From Accumulibacter sp. (lineage in GTDB: Bacteria; Pseudomonadota; Gammaproteobacteria; Burkholderiales; Rhodocyclaceae): a stretch of 45,820 bases of DNA. The notes under the pieces are model-generated. The model worked only from the letters and a program-made list of their open reading frames with translations, did no database searches and had not been told where the DNA came from. Of this stretch, positions 1 through 45,820 are shown piece after piece (the first letter of the stretch is position 1; the number at the start of each line of letters is the position of its first letter). The position numbers and the translations under genes were made by a program. The DNA lies in NCBI GenBank assembly GCA_016789495.1, contig JAEUOJ010000028.1, positions 1 to 45,820 of the forward strand. The letters are read 5' to 3'.

Positions 1-246
1 TACCTCGCCTGGGCGGCGACGCTGCTCGGCTACGGCTTGTGGACGCGCCTGCTGTCACGCTACCCGGCCAACCAGGTGGCGCCGTTCAGCCTGCTGGTGC
101 CGGTGGTCGGGCTGACGACCGGCTGGCTGGTGTTCGACGAAGTGCTGCGGCCGGTGCATCTCGCCGGCGGCGCGTTGCTGATGCTCGGTCTGGCGGTCAA
201 TCTGTTCACCACCCGCCTGCTGGGCTGGGCGAGGGCGCGGCCATGA
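1..246 (+). CDS. EamA/DMT-family transporter, C-terminal end (partial)
   Basis: The reading frame is open from the first base and ends at TGA 244-246, so only the last 81 residues are visible. They contain two hydrophobic stretches, around residues 22-43 and 52-72, separated by a short charged link (VFDEVLRP). This is the usual last helix pair of a ten-helix EamA (drug/metabolite transporter) protein, and the phrase 'APFSLLVPVVGLTTGWLVFDE' region resembles the O-acetylserine/cysteine exporter EamA. Proteins of this family export amino acids or metabolites across the inner membrane. The stop overlaps the next gene's start as ATGA, which implies co-translation with the GlxA-type regulator. The substrate cannot be read from this fragment. 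Confidence 0.85.
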   Translation, partial: YLAWAATLLGYGLWTRLLSRYPANQVAPFSLLVPVVGLTTGWLVFDEVLRPVHLAGGALLMLGLAVNLFTTRLLGWARARP

Positions 247-1229
247 CGCTGTCGGTCTGGTTCGTTCTCACGCCGAACGTGCTGATGCTCGACTACGCTG
301 GGCCGGCCGAAGCGCTGCGCATGGCCGCCGAGATGGGGGCGGACATGGCCGTCTACAGCTGTGCGCCGGTGGCGCAATTACGCACTTCGCTGGGCGTCGA
401 ACTCGCCGGTCTCGCCGCGCTGCCGGCGTGTCTGACGCCCGACAGCCTGGTGATCGTCACCGGCAACGCCTGCGAAGCCGAGGATTACGCGCGCCCCGAG
501 GCGCAGGCCGTCGTCGCCTGGCTGCGCACGGTCGTGCCGCCTGATGCGCGGCTTGCCAGCATCTGTTCCGGCGCGCTGCTGCTCGCCGCCGCCGGTCGGC
601 TCGACGGCCGGCGGTGCACAACGCATCACAGCCTGATCGACGCCCTGCGCGTTGCCGCGCCGACGGCGAAGGTCGAGGAGAACCGCGTCTTCGTCGACGA
701 CGGCACGCTGCTGAGCAGCGCCGGCATCACGACCGGCATCGACCTCGCGCTGTACCTGATCGAACGGCACGCCGGCGCCGAACTGGCGGCACGCGTCGCG
801 CGTCGCCTGGTCGTCTACCAGCGCCGTGCCGGCAACGATCCGCAGCTCTCGCCGTGGCTCGCCCACCGCAACCACCTGCACCCCGCTGTCCATCGCGCGC
901 AAGACGCGATCGCCCAGGACCCCGCGCGATCATGGTCGGTCGACGAGCTGGCCGCGCAGGCGCATGTCAGCGCCCGCCATCTGACGCGCCTGTTTGCCGA
1001 GCACGCCGGGATCAGTGTCGTCGGCTATCAGCAGCGGCTGCGCCTCGCGCGGGCGCGCGAACTGCTCGCCGAGCGGCAACTGTCGGTTGAGCGCGTCGCC
1101 GAGCTGGCCGGTTTCGCCTCGGCCCGCGACTTCCGGCGGGTCTGGCAACGCCATGAAGGCGGCACACCAAGCACGCTTCGCGCCACGGGCGGGCGAGGCA
1201 GCACCCTCGCTGATCGCCAGCCTTTCTGA
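243..1229 (+). CDS. GlxA-family AraC-type transcriptional regulator (DJ-1/PfpI + HTH)
   Basis: 328 residues starting at ATG 243, which overlaps the preceding stop. Residues about 1-180 form a DJ-1/PfpI-like (class I glutamine amidotransferase-like) domain, with the nucleophile-elbow segment SICSGALLLAAAG and a downstream HH pair (TTHHSL). Residues about 225-310 form a double helix-turn-helix of the AraC/XylS type (ELAAQAHVSARHLTRLFAEH, then RVAELAGFASARDFRRVW). This order is that of GlxA/FtrA regulators, which typically control small-molecule catabolism or export. The overlap with the EamA exporter suggests it regulates, or is co-expressed with, that exporter; the ligand is unknown. The last ~20 residues after the HTH are Gly/Arg/Ser-rich and look unstructured. 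The family call is firm; the function is inference. Confidence 0.9.
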   Translation: MTLSVWFVLTPNVLMLDYAGPAEALRMAAEMGADMAVYSCAPVAQLRTSLGVELAGLAALPACLTPDSLVIVTGNACEAEDYARPEAQAVVAWLRTVVPPDARLASICSGALLLAAAGRLDGRRCTTHHSLIDALRVAAPTAKVEENRVFVDDGTLLSSAGITTGIDLALYLIERHAGAELAARVARRLVVYQRRAGNDPQLSPWLAHRNHLHPAVHRAQDAIAQDPARSWSVDELAAQAHVSARHLTRLFAEHAGISVVGYQQRLRLARARELLAERQLSVERVAELAGFASARDFRRVWQRHEGGTPSTLRATGGRGSTLADRQPF

Positions 1230-1311
1230 ACCGCAGAGCGGCAAGGCCAGCACTAGACTTCCCGCCATCAACGGCATCCCGGCGACAGCTTCCCGGTGTG
1301 CCGGCGTTCTG

Positions 1312-1456
1312 AGAGGTTGTGAAGAAATCGTCGCGAGCAGGCCGAGATGCAAGGCGCGATGGAGTAAACGACGAGACATATCAAGTGGATAGGCGAGGAG
1401 TGAGCGACTGAGCAACGCAGCAGATCGGTCGCGCAGTAGATTTATTCACAACCTCT
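1312..1456. mobile_element. MITE-like element, 145 bp with 18-bp terminal inverted repeats
   Basis: The left end AGAGGTTGTGAAGAAATC (1312-1329) and the reverse complement of the right end (1439-1456, AGAGGTTGTGAATAAATC) match at 17 of 18 positions. Between them are 109 bp with no convincing reading frame. The short length, near-perfect terminal inverted repeats and lack of a transposase are what a miniature inverted-repeat element or a deleted IS remnant shows. No clear target-site duplication is visible in the flanking bases. No second copy was noticed in this window. The element sits between glxA-like and a group II intron remnant, in the most disturbed part of the window. The parent transposase family cannot be named from this sequence. 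Confidence 0.7.
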
Positions 1457-1950
1457 GGGACGTCATTCGGCAGCGAGGGCGGGCAAGGAAAAATCGCGGG
1501 CCGAGGCGCGGACGTGGAACCGGCGATCGGCCAGCGAGTGGGCCTCGTTCAATTTACGCTGCTGAAGCGATGCGGCCTTTCACTGTTCTCAGTGATCAGC
1601 GCAAAGCCGACACTCGCGCGCAGGAGGCGCCAAGTGCTGGGAGGTTCAGCATTTCGCGCTGAGGTCGCCCACCCGGCGCCGCCATTCGGCGTGGCTCATG
1701 GTGCGGGCCAGTTTGGCGCGGAGGATGTCTGGCCCGGTAGACGACGGTGAGGAGCCAGAGAGCCAACCGCAGGCCCGAACGGTGTCCCGAGAGGGACTTG
1801 AAAGAGCGGAGCAATCGTTGTCCAATGAAGACTGTGACCGCATCCGACCGGAGGAACATGGGCTTGGAGCGGACAAAGATGAGGCTTCGGTTTGCGGATT
1901 GGGACCCCAACGCTGTTTCCGGCGCTGGGGCTCAGTTCGTCAGTTTAATC
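1457..1950. other. Gene-poor remnant stretch
   Basis: About 500 bp with no credible gene. The minus strand holds two overlapping frames over about 1650-1880 that look like pieces of one hydrophobic-then-basic protein segment shifted between frames (LALWLLTVVYRA in one, DILRAKLARTMSHAEWRRRV in another). This would fit a decayed mobile-element or intergenic gene fragment, but I do not recognise the family. Nothing else is supported. Confidence 0.4.
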
Positions 1951-1956
1951 TGGCGA

Positions 1957-2035
1957 ACCGCCGTGTACGTGCTCCGTCCGCACGGTGGTGTGGGAGGGAG
2001 GGGCCGTGAGGCTTTTTCACATCTCGATTGGGTAT
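1957..2035 (+). ncRNA. Orphan group II intron 3' end (domain V/VI remnant)
   Basis: Bases 1957-1965 (ACCGCCGTG) pair fully with 1981-1989 (CACGGTGGT). They enclose a short upper stem with a 2-nt bulge, which is the shape and sequence style of group II intron domain V with a CGC catalytic triad. It is followed by TGTGGGAGGG and a partly degenerate hairpin ending in a CTCGATT motif near 2029, as expected of domain VI and the 3' splice-site region. No intron-encoded reverse transcriptase or maturase lies upstream. This is therefore a truncated, dead intron tail. It ends immediately before the start of the small membrane-protein gene. The identification rests on remembered domain V sequence style and was not tested with a covariance model. 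Confidence 0.55.
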
Positions 2036-2036
2036 C

Positions 2037-2270
2037 ATGATGAAAGACACTACTGAGCCGCAAACCTCCGGCGAAATCGCCGCCCGTGTATTTCATGTTG
2101 TTATCGGTCTGTCACTACTGGGTGTTGCTGGGTGGTTCTTGTTTTATGTCTCACCCTTTAATCCATATGGCTTCTTCGGGTTCCTAGTATTTGGTGCGGT
2201 ACCGCTATTGATCGGCTTTTTCGGTTCACGCAAAACAGTTTTTCAATTGCTTTTGCTTGGCTGGGTTTGA
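2037..2270 (+). CDS. Small two-helix membrane protein, unknown function
   Basis: 77 residues from the first of two tandem ATG codons (2037, 2040). After a polar N-terminus of about 15 residues there are two hydrophobic stretches, residues about 17-38 and 44-72, joined by a short PFNPYGFF turn, so it is probably an inner-membrane hairpin. I do not recognise the family. Base composition is clearly AT-richer than the flanking core genes, matching its neighbours up to 3650. No good Shine-Dalgarno sequence precedes it because it abuts the intron remnant. It may have been acquired together with the following DUF3291 gene. Confidence 0.6.
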   Translation: MMKDTTEPQTSGEIAARVFHVVIGLSLLGVAGWFLFYVSPFNPYGFFGFLVFGAVPLLIGFFGSRKTVFQLLLLGWV

Positions 2271-2352
2271 AAGCACGGCGTCGTGCCGCCGGTAAAAGCG
2301 TATCTTTTGCCGGCCGATAATTTTCAAATTGGGAACTGCTTCTGGAGTCAAA

Positions 2353-2814
2353 TTGAGCATCTTTCACATCGCACAAGTCAATGTTGCCCGCGCAAAGGCC
2401 GATATGGAGTCGGAGATAATGCAGGGGTTCGTTTCACGTCTTGACGAAATCAACGCTCTCGCCGATTGTGCGGAGGGGTTTGTGTGGCGTCTCCAGGAGG
2501 ATAGCGGCAGCGCAACCTCCATCCGTGTATTTGACGATCCGCTGCTTTTGGTCAATCTGAGTGTCTGGAAAAACTTGGAATCGTTAAAACAGTACGTTTA
2601 TAAATCCCTTCACGTGGAATTGATTCGTGACCGGGAAGGTTGGTTCAACAAAATGGGGGAGGCTCACCAAGCTCTTTGGTGGGTTCCCGCTGGCCACATT
2701 CCAAGTGTCCAGGAAGCCAAGCAAAAACTGGAGCACATAAGAAAGCATGGGCCTACTCCAGAAGCTTTTACCTTTGCCAAGGCTCAGCCAATGCCATCGC
2801 ATTTGAAGTCATGA
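2353..2814 (+). CDS. DUF3291 domain protein
   Basis: 153 residues if translation starts at TTG 2353. That start is preferred because GGAG lies at 2344-2347, five bases upstream, and the protein then begins in typical family style (MSIFHIAQVNVARAKADM). The body shows the DUF3291 hallmarks: a fold resembling antibiotic-biosynthesis monooxygenase/heme-degrading proteins, the segment SVWKNLESLKQYVYKSLHVEL, and ALWWVPAGHIPSVQEAKQKLE near the C-terminus. The function of DUF3291 is not established. The last ~15 residues (TFAKAQPMPSHLKS) form a tail. The gene is AT-richer than the genome average here and lies among small acquired-looking genes. Confidence 0.8.
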   Translation: MSIFHIAQVNVARAKADMESEIMQGFVSRLDEINALADCAEGFVWRLQEDSGSATSIRVFDDPLLLVNLSVWKNLESLKQYVYKSLHVELIRDREGWFNKMGEAHQALWWVPAGHIPSVQEAKQKLEHIRKHGPTPEAFTFAKAQPMPSHLKS

Positions 2815-2878
2815 AACAGTGTTTTGTCCAAGCCAACATTCCACCGGACCTTGCGCACGCAAAGACGCAAGGTATTGA

Positions 2879-3227
2879 AAGAAAAGTTTACCGAAAGTTA
2901 CCACTGCACTCTGTTGCGGCATGGCGCGCACCTGCGTTACCTGCGGAGCGCCCATCAGGGCTGTCATGGGCGTGAGCCTTGCACTCGGGCGCAGCAAGGC
3001 AGGCGATTCGCTGCCACCCGCCTATCAGGCGACGCAGAAGCTTGCGCATGAATACAAAAAGGAATTTGACGCCGGGAACTGCAATGATCTCCTGGGCGGC
3101 GAGCTTGGTACTCCCGCAGGGCAGCGCAAGTTCCGGGAAGAGAAACGCCAGGCGCATTGTGCAGGATATGAGCAAGGCCGCCGAGATTGCCGCCGATAAT
3201 TGTGGATTGCAAAATTCTACCTGTTGA
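2879..3227 (+). pseudogene. C_GCAxxG_C_C family protein, truncated and frameshifted
   Basis: After an in-frame stop at 2876-2878, the frame reads TTALCCGMARTCVTCGAPI followed by RAVMGVSLALGR, which matches the Cys/Gly core of C_GCAxxG_C_C putative redox proteins. It continues through the conserved CNDLLGGELGTPAGQRKFRE and a further Cys (AHC). The family's ~30-residue N-terminus is missing. Near 3155-3170 the homology changes frame: the expected tail VQDMSKAAEIAADN is in the frame ending at 3227, whereas the first frame runs into RRDCRR and stops at 3199. It is therefore interrupted at both ends of the domain. The neighbouring arsN2-like gene overlaps its tail. A sequencing error could explain the frameshift but not the lost N-terminus. 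Confidence 0.6.
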
Positions 3228-3648
3228 GCCCATTACCCAAATCAGGGAAATCAAGCAGCTTCTATCGGCCTGTGGGTTGCCTGTTTCTGACATAGCATCG
3301 TCCGAGTCATTGTTGTTCTTCGGTTGTCGTTCTTATGCCGAGAATGTTGGGGTTGTTGGCCTTGAGCTCGCCGGTTCTGCCGCTCTTCTGCGCTCGCTCG
3401 CTGTTTTACCCCAGTATCGCAACGGCTGTCTTGGAAAGGCGCTGGTGGCTCATGCCGAATCTCATGCGGCATCTCTGGGTGTGCAGCAGCTGTTTTTGCT
3501 CACGACTACCGCAGAAGCCTACTTTTCCAAGCTCGGTTATTCGGTTGCTTCACGAGTAGACGCCCCGTTGCCTATCAAAGCCACAGCGCAATTTTCTGGC
3601 TTATGCCCGGCGTCTTCCATATTGATGAGTAAGCGCCTATGCCGCTAA
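3202..3648 (+). CDS. arsN2: ArsN2-like GNAT acetyltransferase
   Basis: About 148 residues from GTG 3202; TTG 3187 is an alternative, and no ATG is available near the domain start. Typical ArsN2 sequence is visible: QLLSACGLPVSD, VVGLELAGSAALLRSLAVLP, LGKALVAHAESHAASLGV, LFLLTTTAEAYFSKLGY and the tail FSGLCPASSILMSKRL. ArsN enzymes are GNAT-fold N-acetyltransferases linked to resistance to arsenic compounds. One oddity: the acetyl-CoA loop, usually R-x-x-G-x-G, reads RNGCLG, with Cys where the first Gly is expected. There is no clear Shine-Dalgarno sequence and no other ars gene nearby. The gene may be an islet remnant that is not well expressed. Confidence 0.75.
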   Translation: MDCKILPVEPITQIREIKQLLSACGLPVSDIASSESLLFFGCRSYAENVGVVGLELAGSAALLRSLAVLPQYRNGCLGKALVAHAESHAASLGVQQLFLLTTTAEAYFSKLGYSVASRVDAPLPIKATAQFSGLCPASSILMSKRLCR

Positions 3649-3651
3649 CAC

Positions 3652-3945
3652 GGCGCCGCGAGCTCAACAGCGGCCAGGGCCGATCAAATTCCTGGCTCGT
3701 CTCGGCAAAACGCCCGCTCGAGCCCAATACCCATAAGATGGCCGTCGCCAACGTTTGATCGATTCCTGCTCCCGCCCATAGCGAGCGGATTCTGGTCGTG
3801 CGCGTTCCTGGAGGGGGTCTCCAGCAGGTCGTCTGAGCGCTGAGACTGCCAAAACGTCCCCTTGGCTTGGTTTCTCCGGAGCCTATGGTCGCCGTTTCTC
3901 TCGAACTACTTGCGCCAGCAGGACGGCTGTACCCATCAATCGACC
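3652..3945. other. Intergenic stretch without a recognised gene
   Basis: About 290 bp between the convergent arsN2-like gene and nhaR. A 62-codon open frame on the minus strand (3664-3852) is very Arg-rich and resembles nothing I know, as expected of a chance frame in GC-rich DNA. No repeat, tRNA or convincing terminator is visible. Confidence 0.4.
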
Positions 3946-3947
3946 CC

Positions 3948-4949
3948 CTATTCGCTCACTGTTTTACTCCCTCCCGACGCCGCGCGAACACGCGTTTTAC
4001 GCAGCGATTTCGTCGGTTGGCGGTCGTCGCGGTCGCTTGCCAGTCCTGCGTTGCCAAAGACTTCATTGCGCGCGACTTGGCTGATGGCGATGATCGCCGG
4101 ATGCGTCAGGCGTCGCTCGGTGGTGATCGCGAACAGTTGCTCGCTGATCGAATCGATACGACCCGCGGTGACGACGCGATGCTGCTCGCAGATGTGTGTC
4201 GCCAGAGCGGTCGGCGCGACGAATAACCCGGCGCCCGCCTGACCGAAAGCCTTGACCAGTGCGCTGTCGTCGAATTCACCAATCACCCGCGGATGCAGTC
4301 GCTGGGCGGCCAACCAGTGTTCGAGGCGGGAGCGGATGGCGGCATCCTCGCCTGGCAGAAGGAAAGGCGCGTCGTCGAGCAAGGCGGGAAAGTCGCCGGA
4401 CAAGGTTTTCAATAGGCTGTCGGTCCCGAAAACCGTCAAATCGCTCTCGCCGAGCAGATGGCTGTAGCCGCGTACATTCAGGTTCGCCGGCATCGGCCGG
4501 TCGGCAATCACCATGTCGAGCCGGTGGACGGCCAAGTCGGCGAGCAAAGCCGTCAACCGCCCTTCGCGGCAGATGAGACGCACGGGTTCAGACAAACGGA
4601 GGGCGGGTTCCACCAGCAGGTAAGCGACTGATTTCGGGACCACATCGGCAATGCCGATGGTAAACGGCAGGCTGCGCACCGCAGATTGATCGCGGACAAC
4701 GTCGAGCAATTCGTCGCCCAGGGTAAAGATTTCTTCTGCGTAACTCAAGATTCGCTGGCCGGTGACGGTGAGTTCCAGACCGCGTCCGACACGACGGAAC
4801 AGCTCGACGCCCAGACTCTCTTCGAGTTCGCCGAGCTGGCCGCTGATCGATTGCGGGGTCAGATACAACTGCTGGCTGGCACGGGCGATCGATCCCGATT
4901 TGGCGACCACCCAGAAATATCGGAGATGTTTGAAGTTCAGTGCAGGCAT
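3948..4949 (-). CDS. nhaR: LysR-family transcriptional activator NhaR
   Basis: 333 residues. The N-terminal winged helix-turn-helix (residues about 4-64: LNFKHLRYFWVVAKSGSIA, then ASQQLYLTPQSISGQLGELE) is the distinctive NhaR form of LysR rather than the usual MxLxQLxxFxxV. It is followed by a periplasmic-binding-like effector domain to about residue 300, including LICREGRLTALLADL and DMVIADRPMP. In enterobacteria NhaR activates the Na+/H+ antiporter gene nhaA (and osmC) in response to Na+. No antiporter is in this window, so its target lies elsewhere, or it regulates the divergent stress genes starting at 5067. The AT-rich 117-bp intergenic region is the likely operator. The last ~30 residues are basic and longer than usual. 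Confidence 0.9.
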   Translation of the reverse strand: MPALNFKHLRYFWVVAKSGSIARASQQLYLTPQSISGQLGELEESLGVELFRRVGRGLELTVTGQRILSYAEEIFTLGDELLDVVRDQSAVRSLPFTIGIADVVPKSVAYLLVEPALRLSEPVRLICREGRLTALLADLAVHRLDMVIADRPMPANLNVRGYSHLLGESDLTVFGTDSLLKTLSGDFPALLDDAPFLLPGEDAAIRSRLEHWLAAQRLHPRVIGEFDDSALVKAFGQAGAGLFVAPTALATHICEQHRVVTAGRIDSISEQLFAITTERRLTHPAIIAISQVARNEVFGNAGLASDRDDRQPTKSLRKTRVRAASGGSKTVSE

Positions 4950-5005
4950 GTCAATCCAACTTATATTGATCGAAAAAAACTAATATTCCACATTGTATAT
5001 TCGAA

Positions 5006-5034
5006 TTGTTAGATGATTTTGTTTTTTCTAGACT
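5006..5034 (+). promoter_or_regulatory. Candidate promoter in AT-rich divergent region nhaR/hpf-like
   Basis: TTGTTA at 5006-5011 and TAGACT at 5029-5034 are 17 bp apart, each matching 4 of 6 consensus sigma-70 positions. The surrounding 4950-5040 is markedly AT-rich and contains the palindrome ATTCGAAT just upstream, a plausible LysR-type (T-N11-A) contact. The Shine-Dalgarno GGAG lies a few bases before ATG 5067. Confidence 0.35.
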
Positions 5035-5066
5035 AGGCGGACCTTTTTCGCGACCGGAGTCATACC

Positions 5067-5456
5067 ATGCAGATCGTCATTCACGCCCGCGGATTGTTGC
5101 TTACCCCCAGCCTGCGCGACTATATCGAGCGACGCCTCCGCTTTGCCGTTGATTGGGCGAATCACCATATAAGCACCCTGTCCGTCCACCTGGTCGATGT
5201 CAACGGTCCGCGTGGCGGCGAAGACAAGTGCTGCCAGATACGTGTCGCCATCCCCGGCGCAAACGATATCGTCATTGAAGACACTCAAGTCGATATGTTC
5301 GTCGCCATCGATCGTGCCGCCGACCGTGCCGGACGCACTCTCGCTCGCCGGATGGCGCGTCAACGTCAGCGGCTCCGCGACCGCGAACGGATCACCGACC
5401 GACCTGACGGCGTGGCGGACTCACCTCGCCAGGCCACAACCAGCGATGACGGCTGA
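5067..5456 (+). CDS. HPF/RaiA-type ribosome hibernation factor-like protein
   Basis: 129 residues. Residues 1-100 follow the beta-alpha-beta-beta-beta-alpha S30AE fold: MQIVIHARGLLLTPSLRDYIERRL at the start, then ISTLSVHLVDVNGPRGGEDKCC, RVAIPGANDIVIEDTQVDMFVAIDRAADRAGRTL. Proteins of this fold bind the 30S decoding region and stabilise dimerised or inactive ribosomes in stress and stationary phase. This one lacks the long HPF C-terminal dimerisation domain; instead it has a basic then acidic tail (RRMARQRQRLRDRE and onward). It differs from the canonical rpoN-linked hpf in context, being next to nhaR and htpX, so it is likely a second, stress-dedicated paralogue. ATG 5067 has GGAG about 8 bp upstream. 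Confidence 0.85.
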   Translation: MQIVIHARGLLLTPSLRDYIERRLRFAVDWANHHISTLSVHLVDVNGPRGGEDKCCQIRVAIPGANDIVIEDTQVDMFVAIDRAADRAGRTLARRMARQRQRLRDRERITDRPDGVADSPRQATTSDDG

Positions 5457-5537
5457 CATTCGTCGTTACCGACCGCTCGACCCGAGCAAACATTCGCTTC
5501 ACGACCGCCCCGGCGGTGCATTTTCGAGGATATAGCT

Positions 5538-6416
5538 ATGAAACGGATATTGTTGTTCATCGGCACCAACTTGGCGATCATGCTGGTGCTCGGTCTGATC
5601 ACCACGCTCACCGGCGCCAATCGTTACTTTGCCGGCAGCGGACTCGATCTCGGAAAACTGCTCGGCTTCGCCTTGATCATGGGCTTTGGCGGCGCGTTCA
5701 TTTCCTTGGGGATGTCGAAAATGATCGCCAAGTGGACCACTGGCGCGCAAGTGATCGAGACACCGACCAATTCGACCGAATTCTGGCTGTTGGAAACGGT
5801 GCGACGCTTTGCCGACAAATCCGGTTTGCCGATGCCGGAAGTGGCGATCTATGAAGGAGAGCCAAACGCATTCGCCACAGGCCCGACGCGCAACAACTCG
5901 CTGGTGGCGGTGTCGACCGGACTGCTGCAGAACATGACCCGCGAAGAAGCCGAAGCTGTCCTGGCGCACGAAGTGGCGCATATCGCCAATGGCGACATGG
6001 TGACGCTGACGCTGATCCAGGGGGTGGTCAACACTTTTGTGACCTTCATTTCGCGGGTGGTCGGCTATTTTGTCGATCGCGTGTTGCTCAAGAACCGCGA
6101 GGAAACCGGCATCGGCTACACGGTGACGGTGGTGGTCTGTGACATAGCCTTCGGCATCCTGGCCAGCATCATCGTGATGTACTTTTCGCGTCAGCGTGAA
6201 TTCCGCGCCGATGCCGGCGCCGCGCGACTGATGGGTTCGCCGGAACCGATGATGGCGGCGTTGCGCCGGCTCGGTGGCGTCGAAGCGGGCGAATTGCCGA
6301 AGACCGTGGCCACCGCCGGGATCAACGGCCGTCCGGGCTGGCTGGAACTGTTCTCCAGCCATCCGCCGATCGAGCAACGAATCGACGCGCTGCGTCGTGA
6401 TGCCTCGACCACCTGA
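5538..6416 (+). CDS. htpX: Membrane zinc metalloprotease HtpX
   Basis: 292 residues, the normal HtpX length. Two N-terminal membrane helices (about 4-25 and 38-57) precede the cytosolic protease domain. The zinc site is HEVAH with His144, Glu145 and His148, followed by the third ligand Glu221 in [13 protein letters not shown]. Another hydrophobic pair lies around 155-215. HtpX (peptidase family M48B) degrades misfolded inner-membrane proteins together with FtsH and is induced by envelope stress. GAGGA lies about 7 bp before the ATG. The 81-bp gap after the hibernation-factor-like gene permits co-transcription. The call is secure. Confidence 0.97.
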
Positions 6417-6533
6417 CCCAGCCTTCCCGTCGGACCGATGGACCACTGCACGGACTCCTCAGTGCCTAGCGGTCCAGCAGCCGAGCATCGGCCGACGGAT
6501 TGACTCCTCCATCTCTGAAAACGACTCATTGCG

Positions 6534-7538
6534 ATGAACGCTTCTATCGACTCCTTTGCCACCCCCCCAATGTGGGCGGGCTTCATTGCCTTCGTCCTGG
6601 CCATGCTGGCGCTCGACCTGTTCGTTTTCGGCGGCAGAAAGGCGCATCGTGTGCCGGTCCGGGAAGCGCTGACCTGGGTGATCGTCTGGGCCATGCTGGC
6701 ATTGAGCTTCGCCGGCCTGATCTGGTGGTATCTCGACGGCGCGCCGGGCATGGGCCGCGAGATCGCCAACCGCAAGACCATGGAATTTCTCGCCGGCTAC
6801 TTGATCGAGCAATCGCTGTCGATGGACAACATGTTCGTCTTCGTGATGATTTTCAGCTACTTCGCCGTGCCGCCGGAGTTGCAGCGCCGGGTGCTGCTGT
6901 ACGGCGTGCTTGGCGCGATCGTGATGCGCATCGGCATGATTCTTGGCGGTGTCTGGCTGGTCAGCCAGTTTGCCTGGCTGCTGTACGTCTTTGGCGCCTT
7001 TCTGGTCGTCACCGGCATCAAGATGATCGTCTTCGCCAACCAGACGCCGGACCTCGAAAAGAACCCGTTGCTGCGCTGGCTGCGTCGCCATCTGCGGATC
7101 ACCCCCGGCTTTCATGGCGAAGCGTTCTTCGTTCGCCAGAACGGCGTGCTCTGGGTGACGCCGATGTTCCTGGTGTTGGTGTTGATCGAAGCCAGCGACG
7201 TGGTCTTCGCTGTCGACAGCATTCCGGCGATTTTCGCCGTCACCACCGACCCGTTCATCGTCATGACTTCGAACATCTTCGCCATCATGGGCTTGCGGGC
7301 GCTTTACTTCCTGCTGGCCGATCTGGCCGACCGTTTTCACTTGCTCAAATACGGTCTGGCACTGGTGTTGGTGTTCATCGGCGGCAAGATGCTGGCCACG
7401 CCCTGGTTCCACATGCCGATCCACTGGTCGCTGACCATCGTGGGCACGGTGATCGGTCTGTCGGTGATCGCCAGCCTGGTGCTCAGCAAGCCGGCGGCAC
7501 CCCCAGCGGCTCGCGATCCTGAGCCGATCGACACATGA
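6534..7538 (+). CDS. TerC/Alx-family membrane protein
   Basis: 334 residues with about nine hydrophobic helices. The two TerC signature regions are present: EQSLSMDNMFVFVMIFSYF (about residue 92-110) and EASDVVFAVDSIPAIFAVT (about 220-238), each carrying conserved acidic residues within the membrane. TerC and Alx proteins handle metal ions; Alx exports Mn2+ during alkaline or co-translational metal loading stress, and TerC is tied to tellurite resistance. The length and N-terminus match the Alx (YgjT) branch. It sits downstream of htpX and upstream of a TerB-domain protein, giving a small membrane/metal-stress cluster. The start ATG 6534 has only a weak Shine-Dalgarno. The transported ion is inferred from the family. 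Confidence 0.93.
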   Translation: MNASIDSFATPPMWAGFIAFVLAMLALDLFVFGGRKAHRVPVREALTWVIVWAMLALSFAGLIWWYLDGAPGMGREIANRKTMEFLAGYLIEQSLSMDNMFVFVMIFSYFAVPPELQRRVLLYGVLGAIVMRIGMILGGVWLVSQFAWLLYVFGAFLVVTGIKMIVFANQTPDLEKNPLLRWLRRHLRITPGFHGEAFFVRQNGVLWVTPMFLVLVLIEASDVVFAVDSIPAIFAVTTDPFIVMTSNIFAIMGLRALYFLLADLADRFHLLKYGLALVLVFIGGKMLATPWFHMPIHWSLTIVGTVIGLSVIASLVLSKPAAPPAARDPEPIDT

Positions 7539-7636
7539 AGGCTACCCGAAACGACGGCCGCCGCCTCGGTCGAGCCTCCCGAATCTGCGGCTCGATCTAA
7601 CCAACCTTTTATTGATCACCTCTTATTGAAGGACCA

Positions 7637-8620
7637 ATGATGACTTCCGAACAAAAGCAAGTCTTGCTCTCCATCGCCTTCTTTGCCGCGCTTGCCGATG
7701 GTGTCAAGGACGATCAGGAAACCGAGCGTCTACGTCAGTTGGCCGATTCGCTCGATGAAGACGTCAAAGCACTCGATCTACCCGGCATCTATCGCAACGT
7801 GTTGCTCAAACGTGTGACCTTGGCCAGCGCGACCTCGGCTCTCGACCACCCCGAACTTCGCCAGCTGGCCTACGAAATGGCGGTCTGCGTTTGCGATGCC
7901 GATGGTCGGCAGACCCCGGCGGAACGGCAGTTTCTCCAAGAGTTGCAACGCCTGCTCGGTCTGGATGACGAACAGGCCCGGACACTGGGCAGTCAGGCCG
8001 AAGCGATCGTAGACATCGACACGACTCCGTCAGCCGAGCCAGAGCGCCACTCCTCATCGCCGACGACGGCCGGTGGTCCGGTGGTCGCGATCACGACCAA
8101 GATTCCTGAAGAAGAACTTGATCAGCAGATCGTCAACAGCGCGATCATCAACGGCGCGCTCGAGCTGTTGCCGCAATCGTGGGCCTCGCTGGCGATCATT
8201 CCGCTGCAGATCAAATTGGTGTATCGGATCGGCCAGGCCTACGGCGTCGAACTCGATCAGGGACACATCAAGGAGTTCATCGCCACCATCGGCGTCGGGT
8301 TGACCTCGCAGTACCTCGAACAGTTCGGCCGCAAGCTGTTGGGCGGGGTACTCGGCAAGGTGGGCGGCAAGCTGGCCGGAACGGTTGGCCAGGCGGCAAC
8401 CGGCATGGCGTTCTCCTTCGCCACCACTTATGCGCTCGGCCAGGTCGCCAGACGCTACTATGCCGGCGGCAGACAGATGGACACCACCGTGCTCCGCCAA
8501 TCGTTCGCGGAATTGCTCGCCCCGGCCAAGGAAATGCAGAGCCGCTACCTGCCGCAAATCCAGCAGGCCGCCAGCGGACTCGATGCTGGCAAGGTGATGG
8601 CCCTGTTGCGCGGCAAGTGA
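7637..8620 (+). CDS. TerB-like domain + DUF697 domain protein
   Basis: 327 residues from the first of tandem ATGs, with AAGGA 5 bp upstream. Residues about 5-115 resemble the TerB/tellurite-resistance helical domain (LLSIAFFAALADGVKDDQET, then VCVCDADGRQTPAERQFLQE, with its paired acidic D-x-D/E motifs). A low-complexity acidic/Ser-Thr linker (about 120-150) follows. Residues about 155-290 look like a DUF697 (YcjF/GTPase-associated) domain, with ELLPQSWASLAIIPLQIKLVYRIGQAYG, a Gly-rich GGVLGKVGGKLAGTVGQAATG and ATTYALGQVARRYY. DUF697 proteins usually embed in or lie on the inner membrane. The TerC neighbour makes a link to Ter-type metal or envelope stress plausible. The exact function is unknown. 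Confidence 0.75.
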   Translation: MMTSEQKQVLLSIAFFAALADGVKDDQETERLRQLADSLDEDVKALDLPGIYRNVLLKRVTLASATSALDHPELRQLAYEMAVCVCDADGRQTPAERQFLQELQRLLGLDDEQARTLGSQAEAIVDIDTTPSAEPERHSSSPTTAGGPVVAITTKIPEEELDQQIVNSAIINGALELLPQSWASLAIIPLQIKLVYRIGQAYGVELDQGHIKEFIATIGVGLTSQYLEQFGRKLLGGVLGKVGGKLAGTVGQAATGMAFSFATTYALGQVARRYYAGGRQMDTTVLRQSFAELLAPAKEMQSRYLPQIQQAASGLDAGKVMALLRGK

Positions 8621-8632
8621 TCGCCGCCTTCC

Positions 8633-8650
8633 CGCCGACCGCGGTCGGCG
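8633..8650. repeat. Perfect 18-bp palindrome between convergent genes
   Basis: CGCCGACCGCGGTCGGCG is a perfect inverted repeat without a loop, lying 13 bp after the TerB/DUF697 stop and 11 bp beyond the last gene of the minus-strand operon. It could act as a short bidirectional terminator or protein site, but there is no U-tract on either strand. Confidence 0.4.
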
Positions 8651-8660
8651 CGCGCTGGAT

Positions 8661-9098
8661 TCAAGCGCCGAAGGCCTGCGCGTCGAGGATTACCGCCGCG
8701 CGGCCCTCGAGCAGGCCGTCGACGCCATGGTGGACCGCAAAGCGGTAAAGAATGCTGCGATCGCCCCCCAGGCACTCGGCGGTGATCACCAACTCGCCGG
8801 GGAGATCGTCGAGGCGAGCCACATGCAGGGTGACCGCGCGGACGCTGGTCAGATAGCCCTGCCGCGGCGGATCGTCATGACCGGCCAGCAGCGCGCCATG
8901 CACCGCCATCGCCTGCGCGGCGTATTCGATGCCACAAGCGGCACCGAGACGGCCGTCGGCGCGCAAGGGATTATCGGCCGCCACATGGCTGCGGGCGACA
9001 CAACGAATGGTTGTCGGCGACCAATCGACGACGGAATCGAGCAGGCACATCGTTCCCTGATGCGGGATATGCGCGGCGATCCAGTCGCGGTCTAGCAT
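8661..9098 (-). CDS. ApeP-type 3-hydroxyacyl-ACP dehydratase (hotdog)
   Basis: 145 residues. The start WIAAHIPHQGTMCLLDSVVDW and the central helix IEYAAQAMAVHGALLAG are those of the ApeP subfamily of hotdog-fold dehydratases found in aryl polyene clusters; the His in IPHQG is the likely catalytic base. It would dehydrate 3-hydroxyacyl-ACP during polyene chain growth, probably as a heterodimer with the other small hotdog protein (17093-17392), as known for ApeI/ApeP. It is the last gene of the 15-gene operon, and its start overlaps the upstream KS-like gene's stop by 7 bp. The family is clear; the actual substrate is inferred from context. Confidence 0.85.
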   Translation of the reverse strand: MLDRDWIAAHIPHQGTMCLLDSVVDWSPTTIRCVARSHVAADNPLRADGRLGAACGIEYAAQAMAVHGALLAGHDDPPRQGYLTSVRAVTLHVARLDDLPGELVITAECLGGDRSILYRFAVHHGVDGLLEGRAAVILDAQAFGA

Positions 9099-9895
9099 GG
9101 TTCGCAGTCGATCGCCAGCTGCAGGGGGGGCAGGTAGTCGATGACCGTCGCTGTCACTCGCCGCTCGGCCAAGGCTTGCATCAGCGGCAGGCTACGCATG
9201 GCCGGAATGCTCAGCCGCAGCTTTTCCAGGTTGTCGTCAGCCAGCCGGGCGGCTGGCTGGTCGCTGAGTCGCACCGTCATTCGCGCCAACGATCGGGGGC
9301 CGGGGATCGGCGAGAGCAACATTGCCACGCCGCCGCAATCGGGAATCGGCCGTTTGTGGAACAGCGGTTCGGGGTATTGGCTGTCGTAAGCGACGAGCAG
9401 GACCGGCTGACCGTCGACCCGCAGTTGCGCCAGCGCGTCGAGCAGTCCGGCGCCGAAACTGGCGTCGTAAGCGCTGAGCACCTGGCAGGGGGTCATTGCC
9501 TTGACGGCGATGCTCCAATAACCAGCGGCGGCGTTATGCACCGAATTGTGGAAGCGGGTCGGCGAAATCCGCCGGTCGTCGGTGGCCAGTTGTTCGCACA
9601 AGGCGTGACAATTTTGACCGTCGGCACCCGACGAGCTGAAGACCGTGGCCAGCGTACCCGGATCGGCGTCACTCTGGCCGCAGGCTTCGAGACCGAGAGC
9701 CAGCACCAGCTTGACGATGGGACTCGCCCGCCGGCGTTCGGCCGCCGGCAGCAGCGACGGCACCGGCAGCTGCGAAGGCGCGGTGACATAGGATTGATCG
9801 CCGCGCAAGATCGACACGGCGGTCGGCCAATCGCTCATTCCGGGAGCGAGCAGACCGACGCCATCGATCCAGGCAGTGAGCACGGACGAGTTCAT
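9092..9895 (-). CDS. Beta-ketoacyl synthase-like chain-length factor (ApeC type)
   Basis: 267 residues from the ATG that overlaps the previous stop as ATGA. It belongs to the short N-terminal ketoacyl-synthase-like group (PF13723): an opening WIDGVGLLAPG, then IVKLVLALGLEA, SSSGADGQNCHALCEQL, and the family hallmark FHNSVHNAAAGYWSIA. It lacks the C-terminal thiolase half with the His/Lys pair, and no Cys sits at the usual nucleophile position (SAYDASFGAGLLDAL there). It is therefore probably catalytically silent and pairs with the neighbouring active KS (9892-11085) to set chain length, like ApeO-ApeC. The dimer assignment is by family knowledge and adjacency. Confidence 0.85.
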   Translation of the reverse strand: MNSSVLTAWIDGVGLLAPGMSDWPTAVSILRGDQSYVTAPSQLPVPSLLPAAERRRASPIVKLVLALGLEACGQSDADPGTLATVFSSSGADGQNCHALCEQLATDDRRISPTRFHNSVHNAAAGYWSIAVKAMTPCQVLSAYDASFGAGLLDALAQLRVDGQPVLLVAYDSQYPEPLFHKRPIPDCGGVAMLLSPIPGPRSLARMTVRLSDQPAARLADDNLEKLRLSIPAMRSLPLMQALAERRVTATVIDYLPPLQLAIDCEPC

Positions 9896-11085
9896 GAGGC
9901 GACTCCAAAAACTAGGCTGCAATTGCTGCCGCCAAAACCGAAGGAATTGCTCAGCACGCGGCGCAGCTCGGCCTGACGACTGGTCAACTGGTAATTGATC
10001 GGGATCGTCGGGTCGCGACTGCCAGTGTGCGGGCTACCCGGAATTAAGCCGTTGGCCAGTGCCAGCAGGCAGATCAACGCTTCGACCCCACCCGCGGCAC
10101 CGAGAGTGTGCCCGGTGGCGCCCTTGGTCGAACTGCACGGCACTTGGTCGCCGAACAGCGCCGCCACGGCGAGTCCTTCGGTGGCATCGTTGGCCGGCGT
10201 CGCCGTGCCGTGCAGATTGATATAGTCGATCTCCGCCGCCGACACGCCGGCCGAACGCAATGCCGCCGCCATCGCCAACTGCGCGCCCAGGCCTTCGGGA
10301 TGCGGCGACGACATGTGATGCGCGTCGCTGCTTTCGCCGTAGCCCAGGAACAGCAGGCTGCCAGCGGGTGGCGACACCGGCGTCCTTTCGAGCAGCGCGA
10401 AAGCGGCGCCTTCGGCGACCGACAGGCCATTGCGCGCCGAGTCGTACGGTCGGCAAGGATCGCGCGAGGTCAGCTCGAGCGAGGCGAAACCGTAAAGTGT
10501 CGTCAGGCAGAGGCTATCGACGCCACCAACCAGCGCTGCGTCGATGACGTCGCAGGCGATCAGCCGGGCGGCGGCGGCAAACGTTTTGGCCGCCGACGAA
10601 CAGGCGGTGGACACCACCATCGCCGGTCCTTCGAGGGCGCAACGCCGACGGACGAACTCGCCGAGCGAAAAGCCGTTATGAGTCGTGCGATAGTTGAAAT
10701 CGTCGGGCAGGGCGCCGGTTTGTGGGTCTCGCCGGCGATACGCCAGTTCGGTCTGCAGGATTCCCGAGGTGCTGGTCCCCAGGAAGACGCCGATCCGACG
10801 GGCCCCATACCGATCGCTGGCCTGGCGAACCCGGCCGGCGAAATCGTCGGCTTCAAGCGCCAGTAACGCCAGGCGGTTGTTGCGACAATCGTAATCCGCC
10901 AGGCCGTCCGGCATCGTCTGCCGGTCAACGTCGGCGACTTCGCCGGCCCAGGTGTCGATGACGACACTTTCGAAGGTGCAGCGACGCAGACCGCTATCCC
11001 CGGCGCGCAGGCCGGCGAGAGTCGGCGCCAGACCGCGGCCGAGCGACGTGCTCAGCGTAAAGCTGGAAACGAGCAAGGGCGTCAC
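9892..11085 (-). CDS. Beta-ketoacyl-ACP synthase (ApeO-like KS)
   Basis: 397 residues starting at GTG 11085 with GGAG about 8 bp upstream. The complete KS catalytic set is present: Cys162 in STACSSAAKTF, His291 in LHGTATPAND, and Lys320/His325 in SSTKGATGHTLGAAG. It would elongate ACP-bound acyl chains with malonyl units by decarboxylative Claisen condensation. It forms a pair with the chain-length-factor gene that overlaps its 3' end (ATGA). The 46-bp gap separating it from the methyltransferase gene is the longest space in the operon. It is distinct from the second KS at 19713, which is more FabF-like. Confidence 0.92.
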   Translation of the reverse strand: MTPLLVSSFTLSTSLGRGLAPTLAGLRAGDSGLRRCTFESVVIDTWAGEVADVDRQTMPDGLADYDCRNNRLALLALEADDFAGRVRQASDRYGARRIGVFLGTSTSGILQTELAYRRRDPQTGALPDDFNYRTTHNGFSLGEFVRRRCALEGPAMVVSTACSSAAKTFAAAARLIACDVIDAALVGGVDSLCLTTLYGFASLELTSRDPCRPYDSARNGLSVAEGAAFALLERTPVSPPAGSLLFLGYGESSDAHHMSSPHPEGLGAQLAMAAALRSAGVSAAEIDYINLHGTATPANDATEGLAVAALFGDQVPCSSTKGATGHTLGAAGGVEALICLLALANGLIPGSPHTGSRDPTIPINYQLTSRQAELRRVLSNSFGFGGSNCSLVFGVAS

Positions 11086-11131
11086 GGATGGGTCTCCAAG
11101 GGATCAACGACGGCACATATTAAAACGGAAG

Positions 11132-11854
11132 TCATGGCGCTGGCACCCGGCAGACCAGCATCACGTTGGCGAACGGCTTGCCTTCGCTCATCGGCGTCGG
11201 AGTGACCTGAAATCCCAGCGACTCGAGTTGGCTGAGCCACCCACGGAGCGGACGCCCGTAAAGCCGCGGCAGACGGTGACCGCGAGCAAAGATCACCGCC
11301 TGATCGATGGCGATGCACAGGTGATAAGGCAGTCCCGCGTCGGCGTCCCCGACGCGGGTCAGGAACAGGCCACCCGGCGGCAGCGCCTGACGAATGCGAT
11401 GCAAAACCTCGTTCTGCTGCTGGATGTCGATGTAATGCAAGGCATCGAGAATGGTGACCACTTCGACCTGACCGAAATCGACCGCGCGCATGTCGCCCAC
11501 ACGGACCTCGACCTGCGGCTGCGTGGCGAAAGCGCGCGCCGCCCGCTCGACATCGCGCGGCATCAATTCGTAACCGCGCAGACTCGACGCTTTCGGCGGC
11601 GCGGGCCAGTCGCCCGGCCACTGGCCGTTTTCGTAAAGCCGCCGCGCCGCCAGCAACCAGGCGAACAGACTGCCCTGTCCGCAACCGAGATCGAGAAACC
11701 GGCCTTCGGCGGGGAAAATGCCGCGTTTGAGCACCTCGCGGAACAAACAATCACTGCCGAGTTTGCCGCGCGCGTAGTGATACGGGAAACGACCGGCGGC
11801 GCGAAATGGCTGGCTGGCCTCATCGAGCAAACGGGCGAGGAAAGCGGCGCTCAT
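11132..11854 (-). CDS. Class I SAM-dependent methyltransferase in the polyene operon
   Basis: 240 residues from ATG 11854 (overlapping the deacetylase stop as ATGA). SAM-binding motif I is FLDLGCGQGSLFAWLLAA; motif II-like VRVGDMRAVDFG and post-motif VVTILDALHYIDIQQQ follow, then RIRQALPPGGLFLTRVGD. The N-terminal ~35 residues (YHYARGKLGSDCLFREVL) are typical of methyltransferases found in aryl polyene clusters. In known aryl polyenes the aryl head carries a methyl group, so modification of the head or chain is the natural guess, but the acceptor cannot be read from sequence. Confidence 0.85.
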   Translation of the reverse strand: MSAAFLARLLDEASQPFRAAGRFPYHYARGKLGSDCLFREVLKRGIFPAEGRFLDLGCGQGSLFAWLLAARRLYENGQWPGDWPAPPKASSLRGYELMPRDVERAARAFATQPQVEVRVGDMRAVDFGQVEVVTILDALHYIDIQQQNEVLHRIRQALPPGGLFLTRVGDADAGLPYHLCIAIDQAVIFARGHRLPRLYGRPLRGWLSQLESLGFQVTPTPMSEGKPFANVMLVCRVPAP

Positions 11855-12651
11855 GTCAGCGCGGCCGCCAGCGTCACCGGCCGCAAGTTCTCGTCGCGCA
11901 ACGTTTGCAGCAGCCACGGCAACACTTCGACGATCACCGCCACGCCGCGCGGGGTGCGCGCGGCGTGGCCGTCGTGCATCAACAGAATAGCGCCGGGCGC
12001 CAGATTGCGACGCAGGCGTTGGTAAACCCGCTGTGGGTCGCCTTGCAGGCTGTCGAGCGAGCGATGGGTCCAGGAGGCCAGTCGCAAGCCGAGCTTGCGC
12101 AACACCGGATCGAGCAGCGGGTTGCGCAGACCGGCGGTCGGCCGAAAAAACTGCGGGGTCTGGCCGGTGATGTCGGCGAGCGTCGCTTGCGCGGCGGCGA
12201 GGTCGGCGTGGATCCGCCGCGGACCGAAGGTGGCGAAGGCCCAGGAATGCGAATCGCCGTGATTCTCGACGCGGTGTCCACGGGCAACGATTTCACGGCA
12301 CAGCGCCGGCGCCTGTCGCGCCCGCCGGCCGATACAGAAAAATGTGGCGCGGGCAGCGGCGGCGTCGAGCAGATCCAGAACCCGCGGCGTCACTTCAGGA
12401 TCGGGACCGTCGTCGATGGTCAGCGCCACTTCGCGGCGTTGTCGAGCAGCCAGCGGCAAGCGGTTGAGGTTGGGGCCGAGCAGCGTGCTGCGTGGCAGCA
12501 TCCCCGCGGCGCCGAGCAGCAGGTGGTTGGCGCCGACGGCGCTGAGGGCCAACGGCCATTCCGCCGGCACCGCCCAGGCGCCGATGGCGGCGACGGCGTG
12601 CGTGGCCACCGAGAGATGAACGGTATAACGGGAATTCCAGGTGAAAGACAT
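11851..12651 (-). CDS. NodB-type polysaccharide deacetylase with N-terminal membrane segment
   Basis: 266 residues. The N-terminus has two hydrophobic stretches (about 12-30 and 33-52), probably a membrane anchor. The NodB homology domain follows: TIDDGPD (Asp80, Asp81), ATFFCIGRRA, then the metal pair in ENHGDSHS (His131, His135), FFRPTAGLRNP, and the C-terminal ILLMHDGH. All metal ligands (D-H-H) and the catalytic Asp are present, so it should be active. Enzymes of this fold remove N- or O-acyl groups from glycans or related substrates. It lies inside the lipid operon, 5 bp after the hydrolase and overlapping the methyltransferase, so it should act on the same product or on its glycan acceptor. 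That role is inference. Confidence 0.88.
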   Translation of the reverse strand: MSFTWNSRYTVHLSVATHAVAAIGAWAVPAEWPLALSAVGANHLLLGAAGMLPRSTLLGPNLNRLPLAARQRREVALTIDDGPDPEVTPRVLDLLDAAAARATFFCIGRRARQAPALCREIVARGHRVENHGDSHSWAFATFGPRRIHADLAAAQATLADITGQTPQFFRPTAGLRNPLLDPVLRKLGLRLASWTHRSLDSLQGDPQRVYQRLRRNLAPGAILLMHDGHAARTPRGVAVIVEVLPWLLQTLRDENLRPVTLAAALT

Positions 12652-12656
12652 CGGCC

Positions 12657-13289
12657 TCAGGCGGTAAAAACCGGACTGGCGAGGAAATTGTGCCACGACC
12701 GGCGCCAGACCGCCCAATCGTGCCCCCCGTCGACCACTTGCCGGTCGGCGGCGGGAAAACAGTCGGCGAGACGCGCCATGCCGTCGGCGAAACGGTCGGC
12801 GCGGCCATAACCGATGAACACCGGCAAATCCGCCGGCGGTTGGCGTAACCAATGCCAGACGCGGAATTCGGGGTCGCGCATCTGCTCGGCCGACGGTCGC
12901 CAACCGGCCAGCCCGCCCGCATCGGCAATGGCCCTGGCGGTCAATCGGCTGCCAGGATAAGGCGACAGCAGACACAAGCCGTCGATCTCGCCGGGAGTGT
13001 CGGCGCAGTGACACAGCGCCAACAATCCGCCCAAGGAAATGCCGGCCAGCCAGATTCTGCCGATGCCCCGCTGGCGCGCGGGCACCAGGATCTGGTTGCG
13101 CAACACCGCTAGGGCGTCGGCATTGGCGATGCTGGCCAGATCGAAGTCGGCGGCAAACAGTTCCAGCGACGGTCGAGACGCCGCCGCCAAGTCCTGAAAG
13201 CCGTTGGCGGCGAAATCGGCCGCCGCGATGTAGGCGCCAGGCAACAGAACGATCAAGGTCGTCGCCGTCCCCTTCGGCTGGACGGTCAT
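12657..13289 (-). CDS. Small alpha/beta hydrolase (serine esterase/thioesterase-like)
   Basis: 210 residues. The ATG at 13289 overlaps the exporter's stop (ATGA). The nucleophile elbow is GISLGG with Ser85; a core strand IVLLPGAY forms the oxyanion region, Asp in GYGRADRF and His in GGHDWAVW complete a plausible triad. The fold is that of small esterases and acyl thioesterases. In the operon it could release or trim acyl chains, taking the place of the hotdog thioesterase (ApeK) that many aryl polyene clusters have and this one does not. No signal peptide is visible, so it is presumably cytoplasmic. Its substrate is unknown. Confidence 0.8.
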   Translation of the reverse strand: MTVQPKGTATTLIVLLPGAYIAAADFAANGFQDLAAASRPSLELFAADFDLASIANADALAVLRNQILVPARQRGIGRIWLAGISLGGLLALCHCADTPGEIDGLCLLSPYPGSRLTARAIADAGGLAGWRPSAEQMRDPEFRVWHWLRQPPADLPVFIGYGRADRFADGMARLADCFPAADRQVVDGGHDWAVWRRSWHNFLASPVFTA

Positions 13290-15619
13290 CGTCGCGCTCC
13301 CCCACTGGCAAAAACGGCGGCAAAAAGCAGCGCCAACATCGCGCCGGGGCCGACGGTGACGCCGAGCGCGCGCAGCACCGGCACCTGCGACAGACCGAGA
13401 GTGCCGAAGCCGATGGTCGTACATACGCAGGCGATGACCATCGAGGCGATGGTCCGCGGTTCAAACGCCAGCCGACCGCGCAGACGATCGAAAAACAGCG
13501 CGTAGTTCGAGCCGACGGCGACGATCAGCAACAAGCCGACCAGATGCAGCAACTGCAAGCGCACCCCGGCCAGATGCAGGCCGGCGACGACGATCAGAAC
13601 CGCCAGCAACAGTGGCGCCAACACCTCGAGCAGTCGGCGCGGCGAACGCAAAGTCACCGCCAACAGGCCGACGATCGCCACCAGCCCGGCCAACGACAGC
13701 CCCAGGGCTTCGTGAAGATAGCTGCGGTAGATTTGATCCACTTCCGCTTTCATGTCCACCAGCAGAGCGGCCGAGCCAGCCAGTCCGGCGCGCAGCGCCG
13801 CGCCGTCGATCTCGCTGTCGGCGCCCGCCGGCGGACGCAGGGGCAACAGTACGCTCCAGCCGCCGTCGCGGCGCAGCAGCAGGCTGTCGACCATCAAGGC
13901 CAGACTGGTGCCGGCCAGTGATTGCGGACCGATCAGCGGCGCGGCGCGAGCGGCATCGATTTCGCGCAGAAATGGATCGAGCTTGTCCGCCGACAGGGGG
14001 GCATCGCGCAAAGCCAACGGCAGCCGCGCCCGCAGTTGCTCGCTCGACGGCAAGCTGGCCTGGCGGGCGCGCTGAGTCGCTTCGCTGGGCAAGAAACGCG
14101 CCGGGTTGTCGTAGCCGCCGATCACGCCGGCGTGACGCAGACGATCCAGCGAGGCCCCGAGGCGCTCGGCGCCTCGCAGCGCCTGTTCGCGATCGCTGCC
14201 GCTGACCACCACCAGCCAGCGGCTGCCTCCGGCGTCGAGATCGGCGCGCAACAGTCCGTCTACGGCGACATCCTCGGCGCGGGCGGTGCTCAATGCGGAC
14301 AGTTCATTACTCCACAACGCGCCGCGGTCGGCGATCAACAGCATTGCCGCGGCGAAGGCGATCAGCAGCACCGGCCAACGCCAGATCGGCAGGCGCCGCA
14401 GCACGCGCGCGCACGCCGCGCCTAGCCCGCGCAGATCGCGGGGCGGCGCCTCGGGCAACAATTGCGGCAGCGCGAAGCGGGTGACCAGCGCGGCAACCAG
14501 CAGCCCGCTCAGTGAATACAGCCCGAGCTGCGCCAGCCCGGGAAAGCCCGAAAAAAGCAGCACCGCGAAGCCGCACACAGAAGTCATCACGCCCAGACGG
14601 ATCGTCGGCCAGAAATCGCGTCGCCAATCAGCGGCGCTGCTACGGTCGGCCTGCACAAAGTAATAGATCGAATAATCGACCGCTTCGCCGATCAACGCCG
14701 AACCGAAGCCGACGGTGATCCCGAAAACGCCGCCATGCACCAGGCTGACGGCGACGATGCCCGCCAGCGCGCCGCTGGCCACCGGCAGCATGCCGATCAC
14801 CGTCAGTTTGAACGAGCGGTAGACGAACAACAGCAGGCAGAAAATGGTCAGCGTGCTGATCGACGACAGCCGTGTCACCTCGGCTTTGATCGTGTCGCGG
14901 GCATGCACCGCGAAAACACCGGGGCCGGCGACCTGCAGCCGCGCCTCGCCCGCGCCGCTGGCCGCCCGCGATCGTTCGAAAGCCTGTTCGATGGTCGCCA
15001 GGGCCGCCGCCTGTCCGTCGGTGTCGGTCCCCGAGGCGACGGTTTGCACCAGCAACACCGCACGTTCTCCGTCACGCGACACCCACACACCATCGCGACT
15101 GTTTGGCTGTCGGCTGGCATCGAATCCGCTCAACAGACCGATCAGTTCGCCGGTCGGGTCGCGGGTCAACAATGGCTTGACCAACAGGCCAACCGGCGAG
15201 GCGAGCAGGTCGATGCTTTCAGCGATCGCCGTGCGCAATCCGTCCACCGCAAAACGTTCCGGTGTCACCGTCGGACTGAGCAGATATCGGTGGCGAAAGA
15301 GAAACTCACGGTCGGCATCCAAGCCTTGCGCCTCGCCGTTGCGGACGGCGACGAAACGGCCGCTGTCGTCGAGCCGGCGTCGCAGGTCTCGGGACAGCGC
15401 GGCCCGCTGCGTGGCGTCACCGCCGCCGACGGCGACCATCAGCAGGCGGTTCAACGCACCGTCCCTGAGTTGATCGACCAGCACCCGTTGTTCGGCGCTT
15501 GGTTGTGTCGGCAAGAAAAACGACATGTCAGTGATGAAACGGCTGTGCCAGACGACACCCAGGCCAGCGAGCATCGCCAGCAACCACAACAGCAGGGTGC
15601 GCCAGGCCGCCGGACTCAC
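13286..15619 (-). CDS. MMPL/RND-family lipid exporter (ApeM-like)
   Basis: 777 residues from GTG 15619, which overlaps the LolA-like stop as GTGA; longer upstream frames run into that gene and are rejected. The protein has two similar halves: a first helix (about 5-24), a large periplasmic loop, five or six clustered helices (about 255-400), another helix (about 415-435), a second periplasmic loop, then a final helix cluster (about 630-777). Typical RND/MMPL motifs are seen in the helix bundles, for example GSALIGEAVDYSIYYF and VAVGSNYALFFDRLRG. Proteins of this group export lipid-like products across the inner membrane. Paired with the LolA-like carrier, it probably hands the product to a periplasmic route. 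Confidence 0.92.
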   Translation of the reverse strand: MSPAAWRTLLLWLLAMLAGLGVVWHSRFITDMSFFLPTQPSAEQRVLVDQLRDGALNRLLMVAVGGGDATQRAALSRDLRRRLDDSGRFVAVRNGEAQGLDADREFLFRHRYLLSPTVTPERFAVDGLRTAIAESIDLLASPVGLLVKPLLTRDPTGELIGLLSGFDASRQPNSRDGVWVSRDGERAVLLVQTVASGTDTDGQAAALATIEQAFERSRAASGAGEARLQVAGPGVFAVHARDTIKAEVTRLSSISTLTIFCLLLFVYRSFKLTVIGMLPVASGALAGIVAVSLVHGGVFGITVGFGSALIGEAVDYSIYYFVQADRSSAADWRRDFWPTIRLGVMTSVCGFAVLLFSGFPGLAQLGLYSLSGLLVAALVTRFALPQLLPEAPPRDLRGLGAACARVLRRLPIWRWPVLLIAFAAAMLLIADRGALWSNELSALSTARAEDVAVDGLLRADLDAGGSRWLVVVSGSDREQALRGAERLGASLDRLRHAGVIGGYDNPARFLPSEATQRARQASLPSSEQLRARLPLALRDAPLSADKLDPFLREIDAARAAPLIGPQSLAGTSLALMVDSLLLRRDGGWSVLLPLRPPAGADSEIDGAALRAGLAGSAALLVDMKAEVDQIYRSYLHEALGLSLAGLVAIVGLLAVTLRSPRRLLEVLAPLLLAVLIVVAGLHLAGVRLQLLHLVGLLLIVAVGSNYALFFDRLRGRLAFEPRTIASMVIACVCTTIGFGTLGLSQVPVLRALGVTVGPGAMLALLFAAVFASGGARR

Positions 15620-16185
15620 TTGTCGGGCAGCGGCTGGATGGCCAGCAGCGAGCGGTCGCCGTCGGCCTGCAGATAGTCGATGCTCAGCACGCGGTTGCGC
15701 TGGCCCTTGATGATGATCCGCTGCACCAGATTGGCGATCGCCTGGTCGCTGGGCAGCAAGGTCAAGGTCCATTGTTCGCGGTCACCGGCCAGATGCAGCC
15801 CATAATGCTTTTCGAGCGTTGTCCGGTCGCCGGTCAAGGCGGCGCGCGCGCTGGCGACGAAGGCCTGCGCCAACGGCTGTCCGGCGAGATCGATGGTCGA
15901 CTGCCGGTCGCCACGCTCGATGGTCAGCCGGTCCTTGTCCAGGCGCAAGGTTTCCGGACGCGGCGAGAGCGTCCGCTTTTCGAGGCGGTCGGGGGCCACG
16001 AAACTCATCTCGCCGCTGGCGACCAGCGGTTTGTCGAGCACGGCCAGATAGCGGGTTTCGACGAAGCGCGCCCGGCCGCTCCTGGTGCGTGCCAAGGTGT
16101 CCATCAACTGCGACACATCCCAGGCCGCCAACACCGGCAGCGACAATGACCACAGGGCCCACAGTCCGACAAGCAAGCGTCTCAT
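15616..16185 (-). CDS. LolA-like periplasmic outer-membrane carrier protein (ApeL-like)
   Basis: 189 residues with a clear Sec signal peptide (MRRLLVGLWALWSL, hydrophobic core, then a VLA-A cleavage site near residue 21). The mature part has LolA-fold features: VSQLMDTLARTRSGRARFVE, GEMSFVAPDRLEKRT, DRLTIERG. LolA-like proteins are half-barrel periplasmic chaperones that ferry acylated molecules. In aryl polyene clusters such a protein is encoded beside the MMPL exporter and is thought to carry the lipid to the outer membrane. Its start and stop overlap both neighbours by 4 bp. Confidence 0.88.
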   Translation of the reverse strand: MRRLLVGLWALWSLSLPVLAAWDVSQLMDTLARTRSGRARFVETRYLAVLDKPLVASGEMSFVAPDRLEKRTLSPRPETLRLDKDRLTIERGDRQSTIDLAGQPLAQAFVASARAALTGDRTTLEKHYGLHLAGDREQWTLTLLPSDQAIANLVQRIIIKGQRNRVLSIDYLQADGDRSLLAIQPLPDK

Positions 16186-17096
16186 TTCTCCGGATGCCAA
16201 AAATCGAAAAAATTGAACCAATTATAGGGCGCCTGCCGGCAATGATGCTCCAGAAGGGCCACGTAGCGGGCTTGCGCCTCGCGCATCGCCTGCTGGCGTC
16301 CTCCGGGGCCGATGGTCGAGAAATCAACCAGCGGCTCGAAGTGCACCCGGTAACGGTTGCCACCGAGATACAGTCCGGTCATGAATAGCACTGGCCGGCG
16401 CAACATCGCCGCCAGCCGGAAAGGCCCGCTCGGAAACGGCGCCGGCTCACCGAGAAAAGGCAACGGCACCGTTGCTTCGTTGTTCAGCCCGCGGTCGGCG
16501 AGAATGCCGACCAGGTAGCCCTGTGAAAGCTTCTCCTGGACGATGAGCATCGAGTCCAGCCGTCCCAGGCCGATGATGTCCTGACGCGCCGCCGGATTGA
16601 TCGCTTCGAGCGTAGCGTTGAGTTTACGGGCATTTTCCTCGTACATCAGCATCGCCACTTTCAGACCGGCCAGACCGCGACCGATCGCGCGCATGACTTC
16701 GAAACTGCCGAGGTGCCCGCCGATCAACAGTGCGCCGCCGGGTTCGGCGAGCGCGGCGTGCACCGCGTCGGCGCCTTCGATGGTAATGTCGAACAGGTCG
16801 AAACGATCATTGAGCAGGTACACCCGGTCGTGGATGGTGCTGGCGAACGACAGCACGTGGCGGTAACCGTCGTTCCAGGTCGGTTCGCGACCGAGCGCGC
16901 GCCGCAGGTAATTCCGGCCGGCGCGGCGCGCGTCGGGCGAGAACAAGGTGAAATAAAGCGCGATGCCATAGAGCACCAGGCGGCCGACCCGCCGTCCGAG
17001 GTGCAGCGAAATCCAGACCATCAGCCGCAGAATCGACCGGTTGCTGCGCTCCTGCCGAGCCATCCAGTCGGCGGTAGACCGCTGGTCGCGGTTCAT
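16182..17096 (-). CDS. LpxL/HtrB-like lysophospholipid acyltransferase
   Basis: 304 residues from ATG 17096 (ATGA overlap with the dehydratase gene). The LpxL-family features are there: an N-terminal amphipathic/hydrophobic stretch (about 25-55), the HX4E catalytic motif HLGSFE, GILADRGLNNEATVPLPFLGEPAPFP, and a C-terminal PYNWFNFFDFWHP that matches lipid A late acyltransferases. It should transfer an acyl chain from an ACP to a lipid acceptor at the inner-membrane face. In the operon it is the candidate for fixing the polyene-like chain to its lipid anchor. It is a paralogue, not the housekeeping LpxL, judging by context. Confidence 0.88.
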   Translation of the reverse strand: MNRDQRSTADWMARQERSNRSILRLMVWISLHLGRRVGRLVLYGIALYFTLFSPDARRAGRNYLRRALGREPTWNDGYRHVLSFASTIHDRVYLLNDRFDLFDITIEGADAVHAALAEPGGALLIGGHLGSFEVMRAIGRGLAGLKVAMLMYEENARKLNATLEAINPAARQDIIGLGRLDSMLIVQEKLSQGYLVGILADRGLNNEATVPLPFLGEPAPFPSGPFRLAAMLRRPVLFMTGLYLGGNRYRVHFEPLVDFSTIGPGGRQQAMREAQARYVALLEHHCRQAPYNWFNFFDFWHPEK

Positions 17097-17392
17097 GGGA
17101 CGGGCTGCAGGCGGCCACTGGCCACCTCCACTCCGTCGTCGTCCAGGATGCTGAAAGCCCAGCCCGCCGCAGGGGTCGCCACCAAATGGTAATGCAAGGT
17201 GTACCCCGGACCGACCGGGCGAAAGAACTTGGCCTGAGCGATCTGCCAGCGCAGGCCGGCGGCGCCGTGACACTGCTCGGCAAAGCGGATCGCCCGATCG
17301 AGCAGCAACACCCCGGGAACGATCGGTCGGCCGGGGAAATGACCGGCGAAAACCGGCTCATCGGCGGCGAACCGCCAGACAAACTCAGCCAT
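17093..17392 (-). CDS. ApeI-like hotdog dehydratase (thioester dehydrase)
   Basis: 99 residues. The ATG at 17392 lies 8 bp inside the ligase gene's 3' end; longer in-frame extensions are shadows of the ligase. The short hotdog fold contains FAGHFPGRPIVPGVLLLDRA (His and the following FPG/PG motif of FabZ-type dehydratases) and AKFFRPVGPG. It is homologous to ApeI, the dehydratase that partners with ApeP to form polyene double bonds. Its genomic place between ligase and acyltransferase is typical of aryl polyene loci. Confidence 0.85.
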   Translation of the reverse strand: MAEFVWRFAADEPVFAGHFPGRPIVPGVLLLDRAIRFAEQCHGAAGLRWQIAQAKFFRPVGPGYTLHYHLVATPAAGWAFSILDDDGVEVASGRLQPVP

Positions 17393-18746
17393 TACCGTCG
17401 CGGCGGTTGCGCAAGGTGTCGTACAGCGCCTGCAGCGATTCACGCGGCAGCTTGCTACTGGCGCTGCGCGGCAGCGCGTCGACCTTGAACAACGGCCGCG
17501 GCAGGAAAACGGCGTCGATCTGCTCGCGCAAGGCGGCCAGCAACTGCCGTTCGTCGATTCCCGGTGCGACGACGAAGGCGCATAGGCGGACAATGGCCTC
17601 GTCGCTCGCCGTCGGCTGGAAAAACGTGCCATCAACCACACCTGGAATGGCCAGCAGCCGTTGGTTGAGGTAAGCCAAGGAACTGCGTTTGCCGGCGATG
17701 CCGATCTGGTCGGTGTGCCGGTCGCCGAGCAGAAAACGGCCATCCGGCAAGATTGAAACTTCGTCGCTGAGCGCCACCTGCCCCGGCACGTGTCCGCCCG
17801 AGGCGAGCACCCGATCCCCATCTGCCGTCAGATGAACCCCGTCGAACGGCAACCACACCGGGTCGACCGTCGGCTGGCGCGAAGCCAGTTGGCCACTCTC
17901 GGTACAACCGTAAATCTCGTACAACGGTGCCGCCAGTTGCCGTTCCGCCTCTGCCGCCAGTTCGCGGGGTAACGGTGCGGTCGCCGAAAGCACGCGATCA
18001 ATGGCCGGCAGCTCGATTCCCGCCGCCAGCAGGGTGCGCAGATGAAACGGTGTGCTGACCAACAAGCGCGGTCGCGGCAATCGATTCAATGCGGCGACGA
18101 TATCCAGCGGATAAAACGGCTTGCCGGACCAGAACGGCGCGTTGCCGTGCATCGCCAGCAGCACGGTAGACTCGAAGCCATACATGTGCTGCGGCGGCAC
18201 GGTGCCGACGATGGCGTGACGCGGTCCGTCGAACAGTCCGAGTCGGCTGGCCTCGGCACGCCCGTTGATCACCAGCGAACCCCACGACTTGCCATGCGGC
18301 AGCGGCCGCCCGGTCGACCCGGAGGTGAACACCAGGATCGCCAGCTGCCCGGCAGGAATCGACGGGATCGCGGTTGGCGGCTCCCCCCGCCCCGACCGAG
18401 CGCCCACCGACCGTTGCGGGAAATCGAAGCGCGGCAGATTAGCGGTGGCAAATTCACAGTCGCAGAGGCAGAACACGTCGGCGTAATCACGCTGGATCTG
18501 ACGCAGCGTTTCCACCGACTGGGAGGAGGGCTGCAGACTGACGCGCCCGGTGAGCAGGCCGGCGGCAAGGCCGACGGTGAAGCGGTAGCGATCCTGGCAC
18601 AAATTGAGAAAATGGTTGCCAGCTGGCAAACAGGCGGCCAATTCGCCGACATCGGTCAGAAATGAGCGCACGTCTACCGGTCCGGCGGGGGTATAGGCAA
18701 ACACCTCATCGAGGCTGGCGTGCCCGAGCAACGGCGCGTGCTTCAT
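17385..18746 (-). CDS. Acyl-AMP ligase (ApeH-like, starter-acid activating)
   Basis: 453 residues, shorter than usual ANL enzymes (500-550) but like ApeH. The adenylation motifs are in order: FTSGSTGRPLPHGKSW (about 140-155), a YGCTESG motif around 280, a GDRHTDQIGIAGKRSSL hinge region, and near the C-terminus SASSKLPRESL with the catalytic Lys432. It should activate a carboxylic acid starter (4-hydroxybenzoate in characterised aryl polyenes) as the acyl-AMP and load it onto an ACP of this operon. The actual starter is not deducible here. The stop is 8 bp inside the dehydratase gene, and the start overlaps the membrane-protein stop by 4 bp. Confidence 0.87.
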   Translation of the reverse strand: MKHAPLLGHASLDEVFAYTPAGPVDVRSFLTDVGELAACLPAGNHFLNLCQDRYRFTVGLAAGLLTGRVSLQPSSQSVETLRQIQRDYADVFCLCDCEFATANLPRFDFPQRSVGARSGRGEPPTAIPSIPAGQLAILVFTSGSTGRPLPHGKSWGSLVINGRAEASRLGLFDGPRHAIVGTVPPQHMYGFESTVLLAMHGNAPFWSGKPFYPLDIVAALNRLPRPRLLVSTPFHLRTLLAAGIELPAIDRVLSATAPLPRELAAEAERQLAAPLYEIYGCTESGQLASRQPTVDPVWLPFDGVHLTADGDRVLASGGHVPGQVALSDEVSILPDGRFLLGDRHTDQIGIAGKRSSLAYLNQRLLAIPGVVDGTFFQPTASDEAIVRLCAFVVAPGIDERQLLAALREQIDAVFLPRPLFKVDALPRSASSKLPRESLQALYDTLRNRRDGNG

Positions 18747-19405
18747 CGGCGGGCGGCGAACACCCGTCCGTCACGAATCGCCGTGCGATAGGCGCGGACA
18801 GTGTCGGCAATACTGGTTCGGTCGGCGGGCGGCAAGGCAAACTGGCGTACTGCAAGTTCGGCGGCGCACATCAGAAAAACCAGCGGGATACCCAGCACGT
18901 TGGCAAAAAACGACCAGCTTTCCGCCGAGGCCAATAAATAGAGCAGCGTGGATACCGCGGCGATGATGAAAAAATATGCCGTCCAGGCCAGGGTCACTTG
19001 CCGGGTGTAACGCAATTGTTCGGCCGACAACACGCCATAGTGCGCCAAACGCGCCATGTGTGTCACCAGCGAATCGTCGTTCCCGAGCAGGGAGCGTCCG
19101 AACAACACCCCCAAGGCCAGGTGCATGCCCAGATGTTGCCAGTAGTACAGCAACGCGACGTTGTTGCGCAGCACCGGCCAGAAGTGGGCGAGCAATCCAC
19201 CGACGACGACGACGACCGCCAGCGCCCACGCCGGCCGGAGAAAGCGCCAGAGCAAAGGCAACACCGCCAGCGCCGGAACGACGGCGACAGCGACCGCCAG
19301 ATCCGATCCACCACCTCGCGAACTCGCCTGATGAGCCAGTGCCGCCCAGCCAACGATCCCTACGGCCACGCCACACAGGCGCAACACGTTGGCCAGGGTC
19401 GACAC
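18743..19405 (-). CDS. COG4648-family membrane protein (ApeG-like)
   Basis: 220 residues from GTG 19405, directly abutting the ACP stop codon. Six hydrophobic stretches are visible (about 8-26, 33-52, 60-75, 85-102, 145-165, 168-188). The conserved segment YYWQHLGMHLALGVLFGRSL and the following DDSLVTHMARLAHYGVL are typical of the uncharacterised COG4648 membrane proteins found in aryl polyene and related clusters. Its job in the pathway is unknown; an association with the acyltransferase or the exporter is a guess. It is encoded between ACP and ligase as in known loci. Confidence 0.82.
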   Translation of the reverse strand: MSTLANVLRLCGVAVGIVGWAALAHQASSRGGGSDLAVAVAVVPALAVLPLLWRFLRPAWALAVVVVVGGLLAHFWPVLRNNVALLYYWQHLGMHLALGVLFGRSLLGNDDSLVTHMARLAHYGVLSAEQLRYTRQVTLAWTAYFFIIAAVSTLLYLLASAESWSFFANVLGIPLVFLMCAAELAVRQFALPPADRTSIADTVRAYRTAIRDGRVFAARR

Positions 19406-19690
19406 TCAGGTCGTCCGATTGCTGGCGATATGCGTCGCCAGACTGCGTAGCGAAGTAAAAATGCGCACATTGTCGTCATTGTCGGAACGTAACTGAAAAC
19501 CATACCGTTTCGAGACCACTAGCGCGACTTCGAGGATATCGATCGAATCCAACCCCAGTCCGTCGCCGAACAGCGGCGCATCGGGGGCGATTTCGGCGGG
19601 GTCGAGATCGAGATTGAGCGCCGACACCATCAGTTGAGCAACTTCCTGGAGCAAGGCGTCGTCGGCTTGCGGAGCGATTTCTTGGGTCAT
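19406..19690 (-). CDS. Acyl carrier protein, second copy in the operon
   Basis: 94 residues starting at ATG 19690. The phosphopantetheine site is LGLDSIDILEVAL with Ser49, in the four-helix ACP layout; the sequence before it (LDLDPAEIAPDAPLFGDG) is acidic as expected. It is preceded by a 22-bp gap after the KS gene and abuts the membrane-protein gene. The operon contains two ACPs, as do E. coli-type aryl polyene loci (ApeE/ApeF); one may carry the starter-derived chain and the other malonyl extension units. The division of labour is not readable from sequence. Confidence 0.92.
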   Translation of the reverse strand: MTQEIAPQADDALLQEVAQLMVSALNLDLDPAEIAPDAPLFGDGLGLDSIDILEVALVVSKRYGFQLRSDNDDNVRIFTSLRSLATHIASNRTT

Positions 19691-19712
19691 GACGTGGAAT
19701 CCGACAAAATAT

Positions 19713-20966
19713 TCATCGCGCACAGGCGCGGAAAGCAAGGACGGCATTGCTGCCGCCGAAAGCGAAGGAACTCGATAACGCGGCACGCAGCGGCTGGCCC
19801 GTACGCGCCTGCCTGACATGGTCGACGCCGACACACTCCGCATCCAGATCACGCAAATGGGCGGTCGGCGGAATCGCCTGTTCACGCAGCGCCAGGACGG
19901 TGATCAGCGCCTCGAGTGCCCCGGCGGCGCCAAGCAAATGACCATGCGCGCCTTTGGTGCCGCTGACCGGCAAGCGGGCGGCTGACTCGCCAAAAACCGT
20001 CAGCAAAGCCTGACACTCGACCGGGTCGCCTTCGGCGGTCGCCGTGCCATGCGCGTTGACATAATCGATCTCGGCTGGAGACAGGCCCGCATCGGCCAGC
20101 GCCAGACGCAGCGCACGCACCTGGCCGTCCTTGTTCGGTCGCACCAGGTGATCGCGGTCGCAACTGCTGCCGTAACCGACCAGTTCCGCGTGGATGCGCG
20201 CGCCGCGGTCGAGGGCATGTTGCCAGTTCTCCAGGACCAGCGCCGCGCCGCCTTCGCCAAGGACCAGACCGCCGCGATCGGCGCTGAACGGCCGACACGC
20301 CGTGGCCGCGGTCTGTTCGTCGGCGTGCGCCAACACCCGCAACGCTTCCCAGGCGCGGAGTATGCTATAAGCCTGCGGCGCCTCCGAACCGCCGGCGACC
20401 ATCACCGTCGCCTCGCCGCTACGCACCCGCCAGAACGCATCACCCAGGGCCATCGCCGAGGAGGCGCAGGCCACCGCATGGCAGGCGCTCGGCCCGCCCA
20501 AACCAAGCTGGATCGAGATATGGGCATTGGCCGCGTTGGTCATTCCCTGAACCACGGACAACGGCGACAGCCGCGGGCGTCCGTTCAGCCAAAGGTCGCG
20601 GTACCCTCTGTCCATGGCCAGTACGCCGCCCAAGGCGGTGCCCCAGGCAACGCCCCATTGCTCGCGGTTCTCGTCGGCGGTCGGCCGCATCGACAAACCG
20701 GCGTCGCGCCAGGCGTCGAGCGCTGCCGCCAAACCGAACTGGGCGAAGCGGTCCATCGTCGTCAGCAAGGCTTTGCCGAACAGCGTCTGGGGATCGAAAG
20801 CCGGCAAACTGGCAAAGGGAATGGCGATCGGCCGCGGCACATCGTCGGTATGCAAAAAACGGACCGCTGATTCGCCGGCCAGCAAGCGCCGGAAAAAGTC
20901 GTCAATGCCGCCGCCGAACGGGCTGACCAGACCCAAGCCGGTAACCGCGACCCGTTGAGCGCTCAT
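19713..20966 (-). CDS. Beta-ketoacyl-ACP synthase II-like (FabF/ApeR-like KS)
   Basis: 417 residues, FabF-like length. The catalytic residues are all present: Cys167 in VACASSAMALGD, His306 in NAHGTATAEGDP, and Lys338/His343 in GTKGAHGHLLGAAG; the C-terminal SSSFAFGGSNAVLAF is standard. It would catalyse the first or general condensation in the pathway. It follows the first ACP by 5 bp and is the second gene of the operon. It differs from the KS at 9892, so the operon has two active KS enzymes and one silent one, which is the aryl polyene set (ApeO, ApeR and ApeC). Confidence 0.93.
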   Translation of the reverse strand: MSAQRVAVTGLGLVSPFGGGIDDFFRRLLAGESAVRFLHTDDVPRPIAIPFASLPAFDPQTLFGKALLTTMDRFAQFGLAAALDAWRDAGLSMRPTADENREQWGVAWGTALGGVLAMDRGYRDLWLNGRPRLSPLSVVQGMTNAANAHISIQLGLGGPSACHAVACASSAMALGDAFWRVRSGEATVMVAGGSEAPQAYSILRAWEALRVLAHADEQTAATACRPFSADRGGLVLGEGGAALVLENWQHALDRGARIHAELVGYGSSCDRDHLVRPNKDGQVRALRLALADAGLSPAEIDYVNAHGTATAEGDPVECQALLTVFGESAARLPVSGTKGAHGHLLGAAGALEALITVLALREQAIPPTAHLRDLDAECVGVDHVRQARTGQPLRAALSSSFAFGGSNAVLAFRACAR

Positions 20967-20971
20967 TCGGC

Positions 20972-21211
20972 TCAGTTCGCTTGCGCGCTACGCAAGTCGT
21001 CCATCAAGGTGACCATTTCGCCGACGGTCCGTGGCGGCGTCATTCCTTTGCTCAAGGTGATGCCGAAACGCTCTTCGAACTCGAACATCAGCTCGAGGAT
21101 CATCAGCGAATCGACACCGAGCTCTTCGAGCACCGCTTCGGAAACGATCGCCTCGGCGCCGACGCCCAGACGGTCGTGCAAAAATTCGCGAATCAGGGAT
21201 AGGGAGTCCAT
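20972..21211 (-). CDS. Acyl carrier protein, first gene of the operon
   Basis: 79 residues, ordinary ACP size. Ser35 in LGVDSLMILELMFEFEE is the phosphopantetheine attachment site, and the acidic helix II (EELGVDSLMILELMFEFEERF) is typical. No clear Shine-Dalgarno is visible before ATG 21211; a TAAAAT hexamer lies about 10 bp upstream (reverse complement of 21221-21226), which could be a -10 element giving a very short leader. It starts the run of 15 minus-strand genes, 134 bp after the 3' end of the co-oriented tRNA-Arg gene. Confidence 0.92.
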   Translation of the reverse strand: MDSLSLIREFLHDRLGVGAEAIVSEAVLEELGVDSLMILELMFEFEERFGITLSKGMTPPRTVGEMVTLMDDLRSAQAN

Positions 21212-21345
21212 AGGCGGCGGATTTTAGCCCACTGCGCCCGATTCCACCAGTCAGAACAGGGTCTCGCATACCGCCGGTGGCCGGATACCAGCGTCGATCT
21301 CGCGGTACCTGGGTTGTTCTCGAAATCAACCGGACGGTCATCCTG

Positions 21346-21417
21346 TCCCCTCGACAGGAATCGAACCTGTATCCCACGCTTAGGAGGCGTGTGCACTATC
21401 CATTGTGCTACGAGGAG
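21346..21417 (-). tRNA. tRNA-Arg (anticodon CCT)
   Basis: On the minus strand the cloverleaf folds well: a 7-bp acceptor stem (CTCCTCG with CGAGGGG, one G-U pair), D-arm GCAC-loop-GTGC, an anticodon stem CACGC/GCGTG around loop CTCCTAA (anticodon CCT, reads AGG), and T-arm ACAGG/CCTGT with TTCGATT loop. The discriminator base is A and CCA is not encoded. The 3' end faces the polyene operon. Confidence 0.95.
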
Positions 21418-21597
21418 CAAGGGCGCGTATTGTACGCCGCCGCCTGGGGCTTAGGACAGGATTCCCGGCAACGGTGAGCGGTGGCACGGTAGAATCGTCG
21501 CTTGCCAACCCTTGGCCGCATGAGTCGGTATCCACGCCGATTGACATGCCGAATCCTGCGGTGGCCCATCGTTCTCTCAATCGACCTGCCTGCGATC

Positions 21598-23517
21598 ATG
21601 CCCTGTTTGTCCCTCTCCGACGCCTCGCTTGCTTTCGGCCATGTGCCGCTTCTTGATCATGCCGATTTTCAGCTCGACCGTGGCGAACGGGTGGCGCTGA
21701 TCGGGCGTAACGGTACCGGCAAATCGTCGCTGCTCGCCGCGCTGGCCGGTCAGGGGGGGTTGGATGATGGTCAGGTGTGGCAGGAACCGGGGCTGCGGAT
21801 CGGCTACGTGCCGCAGGAACCGCCCTTCGATCCTGAATTGACGGTTTTCGCGGCGGTGGTGGCCGGCATGGGTGAAGTCTCGGCGTTGTTGGCCGAATAT
21901 CACTCCGTGTCGCACGCGCTGGCCGAGGCCGGCGCCGATCAGGAGGCGTTGCTGTCACGGATCCAGCAATTGCAAGGCGAGCTCGACGCGCGTCAAGCCT
22001 GGTCCTTCGAATCCGCGGCCGAACGGGCGATCCAGCGCTTTTCGCTTGATGCCGACGCACTGGTCGGCTCGCTCTCCGGTGGCCAGAAAAAGCGGCTGGC
22101 GTTGGCGCAGGCCCTGGCGTTGACCCCGGAGGTGCTGCTGCTCGACGAACCGACCAATCATCTCGACATCGCCGCCATCGAGTGGCTCGAGGACCTGCTG
22201 GTCGCTTCGAGCATGGCGCTGATCTTCATCACCCACGATCGGCGCTTTCTCGAGCGGGTGGCGACACGAATCGTCGAACTCGATCGTGGCCGTCTGCAAT
22301 CGTTTGCCGGCAATTTCCAGGACTACCAAACACGCAAGGAGGCGATGCTGCACAACGAGGCGCTGAACCATGCGCGTTTCGACAAGTTCCTGGCGCAAGA
22401 GGAAGTCTGGATTCGCCAAGGAATCAAGGCGCGGCGGACGCGCAACGAAGGGCGGGTTCTGCGATTGGAGCATTTGCGTCGCGAACGTGCCGCCCGACGC
22501 GAACGGCAGGGGAAAGTGGACATGGCGCTTGACGCCGGCATGCGCAGCGGCAAGCTGGTAGTGGCGCTGGAAAACGTCGGCAAGCGTTATGGCGACACGG
22601 TGGTGGTGCGCGATTTTTCCTGCCGCATCCAACGCGGCGACAAGATCGGCATCATCGGTCCGAACGGCGCCGGCAAGACGACCTTGCTGCGGCTGATCCT
22701 CGGTGAATTGGCGCCCGATTCCGGCAAAGTGCACCGGGGCACCCGTATCGAAGCCGCCTATTTCGACCAGTTTCGCAGTCAACTCGACGAAAACGCGACG
22801 TTGAGCGCTGTGATTTCTCCAGGCTCCGATTTCGTCGAAATCGGCCAACAACGGAAACACGTGATCAGTTATCTCGGCGATTTTCTGTTCGCGCCGCAGC
22901 GCGCGCGTTCGCTGGTCAGTTCATTGTCCGGCGGCGAGCGCAACCGGCTGCTGCTGGCACGACTGTTTGCCCGACCAGCGAACGTGCTGGTGCTCGATGA
23001 ACCGACCAACGATCTGGATATCGAGACCTTGGAACTGCTCGAAGAATTGCTGCAGGACTATTCGGGAACCCTATTCCTGGTCAGTCACGACCGGGCGTTC
23101 ATCGACAACGTGGTCACCCAGACCCTGGCCCCGGAAGGCGACGGTCATTGGCGCGAGTACGCCGGCGGCTACCGCGACTGGGCCGATTACCAGGCGAGCC
23201 GGCGCAAGGAGGATGTCGTCTCCGCGAGCAGGAACCGCGAGCCACGGCCGGTCGACGCCGGGAAAGCGGCGCGCCCAAAAGCAGCGGCTGGCAAGCTGTC
23301 CTGGAAGGAAGAGCGCGAACTCGAGGCGCTGCCACAACGCATTGCCGACTTGGAGTCCGAGCAGAAAGTGCTCGGCGAGCGCCTTGCCGATCCCGCGTTG
23401 TATCAATCGTCGTCAACGGCCGTGGCCCAGATCTCGTCGCGCCTGAATGAGATCGATGACGAATTGATGATCCTGCTCGAACGCTGGGAGGCGCTGGAAG
23501 CGGCCCGCGCCGGTTAG
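21598..23517 (+). CDS. uup: ABC-F ATPase Uup
   Basis: 639 residues from ATG 21598; 32 upstream in-frame residues are unlikely to be part of it because they do not resemble the family. There are two ABC cassettes: the first has Walker A GRNGTGKSS (36-44), signature LSGGQKKRLALAQAL and LLLDEPTNHLD; the second has GPNGAGKTT, LSGGERNRLLLARLF and VLVLDEPTNDLD. A charged interdomain linker (about 230-310) and a C-terminal coiled coil after LSWKEERELEALPQRI fit the Uup/YheS-type ABC-F proteins rather than transporters. ABC-F proteins act on the ribosome; Uup loss in E. coli increases precise excision of transposons. No membrane segments. Confidence 0.95.
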   Translation: MPCLSLSDASLAFGHVPLLDHADFQLDRGERVALIGRNGTGKSSLLAALAGQGGLDDGQVWQEPGLRIGYVPQEPPFDPELTVFAAVVAGMGEVSALLAEYHSVSHALAEAGADQEALLSRIQQLQGELDARQAWSFESAAERAIQRFSLDADALVGSLSGGQKKRLALAQALALTPEVLLLDEPTNHLDIAAIEWLEDLLVASSMALIFITHDRRFLERVATRIVELDRGRLQSFAGNFQDYQTRKEAMLHNEALNHARFDKFLAQEEVWIRQGIKARRTRNEGRVLRLEHLRRERAARRERQGKVDMALDAGMRSGKLVVALENVGKRYGDTVVVRDFSCRIQRGDKIGIIGPNGAGKTTLLRLILGELAPDSGKVHRGTRIEAAYFDQFRSQLDENATLSAVISPGSDFVEIGQQRKHVISYLGDFLFAPQRARSLVSSLSGGERNRLLLARLFARPANVLVLDEPTNDLDIETLELLEELLQDYSGTLFLVSHDRAFIDNVVTQTLAPEGDGHWREYAGGYRDWADYQASRRKEDVVSASRNREPRPVDAGKAARPKAAAGKLSWKEERELEALPQRIADLESEQKVLGERLADPALYQSSSTAVAQISSRLNEIDDELMILLERWEALEAARAG

Positions 23518-24020
23518 CGGCGTGCGACGCCGATGCCTGAAGGTGCCGCCTATTCCCCGCGGGCTGACGGATCACGTGCGTTCGCACATCTTGCCGCGCA
23601 TGCTCGCGCCCTGCGTTGAGCGGCACAGGCGCAAAGCCTGGCGCGAGCTGATGCTCGCCGACACCGATTCAGACAGCGCAGGCCAGGCATGACCCGCTGA
23701 CGCCAGCCACGCGCTCGGCCCTGGCACAACGTCAGGTGCAAGCGGCTCGACGATGCGCAAAGCGCGCATAGCTTCGCCACCCCGATAGCCGAGCTTGCCA
23801 GCCTCGTGCATAACGCGCGCCACCACCGCGACCGCGCAACAACAGCGCGCCCTCGCACGCATCCAGGTCATCCGGCCGTAGTCAGACATTCATTGCCCGG
23901 GGTTGATGGAGCAATGGAATTCTGATCAGTGTTGAAAGAACTTCAGGTCAATCGGGCAAGAGAATTCTGGCAGAAGGTAGGAGAACTTCAGCCGAAATGA
24001 TCGACAGAGCCAAGTTTTTT
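23518..24020. other. Intergenic stretch between uup and bioD with no recognised gene
   Basis: About 500 bp. Two overlapping minus-strand frames (23550-23858 and 23572-23889) are Arg/Ala/Cys-rich and look like chance frames or decayed coding sequence; I recognise no family. Around 23905-24000 the composition turns AT-richer, with GAACTTCAG repeated on both sides of an AGAATTCTG segment. No RNA gene is recognised. Confidence 0.35.
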
Positions 24021-24027
24021 GATCTTC

Positions 24028-24048
24028 AACAGCCGCTTGGCGGCTGTT
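24028..24048 (-). terminator. Hairpin after the biotin operon
   Basis: A 9-bp perfect stem (24028-24036 with 24040-24048) around a 3-nt loop lies about 15 bp past the bioD stop. On the minus strand it is followed by GAAGATC then A's, so the classic U-tract is missing; on the plus strand a weak T-rich run follows. It may end the bio operon, but the evidence is only structural. Confidence 0.35.
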
Positions 24049-24062
24049 TGTTCAGCGCTTCC

Positions 24063-25481
<1,419 letters not shown>

Positions 25482-25504
<23 letters not shown>

Positions 25505-26243
25505 AGAAATCGGCCATCCATTGGCTGCAAAGCACGGGATTCGACCAGAATGGCGCGTGCGCCGCGCCAGCGATCACCGCCAGACGGGCCTGCGGCAAGG
25601 CCAGCGATAAATGGTGGGCGGCGGCGAGCGGATTGAGCGGGTCGTGTTCGCCGTGCACCAGCAGTGTCGGCACGTCGAGATCGGTCAGTCGCTGGCGCAG
25701 ATCGACCTCGCGCAGCCATTGCAGACCGCGACGCAGGGCGGCCAGGGCCGGGGAACGAGCGCTGAGCGATGCGCTCATCTGGCGCGTGATCGGCCGCGCG
25801 TGATCGTCTCCCTGATTGAACAGGGCAATGAAGCGGCGCAGCGTCGCCGTCGGTTCGGCGGCCAGTCGCGCGGCGAAGGCGTCGAGCAACGCCGACGGCT
25901 GTCCGGCGGGCCAATCGGCGCGTTGCATGAAGCAGGGGGTGGCGCCGATCAGCATCAGCCCGGCCACGCGGCCGGCGGCCAGCCGCGCGGCCTGCAGCGC
26001 CAGCAGCGCGCCGAGCGACCAGCCGCCGAGAACGCAGTCGTTCGGCAGCGCATCGGCCAGGGCCTGGGCGGTTTGCTGAAAATCGCGCCCGTCGTCCGGG
26101 GAATCGCCGTAACCGGGCAGGTCGATGGTCGTCACCCGGCAACGCGCCGCCAGGCGATCGGTCAGTGGCTGCCAGACCGCGCCGGTCAACCCCCAGCCGT
26201 GAATCAACCACACCTGCCGTCCCGCACCGTTGTTTCCGGTCAT
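25482..26243 (-). CDS. bioH: Pimeloyl-ACP methyl ester carboxylesterase BioH
   Basis: 253 residues from ATG 26243, overlapping the bioF stop. It is an alpha/beta hydrolase with N-terminal VWLIHGWGLTGAVWQ, nucleophile Ser in GGWSLGALLAL, Asp in VHGEHDPLNP, and His in GAAHAPFW. It cleaves the methyl ester of pimeloyl-ACP, ending the BioC-BioH route. Placement between bioF and bioC secures the assignment over other hydrolases. Confidence 0.93.
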
Positions 26244-27394
26244 GCCAACTCGCGTAAGGCGTCGACCAGACGGGCCACCTGCGCCGGTTGATGCGCGGCG
26301 CTCAGCGAGATGCGCAGGCGGGCCGTCCCGACCGGCACGGTCGGTGGCCGGATCGCCGGGACCCACAGCCCGCGTTGATACAGCGCCTCGGCCAGTTGCA
26401 GCGTCCGATGGTTGTCGCCGACGATCACCGGCTGGATCGCTGTTGGTGAAGGCAGCAAGCGCCAACCGCTGCCGGCGAGTCCGTCGCGCAATTGGCCGGT
26501 CAACTGCCACAATCGTTGCCGACGTTGCTCGCCGTCGGCGATCAGTTGCAGGCTGGCGGCCAACGCGCAGGCGACCATCGGGCTGCCGGCGGTGGTGAAG
26601 ATGTACGAGCGCGCCCGCTGAGTCAGCCAGTCGATGACCGTCGCCTCACCGGCGACGAATGCGCCGGCGACACCGGCCGCCTTGCCTAGGGTTCCCATGT
26701 ACAGCAGTCGCGGGCTGGGTGGCAGGTGGAAGTGATCGACGCTGCCACGACCTTGTCGGCCAAGCACGCCAAAACCATGCGCATCGTCGACCACCAGCCA
26801 GGCGTCGAAACGTTCGGCGAGCGCCAACAAGGCTGGCAGCGGCGCCAGGTCGCCGTCCATGCTGAACACCGCATCGCTGAGGATCAGCTTGCGTTTAGCC
26901 GAACTGTCGGCGAGCAACCGTTCGAGCGCCGCCAGATCGCCGTGCGGGTAGCGCCGGCTCTCGGCGCGGGACAGTTGTACCGCGTCGATCAGCGACGCGT
27001 GATTCAGCCGGTCAGCGAACACCGCGTCGCCGCGACCGACCAGTGCCGGAACGACGGCCAGGTTGGCCAGATAGCCGGTCGAAAACAGCAGCGCTTGCGC
27101 AAAGCCGGTGAATGCGGCAAGCCGATCCTCCAGCGCGGCGTGTGGCGCGAGATGACCGCTGACCAGATGCGAAGCGCCGCTGCCAACGCCCCAGCGTTGC
27201 GCGCCGGCGCAAGCGGCTTCGATCAGCGCTGGATCGTTGGCCAGACCGAGGTAGTCGTTGCTGCAAAAGCTGATCAGCGAGCGGCCGTCGACCTCGACCA
27301 CCGGCCCGCAGGGCGTAGCCAGTGTCCGGCGCTGGCGATACAGGCCGTCGTCGCGCAGTGCCGTCAGCGCCTGCCGCAGTTCGTCGGCGATCAT
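26240..27394 (-). CDS. bioF: 8-amino-7-oxononanoate synthase BioF
   Basis: 384 residues from ATG 27394, which overlaps the bioA stop as ATGA. It is a fold-type I PLP enzyme: FCSNDYLGLANDP, GSGASHLVSGHLAPH, NHASLIDAVQLS, DDAHGFGVLGRQG, and the PLP lysine in GTLGKAAGVAGAF. BioF condenses pimeloyl-ACP with L-alanine to give KAPA (8-amino-7-oxononanoate). The order bioA-bioF-bioH-bioC-bioD is a common proteobacterial biotin operon. Confidence 0.96.
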   Translation of the reverse strand: MIADELRQALTALRDDGLYRQRRTLATPCGPVVEVDGRSLISFCSNDYLGLANDPALIEAACAGAQRWGVGSGASHLVSGHLAPHAALEDRLAAFTGFAQALLFSTGYLANLAVVPALVGRGDAVFADRLNHASLIDAVQLSRAESRRYPHGDLAALERLLADSSAKRKLILSDAVFSMDGDLAPLPALLALAERFDAWLVVDDAHGFGVLGRQGRGSVDHFHLPPSPRLLYMGTLGKAAGVAGAFVAGEATVIDWLTQRARSYIFTTAGSPMVACALAASLQLIADGEQRRQRLWQLTGQLRDGLAGSGWRLLPSPTAIQPVIVGDNHRTLQLAEALYQRGLWVPAIRPPTVPVGTARLRISLSAAHQPAQVARLVDALRELA

Positions 27395-28725
27395 GGTTGC
27401 AAGGCGGCGTCGAGCGCGGCGGCGGCGCCGTGGATCAGCAATTCGCATTCCTCGGCGCTGATCACGTACGGGGGCATGAAATAGACGGTATTGCCGATTG
27501 GTCGCAACAACAGACCGCGGGCCAGCGCTTCCCGGTAGAAACGGCGTGGGAAAGCGACATCTTCGGTGTCTACGTCGAAGGCGGCGATCATTCCGCGCTG
27601 CCGCAGATGACGGACCGCCGGATGCGAGCCCAGCGGCGCCAGGTACCCGGCCATGATTTTGGCCAGGCGGCGATTGGCGTCGATCACCCGATCCTCGACG
27701 AAAATGTCAAGGGTCGCCAAAGCCGCCCGGCAAGCCAGGGCATTGCCGGTGTAGGAGTGCGAATGCAGGAAGCCACGGCTGGTGGCGTCGTCGTAGAACG
27801 CCGCATAGATGTCGTCGGTGGTCATCACGATCGACAGTGGCAGATAGCCACCGGAAATCCCTTTCGACAAACAGAGAAAATCCGGGCGGATCGCCGCTTG
27901 CTGATGAGCGAAGAAGGTGCCGGTTCGACCGCAACCGACGGCGATTTCATCGCAAATCAACAACACCTCGTAGCGGTCGCAAAGATGGCGCGCCAGCCGC
28001 AGATACTCCGGGTCATGCATCGCCATGCCGCTGGCGCACTGGATCAGCGGTTCGACGATCAGCGCGGCGATCCGCGCATGATGCGCGTCGAGGTAGGCTT
28101 CGAGCGCACTGGCGGCGCGAAAAGCCACTTCGATCGGATTTTCGCCGTATTCGGCGCGGCGGGCATCTGGCGTGGGGACGATGTGCGCCTGGCGGATCAG
28201 CGGCGAGTAGGCATCCTTGAAAATGGCGACGTCGGTTACCGCCAGCGCGCCAATGGTTTCGCCATGATAACTGCCGGCCAGACAGAGGAAATCCTGCTTT
28301 TCGGGGCGGCCGCGATTTCGCCAGGCGTGGAAAGCCATCTTGAGGGCGATTTCGGTCGCCGATGCGCCGTCGGAGGCGTAAAAACAGTGGCCGAGCCGGC
28401 CTTGCGTCAGTTTCGACAACCGTTCCGACAACTCGACCACCGGCCGATGCGTACAGCCGGCGAGTATCACATGCTCAAGCTCGTCGAGTTGCTGGCGCAG
28501 CGCGGCGTTGATCCGCGGGTTGCAGTGGCCGAACAGATTGACCCACCACGAACTGATCCCGTCGAGATAACGCCGGCCCTCGGCATCGTACAGCCAGACG
28601 CCCTGTCCGCGGGCGATCGGGATCAGCGGCAGGGCTTCGACCGCCGCCGTATGATGCTTCATTTGCGTGCAGGGATGCCAGACGGCAGCCAGACTGCGCG
28701 CCAGCAGGTCGTCGTTGCCGGACAT
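27391..28725 (-). CDS. bioA: Adenosylmethionine-8-amino-7-oxononanoate transaminase BioA
   Basis: 444 residues from ATG 28725; a TTG at 28743 would overlap the DUF2863 stop and is less likely. It is a class III aminotransferase: WHPCTQMKHH at the start, YLDGISSWWVNLFGH, ASDGASATEIALKMA, and the PLP lysine in CLSKGISGGYLP; the BioA-specific SSWWVN motif is present. It converts KAPA to DAPA using SAM as the amino donor. It is the first biotin gene, 14 bp after the DUF2863 gene. Confidence 0.96.
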   Translation of the reverse strand: MSGNDDLLARSLAAVWHPCTQMKHHTAAVEALPLIPIARGQGVWLYDAEGRRYLDGISSWWVNLFGHCNPRINAALRQQLDELEHVILAGCTHRPVVELSERLSKLTQGRLGHCFYASDGASATEIALKMAFHAWRNRGRPEKQDFLCLAGSYHGETIGALAVTDVAIFKDAYSPLIRQAHIVPTPDARRAEYGENPIEVAFRAASALEAYLDAHHARIAALIVEPLIQCASGMAMHDPEYLRLARHLCDRYEVLLICDEIAVGCGRTGTFFAHQQAAIRPDFLCLSKGISGGYLPLSIVMTTDDIYAAFYDDATSRGFLHSHSYTGNALACRAALATLDIFVEDRVIDANRRLAKIMAGYLAPLGSHPAVRHLRQRGMIAAFDVDTEDVAFPRRFYREALARGLLLRPIGNTVYFMPPYVISAEECELLIHGAAAALDAALQP

Positions 28726-28739
28726 CGGGGCGGTCCGCT

Positions 28740-29915
28740 TCAATGCAGCGATTGCGACGAAACAGTGGCCGGCTCAGGCATTTCGGCGTGCACCGTGTCA
28801 CCTTCGACGTTGGGGTACAGCGGCGCACCGCAATCGTCACAAAATTCGTAGGGAAACTGCTGATCGAGAGCGACGATTTCGGTGACTCCCGCCTTGCGCA
28901 GCACGGTCTCAATTTCGCTGGCGACATCGCTGCTTTCGTCTTCGATGCCGAGTAGTGGCCAGACGACACCGTGGTAGACCCCGTCGCCACTTTGCGGACA
29001 AAAACTGACCCGGTATTCCTCGAGCCGCTTGTCGTGAAACGCGCCGATCACCGCACGCAACTCTTCGGCCGGTTGGCCGAGCGTCGATTGCAGGAACGAC
29101 ACCGAGGCGTTCAGTGAATAAGGCCGAGAGGCGCTGTCGGCGGCCCGACAGGCGGCATGATAAGCGTCGGCGAGCAAGGGTTGGTAGGCGCAGCCGGTGA
29201 GCAGCGGTTCGAGTACCGGCCCCCCTTGGCGAACCCATTCCTTCAGGACGCTTTCCCGGGTGCTGCGGTCCGGTTCGTTCCAGCGGAACAACGGTTGGCC
29301 GCGGCTGACGGTCAGAGCGCCGACCAAGTAGCGGGTATCCGACAGAAAACGGTTGGTTTCCGGCATCACCGAGGCGTCGATGCACAGATTTTCGCCGGCC
29401 AGCGCGCATCTGCCGAGATGACGCATCAGTTGCCAGGTGTCGACAAAGCTGTGCGGCAATTGATCCGGGCTGTACAGGTAGTCAGCCAAGGCGATGTGGG
29501 CATCATGGGCGAAGAGGTGTGCGCCGAGTTGTACTTTCAGGTTCTGCAGCGTGGCTTTCGGGATCGTCGCCGTTGGAATCGAGAAGCGGGACCAGGCCAG
29601 CAGTGGCGCGGCGAACAGCAAGACGTCGAATTCGCGCTGTCGGTCGAGCATCACGCAGGATTCGGCGTGCGATTCGATGATATCGGCCAGATCGTCATGC
29701 GCCATCGGATGTGTGTCGAACAGTCGGTCGAGTGCCGAGGACAGGTCATCTTCCGAGCCCTCATGAAACAGTTTGTCGACGATTTCCGCCAACCGGCCTT
29801 GCCAGAAAAAATCTTCCAGTTTGCTACCGGATTCGGCCAGGCCGATTGCTAGGCGGCCAAGTTCACTGGCGTCGGCGGAAATGCGCTTACGGGAAGAAAA
29901 TCGGCTGCGTTTCAT
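28740..29915 (-). CDS. DUF2863 family protein
   Basis: 391 residues from ATG 29915. It is a predicted soluble protein of the largely betaproteobacterial DUF2863 family, recognised by the N-terminal basic segment, the central LFAAPLLAWSRFSIPTATI and C-terminal YEFCDDCGAPLYPNVEGD with a CxxC pair. Its function is not known. It lies directly upstream of bioA with 14 bp between them and is probably the first gene of that transcript. The CxxC might bind a metal, but that is a guess. Confidence 0.85.
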   Translation of the reverse strand: MKRSRFSSRKRISADASELGRLAIGLAESGSKLEDFFWQGRLAEIVDKLFHEGSEDDLSSALDRLFDTHPMAHDDLADIIESHAESCVMLDRQREFDVLLFAAPLLAWSRFSIPTATIPKATLQNLKVQLGAHLFAHDAHIALADYLYSPDQLPHSFVDTWQLMRHLGRCALAGENLCIDASVMPETNRFLSDTRYLVGALTVSRGQPLFRWNEPDRSTRESVLKEWVRQGGPVLEPLLTGCAYQPLLADAYHAACRAADSASRPYSLNASVSFLQSTLGQPAEELRAVIGAFHDKRLEEYRVSFCPQSGDGVYHGVVWPLLGIEDESSDVASEIETVLRKAGVTEIVALDQQFPYEFCDDCGAPLYPNVEGDTVHAEMPEPATVSSQSLH

Positions 29916-29950
29916 GATCGAGAGGCCCGGGAAATGAGGTCTGGTGCGGC

Positions 29951-29959
29951 ATTGTAACA
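29951..29959 (-). promoter_or_regulatory. Candidate extended -10 promoter for DUF2863-bio operon
   Basis: On the minus strand TGTTACAAT is an extended -10 element (TGn + TACAAT, 5 of 6 to consensus), about 36 bp before the ATG at 29915. No good -35 hexamer is found 17 bp further up, which fits the extended -10 type. No BirA-type operator was recognised. Confidence 0.4.
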
Positions 29960-30057
29960 AGGCTGGGTCGCTCTACGTCCTACGCACTGGCAATCCCGCT
30001 CGTTGAAGATCGACTGCGTCGGATCGGGACGCTGACTGGCGGCGCCGCGCCGGCCGA

Positions 30058-30762
<705 letters not shown>

Positions 30763-30777
30763 GTTCTTTCCGTTCGT

Positions 30778-31554
30778 TCAAGCCACCGATCCGCCGAGGT
30801 ACGCTTCGATGACCCGCGGGTCGCGTTGTACCATCGCCGGCACGTCCTCGCAGATTTTTTCTCCGTAATCAAGAACCGCCACCCGAGTGCACAGGCCCAT
30901 GACCAGTTTGACGTCATGCTCGATCAGCAACACGGTCACGCCGTCACGGCTGATTCCTTCGACCAGTAGCCGCAGGGCTTCGGTTTCGGTGCCGTTCATG
31001 CCGGCGGCCGGCTCATCGAGCGCCAGCAATTTCGGTTCGGTAGCCAGGGCGCGGGCGATTTCCAGACGCCGCTGGTCGCCATAGGAAAGATGTTTGGCGT
31101 AGTCGTGCGCCCGCTCGTGGATGCCGACATAGTGCAGCAACTCTTCGGCGCGACGCAGGATCGCCGCCTCTTCGTTGCGGGTCGCCCGGTTGCGGAAGAT
31201 CGCGCCGAAAACGTTGGCTCGGGTACGCAAGTGGCGACCGACCATGACGTTTTCGATCGCGGTCATGTTGCCGAATAAACGAATGTTCTGGAAAGTGCGG
31301 GCGATGCCAACCGCCGCCGCCTTGTGTGGCGCATCCGCCGCCAGCCGGGCACCGTCAAAAACAAAATGGCCGCTTTCATTGCGATACAAGCCGGTCAGGC
31401 AATTGAAAAAGGTCGTTTTGCCCGCGCCATTGGGGCCGATCAGGCCATAAATGTCGCCACGGCGAATGGTCAACGACACGTCGTGCAAGGCCTTGACGCC
31501 GCCGAAATGCTTGGCTACCGCGTGGGCTTCGAGAAGAACGTTCGGATCGCTCAT
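30778..31554 (-). CDS. livG: Branched-chain amino acid ABC transporter ATPase LivG
   Basis: 258 residues: Walker A GPNGAGKTT (about 37-45), the LivG-type insertion between Q-loop and signature, signature LSYGDQRRLEIARAL, Walker B LLALDEPAAGMNG. It lies only 2 bp after livM, so it is co-translated. The C-terminal VQRDPRVIEAYLGG is a typical LivG ending. Confidence 0.95.
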   Translation of the reverse strand: MSDPNVLLEAHAVAKHFGGVKALHDVSLTIRRGDIYGLIGPNGAGKTTFFNCLTGLYRNESGHFVFDGARLAADAPHKAAAVGIARTFQNIRLFGNMTAIENVMVGRHLRTRANVFGAIFRNRATRNEEAAILRRAEELLHYVGIHERAHDYAKHLSYGDQRRLEIARALATEPKLLALDEPAAGMNGTETEALRLLVEGISRDGVTVLLIEHDVKLVMGLCTRVAVLDYGEKICEDVPAMVQRDPRVIEAYLGGSVA

Positions 31555-31556
31555 GG

Positions 31557-32621
31557 TCAGTCCGCCGGTTCGGCCAGTTCACGGCGACGCTGTGACGACG
31601 GCCACAGTCCAGCGGGCCGGAAACGCATCACCAGTACCAGCGCCAGCCCGAAAACGAGCATCCGCAGGCTTTCCGGGTCGAGAAACATCCGCCCGAAAAT
31701 CATTCGCTGCAGCGGCTCGATGCCATAGCGCAGCGCTTCGGGCAAGGCGGTCAGCAGAACGGCGCCAAGGATCACTCCCGGAATGTGTCCCATGCCACCG
31801 AGGACGACCATCGCCAGGATGGTGATCGATTCCATCAACGAAAAGCTTTCCGGGCTGACGAAACCCTGCATCGCCGCGAAGACGCCGCCGGCGATCCCGC
31901 CGAAGGAGGCGCCCATGGCGAAAGCCAACAATTTGACGTTGCGAGTATTGATCCCGCAGGCCTTGGCCGCCACCTCGTCCTCGCGAATCGCCTGCCAGGC
32001 CCGTCCGACCCGGGAATCCTGCAGCCGGATGTTGATGACGATGACCACGATCGCCAGGGCGACCAGCAGAAAATAATATTTCTGCGGTCCGGAGATGGTG
32101 AAGCCGAAAAGATGGCCGGTCTGAGCGAAGGAGAAATCACCGAAGCGGATCGGATCGATTAGCGTGATACCTTGCGCGCCGTTGGTGACGTTGATCGGCG
32201 CGTTGAGGTTGTTCATGAAAATCCGGATGATTTCACCGAAACCGAGAGTGACGATCGCCAGATAGTCGCCGCGCAGCTTGAGGGTCGGCGCCCCGAGGAT
32301 CACGCCGAAGAAACAGGCCAGCGCCGCGCCGATCGGTAAAATCATCCAGAAAGGCAAGTGGATGCCGAAATGTGGCGAGGCCAGCAAGGCATAGGTGTAG
32401 GCGCCGACGGCGTAAAAAGCAACGTATCCCAGGTCGAGCAGCCCGGCATAACCGACAACGATGTTCAAACCCAGCGCCAGAAAGATGTAGAGAATCGCGA
32501 AGTTGGCGATGCGTACCCAGGCCTGACCTCCCAGCGCGGCGACGAACGGCACGGCCAGCAACACCACCGCGACCAGCACCACGCCCAGCCAGGGCATGGA
32601 TTTTCCGAAGCGTAGATTCAT
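31557..32621 (-). CDS. livM: Branched-chain amino acid ABC permease LivM
   Basis: 354 residues with about nine to ten membrane helices. The LivM domain is recognisable from NIVVGYAGLLDLGYVAFYAVGAY, LKLRGDYLAIVTLGFGEIIRI, and the conserved cytoplasmic coupling segment AWQAIREDEVAAKACGIN, then GGMGHIPGVILGA. The start overlaps the livH stop (ATGA). It forms the membrane channel with LivH. Confidence 0.95.
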   Translation of the reverse strand: MNLRFGKSMPWLGVVLVAVVLLAVPFVAALGGQAWVRIANFAILYIFLALGLNIVVGYAGLLDLGYVAFYAVGAYTYALLASPHFGIHLPFWMILPIGAALACFFGVILGAPTLKLRGDYLAIVTLGFGEIIRIFMNNLNAPINVTNGAQGITLIDPIRFGDFSFAQTGHLFGFTISGPQKYYFLLVALAIVVIVINIRLQDSRVGRAWQAIREDEVAAKACGINTRNVKLLAFAMGASFGGIAGGVFAAMQGFVSPESFSLMESITILAMVVLGGMGHIPGVILGAVLLTALPEALRYGIEPLQRMIFGRMFLDPESLRMLVFGLALVLVMRFRPAGLWPSSQRRRELAEPAD

Positions 32622-33541
32622 GCCCGGTCTCCGGTGCGTTCACCAAACAGACCGGACGGACGGAACATTAGCACGATGATCAGCACGATGAAGGCAAAAA
32701 TGTCCTGGTAATGGCTGCCGAGAAAATTGCCGGTCAGGTCGCCGATATAGCCGGCACCCAGCGCTTCGATCACTCCGAGCAGGATGCCACCGGCCATCGC
32801 GCCGGCCAGATTGCCGATGCCGCCGAGAACGGCGGCGGTAAACGCTTTCAAACCGAGCATGAAACCCATCTGATAGTGAGCAATCTCGTAGTAGGAGCCG
32901 ACCATCCCGCCGGCAACCGCTCCCAACGCCGAACCGATGATGAAGGCCATGGCGATCACCTGATCGATATTGACTCCCATCAACGAAGCGACATGCGGAT
33001 TCTGCGCCGTGGCGCGCATGGCCATGCCGATCTTGGTTCGATGCACCAGAAAGATCAGGCCGACCATCATCAGCGCCGCCATGGTCACGATGGCAACCTG
33101 GACATTGGTAAACGTCGCGCCGCCGATCTCGTAGATCCGCTTGTCGATCATCGGCGGGAAAGTGATGTAATTGCGGCCCCAGATGATCATCGACACGTTT
33201 TGCAGAACGATCGACATGCCGATAGCGGTGATCAGCGGGGTTAGCCGCGGCGCATGGCGCAGTGGGCGATAAGCGACGCGCTCGAGAGCCCAACCGAGGA
33301 TCATGCACACCACCACCGAGACCAGCAAGGCGATGGTCAACGCGGCAATCGGCGGCACGCCGGCGGCGGCAAGGTAAACGATGACCGTGAAGGCGACCAT
33401 GGTGCCGATCATCACCACTTCGCCATGGGCGAAGTTGATCAGACCGATGATCCCATAGACCATCGTGTAGCCCAGGGCGACCAAAGCGTAGACCGCACCA
33501 AGGGTGATGCCGTTAATCAGTTGCTGGAGGAGGGTGTCCAT
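32618..33541 (-). CDS. livH: Branched-chain amino acid ABC permease LivH
   Basis: 307 residues from ATG 33541 (a TTG two codons earlier is possible). About eight helices; typical LivH segments are GITLGAVYALVALGYTMVYG, INFAHGEVVMIGTMVAF, MRATAQNPHVASLMGVN and LGGIGNLAGAMAGGILLG. It is the first of the four livHMGF genes. A strong terminator-like hairpin lies between it and the binding-protein gene upstream, so livH expression relative to the binding protein is probably reduced by partial read-through. Confidence 0.95.
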   Translation of the reverse strand: MDTLLQQLINGITLGAVYALVALGYTMVYGIIGLINFAHGEVVMIGTMVAFTVIVYLAAAGVPPIAALTIALLVSVVVCMILGWALERVAYRPLRHAPRLTPLITAIGMSIVLQNVSMIIWGRNYITFPPMIDKRIYEIGGATFTNVQVAIVTMAALMMVGLIFLVHRTKIGMAMRATAQNPHVASLMGVNIDQVIAMAFIIGSALGAVAGGMVGSYYEIAHYQMGFMLGLKAFTAAVLGGIGNLAGAMAGGILLGVIEALGAGYIGDLTGNFLGSHYQDIFAFIVLIIVLMFRPSGLFGERTGDRA

Positions 33542-33646
33542 GTGCAAGCTTTCGGTAGCAGGGTGCTCATGACGACCCCGAACCGTTCAGTCGTCCCATG
33601 TCAAACCGGGTGGCGGGCCCGGTCAAGGCAAAGCGAACGCGGAGGC

Positions 33647-33680
33647 AAAAAAACGGGGGAATGGTCTGACCATTCCCCCG
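33647..33680 (-). terminator. Terminator/attenuator between binding-protein gene and livH
   Basis: An 11-12-bp GC-rich stem (CGGGGGAATGGT with ACCATTCCCCCG, loop CTG, 33654-33680) is followed on the minus strand by seven T's (33653-33647). It lies 12 bp past the binding-protein stop and 105 bp before livH. Such a structure would make the binding protein more abundant than the membrane subunits. Confidence 0.9.
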
Positions 33681-33692
33681 AGATCAGAACGC

Positions 33693-34976
33693 TTATTTTT
33701 TGGCGTCCGGAGCCGGCGCGGCGGGCGCCGGTGCAGCAGGGGCCGGCGTCGGAGCTGGAGCCGCTGCCGGGGCAGCCGCTGTGCCACCTTCGGACTTCAA
33801 GGCCACCAGTTTGCCACCCTTGATTTCGAAAACGGTGATCGCGCCATTCTTGATGTCGCCTTTTTCGTCGAATTCGATCTTGCCGGTGACGCCGTTATAC
33901 GAAGTCTTGCCGACTTGAGGCAGATATTTGCCGGGCTCGACGGAATTGGCGCGCTTCATCGCATCGATCAACACCATCACCGCGTCGTAGCTGTAAGGCG
34001 AATAAATCTGGATTTGCCCGTATTTCTTGGTGAAATCCTCGACGAATTTCTGACCGTTCGGCAATTTGTCCACCGGCAAACCGGCCTGCGAGCAGACCAC
34101 GCCTTCGGAAGCCTCGCCAGCCAGCTTGATCAATTCCGGTGAGCAGCCGCCATCACCCGTCGTGAATTTGGCCTTGATTCCCAATTCCTTGATCTGTTTG
34201 AGCATCGGGCCACCGATGGCATCCATCCCACCGAGGAAGATCACATCGGGGTTCTTGGCTTTGATCTTGGTCAGGATCGCCTTGAAGTCGGTGGCCTTGT
34301 CGTTGGTGAATTCGCGAGCGACGACATCGGCACCGGCGGCCTTGGCGGCTTTCTCGACTTCATCGGCCAGACCCTGACCATAAGCGGTACGGTCGTCGAT
34401 GATCGCCACTTTCTTGGCGCCCAGGTCCTTGATGGCGTAGGTACCGATCACCGACCCTTGCTGAATGTCGTTGGCCATCACCCGGAAAGTGGTGTTGAAG
34501 CCTTGCTGGGTGTACTTCGGATTGGTCGCCGACGGCGAGATTTGTGGCAGACCGCCCTGATTGTAAATCGCCGATGCCGGAATGGTGGTTCCGGAGTTCA
34601 AGTGGCCAACGACTCCGGCGACCTTGGCATCGACCAGTTTCTGAGCAACGACGGTGCCGGTTTTCGGGTCGGCCTGGTCGTCTTCGCCCAGCAATTCGAA
34701 TTTGATCACTTTGCCGTCGATTTCGATTTTCTTGGCGTTGGCGTCCTCGACGGCCAGGCGGGCGCCATTTTCATTGTCTTTACCGAGGTGAGCAATCGGA
34801 CCGGTTAGCGGAGCGACATGGCCAATCTTGACCACGAGTTCCGGCTTCGCCGCGGGCGCTGGCGCTGCGGCGGGAGCGGGGGCGGCAGCTTTCGGTTCTT
34901 CCTTCTTGCCACAACCGATCACGGCCACGGAAGCGGCCAGAACGACGAGCACACCAGGAATACGTACATGGTTCAT
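33693..34976 (-). CDS. Branched-chain amino acid ABC substrate-binding lipoprotein (LivJ/K type) with Pro/Ala-rich arms
   Basis: 427 residues if it starts at ATG 34976, which has GGAGA about 9 bp upstream; ATG 35003 is nine codons earlier. A hydrophobic signal with lipobox VIGC (Cys about residue 22) predicts a lipoprotein. After the Cys comes GKKEEPK and a Pro/Ala repeat of about 20 residues. The type I periplasmic-binding domain follows (VVKIGHVAPLTGPIAHLGKD, GVVGHLNSGTTIPASAIYN, RVMANDIQQGS, SPYSYDAVMVLIDAMKRA). The C-terminus again ends in a ~30-residue Pro/Ala-rich tail finishing PDAKK. Double Pro/Ala arms are unusual for this family; the lipid anchor plus flexible arm would let the domain reach the permease. 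Confidence 0.93.
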   Translation of the reverse strand: MNHVRIPGVLVVLAASVAVIGCGKKEEPKAAAPAPAAAPAPAAKPELVVKIGHVAPLTGPIAHLGKDNENGARLAVEDANAKKIEIDGKVIKFELLGEDDQADPKTGTVVAQKLVDAKVAGVVGHLNSGTTIPASAIYNQGGLPQISPSATNPKYTQQGFNTTFRVMANDIQQGSVIGTYAIKDLGAKKVAIIDDRTAYGQGLADEVEKAAKAAGADVVAREFTNDKATDFKAILTKIKAKNPDVIFLGGMDAIGGPMLKQIKELGIKAKFTTGDGGCSPELIKLAGEASEGVVCSQAGLPVDKLPNGQKFVEDFTKKYGQIQIYSPYSYDAVMVLIDAMKRANSVEPGKYLPQVGKTSYNGVTGKIEFDEKGDIKNGAITVFEIKGGKLVALKSEGGTAAAPAAAPAPTPAPAAPAPAAPAPDAKK

Positions 34977-35022
34977 AGGTTTGGTCTCCGATATGGTGTT
35001 CATATGAGCAAGCGAACGCGGG

Positions 35023-35051
35023 ATTGTCCAAGCACATCAGCAGCTTGTCAA
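35023..35051 (-). promoter_or_regulatory. Sigma-70-like promoter of the liv binding-protein gene
   Basis: On the minus strand a perfect -35 TTGACA (35051-35046) is 17 bp from GACAAT (35028-35023; 4 of 6 to TATAAT). The predicted start gives a leader of about 40 nt before ATG 34976. TTGTCA-like direct repeats surround the -35. Confidence 0.65.
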
Positions 35052-35100
35052 CTTTCTTGTCATTTGGTGGGAGATTGGAGCTCAATATGCCGGCCAATAA

Positions 35101-35131
35101 ACGAAAAAACCGGCCTCGCGCCGGTTTTTTC
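35101..35131 (-). terminator. Bidirectional terminator hairpin after the cytochrome gene
   Basis: AAAAAACCGGC (35103-35113) pairs with GCCGGTTTTTT (35119-35129) around loop CTCGC. The stem is A/T-tract flanked on both sides, so it can stop transcription in either direction. It lies 18 bp beyond the cytochrome stop and separates that gene from the liv promoter. Confidence 0.9.
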
Positions 35132-35148
35132 GTACGGGTCGAACGGGA

Positions 35149-35454
35149 TTACTTGAGGCTGAGGATCCACTTGACCAGCTTGGTCGCTTCTTCAGGCTTG
35201 ACCGAAGCGTTTGGCGGCATCGGAATTTCTCCCCAGGCGCCTTTACCGCCTTTGAGAACTTTCTCGACCAGTTTGGCTTCATCCTTGGCGGTGTACTTCT
35301 TGGCAACATCCTTGTATGCCGGACCGACGACTTTCTTGTCGATCGCGTGGCACGACATGCAGTTCTTGGACTTGGCCAAGGCTTCATCAGCTTGCACTGC
35401 TGTCGCGGACATCGCTCCGGCAACCGCCAGCAAGCACACATAGATTGCTTTCAT
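35149..35454 (-). CDS. Small periplasmic class I cytochrome c (c8/c-551 type)
   Basis: 101 residues from ATG 35454 with GGAG about 9 bp upstream. A Sec signal (KAIYVCLLAVAGAMSATAVQA, cleavage near residue 22) precedes an ~80-residue monoheme domain: heme motif CMSCH, KVVGPAYKDVAKKY after it, and the axial Met in GEIPMPPNASVKPEEA. This is the small c-551/c8 electron carrier fold, which shuttles electrons in the periplasm, for example from the bc1 complex to terminal oxidases or nitrite reductase. It is encoded alone, with its own promoter and terminator. Confidence 0.93.
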   Translation of the reverse strand: MKAIYVCLLAVAGAMSATAVQADEALAKSKNCMSCHAIDKKVVGPAYKDVAKKYTAKDEAKLVEKVLKGGKGAWGEIPMPPNASVKPEEATKLVKWILSLK

Positions 35455-35491
35455 GCTCTTACTCCGTTCTGGTAGGGGATAAAACGCAACG

Positions 35492-35520
35492 ATCATATTT
35501 CAGTTTCGCCACCTTGAAAA
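35492..35520 (-). promoter_or_regulatory. Candidate promoter of the cytochrome c gene
   Basis: On the minus strand TTTTCA (35520-35515, 4 of 6 to TTGACA) and TATGAT (35497-35492, 5 of 6 to TATAAT) are 17 bp apart, giving a leader of about 30 nt to ATG 35454. Confidence 0.5.
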
Positions 35521-35524
35521 GGTC

Positions 35525-36020
35525 TCATGCCTGACAACGCCAAGCAATTGCCGATGACTCGATAACGCGCTGACGACGGGCGGCGTTGACAAGCGGGGCA
35601 ATCTGAAACCCGGGCGGTTTTCCGTGAAAGGGCAATGCGGTGTAGGTCTTTCCAGACGCGCGGCTGGCCTCGTCAAATGGGTTGCTGGTCTCTTCGCTGC
35701 TCTTTTTGTGGGCTTGGCAGGAGACCGGTCGTGTTTCGTGTCGAAGAAGGAGCTGCCTTAGCCGCCGTTGCAAGGTCAGCGTGGGCCGAACAGAGGCGAC
35801 CGTTTGCGCGCCTCGACGACTAAGTTCTTGAAAGAAAAAGCGCTTTCCAGAGGATTGAAAATCATCGCGGCGACAGGAGCGTCCCTGGATCGGCTGACGA
35901 TAGACGGATCGCCCAGCATCAATTCAATAAATTCAACCTCTTGAAGCGCGAACAGGCTTACCTTGCCACTCGGACCAGCAAAGCTTGAACTAAGCTGCAA
36001 TAAGCATTCAACTTAGGAGG
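35525..36020. other. Intergenic stretch upstream of the TonB receptor, no supported gene
   Basis: About 500 bp. Two minus-strand frames (35525-35773, 35776-36000) lack good starts; the second, beginning at a TTG, reads LFALQEVEFIELMLGDPSI and further unremarkable sequence, which I cannot assign. An AGGAGGGG Shine-Dalgarno at about 36013-36022 belongs to the receptor gene. No riboswitch was recognised. Confidence 0.35.
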
Positions 36021-36023
36021 GGC

Positions 36024-38119
36024 ATGATGGGCAAGTCTGCGCGGTGCTTTGACTGGATACGGCAAACCATTGTCGGTTGGACCGTGACGCTAATCACGCC
36101 AGCCGTGCTGGCGGCGGCCGACGACCCATTTTTCGATCTCGACCTCCACGAAGTTCTCGACTTGGAGGTCACCTCGGTGTCAAAGAAACCGCAAACGGTT
36201 TCGCGCGCGGCAGCGGCGGTATTCGTAATCACTGCCGACGACATCCGTCGCTCTGGAGCGATGACGATTCCAGATCTGTTGCGCATGGCGCCAGGAATAC
36301 AGGTCGGGCAGATCAGCGCCAACAGTTGGGCGGTCAGTTCGCGCGGCCCAAGCGGGCGCTTCACCAACAAACTGCTGGTCTTGATCGATGGCCGCAGTGT
36401 ATATACGCCGACTTTTCGGGAGTGTATTGGGACGTGCAGGATACGGTGCTGGCCGACATCGAGCGCATCGAAATCATTCGCGGTCCGGGCGCATCGCTGT
36501 GGGGAGCGAACGCGGTCGATGGGGTGATCAACATCATCACCAAGTCCGCCGCGGCAACGCAAGGGGGATTGTTGACGGCGGCCGTCGGCAATGAGGAGCG
36601 TGGCACGGCGGCGGTGCGCTATGGTGGGCGTTTCGGCGATCTCGGGTACTGGCGAATCCACGCCAAAGGCTTCGAACGCGACGGCACGTCGATTGGCGAC
36701 ACTGGCCGCGCCGGCAATGACGATTGGCGGCAGCAACGGCTGGGATTCCGGACTGATCTGGCACCTGGCAGCGGCGACTCGCTGACCGTGCAAGGGGATA
36801 TCTACCGAGGACGTAGTGGCGAAACGAGCCGGCTCAACTTTCTTGGCACGCCGCACAACGTCCTGCTCGGTGCCGAGCAGGACGTTTCCGGTGGCAATCT
36901 GCTCGCCCGTTGGCAACACGAACTGTCGGCAAGCGATTCATTTACGTGGCAAACATACGTCGATCACTACCGGCGCGACTGGCCGGCGCATCTTGAGGAA
37001 AAACGCGACACCTTCGACCTTGATTTTCAGTATCGGACACGTCGATTCCCAGGGCACGATCTGGTTCTGGGCGCCGGCTATCGTAGCAGTCGCGACATCC
37101 TGAACGCCTCGTATAGCGGTATCCCGAGCAGCGTTTTGCCATACGCCACGTTCTCACCGACAGCGAATCGGCAGGAGCTGTACAGCCTCTTCGCCCAGGA
37201 CGACATCGTCTTGTCACCAGAGTTGATTCTGACTCTGGGAATCAAGCTCGAACACAACGATTACACTGGTCTGGAAACTCAACCCAATGCACGACTGTTG
37301 TGGACGCCGCGGCAGGAGACGACGCTGTGGACCTCGGTCGCCCGGGCTGTGCGCACACCAAGCCGGGTCGATCACGACGGGATGGTCAATCAGGACGTGC
37401 TTGCCCCCTCTTCGCCGCGAAACAATCTGCCCTGGCCGGTACTGATTCGAACAGGCGGTTCGATCGCGGCTTCCGAATCGGTGTTGGCCTATGAAGCGGG
37501 CTGGAAGCAGCGTCTCTCTCCAGCTCTGAGTTTTGATCTGGCGTTCTTTTACCACGATTATCACAGTCTTCGCTCGGTCACCTTCCGCCCCCCGCTTTGC
37601 CAACCGGCAACCCTGCCGCCCGCCGCGTGTTATCTTTCTCCGTCGAGCCACATTCTGCAAGTCGTCGAGGCGGGTAACGATGTCGAAGGCAACAGCGTAG
37701 GGTTCGAACTGACCTCCGACTGGCGTCCTCAGCCGACGCTGTTTTTCCGGGCCTCATTGGGTCATTTCTCGATGCGCCTGCGCGGAAAGTCGGGCGCCCA
37801 GGGCATGGAGCGGGCCGGCAGCTTTCCTGACTGGCAAGGTTCGCTACGCATGTCGTGGAATCCACGCCCGGATACCGACGTTGATTTCTGGCTGCGGCGA
37901 GTCGGAGAGTTGACTGAGAACGCTGGTGGTCATTCGGTGCCGGGCTACAACGAACTCGATTTGCGATTGGCATGGCGGCCGGACAAGCAAGTCGAGCTGG
38001 CCTTGGTTGGGCGTAATCTGCTGCATCGCAAACATCAGGAATTTGTTTCCGAGCTGTCCGACATGCCGATGATGATGATCGAGCGCTCGTTTTTTGCGCA
38101 AGTCAACTTGAAATTCTGA
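36024..38119 (+). pseudogene. TonB-dependent outer-membrane receptor, apparent -1 frameshift
   Basis: The start is ATG 36024 (or the overlapping ATG 36027) with a strong AGGAGGGG upstream and a signal peptide (hydrophobic WTVTLITPAVLAAADD). The plug domain follows: LDLEVTSVSKKPQTVSRAAA, FVITADDIRRSGAMTIPDLL, LVLIDGRSVYTPTF. At 36413-36416 the frame breaks: four T's stand where five would keep the frame, and the expected SGVYWDVQDTVLADIERIE and RGPGASLWGANAVDGVINI continue in the other frame to the stop at 38119, with a normal 22-strand barrel ending in F (FFAQVNLKF). Joined, it would be about 698 residues, normal for the family. It may be a real inactivation, a sequencing error in a T-run, or slippage at TTTT. 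The adjacent YfiR and kinase genes suggest a sensory or uptake partner. Confidence 0.85.
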
Positions 38120-38127
38120 GTGCGCCG

Positions 38128-38694
38128 ATGAGTTGGCGTCCCGCTGGCGGTATCAAGCTATCGCGTCTGCCGCCGATCGCCTTGTCGATTGCGCTGGCCG
38201 GCTTGCCGGAACTGGCGTGGTCGGAATCGTCCTTGCAGCGCGAGGAGCGGATCAAAGCGGCACTGGTCTTCAAATTGGTCAAATTCGTCAACTGGCCGGC
38301 AGCGGCGATGTCGGGTCGCGAGCCGATTCAGATCTGCGCGCTTGGTGAATCGCGTGTCGGCGAAGCGCTCTCCGCCGTCGATGGCAAACCGGCACGTGAC
38401 CGGCTGGCCCAATTCCGCAAAATCGCCGGACTGACGGTGAATGAGATCAAAGGGTGTCACGTGTTGTACATTCCTGCCAATGCGCGGGAAATCGGCAACG
38501 GCTTGCCTGGACACCTGCGAGGACGCGGCGTCTTGACCGTCAGCGACGCGTCGGATTTTGCCCGTCGCGGCGGGATGATCGGACTGGTGCAGAACGAAAA
38601 CAAATTGTCATGCGAAATCAATTTGCGATCGGCCCGTGAAAGCGGAATCGAACCGGGTGCGCCGCTGCTCGAGCTAGCGGTGATCATCGAGTAA
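38128..38694 (+). CDS. YfiR/DUF4154 family periplasmic protein
   Basis: 188 residues, 8 bp after the receptor stop. A signal peptide (LPPIALSIALAGLPELAWS, cleavage near 32) precedes the DUF4154 domain: ERIKAALVFKLVKFVNWPA, ICALGESRVGEALSAVDGK, CHVLYIPANARE, GVLTVSDASDFARRGGMIGL and INLRSARESGI. YfiR of Pseudomonas is a periplasmic repressor of the membrane diguanylate cyclase YfiN. Here the partner is the CHASE8-bearing kinase encoded directly after it; YfiN itself has a CHASE8 domain, so a YfiR-CHASE8 contact is a sound inference. Confidence 0.9.
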   Translation: MSWRPAGGIKLSRLPPIALSIALAGLPELAWSESSLQREERIKAALVFKLVKFVNWPAAAMSGREPIQICALGESRVGEALSAVDGKPARDRLAQFRKIAGLTVNEIKGCHVLYIPANAREIGNGLPGHLRGRGVLTVSDASDFARRGGMIGLVQNENKLSCEINLRSARESGIEPGAPLLELAVIIE

Positions 38695-38700
38695 TACCAA

Positions 38701-41547
<2,847 letters not shown>

Positions 41548-41652
41548 GCTGCTGAAGATTTGACAAGCCGCGGTCGAACTCGAGCAATCGTCACGAGCCC
41601 GTAGGAATGCAAGACGGCTTTTCTCTCTTTAGCTCCTGGTGATCGATCGGGT

Positions 41653-41690
41653 CCGCCGACGCTCAACTGATTGATCCTCGGCGGTTTCTT
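41653..41690 (+). terminator. Terminator candidate after the hybrid kinase gene
   Basis: A stem CCGCCGA (41653-41659) with TCGGCGG (41678-41684), with an inner TCAA/TTGA pairing, is followed by TTTCTT on the plus strand, about 105 bp past the kinase stop. The U-tract is imperfect. Confidence 0.5.
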
Positions 41691-41719
41691 GCTTGCAGTC
41701 CCGGTGCTTCAGGCCCTCT

Positions 41720-42910
41720 TCAACGAGTGGCGTGCATGTTCATCGTCAAGCCCAGGGTCAACCAGATGACGGCCAATACCGCGCCAGTCAGCCAGACGGC
41801 GCCGGGACCGGAGTATTTGGCCAGGGTGCCGCCAACCACCCCACCGAGAAACAGGCCCAGCGACTGTGTGGTGTTGTATACGCCTAGCGCCGCGCCTTTG
41901 GCGTGCGGCGGCGCGATTTTCGAGATCAGCGACGGTTGCGTCGCTTCCAGGATGTTGAAAGCGATGAAAAAGAGCGTCAACCAGAATACCAGGGCATACA
42001 ACCCGTGCGCCAGTAGGCCAAAGCCGACCTGGGTGATCAGCAGCACGATGATCGCGGTGTTGAACACCCATTTCATCCGTCCGCGGCGTTCGGCGGCGAT
42101 GATCGCCGGAACCATGATCGCGAAAGAAAGCAGCAGGGCTGAAAGATAGACTTTCCAGTGTTCGGCGACCGGCAAGTCACCGGTGGCGATCAGTTCGGCG
42201 GGGATCAGCACCCACATCGCGGTAAGCATCAGATGCAGCGCGAAAACGCCGAAATTCAGTCGCAGCAACTGGTGATTGGTGAGCACTTCGACAAAGCTTG
42301 GCCAGGCTGGTTGTCGAGGAAGGGCCGGGGCCGCCGGCACCGCTTTCAGCACCACGCCGATGGCGACCAGCGCCAACCCGCCGGTGAGCAGGAAAATGCC
42401 GGTCATGCCGACCAAAGTGTACAGCAGTGGCCCGCCGACCATCGACAACGCGAAAACCAGGCCGATCGACGAGCCGATCATCGCCATTACTTTGGTCAAG
42501 TGTTGTTCACGGGTCAGGTCCGCGGCCAGCGCGGTTACCGCCGCCGAGATCGCTCCGGCGCCCTGCAGGATGCGTCCGGCGATCACGCCGTGTATGTCGT
42601 TGGCGCTGGCGGCGACGAAGCTGCCGATGGCGAAGAGCAGCAAACCGAACACGATCACTGGCTTGCGTCCGAAACGATCCGACGCCGCGCCGTAAGCGAT
42701 TTGCAGCGCGGCCTGCGTCAAACCATAGGCACCGAGCGCCATCCCGACCAGTGAGATGTCGTGACCGGAAGGCAGCGTCTTGGCATAGATCGCGAACACC
42801 GGCAGAATCAGGAACAGACCGAGCATCCGCAAGGCGAAAACCGCCGCCAGGCTGACGCCAGCGCGCTTTTCGTCGGAACTCATGTGGAGAGAGGGCGGAG
42901 TGGTGGTCAT
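41720..42910 (-). CDS. MFS transporter, YajR-like drug/proton antiporter
   Basis: 396 residues from ATG 42910 (ATG 42883 is an alternative; neither has a strong Shine-Dalgarno). Twelve hydrophobic helices are visible, with the family motif A in GAASDRFGRKPVIVFGLLLF and a motif C-like ISAAVTALAADLT nearby. The N-terminal SLAAVFALRMLGLFLILPVFAIYA is typical of YajR. It lacks YajR's cytoplasmic C-terminal YAM domain (it ends soon after helix 12). Such proteins extrude small molecules with a proton gradient; the substrate is unknown. It is divergent from uvrA with about 75 bp between. Confidence 0.88.
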   Translation of the reverse strand: MTTTPPSLHMSSDEKRAGVSLAAVFALRMLGLFLILPVFAIYAKTLPSGHDISLVGMALGAYGLTQAALQIAYGAASDRFGRKPVIVFGLLLFAIGSFVAASANDIHGVIAGRILQGAGAISAAVTALAADLTREQHLTKVMAMIGSSIGLVFALSMVGGPLLYTLVGMTGIFLLTGGLALVAIGVVLKAVPAAPALPRQPAWPSFVEVLTNHQLLRLNFGVFALHLMLTAMWVLIPAELIATGDLPVAEHWKVYLSALLLSFAIMVPAIIAAERRGRMKWVFNTAIIVLLITQVGFGLLAHGLYALVFWLTLFFIAFNILEATQPSLISKIAPPHAKGAALGVYNTTQSLGLFLGGVVGGTLAKYSGPGAVWLTGAVLAVIWLTLGLTMNMHATR

Positions 42911-42916
42911 GGGAAT

Positions 42917-42946
42917 TTGCTGCCAGACAGCGAAGTTCCGTATATT
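42917..42946 (+). promoter_or_regulatory. Candidate uvrA promoter
   Basis: TTGCTG (42917-42922) and TATATT (42941-42946, 5 of 6) are 18 bp apart, with a short leader to ATG 42985. The sequence CCGT-N6-ACAG overlaps the -10 but does not have the spacing of a LexA box (CTGT-N8-ACAG). Confidence 0.35.
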
Positions 42947-42984
42947 AACAGGTTTGCCCAAGCCCTCTCGGGGGCTCCCCCGCC

Positions 42985-45820
42985 ATGGAACAGAGCAGCG
43001 ACGGCCGCGAGATCAGCCACATTCGCCTGCGCGGTGCGCGCACGCACAACCTCAAGGACATCAATCTCGACCTGCCTCGCAACCGGCTGATCGTCATCAC
43101 CGGCTTGTCCGGCTCAGGTAAGTCTTCGCTGGCTTTCGACACCCTCTACGCCGAAGGGCAGCGCCGTTATGTGGAATCGTTGTCGGCCTACGCGCGGCAG
43201 TTCCTGCAACGGATGGAAAAACCGGACGTCGATCTGCTCGAAGGGCTCTCGCCGGCGATTTCGATCGAACAGAAGGCTACCAGTCACAATCCACGGTCGA
43301 CGGTCGGCACGGTCACCGAAATCCACGACTATCTGCGGCTGCTGTTCGCGCGTGTCGGTACGCCGTACTGCGCCGACCATCAGCGGCCGTTGACCGCGCA
43401 GACCGTCTCGCAAATGGTCGATCATATTCTGGCCTTGCCCGACGAAACCCGTCTGATGATCCTGGCGCCGGTGGTCGCCAATCGCAAGGGCGAACAGCTT
43501 GAATTGTTTGCCGAATTGCGCGCGCAAGGTTTTGCCCGACTGCGCATTGACGGTGAGATTCACGAAATCGACACCCTGCCGAAGCTGGCCAAAACCCAGA
43601 AACATTCGGTCGACATCGTCGTCGATCGCCTGAAAGTGCGGCAGGATTCCCGGCAGCGACTTGCCGAATCGTTCGAAACGGCCTTGCGCCATGCCGACGG
43701 TCGGGCGATCGCCTGTGAAATGGACGGCGGACGCGAACATTTCTTTTCGGCGAAATTCGCTTGTCCGGTGTGCTCGTATTCGCTCCCCGAACTGGAACCG
43801 CGGATTTTTTCGTTCAACAGCCCGCTCGGCGCGTGTCCGAAGTGCGACGGCCTGGGCGTGATCCAGTTTTTCGACCCGAAACGCGTCGTTGCGCGTCCGG
43901 AACTGTCGTTGGCGGCCGGGGCGATCCGCGGCTGGGATCGGCGCAATCCTTTTTATTTTCAGCTGCTCAGTTCGTTGGCCGCGCATTATGGCTTCGACTT
44001 GGACACGCCGTTCGACGTCCTTCCGGAACCCGTCCGGCAGGTCATCCTGTATGGCTCCGGATCGACCGCCATTCCGTTCGACTATCTCAACGAACGCGGG
44101 CGTTTGTTCCGTCGTGAACACCCGTTCGAAGGCATCGTGGTCAATCTCGAACGCCGTTACAAGGAAACCGATTCACAGGCGGTGCGCGAGGAATTGTCCC
44201 GTTTGATCAGCAACCGATGCTGTCCATCGTGCCAGGGCAGCCGTTTGCGCGAGGAGGCACGCAACGTGCGCATCGGCAAGCATCAGCAAGCGCGCACCCT
44301 GCACGACATTAATCGTCAGCCGCTCGGGCCGGCGCGCGACTATTTTCTCGCCTTGGAACTGCCGGGCAACAAGGCCAAAGTCGCCGAAAAGGTGCTCAAG
44401 GAGATCGTCAGTCGTCTGCAGTTCCTGATCGATGTCGGACTCGATTACCTGTCGCTCGACCGGTCGGCGGAAACGCTTTCCGGTGGCGAGGCGCAGCGTA
44501 TTCGCTTGGCGTCGCAGATTGGTTCGGGGTTGACCGGCGTGATGTACGTGCTCGACGAACCGTCGATCGGTCTGCATCAGCGCGACAACGAGCGCCTGCT
44601 GAAAACCTTGCGTCACCTGCGTGATATCGGCAACACGGTGATCGTCGTCGAACATGATGAGGAGGCGATCCGCAGCGCCGATCATGTGGTCGACATCGGT
44701 CCGGGCGCTGGCGTCCATGGCGGCCGGGTCGTCGCCGAAGGGCCGCCGACGGCGATCGTCGCCAATCCGGCGTCGCTGACTGGCGATTACCTGGCGGGTC
44801 GGCGACGGATCGCGATGCGCGAGCAGCGGCGCCCGCCAAACGCCGAACGCCGACTGCGCATCGTCGGCGCTCGTGGCAACAACCTCAAAAATGTCACCGT
44901 CGACTTGCCGGTCGGCCTGTTCATCGGCATCACCGGCGTTTCCGGCTCCGGCAAATCGACCTTGATCAACGACACACTGTACCTAGCGGCGGCCAAACAT
45001 CTCTACGGCTCGATCGGCGAACCGGCCGAACACGATACTCTCGAAGGTCTGGAACTGTTCGACAAGGTGATCAACGTCGACCAGAGTCCGATCGGTCGCA
45101 CGCCGCGCTCGAACCCGGCAACCTATACCGGAGTGCTGACGCCGATCCGTGAACTGTTTGCCGGCGTCCCGGAAGCGAGGGTTCGAGGCTACGGTCCGGG
45201 TCGTTTTTCGTTCAACGTCAAGGGAGGGCGCTGCGAAGCGTGCCAGGGCGACGGAGTGATCAAGGTCGAAATGCACTTTCTGCCCGACATTTACGTTGCC
45301 TGCGACGTCTGCCACGGCAAACGCTACAACCGTGAGACGCTGGAGATTCAATACAAGGGCAAAACCATCCACCAGATTTTGCAACTGACCGTCGAGTCGG
45401 CACGCGAGTTTTTCGATGCCGTACCGGTGGTGGCGCGCAAATTGCAGACCCTGGTCGATGTCGGCTTGAGTTACATCACCCTCGGCCAGGCGGCGACGAC
45501 GTTATCCGGCGGCGAAGCGCAACGCGTCAAACTGGCGCTCGAACTTTCCAAACGCGATACCGGCCGCACGCTGTACATCCTCGACGAGCCAACCACCGGA
45601 CTGCACTTCCAGGATATCGAGCTGCTGCTCAAGGTATTGCATCGCCTAGTCGATCACGGCAACACGGTGATCGTCATCGAACATAACCTGGATGTGATCA
45701 AAACCGCCGACTGGTTGATCGACCTCGGTCCCGAAGGCGGCGGCGGCGGCGGCCAAATCCTCGCCGAGGGCACGCCGGAAGACATCGCCGCGCGGCCGGA
45801 CAGTCACAGCGGTCGTTTTC
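42985..45820 (+). CDS. uvrA: Excinuclease ABC subunit A (UvrA), runs off the right edge
   Basis: 945 codons are visible; the E. coli protein is 940 residues, so only a few C-terminal residues should be missing. The first ABC half has Walker [10 protein letters not shown], the zinc-finger Cys pairs CPVC and CPKC, and signature [16 protein letters not shown]; the second has GVSGSGKST, Cys pairs CEAC and CDVC around [12 protein letters not shown], signature [15 protein letters not shown] and Walker [13 protein letters not shown]. UvrA recognises bulky DNA lesions and loads UvrB in nucleotide excision repair. The start ATG 42985 is the first in-frame codon before the conserved [14 protein letters not shown]. 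Confidence 0.97.

Follow-up and report, generated by a model that had tools for sequence, protein, structure and literature searches.

A probable arcuflavin/xanthomonadin-type aryl-polyene operon with a displaced ketoreductase gene in Candidatus Accumulibacter

The locus described here raises the question of whether an aryl-polyene-like operon with no ketoreductase (KR) or glycosyltransferase gene in its surroundings represents a new pathway, or a known one whose remaining genes lie elsewhere. The window, by which we mean the whole stretch of 45,820 nucleotides that was analysed, is contig C166 of a host assembly that totals 3.26 Mb, is split into 203 contigs and is 87.6% complete. An earlier note on this DNA had described an aryl-polyene-type operon with a non-standard gene set, in which no ketoreductase was seen and for which a different attachment or finishing chemistry was proposed. 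We are confident that Candidatus Accumulibacter has here an aryl-polyene pathway of a known type, arcuflavin/xanthomonadin, for a yellow outer-membrane pigment, and that this locus is the larger of those encoding it, with the KR gene displaced. The member with a displaced KR is new, while an arcM-arcV-type gene order that includes a deacetylase is already known. Accumulibacter is a phosphorus-removing sludge bacterium, and a pigment pathway in it may interest the field of phosphorus removal in sludge. We know of no pigment product from this genus.

The operon consists of 15 open genes, all on the minus strand, that occupy exactly positions 8661 to 21211 and are read from 21211 down to 8661. 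Ten of the 14 junctions between them touch or overlap, and the remaining gaps are 5, 5, 22 and 46 bases by gene coordinates. At its head are acyl carrier protein 1 (ACP1; 20972..21211; PF00550, 1.6e-9; DSL motif) and KS1, a FabF-like ketosynthase (19713..20966; ACAS, HGT and GH motifs). These are followed by a second, arcV-like acyl carrier protein (19406..19690; PF00550, 1.2e-7), whose start was a matter of choice, a COG4648-like, ApeG-like membrane protein (18743..19405) whose homologues in relatives occupy the corresponding position, an ApeH/ArcT-like aryl-acid AMP ligase (17385..18746; PF00501, 3.8e-15) and an ApeI/arcS-like dehydratase of the FabA-like hotdog type (17093..17392; PF07977, 2.6e-6; ApeI-like model 0.0038, below cut-off). 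Next come an arcR-like LpxL-type acyltransferase with a Lip_A domain (16182..17096; PF03279, 5.4e-12; HLGSFE motif), an arcQ-like LolA-like carrier with a LolA_3 domain (15616..16185; PF19574, 5.8e-22) and an arcP-like MMPL/RND exporter (13286..15619; PF03176, 9.6e-14). Downstream of it lie a small alpha/beta hydrolase (12657..13289; GISLG, GRAD and GHD motifs), whose best Pfam match, Abhydrolase, is below the cut-off, an arcN-like NodB-type deacetylase with a Polysacc_deac_1 domain (11851..12651; PF01522, 6.2e-28; catalytic motifs present) and an arcM-like SAM methyltransferase (11132..11854; Methyltransf_25, 2e-10). The operon closes with KS2, an ApeO/ArcK-type ketosynthase (9892..11085), its chain-length-factor-like (CLF-like) partner of the ApeC/ArcJ type (9092..9895; PF13723, 6.8e-28) and an ApeP/ArcI-type hotdog dehydratase (8661..9098). 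When scanned singly, the last dehydratase and the COG4648-like protein gave no Pfam match; the latter was identified solely from where it lies and from its homologues.

Gene coordinates, Pfam scans and motifs thus agree with the gene count and strand and with most of the domain names given in the earlier note. Its statements on the absence of a KR and a glycosyltransferase also stand. The window contains no KR-like stretch in a search up to an E-value of 1e-3, and no arc-type glycosyltransferase, PlsC, chorismatase or antiporter in a search up to 1e-5. Pfam scans of the 15 operon genes revealed neither a thioesterase of the ApeK type nor a DUF3261 protein (ApeN).

In the KS tree, two sequences occupied four rows, the KS1 model having picked the KS2 protein in L126 and L133. 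The tree contained no named ApeO or ApeR, and the E. coli-type stretches supplied to it yielded no KS; KS class was therefore taken from bit scores. KS2 carries the catalytic Cys-His-His set (TACSS, HGT, GH) and matches NF006618 above its cut-off. Its best match among solved structures was 6qsp_A with 261 bits, compared with 173 bits for the best FabF. An HGT motif is lacking in the CLF-like partner, which up to an E-value of 1 matched only 7f28_A and 6qsp_B among solved structures. Among solved structures, KS2 is nearest to ApeO and its partner nearest to ApeC (6QSP, 7F28). KS1 scored 299 bits against the best FabF and 218 bits against A. baumannii ApeR (7f27), so that by this measure it is not an ApeR. 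For the ApeI-type dehydratase, FabZ scored best and the match to 6qsr_A was weak. A profile built on the last dehydratase matched 6qsr_B at 1e-12, 6QSR being what we take to be the ApeI-ApeP pair. The ApeP-like domain PF22817 was found in four of eight aligned members of the last-dehydratase family, the window member not among them. Together with the arc gene order, the KS2, CLF and dehydratase matches support the reading of the operon as one of the aryl-polyene type.

We compared the operon with the arcuflavin loci of Azoarcus sp. BH72, published in 2014, by means of their gene table. There, arcM-arcV is listed as methyltransferase, PS-deacetylase, an unnamed protein, exporter, lolA, acyltransferase, dehydratase, AMP ligase, an unnamed protein and ACP (Table 1, PMC3949708). 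Positions 11132 to 19690 of the window correspond to arcM-arcV in order. The small hydrolase is probably arcO and the COG4648-like protein probably arcU, both matched by position only, as these two genes are the unnamed ones in the table. Consequently, the gene set is not non-standard as had been proposed: the order with a deacetylase was already published for arcuflavin. The other arc locus comprises a KS, a KS-N-terminal protein, a dehydratase, a reductase, an antiporter, a glycosyltransferase, an acyltransferase, a MltA-interacting protein, a chorismatase, a halogenase and further genes, and in Azoarcus BH72 the two loci, arcA-arcL and arcM-arcX, are unlinked (PMC3949708). Insertions in arcK or arcT gave a colourless strain, and the gene table lists no thioesterase (PMC3949708). 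The window differs from the arcuflavin loci in three respects. Its methyltransferase gene is succeeded within the same operon by the trio of KS, CLF and dehydratase. The operon begins with an ACP-KS pair; in Azoarcus, a KS and an ACP that may correspond to this pair (darJ, darC) belong to the dar locus (PMC3949708). Finally, the KR and antiporter of the host are on another contig.

The search for a KR elsewhere in the genome, which the earlier note had suggested, located an orthologue outside the operon at positions 38163-38879 of contig C61. It is 77% identical to the cluster KR of one sister genome (G026) and 76-79% identical to those of five (G003, G007, G009, G012 and G026), in all of which a KR of 239 amino acids directly follows the last dehydratase. 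On C61 the gene is convergent with an arcG-like antiporter that is 83% identical to its G009 counterpart. Among 28 Accumulibacter genomes, six contain a KR of at least 76% identity, and the same six contain a CLF of at least 66%; in six others, a KR-like match of 52-62% passed the E-value used. Among solved structures, the C61 KR scored highest with 4iiu (212.9 bits), 7czc (212.7) and 7caw (206.9), and it scored 206.4 bits with 6nrp. The last two are identical, 7CAW being ApeQ of A. baumannii. The FabG of that species (7CAZ) scored 161.6 bits, other reductases came in between (2et6, 200.4 bits; the 3-oxoacyl-ACP reductase 2ph3, 185.3 bits), and the top NCBIfam model bears the name FabG. In an alignment, the lid of the C61 KR is 2 residues shorter than that of the host's own FabG, a figure that agrees with the 2-3 residues described for ApeQ (PMC8041823). 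Sequence comparison thus points to an off-operon ketoreductase of the ApeQ type in the host genome, its ApeQ-likeness being a matter of degree. Leu185, a mark of ApeQ, was dropped as a test, as the host FabG by eye also has Leu rather than Phe at the presumed position. Housekeeping FabG was likewise dropped as a stand-in, since the C61 KR exists and FabG is reported to be unable to replace ApeQ (PMC8041823).

The counterpart of the second arc locus was also found in relatives. Four sister genomes (G007, G009, G012, G026) have a halogenase-like flavoprotein, chorismatase, MipA, PlsC, a family 2 glycosyltransferase (GT2) and the antiporter; in G009, a single contig, this locus is about 0.7 Mb from the operon. 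The fifth (G003) has PlsC and GT2, and the part of it that was read contains neither a flavoprotein nor a chorismatase. The arcD-type acyltransferase and arcE-type glycosyltransferase are thus present in 5/5 sister genomes with the cluster. In the host, contig C62 carries a radical SAM gene, a halogenase-like flavoprotein, a chorismatase and MipA. A test of C62 for an XanB2-type chorismatase and a halogenase-like gene found both, the TIGR04444 score being 239.5 bits, below the cut-off of 325. The MipA match stops 51 bases short of the end of C62, and the order in relatives leads us to expect PlsC and GT2 next. No orthologue of PlsC or of the arc-type glycosyltransferase was found in the 87.6% complete host assembly, in which the best PlsC-like match was 28%. 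The contig end is the simplest reason for their absence, and loss is also possible. We believe that the apparent gaps are false ones, the absent reductase being a displaced gene and the absent glycosyltransferase falling at a contig end. That the pathway is decaying and non-functional in this host, with its KR displaced and the glycosyltransferase and PlsC lost, would agree with the failure to find these two orthologues. We consider this very unlikely: none of the 15 frames is interrupted, nor is that of the KR, the motifs checked are present, and the missing pair would belong at the very place where C62 ends.

In order to determine how widely the arcuflavin-type gene order is conserved, two sets of loci were surveyed. 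The first came from a contig scan with a deacetylase alignment, from which the best 80 of 364 loci were kept; the gene-detection models were built from these 80. Among these best 80, the full 15 genes occur in the same order in 29; such loci are found in Hydrogenophaga, Dechloromonas, Azonexus and other Accumulibacter. The remaining 51 comprise 17 loci shorter than 20.5 kb and 34 longer ones with at least one gene not found (methyltransferase 18, hydrolase 13, ApeG 9, ACP1 8). In the same best 80 of 364, wherever a locus continues for more than 900 bases past the last dehydratase (66 loci), the KR comes directly next. The window, where the KR does not adjoin the last dehydratase, thus differs from the same-order loci. 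As NodB anchoring was to be avoided in a second set, the exporter was used as anchor across 399 genomes of the order, which we take to be Burkholderiales in GTDB. Seventy-eight matched at 1e-60, the window's own included. From the 77 other stretches, six with <2.5 kb past the exporter were dropped, leaving 71; five of the 77 are also among the 80 NodB-anchored loci. In the 71 stretches, the exporter is followed by NodB in 47 and by the hydrolase in 19, and a KR lies in the stretch in 51; in 41 of 53, no more than 800 bases separate the dehydratase from a KR after it. NodB was found in 28/29 loci with exporter scores of at least 1000 bits, in 15/19 at 850-1000 bits and in 4/23 below that; the hydrolase was found in 8/29, 11/19 and 0/23, respectively. 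These counts indicate that NodB marks the nearer branch while the hydrolase varies. Within the order, about two thirds of the arc-type exporter loci therefore carry the deacetylase as a regular component. The earlier note had asked whether both inserted genes are conserved; the deacetylase proved common and the hydrolase variable. It had also reasoned that KR, thioesterase and glycosyltransferase genes beside the operon in relatives, with deacetylase and hydrolase sporadic, would make this an ordinary aryl-polyene cluster. KR and glycosyltransferase are indeed conserved in relatives; no thioesterase was found among the 15 genes or in the arc gene table, and the deacetylase is common rather than sporadic, though the hydrolase varies.

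The operon might also be an E. coli-type ape cluster with gene losses and gains. The window shares with apeA-R of E. coli CFT073 the logic of a type II PKS core combined with an exporter and a carrier (PMC8253772). The shared types extend to the ACPs, ApeG/H/I, the acyltransferase, LolA, MMPL and ApeO/ApeC/ApeP, and the PlsC-, glycosyltransferase- and KR-like genes have homologues in E. coli-type clusters. However, the CFT073 cluster has the ApeK thioesterase, ApeN, the lipoprotein ApeA and ApeR, and its gene table lists no deacetylase or hydrolase (PMC8253772). Four E. coli-type clusters (L284-L287), read past the exporter, contained neither NodB nor the hydrolase and have a different order there (exporter, KS2, dehydratase, KR, KS); a fifth stretch (L288, from G045) has no exporter and was left out of the comparison. 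The window proteins are 24-51% identical to those of E. coli-type loci L049-L053 and 37-80% identical to same-strand matches of the best 80 of 364 NodB-anchored loci, ranges that overlap, and the remoter arc-type loci L045-L048 reach only 28-63%. With KS1 also FabF-like rather than ApeR-like, we give little credence to an E. coli-type origin. Least probable of all is a new pathway without ketoreduction that makes a different hydroxy-acyl or keto lipid, which the lack of a KR in the window had suggested and which the C61 orthologue and the KR position in the 66 loci contradict, and with it falls the claim that ketoreduction is lacking.

Within the arcuflavin/xanthomonadin-type reading, gene content, order, orthology and motifs were observed directly, and the chemistry is taken over from characterised relatives. 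The chorismatase on C62 would supply hydroxybenzoate, which the AMP ligase would load onto an ACP. KS2 and its chain-length-factor partner would extend it with malonyl units, each of which would be turned into a double bond by the displaced KR and the ApeI/ApeP-type dehydratases. The methyltransferase, and perhaps the halogenase-like enzyme, would decorate the ring. Acyltransferases may then attach the polyene acid to a lipid, and the product would reach the outer membrane by way of the MMPL exporter and the LolA-like carrier. The product is probably membrane-bound, as previously suggested. Some points sit less easily with this reading: the glycosyltransferase and PlsC were not found in the host, the KR is off the operon, and the KR resembles ApeQ by degree.

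We also examined the deacetylase more closely. DDGP and HD motifs are present in 129/129 NodB rows (80 + 49 loci, the sets being partly shared and the 80 being the best 80 of 364). The window NodB also has HGDSH and FRPTA and, by eye, a hydrophobic N-terminal stretch, and it falls below every NCBIfam cut-off. Strict patterns recovered the H-motif in 42/129 and the RP-motif in 51/129, as the patterns did not cover the variants of a second NodB subgroup. The GT2 of G009 has as its best named model a polyprenyl-phospho-GalNAc synthase, which it matches with 48.8 bits where the cut-off is 370. These weak matches make a lipid-linked amino-sugar step possible. One speculative scheme, which we put forward as improbable in its entirety, is that the arcE-like GT2 makes a lipid-linked N-acetyl amino sugar, that membrane-tethered NodB deacetylates it, that the resulting amine or the hydroxyls take the polyene acid, and that the small hydrolase edits or releases misloaded chains in place of a thioesterase. 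If this were true, anchoring in the arc branch would differ from that of the E. coli type. A finishing chemistry that differs from that of the E. coli type is possible, given that the four E. coli-type clusters contained neither NodB nor the hydrolase. An obligate pairing of NodB and glycosyltransferase was rejected: anywhere in the stretch, 29 of the 71 loci have both, 20 only NodB, 8 only the glycosyltransferase and 14 neither.

Only one KSIII-type gene was found in the host genome, by the domain PF08541, which darB presumably carries. This single gene makes a resorcinol partner or ester for the host pigment doubtful, and from the genes at hand a resorcinol ester is not supported. Arcuflavin, by comparison, is a dialkylresorcinol hybrid (PMC3949708), and flexirubin is a Bacteroidetes pigment esterified to resorcinol. 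Two proteins recall the flexirubin clusters, with matches that stay below cut-off: the LolA-like carrier to the LolA2 model and the C61 KR to that of FlxB.

In four other Accumulibacter genomes (G005, G013, G025 and G027), weak matches were obtained to the chain-length-factor-like ketosynthase partner (CLF, 34-38%), the arc-type GT2 glycosyltransferase (44-45%) and the ketoreductase (KR, 52-56%), at loci L018, L020, L021, L023, L053 and L287. The neighborhood of these matches was read in one of the four genomes, G025, where all three genes sit inside an E. coli-type aryl-polyene locus. Because the G025 matches fall in a locus of this type, the genus seems to harbor two types of pigment cluster. 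Elsewhere in the window's own genome, at C59:62831-63574, a ketoacyl synthase domain lies in an open frame of 2554 aa that apparently encodes a large PKS-like protein.

The 15-gene operon itself is split in two Accumulibacter loci. One stretch (L057) carries the genes from the first acyl carrier protein to the methyltransferase and lacks the ApeO/ArcK-type ketosynthase (KS2), while the other (L038) carries KS2 to KR without the rest of the operon. This split resembles the arrangement in Azoarcus sp. BH72, where the arc genes lie in two unlinked loci. Among the 80 best of 364 matches to the NodB-type deacetylase alignment, an extra protein of ∼390 aa, lipoprotein-like when inspected by eye, is encoded between the genes for the deacetylase and for KS2 in 18 loci (L062, L063, L107 and others).

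In the second arc locus, a protein that we named by eye from its sequence as a B12-binding radical SAM protein is encoded upstream of the halogenase-like gene in four Accumulibacter genomes (L163, 6135-7736; also L164, L165 and L167), including that of the window. Such a protein was found in only 1 of the same best 80 deacetylase-anchored loci.
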